Assembly (NCBI GenBank): GCA_016176505.1
Contig: JACOXB010000009.1
Coordinates: 1 to 33,799, forward strand
Reading direction: 5' to 3'
Origin: Candidatus Colwelliibacteriota bacterium
Lineage (GTDB): Bacteria > Patescibacteriota > Minisyncoccia > UBA6257 > Colwellbacteraceae
Length of the DNA: 33,799 nucleotides
Shown here one piece after another: positions 1 to 33,799 of this stretch. A model generated the notes under the pieces. It did no database searches and was not told the DNA's origin. It saw only the letters and a program-made list of their open reading frames with translations. The number at the start of each line of letters is the position of its first letter. Positions within the stretch are counted from its first letter, which is position 1. The translations under genes were made by a program, and so were the position numbers.

Positions 1-834
1 CGCGGTCGGGTGATTAAAGATACTTGGTGGGATTGGCCAAAGATTATTAAAAAGCCAAGCCCGGATGTTTTTAAAAAAGAAATCAAGGGATTAAAGATTA
101 CTGACGTTAAGCGCCGGGGCAAGAATATCCTGATTTATTTAAGCCGAGATTACGTTCTTTTGATCCATCAAAAATTAACTGGTCATCTTTTAGTTGGAAA
201 GTGGCAGGTCAAGAAAGTAGCAGGTAGTAAGCATCAAGTAGTAAGCACGATTAAAGGTTTGCTCGAGGAGAGAGTTAATGATTATATTCGCTTCATTTTA
301 TATCTTGATAACGGCCAGATGGTGGGGCTATCTGATTTAAGAAGATTCGCTAAAGTTTTATTAGTTAAAAAAGACGAACTTAATAAACTGCCGGACATTG
401 CGCTTTTGGGGCCAGAGCCGCTTGATCCCAAATTCACCTTTGCCGAATTTAAAAAGCGCATTGGCGCGAGAAAGCGGCCGATTAAACAGGTTTTAATGGA
501 TCAAGCCGTTCTTGTCGGGATTGGCAATATTTATTCTGATGACATTCTCTGGCTCGCCAAAGTTCACCCCTTGCGGCGCGCCGGCGATTTGGGCGAAGCT
601 GAGCTCCGAAAAATTTGGCGAGCGACAAAAAGCGTTTTAAATAAGGCAATTAAACTTCGCGGCACCTCAACCGCTGACTATCGGGATACAGCTGGGAAAC
701 CGGGTAAGTATGGTCGGGAAATTTTAGCCTATCGTTTAACTGGCAAGCCTTGTCAGCGCTGTAAAACCCTGATTAAAAGATTAAGAGTCGGAGGCCGCTC
801 AGCCCATTTTTGCCCCAAGTGCCAGTCTATCTAA
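1..834 (+). CDS. mutM: Formamidopyrimidine-DNA glycosylase, 5' end cut off by window
   Basis: The reading frame is open from base 1; the N-terminal catalytic PELPEVE segment is missing. Contains DQAVLVGIGNIYSDDILW and a C-terminal zinc finger (CQRCKTLIKRLRVGGRSAHFCPKCQ). Confidence 0.93.
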   Translation, partial: RGRVIKDTWWDWPKIIKKPSPDVFKKEIKGLKITDVKRRGKNILIYLSRDYVLLIHQKLTGHLLVGKWQVKKVAGSKHQVVSTIKGLLEERVNDYIRFILYLDNGQMVGLSDLRRFAKVLLVKKDELNKLPDIALLGPEPLDPKFTFAEFKKRIGARKRPIKQVLMDQAVLVGIGNIYSDDILWLAKVHPLRRAGDLGEAELRKIWRATKSVLNKAIKLRGTSTADYRDTAGKPGKYGREILAYRLTGKPCQRCKTLIKRLRVGGRSAHFCPKCQSI

Positions 835-842
835 AAATGCGA

Positions 843-868
843 AGACCCGCTTTTGGCGGGTCTTTCTT
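843..868 (+). terminator. Intrinsic terminator after mutM
   Basis: agacccgc-ttttg-gcgggtct followed by ttc. Confidence 0.8.
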
Positions 869-880
869 CAAAGAACTGCA

Positions 881-916
881 GGAGAGGCGGGCCGACTCCG
901 GTCGGCCCGCCTCTCC
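881..916 (-). terminator. Hairpin at the 3' end of GC-rich cassette 1
   Basis: Perfect 16-bp stem ggagaggcgggccgac-tccg-gtcggcccgcctctcc, just past the stop of the minus-strand ORF at 922. Confidence 0.7.
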
Positions 917-921
917 GGTGG

Positions 922-1200
922 CTAGCGGTCGTCCTCCTCCTCGCTCTGGCGGAGTAGGGCGAGGTCGAACATCTCGTAGTCGTCGAGGACCTTCTCGGGT
1001 AGCTTACGCCGGTGGCGGGCCTCGGTGAGAGCGAGGCTCACGGCCGCGAGCGTCATCATCACGAAGAAGATCGCGCCGACGGCGTAGGCCCAGCGGGGCA
1101 GCGGCTGGAAGTAGCTCCAGCCGAAAGCCAGGGCCAGCGCCAGCATCACGACCACAATCCCCATGGCGATGTTGCGATCGAGCTTGTCCTCGTCGTTCAC
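922..1200 (-). CDS. Small two-TM membrane protein (cassette 1, ORF 4)
   Basis: 92 aa, GTG start overlapping the previous stop as GTGA; two hydrophobic segments. Confidence 0.75.
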   Translation of the reverse strand: MNDEDKLDRNIAMGIVVVMLALALAFGWSYFQPLPRWAYAVGAIFFVMMTLAAVSLALTEARHRRKLPEKVLDDYEMFDLALLRQSEEEDDR

Positions 1201-1316
1201 CGTGTCACCTCCTCCTCCTCGTCGTCATCCTGGTGGAGCAGGTCATCTCGCTCCTCGTCGTCGAGGTCGTCCTCCTCGAGCTCGGCCTGGATCAGTTTCC
1301 AGTCCTTCTGCTCCAC
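1197..1316 (-). CDS. Very acidic 39-aa microprotein (cassette 1, ORF 3)
   Basis: GAAGGAGGGGGAAGCT-GTG; translation MEQKDWKLIQAELEEDDLDDEERDDLLHQDDDEEEEVTR; stop overlaps next start. Not in supplied ORF track. Confidence 0.65.
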   Translation of the reverse strand: MEQKDWKLIQAELEEDDLDDEERDDLLHQDDDEEEEVTR

Positions 1317-1360
1317 AGCTTCCCCCTCCTTCAGATGGTTGCTCGCCGGGCGAGGACGCT

Positions 1361-1546
1361 CTACGTCTCCTGGATGTAGACGGTGAACTGCTTTCCACCA
1401 TCCTTGTTTCCAGTGACGATGACGAGCGCCGGCGCGCCCACCATGACGGATTTTCCGCTCGCCCTGATGGGGATGGTGACCACCCCCGATTCCGGCGGGA
1501 ACGCCGTCGCGATCCGGTCGCGGATCGTCTCCGCAGTCTCGATCAT
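1361..1546 (-). CDS. 61-aa hypothetical protein (cassette 1, ORF 2)
   Basis: Start re-assigned to MIETAETIRDRIATAFPPESG... downstream of GAGGTGAAGGG; the longer track ORF 1361..1732 uses an upstream out-of-context start. Confidence 0.7.
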   Translation of the reverse strand: MIETAETIRDRIATAFPPESGVVTIPIRASGKSVMVGAPALVIVTGNKDGGKQFTVYIQET

Positions 1547-1719
1547 CCCTTCACCTCGGCTTCCGGTCGGCCGGTCACCCATCCGCCGATCGTTTGGGCA
1601 GACTTGGACACTATGTAGATAGTGCCCACGGCCAGCCCACAGAGGATCGCGATGCAGAGCGCGGTCCATAGAGCGATCGCCGTGATCCGCATCAGAAAGA
1701 AAAACCAATCCGGGACCAT
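1543..1719 (-). CDS. 58-aa single-TM microprotein (cassette 1, ORF 1)
   Basis: GAGGAGGTGAAGAGAGGAG-ATG; MVPDWFFFLMRITAIALWTALCIAILCGLAVGTIYIVSKSAQTIGGWVTGRPEAEVKG; ATGA overlap with next ORF. Not in supplied track. Confidence 0.7.
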   Translation of the reverse strand: MVPDWFFFLMRITAIALWTALCIAILCGLAVGTIYIVSKSAQTIGGWVTGRPEAEVKG

Positions 1720-1861
1720 CTCCTCTCTTCACCTCCTCTCGTGATTGCCGATCTAATTTAGGAACTAGGATTTAGGAACTTAGGAATTAGAGAACTCCGG
1801 CCCTAAATCACATCGGCAACCACGAAACTCCTTATTAATAAGCTTAAAGAACAACCCGTTA

Positions 1862-1890
1862 TCTATAGCATTTTCCAGTCAAAATGTCAA
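1862..1890 (-). promoter_or_regulatory. Sigma70-type promoter of cassette 1
   Basis: Minus strand TTGACA-N17-TATAGA with TGC before the -10 (extended -10). Confidence 0.8.
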
Positions 1891-1916
1891 TGTCATTTCT
1901 CCCAATAATAGATTGA

Positions 1917-2064
1917 GCCCAGCGGATTACTGTCGTAGGGAACATCCCGCAGGCCAAAGCCGGCTTGGTCTCCGACTCAAGTCGGAGCGGCTGGCCGAGG
2001 GGGAAGAAAGTTTTGCCGCTGGAGCAAAACTATTCTGGTTCCCATAGACAGCAAGCTGCTGGGC
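1917..2064. repeat. Structured repeat, copy A, upstream of pyrG
   Basis: Aligns along its length with the reverse complement of 5079-5250; ends form an inverted repeat (GCCCAGCGGATTACTGTC / GACAGCAAGCTGCTGGGC). Confidence 0.75.
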
Positions 2065-2089
2065 GATTACACTTAAGCCGTAGTTTTTA

Positions 2090-3700
2090 ATGAGGGATCC
2101 GAAGTATATTTTTGTGGTTGGCGGGGTAATGTCCGGAGTGGGCAAAGGAGTCGCCACCGCCAGCATCGGCCGGATCCTCAAAGCCCGCGGCTTTCGCGTC
2201 ACAAGCGTTAAAATTGATCCCTACGTAAACGTTGACGCCGGCACTATGAACCCCACCGAACACGGTGAGGTTTTTGTTTTGGATGACGGCACTGAATGCG
2301 ATCAGGACCTTGGTAATTACGAGCGCTTCTTGGATCGCGATTTAAGTAACGCCAATTATATGACCACCGGCAGTATTTACCTTTCGGTGATTAATCGTGA
2401 ACGGAGTTTGGGTTATGGCGGTGCTTGCGTTGAAGTTGTGCCCCACATTCCGCTTGAGGTGATTGCCCGAATCAATCGGGCGGTGAAACAAGACAAGGCG
2501 GAGATGGTGACAATCGAGATTGGCGGCACGGTTGGCGAATATCAAAACGTTTTGTTCCTTGAAGCCATCCGAATGCTGAAAATAAAACATCCAAAAGATG
2601 TATTACTTGTCCTTGTGAGCTATCTGCCGCTTCAGAATAAAGACAACGAATTAAAAACCAAACCGACTCAATATGCGGTTCGGACTCTTAACTCAGCCGG
2701 CCTCCAGCCTGACATTGTGATTGCTCGGGCGCCTTTAAGGCTTGATGGGAAAAGAAAAGCCAAGATTGCTTTTAACTGCGGCCTGGAAAAAGAGGACATT
2801 ATTTCCGCGCCTGACGTTTCAAGCATTTACGAAATTCCGGTTAATTTTGAAAAAGAAAAAATCAGCGAGCGGATCCTTCCAAAGTTCGGCTTGAAACCCC
2901 GAGCCAAAGATTTAGCGGATTTTCGGAGGCTGGTTACTCGAATCCGTGGTTCAAAAAAGCCGGTTAGAATCGGCATTGTTGGCAAGTACTTTGGAAGCGG
3001 CAGTTTTATGCTAGCCGATTCCTATATTTCCGTGATCGAAGCAATTAAGCATGCAGCTTATCACTTTAGGCGAGAGCCGGTGATCGAGTGGATTAATGCG
3101 GAAAAACTGGGCGATCTTAGTAAGTATCACGGCTTAATTGTGCCGGGCGGTTTTGGTAGTAGGGGCGTTGAGGGGAAAATTAAAGCCATCACTTATGCCC
3201 GGGAAAAGAAAGTGCCGTTTCTGGGGTTATGTTACGGCATGCAATTAGCGACAATTGAATACGCCCGTCATGTAGCGAAGCTCGCACGAGCCAACACCAC
3301 TGAAGTTAACTCGCGTACGCCCCATCCGGTAATTGATATTTTGCCTGAGCAAAAAGAAAAATTAGAAAAAGCTGATTATGGCGGCACTATGCGTCTCGGT
3401 GCTTGTCCGGCGATTCTTTCAAAAGGGACAATTGCTTACGGGGCTTACCAGGCGAACAAAATTTCCGAACGCCATCGCCACCGCTACGAAGTAAATCCAG
3501 AATATATTGCTAAGCTTGAAAAGAAAGGATTAATTTTCTCTGGCCGTTCACCCGATCACCGCCTGATGGAAATTATGGAACTGCCGCGGAAGATTCATCC
3601 CTTTTTTGTCGGCACCCAGTTCCATCCGGAATTGAAATCGCGACCCCTCTCGCCTCATCCACTTTTCCGAGAGTTTATCAAAGCAGCCATTAAAAAATAA
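2090..3700 (+). CDS. pyrG: CTP synthase
   Basis: MRDPKYIFVVGGVMSGVGKGVATASIGRILKARG...; C-terminal glutaminase domain with GLCYGMQ and HPE. Confidence 0.98.
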   Translation: MRDPKYIFVVGGVMSGVGKGVATASIGRILKARGFRVTSVKIDPYVNVDAGTMNPTEHGEVFVLDDGTECDQDLGNYERFLDRDLSNANYMTTGSIYLSVINRERSLGYGGACVEVVPHIPLEVIARINRAVKQDKAEMVTIEIGGTVGEYQNVLFLEAIRMLKIKHPKDVLLVLVSYLPLQNKDNELKTKPTQYAVRTLNSAGLQPDIVIARAPLRLDGKRKAKIAFNCGLEKEDIISAPDVSSIYEIPVNFEKEKISERILPKFGLKPRAKDLADFRRLVTRIRGSKKPVRIGIVGKYFGSGSFMLADSYISVIEAIKHAAYHFRREPVIEWINAEKLGDLSKYHGLIVPGGFGSRGVEGKIKAITYAREKKVPFLGLCYGMQLATIEYARHVAKLARANTTEVNSRTPHPVIDILPEQKEKLEKADYGGTMRLGACPAILSKGTIAYGAYQANKISERHRHRYEVNPEYIAKLEKKGLIFSGRSPDHRLMEIMELPRKIHPFFVGTQFHPELKSRPLSPHPLFREFIKAAIKK

Positions 3701-3701
3701 C

Positions 3702-3741
3702 CTACTAAAGCTTTTCTGCGATCGCAGAAAAGCTTTAGTAG
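3702..3741. repeat. Perfect 40-bp palindrome 1
   Basis: CTACTAAAGCTTTTCTGCGA|TCGCAGAAAAGCTTTAGTAG. Confidence 0.97.
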
Positions 3742-3781
3742 AATGAAAATCGCTCCGAAAATTTTCGGAGCGATTTTCATT
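3742..3781. repeat. Perfect 40-bp palindrome 2
   Basis: AATGAAAATCGCTCCGAAAA|TTTTCGGAGCGATTTTCATT; abuts palindrome 1. Confidence 0.97.
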
Positions 3782-4131
3782 TACGGGTCAAGGGCGAAGG
3801 CTGCGTTGTAAATCGCGAGCCTTACCGATAGTTCTTGAACCAGGTCAGCTAAATCAGCTTCAACTTCGTCTCTTTCCGCATCAGTGTCAGCCTCGGCGTA
3901 AGCTTCAGAAATTGCTTCAAGCTCAGCTTGGAATCCGGCTAACTCCTCGGCTAGTTCGGCCTTAATCTCGGCCGAGGTCATGGTGCTCGCATTAGCCAAC
4001 AACTCTTCATTCGTAAGGGCGGCTTTAGCTTGGCTCGCAAGGTACCCGAGATAGCCAGCGGCAACTAAGAGAGCAGTAAAAACAACGGCTCCGAGCGGGA
4101 AAGAAAGACTAGCTACACGAATCTTCATCAT
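3781..4131 (-). CDS. Membrane-anchored/secreted coiled-coil-like hypothetical protein
   Basis: 116 aa, N-terminal hydrophobic segment followed by an acidic Ala/Glu-rich helical region. Confidence 0.7.
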   Translation of the reverse strand: MMKIRVASLSFPLGAVVFTALLVAAGYLGYLASQAKAALTNEELLANASTMTSAEIKAELAEELAGFQAELEAISEAYAEADTDAERDEVEADLADLVQELSVRLAIYNAAFALDP

Positions 4132-4252
4132 CTTTTTCTCTCGATTCTTCTCTTTACGACCTTTACAAAGCTCCTGAAATTGATGACGTGGGAATCGATT
4201 GGGGCTTACCCCCTGGCCTGTCTACCAGCTAGGCAGGCTATAATAGATAGGC

Positions 4253-5077
4253 ATGATTATCCTGCTCTATGGCCTGGATTCCTATCGGCGCCTGAAAAAG
4301 TTAGCCGAGATTACCGAAGCCTATCGTTCTAAATACACCGGTCTTTCTCACGAGAGATTTGATTTGGCCGAAGAAGGGTCTTTCCCTAAATTTCTTGATT
4401 TTGTCACTAGTCGCTCGATGTTTGACCCGGTGAAATTAGTGGTGCTTGATAATATCATCGCAAGCGATGCGCCGAATGAGTTAAAAGAAATTTTAAAAAC
4501 CTACGCCGAAATAAAAGACACAACCGTTGTTGTTAATTCGGAGACGAAACCGCCGGTTAAGTTTAAATTTTTGTTTGAAGAGCCGGTTCAGGTCCAGGAA
4601 TTTCCAGCGCCGAAAGAAGAGGGCCTTGATAGCTTTATTAAAAAAACTGCGAGCGCTCACGAGCTAAAACTTGATGAGGCAACCGTGGCCCACTTGGCTG
4701 CTGCTTTTGGCAGCGATACTTGGGCTTTGGCGACCGAGATTGAGCGCTTGGCTTTGGCTTCGAATGGTGCCGGCACTCCAACTAAAACCAAAGATTTAAT
4801 TGAGAAGAAACCAACTCGGGAATATTATCCCTTAATTAATTCGGTTAAGTGGGGCCGGAGCCGCAAAGAAAGGCTAGTGGCTCTGGAACGGATTTTGTCC
4901 GAGCGGCGGGATGAGCCAGCCCGGGTTTTTAATACTTTAGCTTATCGCTTGAAAGATGAAAAAGAAGCCAAGCTTTTTGCTGACTATGACGTGGCGGTAA
5001 AGTCAGGCAAACTTGAATACGAAGAAATTCTCCTCGACCTCGCCCTTGGTCCAGATTACTTCGAGTTAGGATTTTAG
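4253..5077 (+). CDS. holA: DNA polymerase III delta subunit
   Basis: MIILLYGLDSYRRLKKLAEI...; delta-like N-terminus and C-terminal helical region; convergent with rpsT. Confidence 0.85.
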   Translation: MIILLYGLDSYRRLKKLAEITEAYRSKYTGLSHERFDLAEEGSFPKFLDFVTSRSMFDPVKLVVLDNIIASDAPNELKEILKTYAEIKDTTVVVNSETKPPVKFKFLFEEPVQVQEFPAPKEEGLDSFIKKTASAHELKLDEATVAHLAAAFGSDTWALATEIERLALASNGAGTPTKTKDLIEKKPTREYYPLINSVKWGRSRKERLVALERILSERRDEPARVFNTLAYRLKDEKEAKLFADYDVAVKSGKLEYEEILLDLALGPDYFELGF

Positions 5078-5078
5078 G

Positions 5079-5250
5079 GCGCCCGCCAACTTATTGCCTA
5101 TCGGGACCAGAATAATCCGGCTCCAGCGGCCGGATTTTCTTCTCCCTCGGCCTGCTCGCTCCGACTTAAGTCGGACACCAAGCCGAGCTAGGCCTGCGGG
5201 ATGTCCCGTACGGCAGCAAGTTAGTGTAGGCAGTAAGTTGGTGGGCGTCG
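5079..5250. repeat. Structured repeat, copy B, between holA and rpsT
   Basis: Near-terminal inverted repeat cgcccgccaacttattgcc / ggcagtaagttggtgggcg; reverse complement aligns with copy A (1917-2064). Confidence 0.75.
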
Positions 5251-5251
5251 C

Positions 5252-5512
5252 CTAGCTCCTAGCTCCTAATCTCGCGGCTTTGGCTTTCAAGCGACTGGCT
5301 TTGTTTTTGGCAATCGCGCCGGTTTTCGCCGCCTTATCCAAAGCTTTATAAACCAAACTTAATTTTTGAGAAGCTACTTCGGCGCTTCCCTCACCAAGGA
5401 CCGTTTTATATTCTTTGGTCGTGGTCCTAATTTGTTTTTTCCGCGCCAGATTTCGCGCTCGGTTGGTTATATTTTGGCGCAAAGCCTTTTTAGCTGATTT
5501 AGTGTTTGGCAT
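5252..5512 (-). CDS. rpsT: 30S ribosomal protein S20
   Basis: MPNTKSAKKALRQNITNRARNLARKKQIRT...; start moved to the MPNTKSAKK methionine. Confidence 0.93.
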   Translation of the reverse strand: MPNTKSAKKALRQNITNRARNLARKKQIRTTTKEYKTVLGEGSAEVASQKLSLVYKALDKAAKTGAIAKNKASRLKAKAARLGARS

Positions 5513-5555
5513 AGACTTGGATATTTTCTCTAATAATCTCGAATAACGCAAGTAT

Positions 5556-5593
5556 AAAAATAGTTTGGGGGAGGGCGCGGAGCACCCTCCCCC
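5556..5593 (-). terminator. Terminator of GC-rich cassette 2
   Basis: Minus strand GGGGGAGGG-tgctccgcg-CCCTCCCCC-AAACTATTTTTA. Confidence 0.85.
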
Positions 5594-5610
5594 ACTGTGC
5601 CCGCCGCGAT

Positions 5611-5724
5611 CTATGTGAACCTGATCACGGTGAACATGATGATCACGAGCGCGGCTGCCATCGCGAGGGCCAGCCAGCCTAGGGGACCAAGGCTGTCGAG
5701 GTCTGAAAGATCACGACGAGCCAT
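5611..5724 (-). CDS. 37-aa single-TM microprotein (cassette 2)
   Basis: GAGGAGGGAGCG-ATG; MARRDLSDLDSLGPLGWLALAMAAALVIIMFTVIRFT. Not in supplied track. Confidence 0.65.
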   Translation of the reverse strand: MARRDLSDLDSLGPLGWLALAMAAALVIIMFTVIRFT

Positions 5725-5734
5725 CGCTCCCTCC

Positions 5735-5872
5735 TCAGCTGTAGCGGAGGCCGCGGCCGCGCCTACCGCGACGACGGTCCCGGTAAGCCTTCCGCCGGCG
5801 CTCCTTCTCGCCGAACGGGTTCTCGACCGGTTGCCCGTTGCCGTTTTTCCGCTTGTTATTCTTCTTACCCAC
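5735..5872 (-). CDS. 45-aa highly basic microprotein (cassette 2)
   Basis: AGGAGGGGATCT-GTG; MGKKNNKRKNGNGQPVENPFGEKERRRKAYRDRRRGRRGRGLRYS. Not in supplied track. Confidence 0.6.
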   Translation of the reverse strand: MGKKNNKRKNGNGQPVENPFGEKERRRKAYRDRRRGRRGRGLRYS

Positions 5873-5937
5873 AGATCCCCTCCTACTGGGGCTACCGACT
5901 ACCGCCTTGCGCTTGCCGGGCGCGTCTCTCCTCCTCC

Positions 5938-6132
5938 CTAAACGCCGTAGCCTTTCTCGCGGGCTTCGAGGCCCGGGACGGGACGGCCTCTCCTCTCCTT
6001 GGCCTCGAGTGCCTCGATCAACTTCTCGATCTCGTCCAGAACGCGAGCGGCGTCGGGGTCGGGGGCGCGGCGCAACAGGTTGCGGATCGTATACCGCGCC
6101 GCCCTAAGCGCCTCGAGTGGTGGTAGCAACAT
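5938..6132 (-). CDS. 64-aa helical hypothetical protein (cassette 2)
   Basis: GGAGAGGAGGCATCTAAG-ATG; MLLPPLEALRAARYTIRNLLRRAPDPDAARVLDEIEKLIEALEAKERRG... Confidence 0.7.
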   Translation of the reverse strand: MLLPPLEALRAARYTIRNLLRRAPDPDAARVLDEIEKLIEALEAKERRGRPVPGLEAREKGYGV

Positions 6133-6152
6133 CTTAGATGCCTCCTCTCCTT

Positions 6153-6509
6153 TTAGCCGGACCAGAAGCTCTCGTTCGGATCGAACGGCAGGACGAAGAC
6201 CTTTACCAGCTTGGCGTTGGGGAAGGCTTCCCGGACGGCTGTTCCGACCGCTGCCGCGACCCGCAGCCGTACTTCCCTTGTTCGAGCTGGGTAGGCGAAG
6301 AGGTCGTCGATTTCGACGATCATATCGCCGAGCGGCCTCGCCTTATCTAGGTCGCGGACGTCTAGCGGGAAGGCGACCGTGACTTGGCGCTCATCAAGGC
6401 CAAGCTCCTCGATCCCGACCACGGCCTTTTTGATCTCGATTTCCACTCCGTCGAGATCGACGAAGTTCTGACCGTAGTGCCGCGTTCCCCAGACTTTAAT
6501 GAACGGCAT
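6153..6509 (-). CDS. 118-aa hypothetical protein, possibly tautomerase-like (cassette 2)
   Basis: MPFIKVWGTRHYGQNFVDLDGVEIEIKKAVVG...; preceded by GGGGGGAG. Fold assignment tentative. Confidence 0.7.
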   Translation of the reverse strand: MPFIKVWGTRHYGQNFVDLDGVEIEIKKAVVGIEELGLDERQVTVAFPLDVRDLDKARPLGDMIVEIDDLFAYPARTREVRLRVAAAVGTAVREAFPNAKLVKVFVLPFDPNESFWSG

Positions 6510-6586
6510 TTACTCCCCCCTTTCAGTCGGACAGGTTGTATGAACTTCTCAAGTTACTAGTTGTTGATTGCTCAACAAACTTCTTA

Positions 6587-6615
6587 TTCATAAATCATTT
6601 TTCTGTCTCCGTCAA
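6587..6615 (-). promoter_or_regulatory. Sigma70-type promoter of cassette 2
   Basis: Minus strand TTGACG-N17-TATGAA. Confidence 0.7.
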
Positions 6616-6726
6616 GACATACAGCGGGATACTTTATACAGAATACTAGATACCCAGCCTCGACGAGCTCGCCTCGTTTCCGAGTCGGAGCGGGCCGTCG
6701 AGGCGAGGCGGGCTAAACACTCGCAA

Positions 6727-7140
6727 CTATATATTTTCGTAGTGCTTAATAACGAAATCTTTTAGAGAATCTGTCAACCCACCACTACCTATATTCATAG
6801 ATGTGGGGGTATGCCCCGGATTGAAACTGATAGCGATTAGATCGATTCGCCAACCCTTATTGTCTTTCACCAGCTGGGGATGTTGGCCAGTATAAAGCGA
6901 GGCGGTTCGCTCTAGGATTTTTAGCTTTGACTTAGTCAGATGTTCTTCAGGAGTAATCCCCAAGCCCTTCACAGCTTTTACCTCTACAAAAACCAGGGTT
7001 TTATCAGGGGATCTTGCAATAATGTCGATCTCTCCCCATGGTTGGCGGTAATTTCGCTCAAGAATCTTATATCTTTGGCGTTTCAGATAGTCTGTAGCCA
7101 GGTTTTCCCCAATTTTTCCCAGTTCAGATCGGTGGGGCAT
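6727..7140 (-). CDS. UPF0102/YraN family endonuclease-like protein
   Basis: GKIGENLATDYLKRQRYKILERNYRQPWGEIDIIARSPDKTLVFVEVKA is the YraN core signature. Confidence 0.92.
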   Translation of the reverse strand: MPHRSELGKIGENLATDYLKRQRYKILERNYRQPWGEIDIIARSPDKTLVFVEVKAVKGLGITPEEHLTKSKLKILERTASLYTGQHPQLVKDNKGWRIDLIAISFNPGHTPTSMNIGSGGLTDSLKDFVIKHYENI

Positions 7141-7147
7141 TACTAAA

Positions 7148-7183
7148 ATTGTACACGATGTTTACCGGCAAACACGGTGTACA
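7148..7183 (-). promoter_or_regulatory. yraN-family gene promoter overlapped by an inverted repeat
   Basis: Minus -10 TACAAT (7148-7153) 7 nt before ATG; TGTACACGATGTTT-accggc-AAACACGGTGTACA overlaps it. Confidence 0.45.
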
Positions 7184-7417
7184 GTGTTCCACCGTGACAC
7201 ACTGCGTATTTTTCCCGGTTTTTAGGCCTCATTATGTTGAACAGTTATACACAAATGTTTCACAATTTACACACATATCGATGAAGTTGTCAAAAATCTA
7301 GCATTCATCGCATTATTGATTAATGCGATGTTCTCAATGTTTCACAAAATGTTTCACAAAATTCGAAAAACCTAGGTTTTATCGCGTTAATGATTCGTGC
7401 GATAAAATCGTGGTTTT

Positions 7418-7450
7418 ATAAAAATACTGAACCCCACCGAAGTGGGGGTT
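7418..7450 (-). terminator. Intrinsic terminator of the candidate ncRNA
   Basis: Minus strand AACCCCCAC-TTCG-GTGGGGTT-CAGTATTTTTATAAAA. Confidence 0.85.
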
Positions 7451-7875
7451 TTGGGGCGGCGGGCGGAGCTGCTTGGAAGCTTCGCCCGCCGCCGCTGTAT
7501 CTTCTCGGCGCCTCTATTTTAGCGCCGGGTACCGTCGGGGACTGCCGTCCCCCCGGACCTCTTGATCGCCGTCGAAGTACTGCAGCGGGGAAAAACAGGC
7601 GACGTCGGTTTTTGTGAACCGTCTAGGAAGTCGCCTGCCGCGAGCGGCGCGTCGCGGTCCCCCGCTCCTTGCGTCTTTTAAGCGCCGCCGTATCAGGAAA
7701 TCGTCGGCTCCCAGCAACCGTCCCGGTTGACGCACCCTCCGGACAGGAGGATCTAAACAGTCTAGGCGCTCGAGCCGGGCACTCGAGTGCGCGCCATCTG
7801 GGCAGTGGGGGTAACAGGGACGCTGTCGCGGCCCATGTCTCGTGGCTCACGGCATAACCCCCGCCACGATCAATA
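7418..7875 (-). ncRNA. Candidate structured non-coding RNA of about 450 nt, family not recognised
   Basis: Consensus promoter upstream, UUCG-capped terminator, many long GC helices, and ORFs inside are Arg/Pro-rich without a well-spaced SD. Confidence 0.65.
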
Positions 7876-7880
7876 AACGT

Positions 7881-7908
7881 ATTATATACGATTTAAGAAA
7901 TTTGTCAA
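7881..7908 (-). promoter_or_regulatory. Promoter of the candidate ncRNA
   Basis: Minus strand TTGACA-N16-TATAAT (both hexamers consensus). Confidence 0.85.
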
Positions 7909-7941
7909 CGCCATAAAATATCGAGACCGGAACTCGATAAA

Positions 7942-9105
7942 TTAAAAATTCAGTTTCAGTTTTGACGCTCCGGCTTGTTTTAAGATGTCGGATTCAAAAG
8001 TGTAAATAATTTCTTTTTTGGATTGATGTTTTTCTTCGGCCAGTTCAATCAAACGAGTCAAGAGTTCGTTGAAACTGACACCGCTTTGGCGCCAAAGATG
8101 ATGATAGAGCGTGCCGGGCAAGGTATTAATCTCGTTCGCGTAAATTGCCTTCGTTTTCTTGTTATAAAGAAAGTCAACCCGAGCGATACCAGAACATCCG
8201 AAAAGTTTAAAAATTTGGACTGCCATATCCTGAATTTTTTTCGTAGTTCTCGCATCAATCGCTGCCGGAATATTAATGCTCTTAGTGGCGCGGCCGAGTT
8301 GAGCTCCGCCTTTTTTCAAGTACTTTTCTTCGTAAGAAAATAAATCGCCTTCGAAGCTTGAATCCTGAATTAAAGAGGGAATCGGATCGTCATTGCCAAG
8401 AACCGCGACCGTGAGATCCATAAGATCTAGAACCGCTTCTTCAACCAAAGCTCGAGTGTCATAGTGAAGTGCAACTTCAATGGCGAACTCGAGTTCCTTC
8501 AGCGTCTTTACTTTAGCCACACCGATTGAAGAGCCGAGCCGGGCCGGCTTTACAAAAAGCGGCCATTTTAAGCCCTTGATTCGCTTTAAAATCTGGGATT
8601 TATCCCTTTCCCATTCTTTTTTAGTAAAAAAAACAAATTTTGTGGTTGGGAATTTAGCTGCTTCATAAATCTGCTTGGTCAGGATTTTATCCATAGTCAC
8701 GGCTGACGAGGTCACATCGCAGCCAACATAAGGAACATTGAAAATTTCAAAAAGTCCTTGAATCGTTCCATCCTCGCCATAAGAGCCGTGAAAAGCCGGA
8801 AAAGCAAGGTCGATTGCAATTTCTTTTTTACTAAACCCCTTTTTCTTGAAAGCCAGTTTGCCTAAAGATTTTTCAAGATCAAGAATAAAATCATTTAAAC
8901 CGCGCGGCTCAATCTTACTACCGGCTTTTTGGAAAAATTCAAGTGAGCCAAGCCTTTCATCAATTAGCCAGCGACCTTGTTTATCTAGGTAAATCGGGAA
9001 AACTTGATGCCCTAGTTTTTTTAAGCCGGCAATAATTAATTCGCCAGTTAAAATCGAGACATCATGTTCTGGGCTGCGGCTGCCAAAAAATACTCCAATG
9101 TTCAT
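7942..9105 (-). CDS. ddl: D-alanine--D-alanine ligase
   Basis: MNIGVFFGSRSPEHDVSILTG...; HGSYGEDGTIQG; EINTLPGTL. Confidence 0.95.
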   Translation of the reverse strand: MNIGVFFGSRSPEHDVSILTGELIIAGLKKLGHQVFPIYLDKQGRWLIDERLGSLEFFQKAGSKIEPRGLNDFILDLEKSLGKLAFKKKGFSKKEIAIDLAFPAFHGSYGEDGTIQGLFEIFNVPYVGCDVTSSAVTMDKILTKQIYEAAKFPTTKFVFFTKKEWERDKSQILKRIKGLKWPLFVKPARLGSSIGVAKVKTLKELEFAIEVALHYDTRALVEEAVLDLMDLTVAVLGNDDPIPSLIQDSSFEGDLFSYEEKYLKKGGAQLGRATKSINIPAAIDARTTKKIQDMAVQIFKLFGCSGIARVDFLYNKKTKAIYANEINTLPGTLYHHLWRQSGVSFNELLTRLIELAEEKHQSKKEIIYTFESDILKQAGASKLKLNF

Positions 9106-10545
9106 TTATCTGTAATTATCTGGCCAGTCGTTCTGAAAAAGAACAACATCGCCAGCTTTTAAAATATTTGTAAGCGAAGAATAAGCTTCTTCAGTCGACT
9201 CAAACCACATTATATCATCAGGCTTAAATCCTTGTTCGGTAAGTCCTTGGGCAATAAATCGAGCCGCCTCGGTTCGAATTAAGATAACAAGATCGGCGAC
9301 TTTGGCGAGAGCTTGACCGATTTCTTTGTGAACTGATTCAGTTCGTTCGCCCATTTCAACAAGGCCAGGCGTTACAAAAATCTTCCGTTCTTTTTTAAAT
9401 CGGGCGAGCGCTTTAATTGCTTCTCTTGCGCCATCAGGATTGCCGTTATAACTATCATCAATTACGAGAATCCCGCTTTCATTTCGGATCGGATTTAGCC
9501 GATGGGGAACGGGCTTGATTTTAGCAATACCATTTTTTATTTCGGCTGGAGTTAGGCCCAGCTTGTGGGCCACTCCAACCGCCGCCACTACTGGGCCGAA
9601 GATATATTCACTTAAAAATGGGATTTTAAACGGCCCCATTTTTTTACCATGAGTCTCCAAACTAAAAGAAATACCTGCTCCATTAGCCAGAAATTTTTTA
9701 TCAACGACTTTATGGCGGCAGAGAGGATTGTTAGTGGAGCTTATAAAGTGAACATTCCGGAGTTGGGTATGACGTTTATAGTTTTCGACAACCAGTTTAT
9801 CATCGGCATTTAGAACAACGTCTCCTTGCGGGTCAGTCCCGTCGATTAACTCAAACTTGGTCGCAATCGTATTCTCAATACTGCCGAAGCGTTCAAGATG
9901 AGCTTCGTTAATGCCGGTTAAAATACTGATTTTCGGGTGGACCAGATCAGTCAATTTTTTAATATCGCCGCGCTCATAAGCGCCCATTTCAACAATAAAA
10001 ACATCGGTTTCTTCGGTTAGATCGCTTAAAATCAGGCGGCCAATACCAACCGGCGTATTAATATTTTCCGGTGTTTTTAAAACTTTAAATTTTTCTTCGA
10101 GCACAGCGGCGAGCACTTCTTTCATGGTTGTTTTGCCGTAACTGCCGGTAATGCCGATGACTTTTAAATTTTTTAAAGTCCAGATTTTATGCTCCGCCTT
10201 TTTAATAATTTGGCTCTTCCCAAAATAATCAATCGGATAAGAAAGAATCCAAAGGCTAAGAAAAATAAAGTGGAAGTAAGATAGGAGAATAAAAAGAATG
10301 AGAAATATAAAAAGTGAGACTGGCCAAGGGAAAATCAGAAAAGCTAAAAGTCCGCTAGTTAAAGCTTGGAGAAAAAGCGAGCCAAAGGTTATTAATTTTA
10401 GCTTATCAGTCCAGATAATTGGTTGGCGCGGCCTAAAGCCTGGGAGCCAGATTTTCTCCGGAAATAAGCGCAGATAACGCTTAACATTATAATTCTCGAG
10501 CTGGAGAAAATAGATCTGATTTTTAATTGCTCTAAGCGGGTTCAT
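9106..10545 (-). CDS. murF: MurF-like Mur ligase with N-terminal membrane segments
   Basis: GITGSYGKTTMKEVL P-loop; NADD; central and C-terminal Mur ligase motifs (DDSYNGNPDG). Confidence 0.87.
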   Translation of the reverse strand: MNPLRAIKNQIYFLQLENYNVKRYLRLFPEKIWLPGFRPRQPIIWTDKLKLITFGSLFLQALTSGLLAFLIFPWPVSLFIFLILFILLSYFHFIFLSLWILSYPIDYFGKSQIIKKAEHKIWTLKNLKVIGITGSYGKTTMKEVLAAVLEEKFKVLKTPENINTPVGIGRLILSDLTEETDVFIVEMGAYERGDIKKLTDLVHPKISILTGINEAHLERFGSIENTIATKFELIDGTDPQGDVVLNADDKLVVENYKRHTQLRNVHFISSTNNPLCRHKVVDKKFLANGAGISFSLETHGKKMGPFKIPFLSEYIFGPVVAAVGVAHKLGLTPAEIKNGIAKIKPVPHRLNPIRNESGILVIDDSYNGNPDGAREAIKALARFKKERKIFVTPGLVEMGERTESVHKEIGQALAKVADLVILIRTEAARFIAQGLTEQGFKPDDIMWFESTEEAYSSLTNILKAGDVVLFQNDWPDNYR

Positions 10546-11311
10546 TTAAAAACTCTTTTAAAACCTGGATGAATCTATCCGGCTTATCAATAAAACTGTA
10601 ATGCCCCGCGCCTTTAATAATCTCGAGTTTGGCGTGGGGAATTTCTTTAGCCATTAACTCGCCGTCTTTAAACGGCGTTTCTTGGTCTTTATCGCCCCAA
10701 ATAATCACTGTTTTTTGTTTAATCTCTGGGAGAAACGGGGTCAAGTCTTCGTTAATGGTTTTTAGAAAAGTTTCTTTCATTTTGCCAGCCACCAGATAAT
10801 CTTCAGCGCCGATCCGGCGGTAGATTTTTTCTCGCAGGGGCTGGAGAGGCGGCAATTTAAAAATCGGCTTTACAATTTTAGCTCCAGCCCTGGAGAACCC
10901 GCGTTTTACCGATAGTCTTCTAATGCCAGCGCTGTTGGCTAAAAATAATTTTTGAATCAAATCGGGCCTCGTGGCCGCAAGCTTGATTGCCACTCGGCCG
11001 CCAAAAGAATGCCCGACCAAGCAAGCATTTTTTAATTTTAGCGTTTCAATAAATTGAGCAATAGTTTCGGCGTAATCAGCCAGAGTAAAAGTTTTGGGCG
11101 GCATTTCTGATTTACCGAACCCCGGGAGATCAAGAGCATAAATTTTTATTTTCTCCGAAACCAGAGAATTAATAATTGGAAGCCAGACTTTAGCTTCGCT
11201 TCGCCAGCCGTGAAGGAAAACAAACGACGTTTCAGCTTTCGGATTTTCTAAAACGTAGTAATTAATAAGTAACTTATTTAAAACAATCTGTTTTTCTTCG
11301 AGCGGAGTCAT
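10532..11311 (-). CDS. Alpha/beta hydrolase
   Basis: FLHGWRSEAKVW, GHSFGGRVA nucleophile elbow, C-terminal GAGHYSF. Confidence 0.92.
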   Translation of the reverse strand: MTPLEEKQIVLNKLLINYYVLENPKAETSFVFLHGWRSEAKVWLPIINSLVSEKIKIYALDLPGFGKSEMPPKTFTLADYAETIAQFIETLKLKNACLVGHSFGGRVAIKLAATRPDLIQKLFLANSAGIRRLSVKRGFSRAGAKIVKPIFKLPPLQPLREKIYRRIGAEDYLVAGKMKETFLKTINEDLTPFLPEIKQKTVIIWGDKDQETPFKDGELMAKEIPHAKLEIIKGAGHYSFIDKPDRFIQVLKEFLNEPA

Positions 11312-11344
11312 TAAACTCCTCTAGAGTATAAACCCAGATGGTCT

Positions 11345-11374
11345 AAAAAGCAGAAGCGCGGGTCGCGCTTCTGC
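11345..11374 (-). terminator. Terminator of GC-rich cassette 4
   Basis: Minus strand GCAGAAGCGCG-ACC-CGCGCTTCTGC-TTTTT. Confidence 0.9.
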
Positions 11375-11394
11375 GCGCCCGCGCCGGGGGGTGG

Positions 11395-11886
11395 CTAGCT
11401 CGCCACCCGTTTGTAGAGCCAGAACGGCATGAGCTTGAGGACGCGCTCGCGCCTATTCCAGGTCTTCTCGGACCGCGTCCGTTGCTGGGTTGAATCAGCA
11501 GAGAACCAGCCGTTCCACGGATACAACTCGATCTCCGGACATGGCCTGACGTGGATTCCGCCACCAGCTTCGCGGACAGCCTTGCGAAGGTCGCGCCAGG
11601 CGCGCCAGAGATGCGGTGCGGCAGCCGCCACCCAGAGCTCGGTGAGGCCACGCTGCTTTGCCCAGCCGACAGCACCCCTTGCGATCCGGAGAGTTGTCGG
11701 CGGCTCACCGGGTTTCTCGTCGGCGTACGTCACCTCGACACCACTTTCTATATGGATATCGAGCTGGGTGTAGATCGGAGCCTTGAGACCCCACGCTTCC
11801 CCCGTGGCGATCTGGCCGATCAGCTGGTTTGAGCGGATGGAACTCGGAGCGCCGAAGGCAAACGCGACAATGCCTACAGTCCCCAA
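11395..11886 (-). CDS. 163-aa hypothetical protein (cassette 4)
   Basis: TTG start with GAGGAGGTGA SD; MGTVGIVAFAFGAPSSIRSNQLIGQIATGEAWG... Confidence 0.75.
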   Translation of the reverse strand: MGTVGIVAFAFGAPSSIRSNQLIGQIATGEAWGLKAPIYTQLDIHIESGVEVTYADEKPGEPPTTLRIARGAVGWAKQRGLTELWVAAAAPHLWRAWRDLRKAVREAGGGIHVRPCPEIELYPWNGWFSADSTQQRTRSEKTWNRRERVLKLMPFWLYKRVAS

Positions 11887-12005
11887 AACAGTTCACCTCC
11901 TCGGGTGACATTCGGTTGTGGAGTACTACGCGCCTAAAGGCACATTTTCAGAATGCGATGAATTCTTGGGTTAGTCAATGCCCTTCGACAAGCTCAGGAC
12001 GAGTG

Positions 12006-12079
12006 TGGGCGATGCAGGACTCGAACCTGCGGCCTACGCGGTGTAAACGCGTCGCTCTAGCCAACTGAGCTAATCGCCC
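12006..12079 (-). tRNA. tRNA-Val(UAC)
   Basis: GGGCGAT acceptor, anticodon loop TTTACAC, T-loop GTTCGAGTC; cloverleaf closes. Confidence 0.95.
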
Positions 12080-12085
12080 CAAGGG

Positions 12086-12157
12086 TGCGCCCGCTAGGAC
12101 TTGAACCTAGAACCGGTCGTGTATAAGACGACTGCTCTGCCATTGAGCTACAGGCGC
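12086..12157 (-). tRNA. tRNA with anticodon UAU, predicted tRNA-Ile
   Basis: GCGCCTG/CGGGCGC acceptor, GTCGT-CTTATAC-ACGAC anticodon arm, T-arm CTAGG-TTCAAGT-CCTAG. Confidence 0.9.
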
Positions 12158-12204
12158 ATCGCCCTTAGCATACTAAATACTAAATACTAGATACAAGATA
12201 CTGC

Positions 12205-14079
12205 TTAAACCCTTACGGGTTTAAGCTTGAACGGCTTAACAATGGCGTAAAATTCTTCTTGTTCAAGCACTTCTTTTTCCATTAAAGCCTTGGCTACGGC
12301 TTTTAGAGCGTCGCGGTTTGAGGAAATAATTTTTTTGGCTTTTTCATAAGCTCGGCCAATGAATTTTTTCACTTCCTCGTCAATTTGCGTCGCTACCTTT
12401 TCTGAATAATTTTTCTCAGTGGTTATTTCCCGGCCGAGAAATACGAGCTCTTCAGTTTTGCCAAAAGTTTGAGGTCCAAGTTTTTCGCTCATGCCGTAAC
12501 GAGTAACAAGCTGTCGTGCCAGGCGCGAGGCTTGTTTCAGGTCATTTGAAGCGCCGGTAGTTATATCTTTAAAAATGATTTCTTCAGAACTGTAGCCACC
12601 GAGCATAACCGCGAGATCGGCCAGGAATTGAGCCCGGCTTTTCAGCCGTCGATCTTCAAGCGGGAGGTTTAAAGTGTAGCCGCCAGCTTGGCCCCGAGCC
12701 ACAATCGAAACCTTGCTTACTGGATCGGCGTCTTTCAAGCCGGCTGAAACCAGGGCATGGCCAGCCTCGTGATAAGCTGTGATTTCTCTTTCTTTTTCTG
12801 AAACCAAACGGCTTTTGCGGGCCGGCCCCAAGATTACTTTTTCAATTGATTCATAAATTTGGGCCTGGCCAATTGCTTTCTGGCCTTCTTGAACAGCCAA
12901 GATGGCTGCCTCATTAATAAGGTTCGCGAGATCAGCGCCGGAAAAACCAGGAGTGCGGGAAGCCACTTTAGCTAAGTCTAGATCAGGCGCGAGCGGCTTA
13001 CCCTTACTGTGGATCTTCATAATTGCTTCCCGTTCTTTAATGTCCGGCAAGTCGAGGATCACTCGGCGGTCAAACCGACCGGGCCGAAGCAGGGCTGGGT
13101 CAAGCACATCCGGCCGATTAGTGGCTGCGAGGATGATGACCCGGGTGCCCTGATCAAAGCCGTCCATCTCAACCAAAATCTGATTTAGGGTTTGCTCTCT
13201 CTCGTCATGGCCGCCGCCAAGACCAGCGCCGCGCTCCCGGCCCACCGCATCAATCTCATCAATAAACAAAATACTCGGGGCGGCGCGTTTGGCAGTGTTG
13301 AAAGCGTCGCGAGTACGGCTTGCGCCAACACCGACAAACATCTCAACAAACTCTGAAGCGGAAAGATGGAAGAAGGGAACGCCGGCCTCACCAGCGACAG
13401 CCCGGGCAAGCAATGTTTTCCCTGTTCCCGGCGGGCCCATTAAAAGCACGCCCCTCGGGATCCTCGCGCCGATATCCTGATACTTTTTCGGATCCTTTAG
13501 AAAATCAACAATCTCTTCAAGTTCTTTTTTGGCCTCCTTTAAACCGGCGACATCGGCGAAAGTGATGCGTTCTTTAAAATTGGTAAAAAGATGGATGTTG
13601 GCCCGGCCGAAAGTGAAAGCCTGGTTCACGCCAGTGCGGGCTTGACGGAAAATAAACCAAAACATGGCGCCGATCAAAAGAAGCGGCAGAAGGGTCGGGA
13701 TAAGAATGCTGAGCCAAAAATTCAGGCCCGACTGTTCCTTAATCTCAAGCGGCAGAGCGGTGAGGGCCTCGGTGGGCACGCCGTAATTAGTGAGAGTTTC
13801 GCTTAGGCTGGTTTCAGCCTCTTTTTTAGCGGCTAAAACCTCGCCGTTTTTAAGCTCGATTTTTAGATCGTTGCCATTAACCGTGATTTTTGAAACCTCA
13901 CCCGCATTTATTTTTTGGGCCAGAGTGGCAAGATCAATTACCGGAGGCTTCGGTCCTTGTTCAAAAAGAAGCGTTAGGGTTAACGCGATAAGAATGATGA
14001 AAAAAGTTGTTCGCCAGAAGCGCTGATTATTCCACTTCGCCGGTTTTAGCGGCTTCCGGCTCGTTGGCTTTGGGTTCAT
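12205..14079 (-). CDS. ftsH: ATP-dependent zinc metalloprotease FtsH
   Basis: Two TM segments, [22 protein letters not shown] Walker A, SRH, HEAGH zinc site. Confidence 0.98.
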
Positions 14080-15187
14080 CTTGTTTTGCTGGTTTTGTTT
14101 TTAACTTTAAGACTATTCTTTTATCAGCTGGTTTAATTGATTCAATGACAAAGTCGTGACTCGAGCCCGGCACCAGACTTTTATTTAGCTCTTCTACTGA
14201 ACCAAATTCCGAAACATGAATCAAGCCGGCGATATCAGGGTCAAGTTTTATGAGCGCCCCGAAAGGATTTAATTTATAAATCGTACCCTTGACCGTTTCG
14301 CCCTCTTTAAATTTTTCACCAACCTTATCCCAGGGGTTTTCCTCGAGCGCTTTGCGCGAGAGCGAGACCCGGCCGTCTTTAATTTCAATAATTTGAGCCT
14401 TGACCATATCGCCGACCGCCACTACTTCTTTCGGATGATCAACCAAGTTATGGGAGAGCTCAGAGATATGAATTAGGCCCTCAATTTCCGGGTGGTCGAC
14501 AAAGCGGATAAAAGCGCCGAAGTTAGCCACGCCCGAGACCACCCCCGTAACCACATCGCCCGCGTTGTATTTCGTAAGCAGTTCTTTAACGTTTTCAGCT
14601 ACAATTTCACGCTCCGAAATAATCAGCTTATTATTCCTCGGATTCACATTAATAATTTTTACAGCCAATTCCTGGTCAACGAATTTCTTCAATTCTTCAA
14701 GGATGCGATTTCGATTGCCTTCGGCGCCCTCCGGATAGTGTTCGTTCGAAAGCTGGGAAGCGGGCAAAAAGGCCTGGAGACCGGCGATTAGAGCAAGGAG
14801 GCCGCCGGTATTAGCGCCGGTGATTTTCGCCTGGATCGCTTCACCGCGCTCTTTTAATTCCTTCACCTCCTGCCAGGCTCGCTGTTTATCAGCTTGGGCA
14901 AGCGACAACTCAATAGATCCTTTTTCGTTTTCAGGCGTGACCACCTTGGCCGTCACCGAATCGCCGGGATTCATTTTCTTTAAAATTTCCCGAGCATTAC
15001 TAAATTCAATTCCATAAAGAATTCCGGTGCCGGCCTGGGAGATTTCGAAGAAAGCAGCTCGGCCGTTATTCTCAATTAAGGTCGCCTCGATCAAATCACC
15101 GGATTTTAAAATCGGCATTAAGCCCGGCTCGGTTTTTAAAAGCTGGAGTTCGGGTGCGTTATTCTTTTTAACTAAATTTAAGGCCAT
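14027..15187 (-). CDS. rpsA: S1 RNA-binding domain protein (ribosomal protein S1-like)
   Basis: Repeated S1 motifs (GVVSGVANFGAFIRF...GLIHISELS; GTIYKLNPFGALIKL...GLIHVSEFG); 3' end overlaps ftsH. Confidence 0.9.
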   Translation of the reverse strand: MALNLVKKNNAPELQLLKTEPGLMPILKSGDLIEATLIENNGRAAFFEISQAGTGILYGIEFSNAREILKKMNPGDSVTAKVVTPENEKGSIELSLAQADKQRAWQEVKELKERGEAIQAKITGANTGGLLALIAGLQAFLPASQLSNEHYPEGAEGNRNRILEELKKFVDQELAVKIINVNPRNNKLIISEREIVAENVKELLTKYNAGDVVTGVVSGVANFGAFIRFVDHPEIEGLIHISELSHNLVDHPKEVVAVGDMVKAQIIEIKDGRVSLSRKALEENPWDKVGEKFKEGETVKGTIYKLNPFGALIKLDPDIAGLIHVSEFGSVEELNKSLVPGSSHDFVIESIKPADKRIVLKLKTKPAKQDEPKANEPEAAKTGEVE

Positions 15188-15284
15188 TTGGACTCGACCA
15201 TTATGGGCTAACTCGGTTTGAAAATCAATCCCGAGGGGGGGTAAACCCCCACACCAAAAATTGGCATGAGAGCAGGTTTAATCG

Positions 15285-15313
15285 TTGAAAAATGGTTGGT
15301 GTGGGGGTAAAAT
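15285..15313 (+). promoter_or_regulatory. Promoter of the MBL-fold gene, apparently leaderless
   Basis: TTGAAA-N17-TAAAAT, 7 nt before ATG at 15321. Confidence 0.7.
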
Positions 15314-15320
15314 TAACTTG

Positions 15321-15887
15321 ATGGTAATTACTTTAATCTCTGGAGGCGGTGTTAAGTGTCAGGTTGGAGATTTTAGCCTAACGGTTGATCCGCAAAGAAC
15401 TAAGGCGGGGAATTTGACCCTTCGCACCGAAACCAAACTGCCGATTGAATCGTTTCCCGGAGCCGAGATTATTCAGGGTCCAGGGGAATATGAAATTTCG
15501 GGTGCTAAAATCAGGGGTGTGCTTCTCACCGAAGAGACAAATAGCACTTATTTTAGGACGCTTTACGAGGTGGAACTTGATGGTATCCGGGCGGCCTTTA
15601 TGAATAATCTTAACGCTTTGCCGAGCTCAGAGACCCTCGATCGTTTAGGCGAAATCGATATTCTATTTCTTTCAGTAAATCAAGCGAAAATTAAAACTAA
15701 AGAAGCGGTAGTTTTAATCAAGCAGATTGATCCAAAGGTCATTATTCCAATTGATGAAAAGCTGATGAAGGGTTTAGCTGAAGAGCTGGGGCAAAAAGTG
15801 AAAGCCGAAGAAAAACTAGTGGTTAAACGTAGGGATTTCTTAAAAGAAGAATCTTCGGGAAAACTCGTATGGCTGAGCCAAAAATAG
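15321..15887 (+). CDS. MBL-fold metal-dependent hydrolase-like protein
   Basis: [24 protein letters not shown]... start chosen from the promoter position; resembles the UlaG-like MBL branch. Confidence 0.75.
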
Positions 15888-18274
15888 AAAAAAGAGAAAT
15901 AACTTCCGAACTTCGCGAGTCCTACTTGGATTACGCGATGTCAGTTATTGTCGGCCGGGCCCTGCCTGATGTTCGAGACGGCTTAAAGCCGGTTCACCGC
16001 CGAATTTTGTGGTCAATGCAGGAACTGGGCTTGACCCCAGGAGCCAAGTTTATGAAATGCGCCCGGATTGTGGGAGAAGCCTTGGGGAAATACCATCCCC
16101 ATGGCGACATGGCAGTTTACGATGCCTTGGTCAGAATGGCTCAGCCATTTTCCCTCCGTTATCCCCTGATCGCGAGTCAAGGAAATTTCGGCAGTATTGA
16201 TGGTGATTCAGCCGCGGCCCAGCGTTATACCGAGGCCAAACTTTCGCGGATCGCCGAGGCCCTGCTTTTAGATATTGATAAAGAAACTGTTGATTTTGTC
16301 CCGAACTACAGCGGTGATCGCAAAGAGCCGACGGTGCTCCCGGCTAAAGCGCCGAACCTTTTAATCAATGGCGCCGACGGCATTGCGGTTGGTATGGCCA
16401 CTAAAATCCCGCCTCACAACTTAGGTGAAGTGGTTCTAGCCGCGGCTCACTTAATTGATAACCCCCGGGCCACTTCGCCGGAACTAATGGAGTTTATTAA
16501 GGGTCCGGACTTCCCAACCGGTGGCATGATTTATGACCGGAAAAATATCATCGAGGCTTATTCAACTGGTCGCGGCAGTATCTCGACTAGGGGCACAGCT
16601 GAGATTGAAGAGCAAAGAATCGTGATTACCGAAATCCCCTATCAGGTCAACCGGTCCGAGTTAATGATAAAAATCGCTGAGCTGGTTCAAGCGAAAAAGA
16701 TTGAAGGCGTGCGAGGTATCCGGGATGAGCTTGATAAAGAAGGACTCCGGATTGTGATTGAGCTAAAAAACGAGGCTGTGCCTCAGAAAATTTTAAACCA
16801 GCTTTTTAAATATACTGATCTGCAAAAAGATTTTCACTTAAATATGGTGGCTTTGGCCGAGGGGCTTCAGCCCCAGACTATGTCGGTTAGAGATGTTCTC
16901 ACCGGTTTTGTTGAGCACCGAAAGCAAGTTGTTACCCGCCGCAGCCAGTTCGAGCTAAAAAGGGCCCAAGAACGAGCCCATATTTTAGAAGGTCTAGCCA
17001 AGGCCCTTGATGCGATCGATAAGGTGATTAATACGATTAAAAAATCAGCTGACAGGTCCTCGGCTCATGCGAATTTAGTAAAACAATTTAAACTGAGCGA
17101 CCGTCAGGCTGAGGCGATTTTAGATATGCGGCTTGCGACCCTCGCAGCCCTCGAGCGGAAAAAAATTGAAGACGAGCTAAAAGAGAAAAAGAAATTAATT
17201 AAAGACTTAACGCTGCTTCTCGCAAGTCCGGCGAAGATCCTCGGCGTGATTAAAGACGAACTACTTGAGTTAAAAGAACAGTTCGGCGATCTGCGGCGAA
17301 CCAAAGTGGTATCTCGTGGGCTCCAGGAATTTCGAGCCGAGGACATGGTGGCCCAAGAAGAGGCGATTATCACTATGTCATCTGACGGTTATATCAAACG
17401 TTTGCCGCCGGCGAGTTTCAAGCTTCAGCGTCGCGGCGGCAAAGGCCTGAAGGGCGGCACTTTAAATGAGGCTGATGTTTTAGCCCACTTTATCGGCACG
17501 AGGACCCATGATGACATACTATTCTTCACTGACAAGGGCCGGGTTTTTCAAACTAAGGTCTATGAGATTCCAGCCGGAACCCGGATCGGCAAGGGCCGGG
17601 CCATTCATAACTTTCTAGAGATTCCAGCGAACGAAAAAGTAACTACTGTTTTGAGCTATGGCGAAGAAGATAAGGGAAAATACCTAGTGCTTGCGACTGC
17701 GAAGGGATTAGTTAAAAAAGTAGGGCTTGATAAGTTGGCTAATGTGAGAAGGAGCGGCTTAATTGTTTTAAAACTTAACCCTGGCGACACTTTGGCCTGG
17801 GCAAAACTGGCCGGTAAAGGCGAAGAAGTGATGATCACGACCGCTCTTGGCCGGGCTATCCGCTTTAAGGTTAGTGAAATTCGGGAAATGGGAAGGACCG
17901 CGGCTGGGGTTCGGGGTATTAATCTAAAAAAAGATGACAAAGTCAGCTCTTTTGAAGTAATCGATCCGAAAAAGGCGATGGACCTCCTTGTGGTCATGGC
18001 CCACGGCTACGCCAAACGAACTCCGCTTAAAAGTTATAAACTTCAGCGCCGGGGCGGCATGGGGATTTTAACTGCTAAAGTGACAAAAAAGACCGGAAAC
18101 GTTGTTTCCTCCCGTGTTATAATTGAAGAAACTGAACTTCTGGCTGTTTCGGCCAAAGGTCAGATTTTAAGAACTGATGTGAAAAGCATACGCAAGGCCG
18201 GTCGAGCCACTCAAGGCGTCCGAATTATGAAGCTCGCGGCCGGCGATGAAATTGCGGGTGCTGTCTGCCTTTGA
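15869..18274 (+). CDS. gyrA: DNA gyrase subunit A
   Basis: [46 protein letters not shown] catalytic Tyr; QRRGGKG GyrA-box. Confidence 0.96.
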
Positions 18275-19554
18275 TGCCCCAGCTTAACCGAAAACAAATT
18301 ATTATTCTCGGCGCTATCGGCCTTGCGGTTATTATTGTTCTTTTAATTCTGATTGGGATTCTGCCTGGTCGCCGGAGTGGAAGCGAAGTCTCGCTCGAAC
18401 TCTGGGGCATAGATGATAAAGATGCCTGGAAATCTGTTATTAATAATTTTGAGCAGCTTTATCCCGAGGTCAGCGTTAACTATACCGAGGTTACCCCCGG
18501 TTCTTATGAGGAGGAGCTTTTAAATGCTTTGGCGGCCGGTCGAGGCCCAGATGTTTTTATGTTTAAAAGTACCTGGCTTCTAAAGCATCGAAATAAAATT
18601 TACCCAGCCCAAACTAGTAAAATTAGCCCCGAGACAGTTTCAAGCCTCTTTCCCCAAGTAGTAGAGGACGATTTTATTGCTGATAATCGCGTTTACGCCC
18701 TACCCCTCTCGGTTGATACTTTGGCTATTGTTTACAACCGGGATATTTTTGATGGTCGGGGTCTAGCCCTTCCGCCCAAGACCTGGAGTGAATTTGAGGC
18801 TGCTGTTTCGAAGCTCCGGACTTTCACCGGTGGTAATTTAATTTCTTCTGGCGCTTCGCTTGGCGCAAGTTCAGGCACTGTTCCGAATGCACCAGATATT
18901 TTAAGCCTCCTCTTATTAGAGCGAGACATCTTAACAATTGACGTTGACTCGGATCGAGTTGATTTAACAAGTCAAACTGCGGAAGAGGCATTACGTTTCT
19001 ATCTTAAATTTGCTGACCCCGAGTCCTCTGTTTACGCCTGGAATAATAGTTTCGGTAATTCGATCGAGGCTTTAGCGAGTGAAAAAACAGCCATGGTTTT
19101 TGCCTATAGTGATGAAATTCCGGAAATCAGGGAGCGCAATCCTCAAATCGATTTAGGTATTAGTGCGGCGCCGCAATTCAATCTTTCGAATTCGGTTAAC
19201 TACGCTAAATATTGGGGGTTAGCAGTTTCGGCTACTTCGGTTCAGACTACGAGGGAGGCAGCTTGGGATTTTGTAATTTTTGCCACTACCGATGGCGCGA
19301 GCGCCACAAGTTACGCGAGCACCACCCGGCGTCCGCCAGCCCTGCGCTTTCTAATTAATCAAATTTCAGGTGATTCAGAACTGGGGGTTTTCGCGGCTCA
19401 GGCCTTGACGGCTAAGAGCTGGCGTCAGCCTGACGAAGGTTTAGTTAGGATAATATTTGATAAGATGATAAGGGATGCTTCGAGCGGCGAGCTCGAACTG
19501 GGGCTGGCGCTCGAACGGGCCGAGGTTGAGATAAACGCCCTGCTTAGAAAATGA
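18274..19554 (+). CDS. Extracellular solute-binding protein (ABC sugar-type)
   Basis: N-terminal TM, SLELWGIDDKDAWKSVINNFEQLYPEVSVNYTEV..., AAGRGPDVFMF; overlaps gyrA stop (TGATG). Confidence 0.85.
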   Translation: MPQLNRKQIIILGAIGLAVIIVLLILIGILPGRRSGSEVSLELWGIDDKDAWKSVINNFEQLYPEVSVNYTEVTPGSYEEELLNALAAGRGPDVFMFKSTWLLKHRNKIYPAQTSKISPETVSSLFPQVVEDDFIADNRVYALPLSVDTLAIVYNRDIFDGRGLALPPKTWSEFEAAVSKLRTFTGGNLISSGASLGASSGTVPNAPDILSLLLLERDILTIDVDSDRVDLTSQTAEEALRFYLKFADPESSVYAWNNSFGNSIEALASEKTAMVFAYSDEIPEIRERNPQIDLGISAAPQFNLSNSVNYAKYWGLAVSATSVQTTREAAWDFVIFATTDGASATSYASTTRRPPALRFLINQISGDSELGVFAAQALTAKSWRQPDEGLVRIIFDKMIRDASSGELELGLALERAEVEINALLRK

Positions 19555-19916
19555 TTCATTCTCTAAAAATGGATTCGATATACTCACCACAAGTAGTCCA
19601 GGCAGCTGGGCTTGTGCCTTGCGAAGGCACTGAATGCACTGGTGATGATCTGCTTCAGCTCGGAGCTAATATTTTTGGTTTTATGATTGACGCCGCTTTT
19701 ATCTTGGCCGTTCTTTTTATAATGATCGGCGGCGTCATGATGCTTTTGGGCGGGGCTTCGCCAAATCTATTGGCTCGGGGTAAAAAAACCATTACCGCGG
19801 CCGTGGTCGGTCTTGCGATCGTCTTAGTCGCTTGGGTTTTAGTGAATACTCTTATCACTGCTTTTACTGACTGCACTGGTGAATGGTGGCAGTTTGATAA
19901 CCTCGAATGCGGCTAA
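19551..19916 (+). CDS. TrbC/VirB2-like small membrane protein 1
   Basis: Two TM segments around a short basic loop: FIMIGGVMMLLGGASPNLLARGKKTITAAVVGLAIVLVAW. Confidence 0.75.
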   Translation: MIHSLKMDSIYSPQVVQAAGLVPCEGTECTGDDLLQLGANIFGFMIDAAFILAVLFIMIGGVMMLLGGASPNLLARGKKTITAAVVGLAIVLVAWVLVNTLITAFTDCTGEWWQFDNLECG

Positions 19917-19936
19917 ATTATGTTAAAATTTAAGCA

Positions 19937-20374
19937 ATGCTTGGTTTGGTCTGGGGCATAAGGTCTGTCTTGGCCGAGAATGGCGGTGGTACTGGCGGAG
20001 GTCAGGGTGGTGGTACTGGTGGAGAAAAAATAAAACTCGAGAATCCGCTTGAGGTCGGCAGCGTTGAAGAGGTTCTTGATACGATCGCCGGTTTTCTCTT
20101 TACTATTTCAATTCCCCTTTTAACCGTAATGATTTTGCTCGGCGGCTTTTTTATCCTAACCGCGGCCGGTAATCCCCAAAGGCTGCAAAAAGGAAAACAA
20201 ATTATTGTCTGGGGAATAATTGGTTTTGTTATTATCCTTTTGGCCGGCGGAGTAAGCACGTTGGTTTCAAATATTCTAGGCAGTGATGAAAGTGGGGGAT
20301 CGTCCTTCTGCTACGAAGAATGCCTTGAGGAGGGCAATACTCCTTCGGAATGTAGAGGACTGCCGTCTTGTTAA
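19937..20374 (+). CDS. TrbC/VirB2-like small membrane protein 2, Gly-rich N-terminus
   Basis: GGTGGGQGGGTGGE followed by LGGFFILTAAGNPQRLQKGKQIIVWGIIGFVIILLAGG. Confidence 0.75.
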   Translation: MLGLVWGIRSVLAENGGGTGGGQGGGTGGEKIKLENPLEVGSVEEVLDTIAGFLFTISIPLLTVMILLGGFFILTAAGNPQRLQKGKQIIVWGIIGFVIILLAGGVSTLVSNILGSDESGGSSFCYEECLEEGNTPSECRGLPSC

Positions 20375-20443
20375 CTTCCGGGGGTGACTTTTTACGAAAA
20401 ACGTGTTAGTCTTAAAGAAATAAAAGGTCGGAGCTTAAAAAGA

Positions 20444-20791
20444 CAGATGTGGAGAATTAAATATCACCTTTCGAAATTAGCTGTTTTGCCCGCTGTGGCG
20501 CTGGCCGCGACCGATTTTGAAGAACCTCCGGCTCCAGTCACTGGACCAAGTGACATTGTAGATATAATCGAAACCGTGGCTGGGTGGATGTTCGGCATTC
20601 TTATTGCCTTGGCCGTCGTTTTCCTTCTCTACGCCGCATTCCTTTACCTAATGTCAGCTGGCGATCAGACTAAAACTGCCAAAGCTAAAAACGTCCTGAT
20701 TTATGCCATTTGGGCTTTAGTGATTGCGGTTCTAGCCGGTGGCGTGGCGGTCTTTGTTAAAGACTTCCTCCTCAAGCAGCCCCGCTCTTAA
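20444..20791 (+). CDS. TrbC/VirB2-like small membrane protein 3
   Basis: Start re-assigned to MWRIKYHLSK; LYAAFLYLMSAGDQTKTAKAKNVLIYAIWALVIAVLAGG. Confidence 0.7.
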   Translation, partial: QMWRIKYHLSKLAVLPAVALAATDFEEPPAPVTGPSDIVDIIETVAGWMFGILIALAVVFLLYAAFLYLMSAGDQTKTAKAKNVLIYAIWALVIAVLAGGVAVFVKDFLLKQPRS

Positions 20792-20809
20792 AGCGCAGCG
20801 ATTCTAAAT

Positions 20810-20848
20810 AAAAAAACGTGAAGGGCCTTGTCTTGCGACAAGGCCCTT
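20810..20848 (-). terminator. Terminator of GC-rich cassette 5
   Basis: Minus strand AAGGGCCTTGTC-GCAA-GACAAGGCCCTT-CACGTTTTTTT; may also stop the plus-strand operon. Confidence 0.9.
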
Positions 20849-20870
20849 TGCGTCTCACCCCCCTTCTTCT

Positions 20871-21326
20871 TTACTGCGGACAAGTTCTGCCCTCGGCGCC
20901 CATGGTGTTCGCCAAGGTGCCGGGTGGGTAGATCCAGAGCTTGACCGTTTCGCCAGCTGGGCCGGCGAACCGGAGCTGGCCTCTCACGACTCCCAACCAG
21001 TCGTTGATGGAGCATCGAGCTCCACCAGCGAGCCTGACCAGGGTCTGGTCTGGGCCCTGGAGAGCGAAGTCCCAGTTGTATGGAACGTTCTCCCCGATCG
21101 AGACCGGTCGGCTCCACTGGTCGAAGCCGCGGAGCTCGACCGTGGCTTTCAGCTCGCCCTCGGTTTCTTCCGCCGCTTCGGCTCGCGTCCCCTTGGGGAG
21201 CTTGTCAGCGTACATCGCGAGGCCGATCGCGGCGGGGATGAGGGCAAGAACGACCACCCACTTCCACGCCTTCTTCGGCACGGACCCGAGTGTCGTCTCG
21301 GGCCTCTTCTCGGTATCAGCCGCCAT
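20871..21326 (-). CDS. Single-TM hypothetical protein (cassette 5)
   Basis: Start re-assigned to MAADTEKRPETTLG after GGAGGAGGTGG; one TM then an extracytoplasmic domain; TGATG overlap with upstream SPFH gene. Confidence 0.75.
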   Translation of the reverse strand: MAADTEKRPETTLGSVPKKAWKWVVVLALIPAAIGLAMYADKLPKGTRAEAAEETEGELKATVELRGFDQWSRPVSIGENVPYNWDFALQGPDQTLVRLAGGARCSINDWLGVVRGQLRFAGPAGETVKLWIYPPGTLANTMGAEGRTCPQ

Positions 21327-22312
21327 CAGATCCACCTCCTCCACCACGGTCTCCTCATCGGTCGGCCACCGCGGCCACCCAAGACGCTACCAACGATACC
21401 GGTGATCATATCCCTCGTTTCCGGAGACACGTTCAACCGGTTCTCGCTGATGGTCTGGATGATCTTCTTGCGCTCTGTCTGGATGATGCGCATGGCCTCT
21501 TCGTTCGAGAAGCCACGCGCATTGAGGGCGGCCACCCTAGCTGCGATGTGTTCGAGCTCGATGGTCTCGGCCGCTCGCTCCCGTTCCTCGATGGCCGCCT
21601 TCTCGGCGGCCTCGGCGAGTGCCCCCAGGACTTTCATCTCACCGACGTTCACTCGGTTGATGACGACCCCGAGAGCAACGCTCGCGAGCGTCCCGTTTCC
21701 GGCCCTCATCAGAGCGATTTCGGCCGGATCGAGTGGCGTCAGGACATCTCGTCCCGACAGAGTGTTGATCACGATCTGGAGCGCCTCGCCTCTAGCCCGG
21801 AGCGCCTCTTCCCAGTTCTGTGGGCCGTAGGCTCGGGTGATAGCCCACTCACGGATCGCCTCGCCGACGGCATCGGTGAGGATGTTATTGACCCCACTCT
21901 CACCGCCAGAGTTCAAGTAGGCGATGAGGTTACTCGGCGTGTAGGTCACCGAGACCGGCACGCTGAGCTCGGCGAGGTCTGGGGTTCGAACATCCTCAGG
22001 CGCGAGGTCCAAGTTCTTCCGGACCACGTTCACGAGGATGACCCCGTACACCCAGGGGAAGAACGGCAGGAATCGCCACCCTTCCTCAAGGACGATGTTC
22101 TGCCTTCGACCGAGGAACGTCAGCGCTCCTCGATGCGGCGGGTCGGCTGGGATTTTCTTCAGCCCCTGAAGGACGTAGAGTCCGGTCAGGAGCAGAAGGG
22201 TCGAGATCCCGAACCAGAGGTTCCGACTCCAAGCCCCGGCATTCAGGGCGAGGAGAACGATGATTGCTCCGGTAACCGTGTTAACCATCCCTCTTCTCGT
22301 CACTTCAGTCAC
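21326..22312 (-). CDS. SPFH/Band 7 (prohibitin-like) membrane protein (cassette 5)
   Basis: Two N-terminal TM segments, ...GLKKIPADPPHRGALTFLGRRQNIVLEEGWRFLPFFPW...; Glu/Ala coiled coil EAAEKAAIEERERAAETIELEHIAARVAAL. Start may be 22303. Confidence 0.82.
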   Translation of the reverse strand: MTEVTRRGMVNTVTGAIIVLLALNAGAWSRNLWFGISTLLLLTGLYVLQGLKKIPADPPHRGALTFLGRRQNIVLEEGWRFLPFFPWVYGVILVNVVRKNLDLAPEDVRTPDLAELSVPVSVTYTPSNLIAYLNSGGESGVNNILTDAVGEAIREWAITRAYGPQNWEEALRARGEALQIVINTLSGRDVLTPLDPAEIALMRAGNGTLASVALGVVINRVNVGEMKVLGALAEAAEKAAIEERERAAETIELEHIAARVAALNARGFSNEEAMRIIQTERKKIIQTISENRLNVSPETRDMITGIVGSVLGGRGGRPMRRPWWRRWI

Positions 22313-22397
22313 CTCTACTTTCCGTATATTGGGAGGTTGTTTTATGTTCAGGTACTGCTGCTTTTCGGGTCTCCCTTGTCCCCGAAAATACCCCTTA

Positions 22398-22426
22398 TCT
22401 ATACACTATTTTTCCTCGTTTGTCAA
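22398..22426 (-). promoter_or_regulatory. Promoter of cassette 5
   Basis: Minus strand TTGACA-N17-TATAGA. Confidence 0.8.
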
Positions 22427-22447
22427 TGAGCTTATAAATTGTATACT
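22420..22447 (+). promoter_or_regulatory. Promoter of tRNA-Leu
   Basis: TTGTCA-N16-TATACT; its -35 overlaps the -35 of the divergent cassette 5 promoter. Confidence 0.65.
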
Positions 22448-22462
22448 AGATACTGTTTTATA

Positions 22463-22544
22463 GCCCCCGTGGCGGAACTGGTAGACGCGCATGGTTTAGG
22501 ACCATGTCTCGAAAGAGGTAGGGGTTCAAATCCTCTCGGGGGCA
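22463..22544 (+). tRNA. tRNA-Leu(UAG)
   Basis: gcccccg/cgggggc acceptor, CATGG-TTTAGGA-CCATG anticodon arm, long variable region, GTTCAAATC T-loop. Confidence 0.95.
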
Positions 22545-22695
22545 CATCAAAAATCTGAGTGGGAGTTTTCCCGATTTGTCTCCGATGAAATTGGAGTTAC
22601 AAATCGCAATCCGCCGAAGTTCGCCAGGGGCGAACGAAGGCGGACGAGTCTCTCCCTGCCTCGAAGTAAAATTAACGAGCCCCGTCCTCGTTAAT

Positions 22696-22731
22696 AAAAA
22701 ACAAGAAGCCCTGTCCGGGAAGGGCTTCTTG
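22696..22731 (-). terminator. Terminator of GC-rich cassette 6
   Basis: Minus strand CAAGAAGCCCT-tcccggac-AGGGCTTCTTG-TTTTTT. Confidence 0.9.
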
Positions 22732-22752
22732 CCGCCCGGGCAGGGCTAGGGT

Positions 22753-24111
22753 TCAATCACAAGCGAAGGTTGGACGTTCGTCATTTACCCCCTCGTATAG
22801 GTAGTAACATGCCATCACCAGTGCATTCGTAGCTGGATTTAGCTTGAGGATCCCGAACCCGTAGGGGAGCTTGCGCTCTTCGAATCCGCCAGTACCGCTC
22901 GTGCCGGGTGACAGAGCAAGGACCGATCCCCGCTCTTCTACTACGGGTTCATTGGTATGGCCCCAAAGGAAGATCAGGGGCAGGCCGTTTTCCTCAGCGT
23001 ACTCGGCAGCGCACTTCCCGATCTCAGGGTTGTGCACCATGAGGATATCGGGTTGATCGGTTGCCACCTGTTCCTTGATGGTTTGGCAGGCCGTAACGTA
23101 GGCTTCCGGATCGGCGGAGTTTGCGCTCGTCATCGCAGCCGGGTCGCTCGCGCCGAGGATGCTCACCCCAGTGATCTCGATCGTCTCGTTGTCGAGAAAT
23201 GTCACGTTGGGGTCGCCCTCCATCACTTCGATAGCCTTTGTGCTCTCGTGATTCCCAGCCACGATAAGGTGCGGCTGACTAAGGTCGGCCAGTCGCTCCC
23301 TTAGTTCGTTCGCCTCGAACGGGGTACCCCAACTCGTGAAGTCGCCAAGATCGAGTATCGCATCAACCTCGAGGTCTCGAGCGAAGTCTCGAGTCATAGC
23401 TACTCCGGTCGGGTTGTCGTGCAGGTCAGAGACGATCAGGAAATCAATCGTCTCTTCGGGGATCGTTGGTCTGACCGTGGTAGAGAGCGGGCCTTCGAAG
23501 TGCCGCAGTCTACTGGCGAGGTTGAGATTAATCTCCCCGTTTTCCCAGGCCCTCGCGAACTTCAGGAATGAGGCTAACGCCTCTTCCGGATTCTTAAACA
23601 ACGGCCCCGTATACCGGGAGTCGTTCAGTCCCGGCTTGAAAGTGCCAGCACTAACGAGTCCCAGGACCACGGCTAGAATTACTGGGGCAGCGCCGAGGCT
23701 CGCCATCCGGAAGAGCGGTGGTCTCTTCTTCGATGGGTCGAAGATCGTCGTTGGGGGAATACTTTCGCTGAACACCCAGACGACGAGGATGATACCAGCG
23801 AGGAGGAGGTGGTTGAGGTTCGCCCAGAACCACCGGATAAGACCACTCTTCACTTCTTCCGCGGATGGCAGTTCCTTGGTGTCCCCGTCAGGGACGAACC
23901 CAACCTCAATGTTGTATGGCGCTCGGTGCGCCTGCCAAGAGGCTTCGCCTCCTGGCCCGAGGTTCGGGAAGATTCTTCCACCATTCCATTCTGGGTCGAC
24001 CGTAACCGAGAGCTCGCCTCCAGAAGGAAGCGGAACTTTTACCGGCCTAGTCAGATCCCAGACGAGAGATGCGAAGATCAGGACGAGAACCAGTCGTGCC
24101 AAGCGCTGCAT
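22753..24111 (-). CDS. Membrane-anchored calcineurin-like metallophosphoesterase (cassette 6)
   Basis: Motifs SDLHDN, LDLGD, GNHES, WGHTN; N-terminal TM segments; SD TTAGGAGGCTGATTTAG-ATG. Confidence 0.9.
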   Translation of the reverse strand: MQRLARLVLVLIFASLVWDLTRPVKVPLPSGGELSVTVDPEWNGGRIFPNLGPGGEASWQAHRAPYNIEVGFVPDGDTKELPSAEEVKSGLIRWFWANLNHLLLAGIILVVWVFSESIPPTTIFDPSKKRPPLFRMASLGAAPVILAVVLGLVSAGTFKPGLNDSRYTGPLFKNPEEALASFLKFARAWENGEINLNLASRLRHFEGPLSTTVRPTIPEETIDFLIVSDLHDNPTGVAMTRDFARDLEVDAILDLGDFTSWGTPFEANELRERLADLSQPHLIVAGNHESTKAIEVMEGDPNVTFLDNETIEITGVSILGASDPAAMTSANSADPEAYVTACQTIKEQVATDQPDILMVHNPEIGKCAAEYAEENGLPLIFLWGHTNEPVVEERGSVLALSPGTSGTGGFEERKLPYGFGILKLNPATNALVMACYYLYEGVNDERPTFACD

Positions 24112-24179
24112 CTAAATCAGCCTCCTAATTGTCGGGGTACATCATTGCCAGGCGGCAATAAACTTAAATTAGCACATTC

Positions 24180-24208
24180 TTTACAATTCTTAAAAATCAA
24201 GCTAAGAT
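24180..24208 (+). promoter_or_regulatory. rpsO promoter, apparently leaderless
   Basis: TTTACA-N17-TAAGAT, 6 nt before GTG at 24215. Confidence 0.65.
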
Positions 24209-24214
24209 TCATTG

Positions 24215-24481
24215 GTGATTAAAACTAAAGTTAAAGAAAAAATTATTAAAGAGCATCAAGCTCACGAAAAAGATACGGGTTCGGCTCAGGTTCAAATTGC
24301 CGTCACGAGCAAGGAAATTGACGAGCTGACTCATCACCTAAAACGTCATCCGAAAGACAAGCATTCTCGCCGAGGCTTACTCGCCATGGTTAACAAAAGG
24401 CGGAAACTGCTTGCTTATCTTTCTGAAAACTCGCCCCGAAGCTACACCAACTTGGTGAAGAAACTCGGGCTTAAAAAATAA
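24215..24481 (+). CDS. rpsO: 30S ribosomal protein S15
   Basis: HEKDTGSAQVQIAVTSKEIDELTHHLKRHPKDKHSRRGLLAMVNKRRKLLAYL; GTG start preferred over the track's TTG at 24212. Confidence 0.96.
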   Translation: MIKTKVKEKIIKEHQAHEKDTGSAQVQIAVTSKEIDELTHHLKRHPKDKHSRRGLLAMVNKRRKLLAYLSENSPRSYTNLVKKLGLKK

Positions 24482-25014
24482 TGGCCATTATTCCTAATCA
24501 GGATCAGCGCGTCGGCGTTTTTATTGATATTCAAAATCTTTACCACTCAGCCAAAAACCTTTACGGCGGCCGGGTGAATTACGGCGAGCTTTTAAAGCAA
24601 CTAGTCCAGGGCCGGCATCTAGTCCGAGCTTTGGCTTATGTGGTCAAATCTGATCCGGCTACTGGCGAGGAAACTTTTTTCGAGGCCTTAGGCAAGGCCG
24701 GAATCGAGCTCCGGAGTAAAGATATTCAAATTTTCCCAAGCGGGGTTAAAAAGGCTGATTGGGACGTAGGCATTGCGGTTGATGCTATTCGGATGGCCGG
24801 CCTTTTCGATATCATAATTCTCGTCTCCGGCGATGGCGATTTCCTACCGCTTGTGAATTACCTTCAGTGGGGCTTGGGACGCGGGGTTGAGGTGGCCGCT
24901 TTTGGTAAAACCACCTCGAGTCGGCTCAGAGAAGCGGCGGATAGTTTTATGGACCTTGATACTCTGCCGCGGATAGTTTTTAAATCAGTTAAAGCATCGA
25001 GTAAGAGGGTTTAA
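24481..25014 (+). CDS. NYN domain (LabA/DUF88-like) protein
   Basis: VGVFIDIQNLYHSAKN, DVGIAVDAI, LVSGDGDFLPLV. Confidence 0.92.
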   Translation: MAIIPNQDQRVGVFIDIQNLYHSAKNLYGGRVNYGELLKQLVQGRHLVRALAYVVKSDPATGEETFFEALGKAGIELRSKDIQIFPSGVKKADWDVGIAVDAIRMAGLFDIIILVSGDGDFLPLVNYLQWGLGRGVEVAAFGKTTSSRLREAADSFMDLDTLPRIVFKSVKASSKRV

Positions 25015-27158
25015 TGGACTTAGAAAGAAAGAAATTTGTTAAAAATATTGGCGGTCGCGATCTAATTTTGGAAGTTTCGCGTTTGGCCGAGCAGACCAAT
25101 GCCTCGGTGCTTGGCACTTACGGCGGGACCATGGTCCTCGTAACCGTAGTGATGGGCGATGAGGACAGCGGCCTTGATTATCTTCCCTTAACGGTTGATT
25201 ACGAAGAGCGATTTTACGCGGCCGGAAAAATTTTAGGCAGCCGCTTTATCCGGCGCGAAGGCCGGCCCTCGGACGAGGCGATTCTTTCCGGCCGCTTAAT
25301 TGACCGAACCCTAAGGCCGCTTTTTGATGAACGCATTAGACGGGCGATTCAAATAGTAATTACAGTTCTTTCTTATGACGAGGAAAATGATCCGGATTTT
25401 GTGGCTCTCGTCACTGCCTCAACCGCGCTTTCAATTTCTGACATTCCTTGGAATGGGCCGGTAGCCGGGGTTTCGATTGGCGAGGTCAACGGCAAACTTG
25501 AACTTAATCCGGTTTTAAGTCTGCTCCACGATAAAGAAAACAAAGTTGGTTTTGAATCTTTTTTTGCCGGGAAAGAGGGCGTGATTAATATGATCGAGCT
25601 TGGCGGCGATGAAGTCTCGGAAGCCAATGCTCTAAAGGCAGCCGAAACTGCCTCCGGGGTCATCAAAGAATTAATTGATTTTCAAAATGAAATTGTCGCC
25701 CAAATCGGTAAACCAAAAAGTGAATTAAGGCTCGCCGAGCCAAGTCGGGAATTTAGCGCCGCAGTTAAAAAATTCCTGGAAGGCAAGCTTGAAGAAACGC
25801 TTTATATTGAAGCTAAAGTTGACCGGATCGGTCGCCTGGGCGAGCTAAAAGAATCGCTTAAAGAGCATTTGGCGCTTGAGGGTTTTTCAGCTGACGAGTT
25901 AAAAATGCTTGATCAGATTTTTGATAATGAGACTGATGAGGTGATGAGCCAGAACGTTTTAGAAAACGAGAGGCGACCTGATGGCCGAAAACTTGATGAA
26001 ATTCGGGAGCTTTACAGCGAGGTAAAACTTTTGCCTCGGGCTCACGGTTCAGCCCTTTTTGTCCGGGGCACAACCCAGGCTTTGGCGGCCGTCACTCTTG
26101 GTCCGCCGCGGGCCGAGCAACTAATTGAAACGATCGAGTACTCGGGTAAGAAACGATTTATGCTCCATTATAATTTCCCGCCTTTTTCAGTTGGCGAGGC
26201 GCGGTCTTCTCGCGGTCCAGGCCGGCGGGAAATTGGTCACGGCGCTTTGGCTGAAAAAGCGATCCGGCCGGTGATCCCGATCGCAGAAAACTTTCCCTAT
26301 ACCATTCGGGTAGTTTCTGACATTCTTTCTTCGAATGGCTCAACTTCAATGGCCACTGTTTCAGCGGCGAGCCTCTCTCTTATGGATGCGGGCGTGCCGA
26401 TTAAAGCCGCCGTGGCTGGCATTTCGATCGGCTTAGTGATGGCTCCGGACGGCCGCTATAAACTTTTAACTGATATCCAGGGACCAGAAGATCATTATGG
26501 TGATATGGATTTTAAAGTGGCCGGCACCCGGAAGGGTTTAAACGCCATTCAGATGGATGTGAAAGTCGAAGGCGTCACTATCGAGATTTTGAGAAAAGCT
26601 CTCGAGAGAGCGAAAATTGCACGCCATCAAATCCTTGATTTTACCGATAGGGTAATCAGCGAGCCTAGAGCTGAACTTTCGCCTTTGGCGCCGAAAATTT
26701 TGACATTCTTAATTGACCCGAGTCATATCGGCGAAGTAATCGGCCCAGGCGGTAAAGTAATCAATGCTATTATTGAGCGGACTGGCGCCATTTCCATTGA
26801 TATTGATGACGATGGTCAGGTTTTTATCACAGCTGATAAGCCGGGCTCGGCCGAACAGGCGGCCGCCGAGATAAAGGCCATTGTTAAGGTATTCGAAGTC
26901 GGCGAAGTGGTCGAGGGCGAGGTGGTTAAGCTCCTCGACTTCGGCGCTATTGTTGAGCTCGGCGGCGGTCGCTCTGGTCTACTTCACGTCTCGGAGTTAA
27001 AAGAGGGATTTACCAAAAATGTTGAAGATGTGGTGAAGCTAGGGGATCGGGTGAAGGTTAAGGTAATCAAAACCGAAAACGGCAAAATTTCCTTGTCGCT
27101 GCGCCAGGCCGAGGGCGGGGCGACCCCTTCTCCTCAAGAACGCTCTCCGCTCGGATAA
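25014..27158 (+). CDS. pnp: Polyribonucleotide nucleotidyltransferase
   Basis: Two RNase PH domains (YEERFYAAGKILGSRFIRREGRPSD; GSTSMATVSAASLSLMDAGVP), KH (IGEVIGPGGKVI) and S1 domains. Confidence 0.98.
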   Translation: MDLERKKFVKNIGGRDLILEVSRLAEQTNASVLGTYGGTMVLVTVVMGDEDSGLDYLPLTVDYEERFYAAGKILGSRFIRREGRPSDEAILSGRLIDRTLRPLFDERIRRAIQIVITVLSYDEENDPDFVALVTASTALSISDIPWNGPVAGVSIGEVNGKLELNPVLSLLHDKENKVGFESFFAGKEGVINMIELGGDEVSEANALKAAETASGVIKELIDFQNEIVAQIGKPKSELRLAEPSREFSAAVKKFLEGKLEETLYIEAKVDRIGRLGELKESLKEHLALEGFSADELKMLDQIFDNETDEVMSQNVLENERRPDGRKLDEIRELYSEVKLLPRAHGSALFVRGTTQALAAVTLGPPRAEQLIETIEYSGKKRFMLHYNFPPFSVGEARSSRGPGRREIGHGALAEKAIRPVIPIAENFPYTIRVVSDILSSNGSTSMATVSAASLSLMDAGVPIKAAVAGISIGLVMAPDGRYKLLTDIQGPEDHYGDMDFKVAGTRKGLNAIQMDVKVEGVTIEILRKALERAKIARHQILDFTDRVISEPRAELSPLAPKILTFLIDPSHIGEVIGPGGKVINAIIERTGAISIDIDDDGQVFITADKPGSAEQAAAEIKAIVKVFEVGEVVEGEVVKLLDFGAIVELGGGRSGLLHVSELKEGFTKNVEDVVKLGDRVKVKVIKTENGKISLSLRQAEGGATPSPQERSPLG

Positions 27159-27230
27159 ATAAAGCTTCAGTCGGCCAGAGATCAGGTTTTCAATATTCAG
27201 GTTTCGGATGTGCTATTATAAAAGAAATAC

Positions 27231-28301
27231 ATGAACGGCGCTCCAGGGCCAGCTCCATTTCCCTCCGAACCTATGGGTCCCGAGAACCAGAGGCCGCCTG
27301 GCGGCAGTCCACCGCCTGGCGGTAATCCTCCTGTTCCGCCACCGCCTCCACCGCCGTCTCGGCCTTCATTCTCGCCGCCAGCACCTGGTTCATCTTCGCC
27401 AACTTCGCCTCCAGCGAGATCAATCCCGCCACCCCCACCTCCTACAGCTCAGGTTGATTTAAGAACTATGGCGAGCGATACGAGTTCGCTTAAGCAAACC
27501 GGCGGCTTGGGCCCAGAACCAAAAACTTTCCGTCCTAGTGATTTTATAACTGAACCAGCCATGCCGGCCGGGGTAGTGGTCGGCGCTAAGAGTCCTAAAA
27601 AATTAGCAGCAGTTATTGCTGGGGTTGTGGCCTTTTTAGCCCTCGCCGGAGGAGTGACCTATTTTTTCCTTTTACCGCTCTTTACGGGCGAGGAAGAAGT
27701 TGAGGCGCCGGTCGTAACTCCGCCGCCAGCCGAAATGCCTGGGCCAGCCCTAGTTCACCAGAGTTACTTCAGTGAGGCGCCAGATGCAACTGAAGCAGTC
27801 GGGGTAAGTGCCCTGACCCAGGCCGAGCTCACGGCTGTGCTCGAAGCCTCAGCCGCGACTCAAACATCGGGCACGATCAAGGAGGTGGCGTTAACCGCGG
27901 GCGGTAATCCGGTCAGCGCCGGAGATTTTCTGGCCTTGATGCTGCCGGGCAGTAATTTAAGCGCTTCACTGGAACAGGATTTCACCGCCTTTATTTATAG
28001 AGACGCGAACGGTAATTGGCCCGGCTATGTTTTTAAACTCAAAAGTGATAGCGATCTAGTCGCTGCGAAGACCGAGGTCGCCTTAATTGAATCCTCGGCC
28101 AATCTCTCGAGCTTCTATTTGGTCTCGCCCGGCACGCCTTCAGCTACCGGCTTTAAAGACGGGAAGGCGAACAGCGTTACCACAAGATACTTAGCTTATT
28201 TTAATGCCGGTGCCTCCTTTAATTACGGCTGGTCCGGCGACTACTTAATTTTAAGCACGTCTTATAATGGTTTTGTGAAGGCCGCGGGCCTTCTCGAGTA
28301 A
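27231..28301 (+). CDS. Proline-rich, single-TM hypothetical protein
   Basis: Pro/Gly/Ser-rich cytoplasmic N-terminus, one TM (LAAVIAGVVAFLALAGGVTYFFLL), large C-terminal domain. Confidence 0.8.
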   Translation: MNGAPGPAPFPSEPMGPENQRPPGGSPPPGGNPPVPPPPPPPSRPSFSPPAPGSSSPTSPPARSIPPPPPPTAQVDLRTMASDTSSLKQTGGLGPEPKTFRPSDFITEPAMPAGVVVGAKSPKKLAAVIAGVVAFLALAGGVTYFFLLPLFTGEEEVEAPVVTPPPAEMPGPALVHQSYFSEAPDATEAVGVSALTQAELTAVLEASAATQTSGTIKEVALTAGGNPVSAGDFLALMLPGSNLSASLEQDFTAFIYRDANGNWPGYVFKLKSDSDLVAAKTEVALIESSANLSSFYLVSPGTPSATGFKDGKANSVTTRYLAYFNAGASFNYGWSGDYLILSTSYNGFVKAAGLLE

Positions 28302-28304
28302 GAC

Positions 28305-28363
28305 TTGCTTTTCAGAAAAACTGGAGTATGATTACGAGAAAGGTCCGCAGTAGCGGACCTTTC
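28305..28363 (+). promoter_or_regulatory. nusA promoter and 5' hairpin leader
   Basis: TTGCTT-N16-TATGAT, then gaaaggtccgc-agta-gcggacctttc at the predicted transcript start. The hairpin could instead terminate the upstream gene. Confidence 0.45.
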
Positions 28364-28376
28364 TAAATTAAAATTC

Positions 28377-29693
28377 ATGGATCTTAAGGCGCTAGTTCAA
28401 ACGGTTAATCAGATCGCTGAAGAAAAAGGCATCGAGTCCGGCAAGGTTTTCGAGGCGATCGAGGATGCCTTAGCCGCTGCTTACCGGAAAGAATCGGGCC
28501 AGCGCGGTTTAGTGGTTCGAGCAAAGCTTGATCCCAAAACCGGTGAAGCCGAATTTTCCCAGGTTAAAGAAGTGGTTGATGAAAACTCGGTTCGATTTAT
28601 TGACGAAGAAACGGAGGTCGAAGATGCTGAGCAAGGCCGAAGCGCCGAAGGCACCGAGCCGAGTCGAAGTGTCGAAGATACTCCGTCATCCGAGACCGAG
28701 GAAGAAAAACTGCCTCGCTATAATGCTGATCGCCATCTTTTAATTGAAGAAGCGAAAAAGATTAAAGCCGACGCTAAAGTAGGCGATGAATTAACTTTTT
28801 CTTTAACCCAAGAGAATGACTTTGGCCGGATTGCCGCCCAAACGGCAAAACAGGTTATTCTCCAGCGTTTGCGTGAAGCTGAGCGGGATTCGATTATGAC
28901 CGAGTTTAAAGATAAAGAAGGAACGGTGGTGAGCGGCATTGTTCAGCGTTTCGAGCGAGGCAATGTTTATATTGATTTGGGCCGGACTAACGGCATTATG
29001 TTTGCTAATGAATCAATCCCGGGCGAGCACTATCGCATTGGCGAAAGACTCCGCTTTTACGTTCTCGCGGTCCAATCAGAAACTAAAATCCCGGGTATTA
29101 TTCTTTCCCGGGCCCATCCTCGATTTGTGGCTAAGCTTTTTGAGATGGAAATTCCAGAGATGGCTGAGAATATTGTTGAGATCAAAGCTATCGCCCGGGA
29201 GTCAGGTTCACGAACCAAAGTGGCGGTTCATTCGAATTTGCCGGAGATTGATCCAGTTGGTTCTTGCGTGGGCCAACGAGGCACGAGAATCATGGCGATT
29301 TCGAATGAGCTGGGCCAGGAAAAATTAGATGTGGTGCCTTGGTCAGAAAAACCCGAAGAATTTATTGCGAATTCTCTAAGCCCAGCCAAAATCCGCCAGG
29401 TTGAAATTACTGATAATCGGGAAGCCAGAGTGCTTGTGGCTGATGATCAATTAAGCTTAGCTATTGGCCGGGGCGGTCAGAATGTTCGTTTGGCCGCCAA
29501 GCTCACCGGTTGGAAAATCGATGTTCGGTCAGAAGTGCGACCAGAAGAAAAACTCGAAGAAGGGGTGGCCGAAGTCGAAGACGGTGAGCGTAGTCGAACC
29601 GTCGAAGATGCTGAGGGAACTCGAAGCACTCAAGCCGTTGAGGCCGAGGAAAAGCCTGTTTATCATAAAAGGGAACCAGAAGACGACGAATAA
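28377..29693 (+). CDS. nusA: Transcription termination/antitermination factor NusA
   Basis: EDALAAAYRKE, S1 domain, KH domains (DPVGSCVGQRGTRI; LSLAIGRGGQNVRLAAKLTGWKIDV). Confidence 0.96.
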   Translation: MDLKALVQTVNQIAEEKGIESGKVFEAIEDALAAAYRKESGQRGLVVRAKLDPKTGEAEFSQVKEVVDENSVRFIDEETEVEDAEQGRSAEGTEPSRSVEDTPSSETEEEKLPRYNADRHLLIEEAKKIKADAKVGDELTFSLTQENDFGRIAAQTAKQVILQRLREAERDSIMTEFKDKEGTVVSGIVQRFERGNVYIDLGRTNGIMFANESIPGEHYRIGERLRFYVLAVQSETKIPGIILSRAHPRFVAKLFEMEIPEMAENIVEIKAIARESGSRTKVAVHSNLPEIDPVGSCVGQRGTRIMAISNELGQEKLDVVPWSEKPEEFIANSLSPAKIRQVEITDNREARVLVADDQLSLAIGRGGQNVRLAAKLTGWKIDVRSEVRPEEKLEEGVAEVEDGERSRTVEDAEGTRSTQAVEAEEKPVYHKREPEDDE

Positions 29694-29697
29694 CTAA

Positions 29698-31618
29698 ATG
29701 CTTTCTTTTGCTATCGGGTCTGCTCTTCTTCTTATCGGTTTTTCCGTTTGGCTCGTCTTTCGTGTCAAGCGTTACCCGGGAGGTGAAGGCAAGATGAAGG
29801 AAGTAGCCGAAGCTATCCAGGTTGGAGCTAGGGCTTACTTAAATCGCCAGTATCGAACCGTAGCCGTAGTCGCAATTATTGTGGCTATCCTTGTCGCAGT
29901 TTTTATTAACCTGCTTACAATGGTTGGTTTTCTTTTGGGGGCGGTTGCCTCAGCCCTCGCTGGCTACATTGGTATGAATGTAGCGGTCCGGGCAAATGTC
30001 CGGACAACCGAGGCAGCCAAATCCGGGCTAAAACCGGCTTTCAAGGTGGCTTTCGAAGGCGGAGCTGTTACCGGGCTTTTAGTCGTTGGCCTCGCCCTTT
30101 TATCAGTTTCTGTATTTTACGCTGTTACTCGCGATGTGCTCGCTCTCGTGGGCTTGGGTTTTGGCGGCAGTTTAATCTCTGTCTTCGCCCGTTTGGGCGG
30201 CGGTATTTTTACTAAAGGGGCTGATGTTGGCGCCGACTTGGTTGGTAAGGTTGAGGCTGGAATTCCTGAAGACGACCCTCGAAACCCGGCTGTAATTGCT
30301 GATAATGTTGGCGACAATGTTGGCGATGATGCCGGTATGGCGGCTGATCTTTTTGAAACTTACGCCGTGACTGCTATTGCGGCGATGATTTTAGGCAGAC
30401 TTACATTTCCCGGGCTGGAGCAGGCAATTATTTTCCCGCTTGTTATTGGCGGTATCGGCGCTCTCGCTTCACTTGCCGGTACTTTTTTTGTGCGGCTGGG
30501 TAAAAAACAAGGAATCATGCCGGCGCTTTATAAAGGTTTAACTGCTTCAAGCGTTCTTGCCCTTATTGGTTTTGCTTTTATCTCGGGGCGCTTTAGCGAT
30601 GCGCTTCAGACCATTTCAGCTGGCGCTATTTTTACCTCACTCTTGATCGGGATTTTAGTTACGGTCCTTATTGTTTTAATTACCGAGTATTACACTTCAA
30701 AACGGTTCAGGCCGGTTAAATCAATTGCCCGAGCTTCAGAAACAGGGCACGGCACAAATGTTATTGCCGGTTTGGCCGTTGGGCTTGAGGCGACTGCTTT
30801 GCCGATTCTCGTGATTGGCGGGGGTATTCTTTCCGCTTACTTCGCGGCTGGTATTTACGGCGTGGCCTTAGCAGTTGTTTCCATGCTTGGGATGACGGGC
30901 ATGATTGTGGCGATCGATGCCTTTGGTCCGATTACAGATAATGCCGGCGGTATTGCTGAAATGAGTAATCTCCCCGAAGAGGTGCGGCAAGTGACTGATC
31001 CGCTTGATGCGGTTGGCAATACCACCAAAGCCGTGACCAAAGGTTATGCCATTGGTTCAGCCGGTCTCGCGGCCGTGGTCATTTTCGCCTCTTATGTTAA
31101 AGCCTTAGAGGAGAAAGCCGTATTCGAAGGCGGGCTTTTCAACCTTCAATTTGATTTGAGTGATCCAAGAGTGATCGTCGGGCTTTTCCTCGGCGGGCTT
31201 ATCCCGTTTCTTTTTTCTGCTTTTTCAATGCGGGCCGTGGGTAAAGCAGCCGGAAGCGTTGTTCGCGAAGTGCGGCGCCAGTTTAAAGAAATCCCCGGCT
31301 TAATGGAGGGTGCCAGTTCTAGTGCCGATTATCGTGGGACTCACGCTCGGCAAGGAAGCTTTAGGCGGCGTGCTTGTTGGTTCAATCGTAACTGGTATTT
31401 TTGTCGCTCTTTCAATGACCTCGGGCGGCGCTGCCTGGGATAATGCCAAAAAGTATATTGAAGAAGGTAATCTCGGCGGCAAGGGTTCGCTTGCCCACCA
31501 AGCGGCAGTGACCGGCGACACGGTTGGCGATCCCTATAAAGACACGGCCGGACCGGCGATTAACCCAGTGATTAAAATCATCAACATCATCGCCCTCTTG
31601 CTCGTTCCTTTTCTCTAG
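29698..31618 (+). pseudogene. hppA: Membrane-bound K+-independent H+-translocating pyrophosphatase, split by frameshift/internal deletion near 31310
   Basis: N-part in frame of 29698 ([41 protein letters not shown]), C-part in another frame ([18 protein letters not shown]...[17 protein letters not shown]). Could be a sequence error. Confidence 0.8.
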
Positions 31619-31648
31619 TCGAGAAAAGTCTATAATTAAATAAGACTT

Positions 31649-32260
31649 ATGGCTGAAGAAAGAGAGCTTTGGGATCAATACCTGATTCCTACCGTGATTG
31701 AGAAATCGCCTTTTGGCGAACGGGCTTATGATATTTACTCGCGGCTCCTGAAAGACCGGATTATCTTTTTGGGCGGGCCGGTTAGTGATGTGGTGGCCAA
31801 TGCCGTCATCGCTCAAATGCTTTTTCTTGAAAGTCAGGATCCGGCGAAAGACATCAAACTTTATATTAATTCTCCCGGCGGTCTGATTCCGGCCGGAATG
31901 GCTATTTACGACACGATGCAGTATGTGCGGTCCGATGTGAGCACAACCTCAATTGGTATGGCCGCTTCAATGGGAGCTTTTCTTTTAGCGGCTGGCAAAA
32001 AAGGCAAAAGATTCGCTCTGCCGAATTCTGAGATTCTACTTCACCAAGTAATGGGTGGGGCCGAAGGTCAGGCCACTGAGATTGAGATTGCGGCCAAACA
32101 GATCGTCAAAACTAAGGAAAAAGTTAATAGGCTTTTAGCCAAGCATACGGGTCAACCCCTTTCCCGAATTGAAAAAGATACAGACAGGGATTTCTGGTTG
32201 AATGCCGAAGAAGCTAAGAAATACGGCATTGTTGACGAGGTGATTGATAAGGCTAAATGA
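31649..32260 (+). CDS. clpP: ATP-dependent Clp protease proteolytic subunit
   Basis: [47 protein letters not shown]. Confidence 0.97.
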
Positions 32261-33483
32261 AGGTAATCACCGATTCTAAGCGTATTCGAGGGCTTGTAGC
32301 TAGTCGTTTTATTGATAAAATCTATCCTTCGCCAGCTAAACTTGAAGAGGCGCTCCGCTCGGGGAGGCGACTGACGCTTTATCACGGCGTAGACCCCACC
32401 GCCCCAGACCTTCATCTGGGCCATTCGACCAATCTTTTCCTCATGCGCGAATTCCAAAAGCTGGGCCATCGCGTTATTTTGCTTGTCGGTGATTTTACCG
32501 GGCGGATCGGCGACCCGACTGATAAACTAGCCGCCCGGAGACCCTTGACCGAGAAAGAGGTTCTAGAAAACAGTCGAACCTACAAACGACAAGCCGCTAG
32601 GATTCTCGATTTCAACTCGAAAAGCAATCCGGTTGAGGTTAAGTTTAACAGCCGTTGGCTCGGAAAACTTAGCTCGGAAAACCTGATCAAGTTATTGGCT
32701 AATTTTACGGTCGCCCAGACGATTAAACGGGACATGTTTGAGCGGCGGCTTAAGCAAGGGAAAGAAATTTATCTTAACGAGTTTTTATATCCCTTAATGC
32801 AGGGGTACGATTCGGTGGCGATGAAGGTTGATGCTGAAATTGGAGGCACCGACCAGACCTTTAATATGCTCGTCGGTCGCGATTTGGTGAGAACTTATCT
32901 TAAAAAGGAAAAATTCGTTATTACCACGCCGCTTTTAGTAAATCCTAAGACCGGTAACAAGCTTATGTCTAAAAGCGAAGGTGGTTATGTCAGCCTTCAG
33001 GATTCACCTCGAGAGATGTTCGGTAAGGTGATGGCTTTGGCCGACGAGGTAATTATCCCGTGTTTCGAACTCTGCACGCTGTATCCCCTAAAAGAAATCG
33101 ATAAATTAAAAATCGCTTTAAAGAAGAAAACGATTAATCCTCGGGATGCCAAACGCATTCTAGCCCTCGAGGTAACGAAAATTTATCACGGCGCCGTCAA
33201 AGCCCAAGCCGCCGCCCGAGAGTTTGAACGCGTTTTTAAGGCCAAAGAAGCGCCGCAAAAAATTCCGCAAATCCAAATTAAGCGCGGCAGTATGAGCGTG
33301 ATTGAACTTATCGTGAAAGGCGGTTTAGCTTCGAGTAAAAGCGAGGCCACTAGGCTTATAAAGCAAGGCGGCGTAAGGGTTGATCAGAAATCAGTTTCTA
33401 ATCCCAAACTCATCATTAAACTGCCGGCCAAAGGCATTATCCTCCAAGTCGGCAAAAGGAGATTTATCAGGATTAAAAAGTAG
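32257..33483 (+). CDS. tyrS: Tyrosyl-tRNA synthetase
   Basis: [36 protein letters not shown]-terminal S4 domain. Confidence 0.95.
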
Positions 33484-33486
33484 TTA

Positions 33487-33507
33487 TTCGAGCGGGAGTT
33501 GAGGGAA
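33487..33507. repeat. 21-bp direct repeat, copy 1 (partial tRNA-Trp 3' end)
   Basis: ttcgagcgggagttgagggaa, identical to 33619-33639. Confidence 0.95.
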
Positions 33508-33618
33508 AGTCTCACGTCGCTCATCTCCATTCGCTCCCACGAACCCGAGCGTTGCCGTGAGCTCCGCCACGGGAAAACTCCCGTTTTCCCGACCCCTTTC
33601 CCGTTCGATTTCCTCAAC

Positions 33619-33639
33619 TTCGAGCGGGAGTTGAGGGAA
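33619..33639. repeat. 21-bp direct repeat, copy 2, overlaps tRNA-Trp 3' end
   Basis: ttcgagcgggagttgagggaa. Confidence 0.95.
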
Positions 33640-33695
33640 TCGAACCCCCGACCGCGGTTTTGGAGACCGCTGTTATGCCACTTAACTAAACTCCC
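33625..33695 (-). tRNA. tRNA-Trp(CCA)
   Basis: GGGAGTT/AACTCCC acceptor, G73, anticodon arm GCGGT-CTCCAAA-ACCGC. Confidence 0.95.
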
Positions 33696-33697
33696 GG

Positions 33698-33769
33698 AGC
33701 GGGTGAGCGGAATCGAACCGCCGTCACGTGCTTGGCAAGCACGCATAATAACCACTATACGACACCCGC
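33698..33769 (-). tRNA. tRNA-Gly(GCC)
   Basis: GCGGGTG/CACCCGC acceptor, CGTGC-TTGCCAA-GCACG anticodon arm. Confidence 0.95.
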
Positions 33770-33799
33770 AATCCCCGCTATTATGTTATAGATTGTAAT

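Follow-up and report, generated by a model that had tools for sequence, protein, structure and literature searches.

The window analysed here (the whole 33,799-nt stretch, from an 18-contig, 466-kb draft genome of a Candidatus Colwelliibacteriota bacterium) carries between mutM and pyrG a cassette of four small open reading frames (ORF1 to ORF4) on the minus strand, convergent with mutM and divergent from pyrG (Table 1). A preliminary description, made from the sequence, had proposed four translationally coupled microproteins at this site, two of them under a 60-aa ORF cutoff and all preceded by Shine-Dalgarno (SD)-like tracts. The four frames are present as described: an ATGA overlap (1546-1543) joins ORF1 to ORF2, a GTGA overlap (1200-1197) joins ORF3 to ORF4, and ORF2 and ORF3 are separated by a 44-nt gap. 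The tracts proved to be strong SDs, one at each of the four starts, with duplex energies of -12.1 to -17.5 kcal/mol where the median for the region is -5.0 kcal/mol.

Table 1. Features of the cassette and copies of the neighbouring structured repeat (positions in the window unless a contig label is given)
Feature	Position	Strand	Basis and details
ORF1, 58 aa	1543..1719	-	SD -15.7 kcal/mol; codon score +0.23 per codon
ORF2, 61 aa	1361..1546	-	SD -12.1 kcal/mol; codon score +0.30 per codon
ORF3, 39 aa	1197..1316	-	SD AAGGAGG, -12.6 kcal/mol; codon score +0.48 per codon
ORF4, 92 aa	922..1200	-	SD AGGAGGTGA, -17.5 kcal/mol; codon score +0.40 per codon; GC3 0.92
Predicted sigma-70 promoter	1862..1890	-	Sequence reading and leader scan; TTGACA (1890-1885), 17-nt spacer, TATAGA (1867-1862)
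5' leader hairpin, 91 nt	1737..1827	-	RNA fold; 3' end abuts the ORF1 SD
GC-rich 16-bp stem-loop	881..916	-	Fold of 830-925, minus strand; right after the ORF4 stop
Second stem-loop	833..863	-	Sequence and fold; followed by UCGCAUUUUUA U-run
Structured repeat, copy in window	1917-2064	+	
Structured repeat, copy in window	5081-5229	-	
Structured repeat, other copies	L032:290-441; L032:7887-8040; L028:7085-7232; L028:10235-10385; L016:8832-8980; L029:11152-11302		
Structured repeat, partial copy	L016:8013-8102		

The model used to score codon usage was trained on 13 GC-rich genes from elsewhere in the genome and checked by leave-one-out. In a sliding window, the best minus-strand frame ran 2, 1, 0 and 2, changing exactly at the ORF boundaries, and the GC3 of the cassette genes was 0.75-0.92. 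Competing ORFs had mostly negative codon scores, the exception being a 48-codon plus-strand mirror of ORF3 that scores nearly the same as ORF3 itself, so that the codon signal leaves the strand ambiguous; ORF3 was assigned to the minus strand because of its own SD and its coupling to, and position before, ORF4. The ORF2 frame is also open as a 123-aa ORF from a GTG at 1732, but the extension (1547-1732) scores -0.16 per codon and is non-coding by this measure, which supports the 61-aa start and means that a longest-ORF caller would err here. When an SD of -11 kcal/mol or better and close spacing were demanded, the real sequence held a chain of four SD-preceded ORFs (762 nt), and none of 400 dinucleotide shuffles matched it (maximum 2). 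Since no homologue is available for dN/dS or frame conservation, the coding claim rests on codon periodicity, the SDs and the architecture of the unit, and by these the cassette is very likely a real four-gene coding operon; the overlapping stop and start codons, with an SD at each start, further mark it as one that is predicted to be translationally coupled.

The predicted promoter carries an upstream TG (extended -10) and was found by the leader scan with a score of 11 and a spacer of 17; a stricter scan, in which T was required at the last -10 position, lists neither this promoter nor the terminators. The leader is ~135 nt long, and its RNA fold (1720-1860) has an energy of -47.3 kcal/mol (z -3.4; 98-nt leader z -5.6). 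Downstream of ORF4, the minus-strand fold of 830-925 reaches -56 kcal/mol (z -7.0), and the second of its two stem-loops likely doubles as the terminator of mutM on the opposite strand. Tails of the form CG(C/T)(A/G)TTTTTA, similar to that of the cassette, follow many other GC-rich units of this genome. With promoter, leader hairpin and two terminator-like hairpins all predicted, the cassette would form a single self-contained unit.

The four products combine membrane proteins with a strongly acidic one, as the preliminary description had noted, and hydropathy and composition agree with this. ORF1 has one transmembrane (TM) helix at about residues 7-36 (19-residue hydropathy peak 2.35), and ORF4 has two (hydropathy peaks at 10-30 and 36-60) followed by a basic and then an acidic tail; its single-sequence structure model is a helical hairpin with a charged third helix (pLDDT 73). 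ORF3 is hyperacidic (net charge about -16, pI 4.05). ORF2 is soluble, and its single-sequence model, a helix plus beta-hairpin, is of low confidence and unreliable (pLDDT 54). No paralogue of the cassette proteins was found among the genome's own ORFs. The suggestion that the four products form a small membrane-associated complex is at most plausible.

The same description had recognised no family, and the searches bear this out: none of the four proteins had a significant match in NCBIfam, PHROGs or PADLOC or scored above the Pfam cutoffs. Protein searches of genome collections, for which ORF2 and ORF4 were the queries, returned no credible relative from 27 genomes of the family, 244 genomes of the order or GTDB genome contigs. 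Nothing was found for ORF1, ORF2 or ORF4 in viral contigs, for ORF2 in plasmids or for ORF4 in phage records, a search of solved structures gave nothing credible, and none of 40 relatives had a match to the DNA of the entire cassette. Several candidates for ORF4 were rejected. Pfam family PF07332 (Phage_holin_3_6), likewise a small membrane protein with a TM composition similar to that of ORF4, scored 20.5 bits, below its gathering score of 28.4, and no lysis gene lies nearby; a match of 69 aa in the shortest frame (G213 C83, L086) was put down to similarity in TM composition, and other weak matches in Pfam, NCBIfam and genomes were judged on inspection to be generic TM similarity.

A cassette that combines small TM and charged proteins at a variable site amid core genes could be a compact antiphage, exclusion or toxin-antitoxin module, in which small TM effectors work with an acidic partner, and the sub-threshold holin-like score of ORF4 leans the same way. 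However, no known antiphage model in PADLOC matched any of the four proteins (nothing at E ≤ 1), the PHROGs matches are weak and to entries of unknown function, ORF4 was not found in phage records, and four genes are ill-suited to a toxin-antitoxin pair. We consider such a module distinctly unlikely.

The mutM-pyrG site was compared with that of relatives over stretches of about 20 kb around pyrG rather than whole genomes. The gap between the two genes is 1255 bp here and about 55-105 bp in six relatives (G001, G042, G022, G041, G009 and G013); in another relative, G004, it is 805 bp. The cassette was absent from the mutM-pyrG gaps of all family members examined, G004 included, and its ends showed no integrase, transposase or target duplication. 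The cassette is very probably a lineage-specific acquired unit.

Beside the cassette lies a copy of a ~150-nt structured repeat with a conserved core and covarying outer stems (compensatory changes in 27 of 56 pairs), present in the genome as eight full copies and one partial copy; the copy at 1917-2064 had no match in Rfam. Because G004 carries a 70% copy of the repeat (L057:10594-10750) inside its mutM-pyrG gap without the cassette, the repeat is not counted as part of the cassette. A GC-rich unit is found within 600 nt of five of the nine copies where 14% would be expected (p 0.004), an enrichment that is suggestive only.

At about 63% GC, the cassette stands out from a background of 46-47%, and it has company. 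With the genome read in stretches (about 7 kb masked), about 30 islands exceed 59% GC; a few look ordinary or like RNA, and the units are at 60-65%. A filtered list gave 48 candidates which, minus two that do not fit, make up 32 transcription units, many of them with ordinary genes to either side within one contig. Their genes have a GC3 of about 0.7-0.96 and a median SD energy of -10.8, against -7.0 kcal/mol for long ordinary ORFs, and structured leaders (z < -2) precede 11 of the 32 units compared with 16 of 186 controls (Mann-Whitney p 1e-4). Under an identical filter, 46 island-like ORFs were found in 448 kb of this genome and none in about 200 kb from 11 family members. A Pfam scan of 25 such proteins outside the cassette gave four above a cutoff, namely an SPFH protein, a metallophosphatase, a cold-shock domain and, only just, DUF6381.

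Relatives of the SPFH protein, a 118-aa protein and a 394-aa protein occur patchily, most of them outside the family but within the order; two island genes have such scattered relatives in the order's other families and none in their own. These relatives resemble their own hosts more closely in GC content. Such a distribution fits transferred accessory genes and would favour lateral gain over local birth.

A second GC-rich four-gene cassette (5611-6509, minus strand) encodes the 118-aa protein, whose relatives are scattered among other families, and then proteins of 64 aa, 45 aa (strongly basic) and 37 aa (TM). The unit at 20871-22312 (minus strand) is GC-rich and encodes the SPFH/band-7 protein (Pfam E 2e-9), whose relatives are patchy in the order, together with a 151-aa membrane protein. 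Two regions appear RNA-like: 7440-7870, GC-rich with strong hairpins, no convincing ORFs and no significant Rfam match, and L016:14701-15300, an island of up to 73% GC that holds no convincing ORF and is possibly a structured RNA. Small helical proteins at L025:2348-2859, L025:4393-4635 and L034:6089-6316 look alike by eye and may form a paralogous family.

Horizontally acquired regions have been reported to make up as much as 13% of genome length in Patescibacteria (PMC12455944). Beside such genomic islands, and the individually transferred genes of this phylum, the units described here are distinct in being short, with one to a few genes mostly of no recognised family and with a strongly GC-rich codon dialect, and no restriction or mobility genes were seen in those examined. 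A broader proposal would be that the lineage uses a dedicated pool of GC-rich ORFan cassettes with a shared promoter, leader hairpin, strong SDs and GC-rich terminators, placed between core genes and in several cases near the ~150-nt repeat, the mutM-pyrG cassette being one cargo of a so far undescribed system that mobilises cassettes in Patescibacteria. We rate this proposal as improbable.

Birth de novo from local non-coding DNA between mutM and pyrG would account both for the absence of a homologue from every search made and for relatives whose gap contains no such genes. The composition of the cassette speaks against it, with GC and GC3 far from the genomic background and matching dozens of other units, some of which have relatives in other families, and a finished set of promoter, SDs and terminators is not expected of young random ORFs; we regard this origin as very unlikely. 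Chance ORFs are another candidate, in that high GC removes stop codons and tandem ORFs then mean little, and antisense or alternative ORFs of 79-151 aa are indeed present in the same DNA. Yet the codon model gives negative scores to those long ORFs and positive ones to the four of the cassette, the shuffled sequences yielded no chain longer than two, and TM segments are clean in two of the products; for the set of four as a whole, chance is refuted, with a residual probability that is slight. An assembly or binning artefact that joined foreign GC-rich DNA to this genome is suggested by the strong compositional contrast and the 18-contig draft, but it is hard to reconcile with about 30 units that have a common promoter, SD and terminator style, many of them between ordinary genes of one contig, and it too is highly improbable. 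That successive same-strand ORFs in differing frames are the pieces of one larger decayed gene is barely credible, given a strong SD and start at each frame's boundary, codon bias that is intact throughout, and searches in which no larger homologue of ORF2 or ORF4 appeared.

We therefore favour, with a probability of roughly 70%, a lineage-specific, moron-like, self-contained unit of four ORFan genes inserted between mutM and pyrG, whose products may act at the membrane. Morons are extra genes that lie between genes adjacent in related genomes and are usually expressed independently (PMC2629481); in phage P22, for example, the pid gene encodes an 86-aa ORFan, with its start predicted on the strength of a canonical SD (PMC3573128). 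Like phage morons, among them the P22 pid locus and the ant moron of the P22 group, the cassette separates genes that are neighbours in relatives and differs from its surroundings in base composition. In contrast to phage morons, its neighbours are bacterial housekeeping genes, it comprises four genes, it is strongly GC-rich, and no phage relative turned up for those of its proteins that were searched. The cassette is not classed as a moron because no phage or prophage context was found, its flanks being mutM and pyrG.

Under the moron-like reading, the sigma-70 promoter would give rise to one short mRNA, which the long leader hairpin would stabilise while leaving the adjoining SD of ORF1 open, and the strong SDs and start-stop overlaps would lead to coupled, probably high-level synthesis of the four proteins in fixed proportion. 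ORF1, by its one helix, and ORF4, by its two, would insert into the cytoplasmic membrane, and ORF2 and the acidic ORF3 would dock on them from the cytoplasm, with the basic segment EARHRRKLPEK that follows the second helix of ORF4 as a possible site for ORF3. The unit would behave as a moron does, its added genes bringing a promoter and terminator of their own into a space between conserved neighbours. That the products act together at the membrane is a tentative proposal, to which we give slightly less than an even chance; the trait conferred would most likely be of a cell-envelope or exclusion type, and any specific role of that kind is unlikely to be the right one.

Annotation by a length cutoff would miss half of this operon. 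Streamlined genomes are expected to shed cargo of this kind, and a 466-kb genome that holds some 30 mostly family-less units would be a good place to study the origin of ORFan small proteins. The GC-rich units may also offer a route to ask which host- or phage-facing traits such bacteria gain.

Follow-up and report, generated by a model that had tools for sequence, protein, structure and literature searches.

The window analysed here, a stretch of 33,799 nucleotides, belongs to a 466 kb (0.47 Mb) genome that is 97% complete (G000), and it contains two copies of a structured intergenic element. Copy A lies on the plus strand at 1917-2064 (covariance model (CM) hit 1930-2051), its full extent through the closing helix P1 being given by alignment, folding and pairing of the P1 arms. 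It ends 25 nt upstream of pyrG, which is encoded on the same strand (CTP synthase; 2090-3700; Pfam CTP_synth_N and GATase). Copy B, on the minus strand at 5078-5251 (CM hit 5094-5216), occupies the entire stop-to-stop gap between a plus-strand gene (4253-5077) and rpsT (ribosomal protein S20; 5252-5551, minus strand; Pfam Ribosomal_S20p), whose stop codons lie at its two edges. The former gene has no Pfam match, and we tentatively call it holA-like from its position and from the pyrG-holA-rpsT order, which is conserved in several relatives. Immediately after the pyrG stop codon (3702-3781) there are two adjacent perfect palindromes, loopless and with 20-nt arms, which seem to be simple gene-end hairpins of the kind favoured by the element. 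Elsewhere in the window, one reading frame has repeats with a 27-nt period (GTCGAAG...) at two places, 28617-28677 and 29574-29634, inside it and at its end.

The initial annotation had described a two-copy element in which pairing rather than sequence is selected. Both copies are real, can be aligned over about 150 nt, and have folding energies far below those of shuffled sequences (z -6.2 for copy A and -7.7 for copy B). The stem change first described was also exact: the upper stem of hairpin P5 reads GTTTTGC/GCAAAAC in copy A and ATCCGGC/GCCGGAT in copy B (5115-5135, minus strand) around an identical loop, CGCTGGA, which amounts to four two-sided pair changes. The family is larger than two, as the host genome holds eight full copies plus one that is internally deleted (blastn), and nine CM hits.

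Covariation among the copies points to a fold that consists of the closing helix P1, a helix P2, and a three-way junction carrying a P3-P4 arm and P5. P1 is variable and sometimes has tandem G.A pairs at its base; in copy A its arms, found by x-drop pairing, are GCCCAGCGGATTACTGTC (1917-1934) and GACAGCAAGCTGCTGGGC (2047-2064). P2 pairs GGGAAC (1938-1943) with GTTCCC (2038-2043), although C1943 may pair with G2003 instead, and P3 pairs CCC (1946-1948) with GGG (1999-2001), with CCC/GGG, CTC/GAG and CGC/GCG variants. Thus, the hairpin first drawn from GGGAACATCCC was wrong, as these strands have other partners, and the second hairpin proposed as shared, TCCGACTYAAGTCGGA, is only the variable tip of a longer arm. 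This P4 arm (1952-1996) comprises P4a, a conserved 7-nt bulge (GCTTGGT, or GCUUGGU if written as RNA; 1963-1969) and the tip P4b (1970-1987). The P5 hairpin (2005-2036) has a near-invariant loop (consensus CGCNGGA; 2017-2023) and a bulged A (A2032). Copy B additionally has a second, outer 5' arm at about 5233-5251.

The structure was drawn by hand on a MAFFT sequence alignment of 21 diverse copies and has 42 pairs. In this alignment 92.4% of the cells are paired, and 34 of the 42 pairs show two-sided change. The two-sided changes occupy 163 cells, compared with 48 +/- 6 in shuffled alignments and at most 46 when the partners are slid, which excludes chance as their source. A further 111 copies extend two-sided change to 42 of 42 pairs (1704 versus 510 cells), in a CM-fitted alignment that is biased toward the structure. 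Since kinship among copies inflates such simple counts, we also applied a tree-aware test to 77 non-redundant copies (<88% identity), in which substitutions inferred on a tree from a sequence-only alignment were re-placed on that tree; this phylogeny-preserving null is a home-made simulation, with significance set at E <=0.05. It returned 34 significantly covarying column pairs, of which 30 are among the 42 pairs of the model. Three of the other four lie inside the bulge region of P4 and seem to be alignment artefacts. The remaining one, C14-G73 (CG in 42 copies, TA in 13, GC in 6), suggests that the final base of P2 reaches over the junction to a partner on the P3 side. Across about 170 copies, drawn from several dozen genomes, the earlier claim of selected pairing is strongly supported, the added copies still showing paired changes, and we regard it as near certain that the fold is under selection.

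While the helices vary on both strands, about 15 unpaired residues are nearly constant. In the core numbering of copy L043 these include U16, G20, A22, U35 and G37 (bulge), G67 A68, A74, the loop residues C87 G88 C89 and G91 G92 A93, the bulged A102, and G107. The folding strand is plus for copy A and minus for copy B, because in the orientation of the initial annotation G.U exceeds A.C mismatches in every set (72:30 in P1/P2; 186:97 in P1 of all copies; 84:38 in the sequence-only alignment) and because GA occurs on both sides of the P1 base in 20 copies (tandem G.A) and TC on both sides in none. The excess of G.U over A.C fits RNA and folded single-stranded DNA alike.

The element is about 110-190 nt long, without coding capacity, and 18 of 163 copies fall in open reading frames of at least 100 amino acids. 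The covariance model, run as the initial annotation had suggested, found further copies in the host genome and placed the element in 30 of 61 relatives, with a maximum of 25 copies per genome; it detected none in half of the relatives, including whole genera. In a sample of 379 genomes from across the phylum at least 21 carry it, a lower bound because few candidates were scored per genome. When about 85,000 species were scanned for a 27-base motif, 34 stretches came back, all of them from metagenome-assembled genomes (MAGs); the lineages named among these are Colwell-, Lipton-, Wolfe-, Brenner-, Yanofsky- and Azambacteria or Patescibacteria, all of them Parcubacteria/Patescibacteria. There was no match to plasmids, phages or viral contigs. 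None of the 4227 Rfam families matched at the gathering score, nor over the element even at E 10 (two loci) or E 1 (six more loci). We found no description of the family in open-access journal articles on structured RNAs and repeats of CPR bacteria. Judged from these searches, its host range is probably restricted to the phylum, and it appears to have no catalogued relative and an architecture of its own.

Could the element be a non-coding RNA with a trans-acting or housekeeping role, working as regulator, aptamer or ribozyme, whose gene family merely became multi-copy and whose location is incidental? The unpaired residues that barely vary, around a tight three-way junction and in two loops, are what one would expect of a functional RNA, as is a folding strand fixed by the G.U bias. 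Copy numbers that range from 0 to 25 among relatives, with none detected in half of them, argue against it, as do the turnover of loci, the retention of internally deleted copies, and the copies that sit inside palindromes (all below). We consider this reading unlikely.

The history of the two loci in the window is instructive. In 19 relatives holA and rpsT still stand tail to tail with no element between them; of 20 genomes only G000 has the gap occupied, and copy B thus entered between the two stop codons. The two genes overlap in 13 of these 19 element-free relatives, and in three a simple hairpin lies between them. Upstream of pyrG, relative G004 alone shares a copy, which is unlike copy A in sequence and identical to it in fold; G000 and G004 belong to two genera, and paired changes are seen also at this position, which the two share. 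Gene conversion at the G004 site is possible, as that genome has several similar copies. The place of copy A, just ahead of pyrG on the same strand, together with the G004 copy, could suggest a riboswitch-like cis-regulatory leader of pyrG. This is largely refuted by the other 18 of the 19 relatives with pyrG, which have no such upstream copy, and by the remaining copies, which lie by unrelated genes in any orientation.

Across the family, the 3' end of P1 lies at most 20 nt from the stop codon of the neighbour in 50 of the 89 copies whose 3' neighbour is antisense, and a stop codon of a sense gene lies within 20 nt of the 5' end in 11 of 71. Copies face the same way as the upstream gene about as often as the opposite way (71 sense, 69 opposite). 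The abutment of antisense stop codons, the exact filling of the holA-rpsT gap by copy B and the simple hairpin there in some relatives would suit a 3'-end module, that is, a bidirectional terminator or mRNA-stabilising hairpin retained after stop codons. Yet the transcript of the antisense gene carries the complement, the strand disfavoured by the G.U test; there is no orientation preference; and copy A is upstream of pyrG. The initial annotation had also offered a plain terminator module, which needs neither a three-way junction nor conserved bulges and leaves both the junction and the conserved unpaired residues unexplained. A 3'-end module is thus very improbable, while the two other options then offered, a structured RNA and a MITE-like palindromic element, stand and are compatible with each other.

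Near-identical copies occur at different places. Copies multiply and turn over within genomes, and it is likely that the element moves or at least that it is quickly acquired and lost again. Outside P1, 19 of 164 copies have an outer inverted repeat of 13-25 nt that is specific to the locus (0.6 expected from shuffled flank pairs), and in G038 and G046 near-identical units lie inside different outer palindromes. P1 itself was tested as a terminal inverted repeat: its arms are nearly always paired, and their sequence differs by locus and subfamily. That P1 is merely a palindrome of the host does not hold in general, since P1 is homologous among several copies of the host genome G000 and among copies of G004 and varies there by paired changes. 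Direct repeats scoring at least 9 flank 15 copies (6 expected), and those scoring at least 12 flank three (0.2 expected). Clear target-site duplications are found in few copies (L168, L064, L232 and L065), and none stood out at copies A and B; the initial annotation had proposed a check for such duplications.

In one MAG, the copy at reverse-strand offset 1101 (L274) has a foreign palindrome inserted in its P5 loop, which suggests that insertion into hairpin loops is a general occurrence in these genomes. Pairs of copies stand back to back, with their 5' ends facing and about 35 nt apart, at G031:C2:47644-47924, G048:C4:68836-69100 and G046:C3:520963-521191. In G013 (L049, L052, L053, L054) the element lies inside a MITE-like unit with the ends TGTAAGAATC...GAAATTTTACA and 7-bp direct repeats (CTTTACA, CATTAGA, CGTTATA). 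We rejected these target-site duplications and terminal inverted repeats (L049, L052, L054) as the element's own because internally deleted forms retain the terminal repeats, and the unit is better read as another MITE that carries the element. Several copies in G008 (L055-L057) have another short repeat, ACCGTGCCCGCTCGCTCC...CCTTAGCACG, at their flanks.

Within genomes, the helices behave as exchangeable modules. In MAG C24_metabat.bin.189, P4 is near-identical across copies, P5 occurs in several paired versions, and P1 falls into several families, some with step-by-step paired changes; in G050, versions of P1, P4 and P5 are freely combined. Copies of one genome also exchange entire P5 hairpins and P1 arms as blocks, so that some of the stem changes reflect block replacement and not stepwise compensation. 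Unrelated replacement, which had been named as the alternative to covariation, is therefore partly real and fails as an account of the stem differences overall. We read the module pattern as exchange between copies combined with selection on pairing. Degraded copies are also present in the host genome. At G000:C9:7996-8089 (L093, about 2480-2610) an internally deleted copy, with the deletion between CCGAGG repeats, shares the outer stem GGGGAAGTTGTCCC/GGGATAATTTCCCC with a full copy 0.8 kb away, and at G000:C15:58831-58853 (L091) a relic P1 3' arm, GGCAGTAAGCTGACGGGCGCC, lies beside an unrelated long hairpin, upstream of a gene starting MRKRTVVLVILDGWG.

Our search for a mobiliser covered Y1 transposases and reverse transcriptases. 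Y1/RAYT is absent from the host genome and does not track the element among relatives (6 of 15 other element-bearing relatives have Y1, with four expected), and it was rejected as the mobiliser. Reverse transcriptase is likewise absent from the host genome and does not track the element. In L157 and L199 a copy lies immediately behind the gene of a DGR-type reverse transcriptase with Avd, and in L157 it overlaps the reading frame of that gene; with the element at these 2 of 22 reverse transcriptase loci and at none of the other 20, this candidate was rejected as well.

These results bear on whether the fold matters in DNA, as in a single-stranded hairpin element, REP/BIME-like or attC-like, that serves as substrate for an HUH or tyrosine recombinase. 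The hairpin-centred placement and the back-to-back pairs in some genomes would fit, and the asymmetry of the folding strand is equally expected for single-stranded DNA. However, Y1/RAYT is missing from the host genome and also from the copy-rich G004, G007, G008, G048 and G050; the core is far larger and more conserved than a REP; and the interior of P5 and P4 is conserved, unlike that of attC sites. We find this reading doubtful.

Among known repeats, the ERIC/IRU and YPAL sequences of enterobacteria are intergenic palindromic repeats of about 100-170 bp, dispersed, MITE-like and with structured transcripts (PMC2229807), and the element resembles them in being short, dispersed, structured and MITE-like. 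The predicted structure of ERIC is a single long stem-loop (PMC2267715), whereas the element has a three-way junction, strong pair covariation, variable ends and a phylum-wide spread in the CPR. Rickettsia palindromic elements (RPE; 105-146 bp) occupy reduced genomes, where they are intergenic and sometimes inside genes (PMC2229807). The element is likewise palindromic and, in reduced genomes, partly within reading frames; RPE have been characterised as long stem-loops that end in inverted repeats, no sequence relation between the two is apparent, and the docking of the element at antisense stop codons has no counterpart in the parts of the RPE descriptions consulted. In its way of working the element probably resembles the small palindromic mobile elements of the ERIC/RPE class (PMC2229807, PMC2267715). 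REP/BIME sequences with RAYT are also palindromic, intergenic, multi-copy and sometimes in inverted pairs; REPs measure 20-40 bp and bear at one end a tag, for example GTAG (PMC3733652), and the host genome of the element has no Y1 transposase. With structured RNA candidates in Rfam it shares a covarying multi-helix fold and conserved unpaired residues, but no family matches it. The element has no open reading frame and no association with a reverse transcriptase, and it is far too small for a group IIC intron. Group IIC introns are structured mobile RNAs that insert near terminator hairpins.

Taken together, we think the element probably represents a new family of MITE-like mobile elements, short, non-autonomous, dispersed and restricted to the phylum, with a selected RNA fold. 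Such an element would be mobilised in trans and would preferentially target gene 3' ends or the loops of hairpins that resemble terminators. The folded strand (RNA, or single-stranded DNA) would be the form recognised by a mobilising or host protein, and we propose that the fold is preserved because of this recognition; we infer that the folded strand is RNA and that the factor acts in trans. Gene conversion between copies would homogenise the core and swap whole P5 hairpins. A bolder version, to which we assign a low probability, is a phylum-wide mobile lineage defined by its RNA fold, which would recognise hairpins at gene 3' ends as targets and move by an undescribed mechanism, its conserved three-way-junction RNA itself taking part in transposition as guide, scaffold or ribozyme.

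The genomes of these Parcubacteria are extremely reduced, yet many hold the element in as many as 25 copies, and over much of the phylum it has kept its fold but not its sequence. The family provides a ready covariance model and about 170 copies with gains and losses, and raises the question of which factor reads the fold. Transcription would place it among the few classes of structured RNA that are specific to CPR bacteria, and mobility would make it a natural record of small elements targeting gene ends and hairpins in compact genomes.

Follow-up and report, generated by a model that had tools for sequence, protein, structure and literature searches.

A candidate gene for a structured non-coding RNA of ~440 nt, with no detectable relatives, in a Colwelliibacteriota genome

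Several bacterial RNAs that are long, highly structured, and not thought to be protein-coding, namely ROOL, GOLLD, and OLE, have been recognized by comparative genomics (see PMC12286853). A minus-strand locus in the window (the whole 33,799-nt stretch of DNA analyzed here, contig C16 of a Candidatus Colwelliibacteriota genome) resembles them in that its putative product is likewise long, highly structured, and apparently non-coding; it differs in that the candidate RNA is shorter (~440 nt), with no Rfam match at E ≤ 10, no relatives, and no match in phages or plasmids. The host genome comprises 466 kb in 18 contigs and is estimated to be 97% complete. By computation, the locus has a promoter, no coding signature, an excess of folding stability, a single copy, and no counterpart in Rfam. 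An earlier note had singled it out from the sequence as a highly structured RNA that could be either a very divergent housekeeping RNA or a new class.

Two housekeeping RNAs come close to it in size. RNase P RNA class A (RF00010) is of similar length and also strongly folded, but the candidate RNA has no match to that family. tmRNA (RF00023) is of similar length as well, and the candidate shares with it the string TTCGACGG; however, no tRNA-like domain was found in the candidate stretch by ARAGORN. Since an Rfam scan of the stretch returned nothing relevant even at the relaxed threshold of E ≤ 10, the structured RNA of the earlier note stands as a candidate outside Rfam. A genome-wide Rfam scan, covering the host genome except ~7.6 kb at three contig ends, detected tRNAs, rRNAs, tmRNA, and RNase P RNA, confirming the presence elsewhere in the genome of a true rnpB (C9:64439-64829, 104.6 bits) and a true ssrA (C15:42344-42660, 129.8 bits). 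With these genes located, and with neither RNase P RNA nor RF00023 matched in the candidate stretch at E ≤ 10, a divergent rnpB and a divergent ssrA are both ruled out. Over the same portion of the genome, the scan found no SRP RNA and no 6S RNA. SRP RNA (RF00169) also had no match in the 27 family genomes searched, and the SRP54 domain common to Ffh and FtsY was not found in the 97%-complete host genome, although the control search detected it in 14 of 14 genomes. From these results, the lineage seems to have lost the signal recognition particle pathway. Because neither SRP RNA nor an SRP54-domain protein was found, SRP RNA is removed as a candidate identity, and it is ruled out as well by the stretch having no match to its families at E ≤ 10. 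With rnpB and ssrA present elsewhere and SRP seemingly missing, the proposal of a very divergent housekeeping RNA is disfavored.

The consensus promoter claimed for the minus strand proved exact in a sequence scan: a perfect -35 hexamer TTGACA (7908-7903) and a perfect -10 hexamer TATAAT (7886-7881) are separated by a 16-nt spacer, a geometry that would place the transcription start near position 7874. Seven perfect TTGACA-N15-19-TATAAT promoters occur in the 459 kb of host genome scanned, another of which directly precedes a 23S rRNA gene, and the GC content following the candidate RNA promoter is the highest among stretches behind perfect promoters in the host genome and its relatives. At the opposite end, the UUCG-capped terminator described in the earlier note is borne out as a hairpin (CCCCAC-TTCG-GTGGGG, 7447-7432, minus strand) but not as a textbook terminator: the stem is followed by TTCAGTATTTTT, in which the T-run begins ~7 nt past the stem, only after TTCAGTA, and the hairpin is not listed by a standard intrinsic-terminator scan. 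The body of the candidate non-coding RNA, supported by its fold z-score, lack of a coding signature, and lack of an Rfam match, would extend from about 7874 to 7432 on the minus strand (~440 nt, 64% GC).

Both flanking genes lie on the same strand. Upstream is the D-Ala-D-Ala ligase gene ddl (7942-9105; PF07478/PF01820), whose transcript is closed by a terminator-like hairpin (7919-7939) that the standard scan does list; downstream is yraN (UPF0102; 6727-7140; PF02021), preceded by a separate promoter-like site, TTGACA-N18-TAAATT (7293-7264), found by promoter scan. Given this hairpin and this separate site, the RNA locus looks like an independent transcription unit of its own, with an uncertain 3′ end. 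It is present in single copy, and a repeat or mobile copy is ruled out because a search of the genome gave just self-matches and weak chance matches.

In several members of the family, a perfect promoter likewise stands before the 23S rRNA gene, with a short leader containing a GC-rich terminator-like hairpin and T-run ahead of the rRNA (C1:1981 in L167, and L216, L213, L169, L198, L217, L218, L184, and L186; the downstream rRNA is confirmed in L167, L169, and L216 only).

The whole stretch is predicted to fold at -215 to -218 kcal/mol, with z-scores of -4.2 (100 shuffles) and -5.2 (60 shuffles) and no shuffled sequence equally stable; the same-genome controls tmRNA and rnpB score -4.8 and -4.4, respectively, versus -5.2 for the candidate RNA. 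An 11-bp hairpin at 7493-7455 contributes much of the excess stability, and when pieces of 120 nt are folded singly, most are not significant and the piece holding this 3′ hairpin dominates. Strong folding is also common in this genome, with many of the 160 host intergenic gaps that are 250 nt or longer at z -4 to -10 and some of the 12 GC-rich orphan coding sequences tested at z -3 to -5, so folding alone is no proof of an RNA gene.

In the predicted structure, a 5′ multibranch domain (7811-7710, minus strand, as are all elements that follow) has helix probabilities mostly of 0.8-1.0, the outermost CCC/GGG helix being at 0.39; its closing helices, CCC/GGG and ACTG/CGGT, enclose TGGCGC/GCGTCA and the hairpins CTCGAGT/GCTCGAG, CTAGA/TTTAG, and ATCCTCC/GGAGGGT. 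A central domain (7666-7584; helix probabilities 0.95-1.0), in which AGCGGGGGA/TTCCCCGCT closes the two arms CCGCGA/TCGCGG and CAGGCGAC/GTCGCCTG, is followed by the hairpin pair GGGGAC/GTCCCC and CGGCGCT/GGCGCCG (7559-7506; 0.98-1.0) and by the long 3′ hairpin GGCGGCGGGCG/CGCCCGCCGCC (7493-7455; 1.0), which is also terminator-like when read on the plus strand. The helices that had been picked out by eye are all present as complementary strings, and most have ensemble probabilities above 0.9, but two fall outside the predicted ensemble: CAACC/GGTTG (as CAACCG/CGGTTG) and GGGGGT/ACCCCC, each with a probability of 0.01. In this model, the latter would be possible solely as a pseudoknot or an alternative pairing.

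A different structured sequence is dispersed through the genome as a repeat of ~150-190 nt, with eight copies that are 79-98% identical and one deletion derivative. Two copies lie in the window (5075-5223, plus strand, and 1927-2065, minus strand) and the others at C13:31147, C15:40446, C15:48023, C9:70248, C9:8953, and C9:67111, with the deletion form near C9:8062. Compensatory changes occur at 11 of 45 consensus pairs, the fold z-score is about -8, and the repeat has no Rfam family and is absent from the other loci examined. It may be a structured element of a new type, mobile or regulatory.

Searches for relatives of the candidate RNA gave no homolog. BLASTN against 101 relatives produced only chance-level matches, and against 384 genomes of the class it found no relative, the best match being 38 bits over 23 nt. 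A covariance model (R1; 161 positions and 47 pairs, covering the central domain and 3′ part), run against 244 genomes of the order and the other loci examined, recovered just the sequence itself; built from this single sequence, the model is weak, and its result shows the absence of close relatives rather than of all relatives. No genome of the same genus turned up in any search, and synteny followed through ddl and through yraN showed that the RNA is not at the equivalent place in relatives. The lack of a match in phages and plasmids led to rejection of an origin in either; of three exact strings compared with viral contigs, two were absent and the third (17 nt) occurred in five contigs. A lone sequence lacking relatives makes an orphan and not a class, so the suggestion of a new class is retained in part: the locus is a candidate RNA gene outside Rfam, but class status cannot be claimed for it.

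Comparable loci do occur in the same family. In genome G017 of genus g18 (C2:81856-82221; L182/L248), a perfect promoter is followed by ~360 nt of folded sequence with no convincing gene, a terminator, and then tRNA genes; counterparts exist in G021 (L249) and G024 (L250), the loci being 345-430 nt long and upstream of tRNA genes. The folds of the G017 and G024 sequences have z-scores of -7.6 and -9.7 against shuffles. A 3′ hairpin with the loop GAACCCCCCTTC and a linker, GCACCGAGTGGAAA, are conserved in the g18 RNA, and the hairpin is kept by paired changes; G024 and G017 share a similar hairpin and linker, but their 5′ parts are unalignable, which shows that similarity in sequence can disappear between RNAs of this sort even inside a single genus. 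Like the candidate RNA, the g18 RNA has many hairpins, a 3′ hairpin followed by a terminator, and a strong promoter (in G017), yet the two have no sequence match, model R1 does not detect the g18 RNA, and GAACCCCCCTTC and GCACCGAGTGGAAA are absent from the candidate. The g18 RNA is an independent candidate and does not show that the two belong together. In genome G001, a GC-rich stretch near ddl (L015, 3090-3485) folds with z-scores of -7.9 on the minus strand and -9.2 on the plus strand and has a promoter-like site on the strand opposite to ddl, past a cold-shock gene; not alignable to the candidate RNA, it is possibly a comparable promoter-driven structured locus. A speculative view, and a long shot, is that the candidate, the g18 RNA, and perhaps the G001 stretch represent one hidden class of structured RNAs in Colwellbacteria-family genomes, 350-450 nt long, strongly transcribed, and evolving fast, which would keep architecture rather than sequence in cells that have lost the SRP.

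Islands of small, GC-rich (~60%) orphan genes are a feature of this genome, whose overall GC content is 47%; in the window they occupy 750-1775, 5560-6530, 11390-11925, and 20790-22300, and they recur at many other places. They have clear Shine-Dalgarno sites and third-position GC of up to 0.96, and some sit behind consensus promoters.

On balance, the evidence tips modestly toward a stand-alone, single-copy gene for a non-coding RNA of ~440 nt, whose transcription and ends are deduced from the sequence. Its main competitor, rather unlikely but of some weight, is a GC-rich island between genes that does not function as an RNA, in which the remains of an orphan-gene island carry unselected hairpins and the leftover promoter of a lost gene. 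Of the ~50 GC-rich stretches in the genome, many are short islands between genes that contain small orphan ORFs, the intergenic regions are generally hairpin-rich, and no conservation was found by BLASTN in 384 class genomes or by covariance model in 244 order genomes, all of which suits such an origin; yet the promoter has been kept perfect, there is neither an ORF led by a Shine-Dalgarno site nor a decayed coding signature, and the excess of folding stability persists (z = -3.6) once the 11-bp and terminator-like hairpins at the 3′ end are removed. A small-protein gene is most improbable. It would draw on a 24-codon ORF (7836-7762) that begins 38 nt inside the transcript, or on ORFs of 73 to 75 codons, but the former has no Shine-Dalgarno site and the codon-position GC is not that of host orphan genes. 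The coding alternative that the earlier note had attached to ORFs 7514-7735 and 7623-7850 fails in the same way: GC by codon position is 0.70/0.57/0.65 and 0.61/0.74/0.66, respectively, compared with mostly ~0.65/0.43/0.76 in the orphan genes, neither ORF has a Shine-Dalgarno site (which the orphan genes mostly carry, having been picked for it), and the two longer ORFs have no Pfam match. A protein-coding reading is rejected on the codon signature and the missing Shine-Dalgarno site.

The neighborhood of yraN raises a further alternative. Three copies of a parS-like half-site, TTGTGAAACATT, were found by motif search on the minus strand between the RNA and yraN (7140-7425), one at 7254-7265 and two in tandem at 7336-7359; these are all the copies in the genome. 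Half-sites occur within 800 nt upstream of yraN in 15 of 19 family loci, with full palindromes, TGTTTCACGTGAAACA, which we take to be the ParB-binding site parS, in 8 of these (yraN-upstream clusters were noted in L262, L264, L266, L269-L272, L274, and L277). As judged from its motifs, the cluster near the candidate RNA is a degenerate copy of the family ParB-site cluster, and the cluster upstream of yraN is probably a chromosomal centromere. The candidate RNA might then be a long cis-acting leader or spacer controlling yraN or the parS-like region, for instance an attenuator with read-through into yraN, as its strand, its imperfect terminator, and the conservation of the cluster in the family would allow; this is improbable, since yraN has its own promoter-like site and most relatives with the parS-yraN unit have no comparable GC-rich stretch ahead of it, several having a divergent ORF instead. 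That distribution implies that the RNA is an addition beside the probable centromere and not part of the conserved unit. Another alternative is a very divergent member of a known housekeeping family; the most plausible such family would be 6S, whose RNA binds RNA polymerase, because no 6S RNA was found in the host genome. That gap and the strong promoter speak for it, but 6S RNA is usually about half the size of the candidate and shaped as a rod with a central bubble, whereas the candidate has a multibranch fold in place of a single long bulged rod; together with the lack of a match at E ≤ 10 and the RNase P RNA and tmRNA accounted for elsewhere, this makes a 6S-like identity very unlikely.

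In genus g10, an array of TCCGGAAA/TCCGGCAA motifs lies ahead of the parS cluster that stands upstream of yraN.

For a stand-alone RNA gene, we infer transcription, exact ends, and the whole mechanism as follows. The consensus sigma-70 promoter would drive constitutive transcription of an RNA that is lineage-specific or diverged beyond recognition, and the transcript is predicted to form a multibranch domain toward its 5′ end, a central domain with two arms, and a series of stable hairpins toward its 3′ end. Since the prediction leaves almost no part of the RNA unpaired, and no long free antisense region, it would most likely act in trans, as a scaffold or protein-binding RNA; a role as guide or messenger would be less likely.

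The candidate RNA is a new orphan of a known kind, the large structured bacterial RNA, and its locus offers a precise target for inspection of metatranscriptomes. In the g18 RNA, similarity of the 5′ part is lost between species while the locus and 3′ hairpin persist, suggesting that large RNAs of Patescibacteria may escape surveys based on homology. If transcribed, the candidate would represent an abundant orphan RNA in a genome of less than 0.5 Mb, where few dispensable genes are expected.
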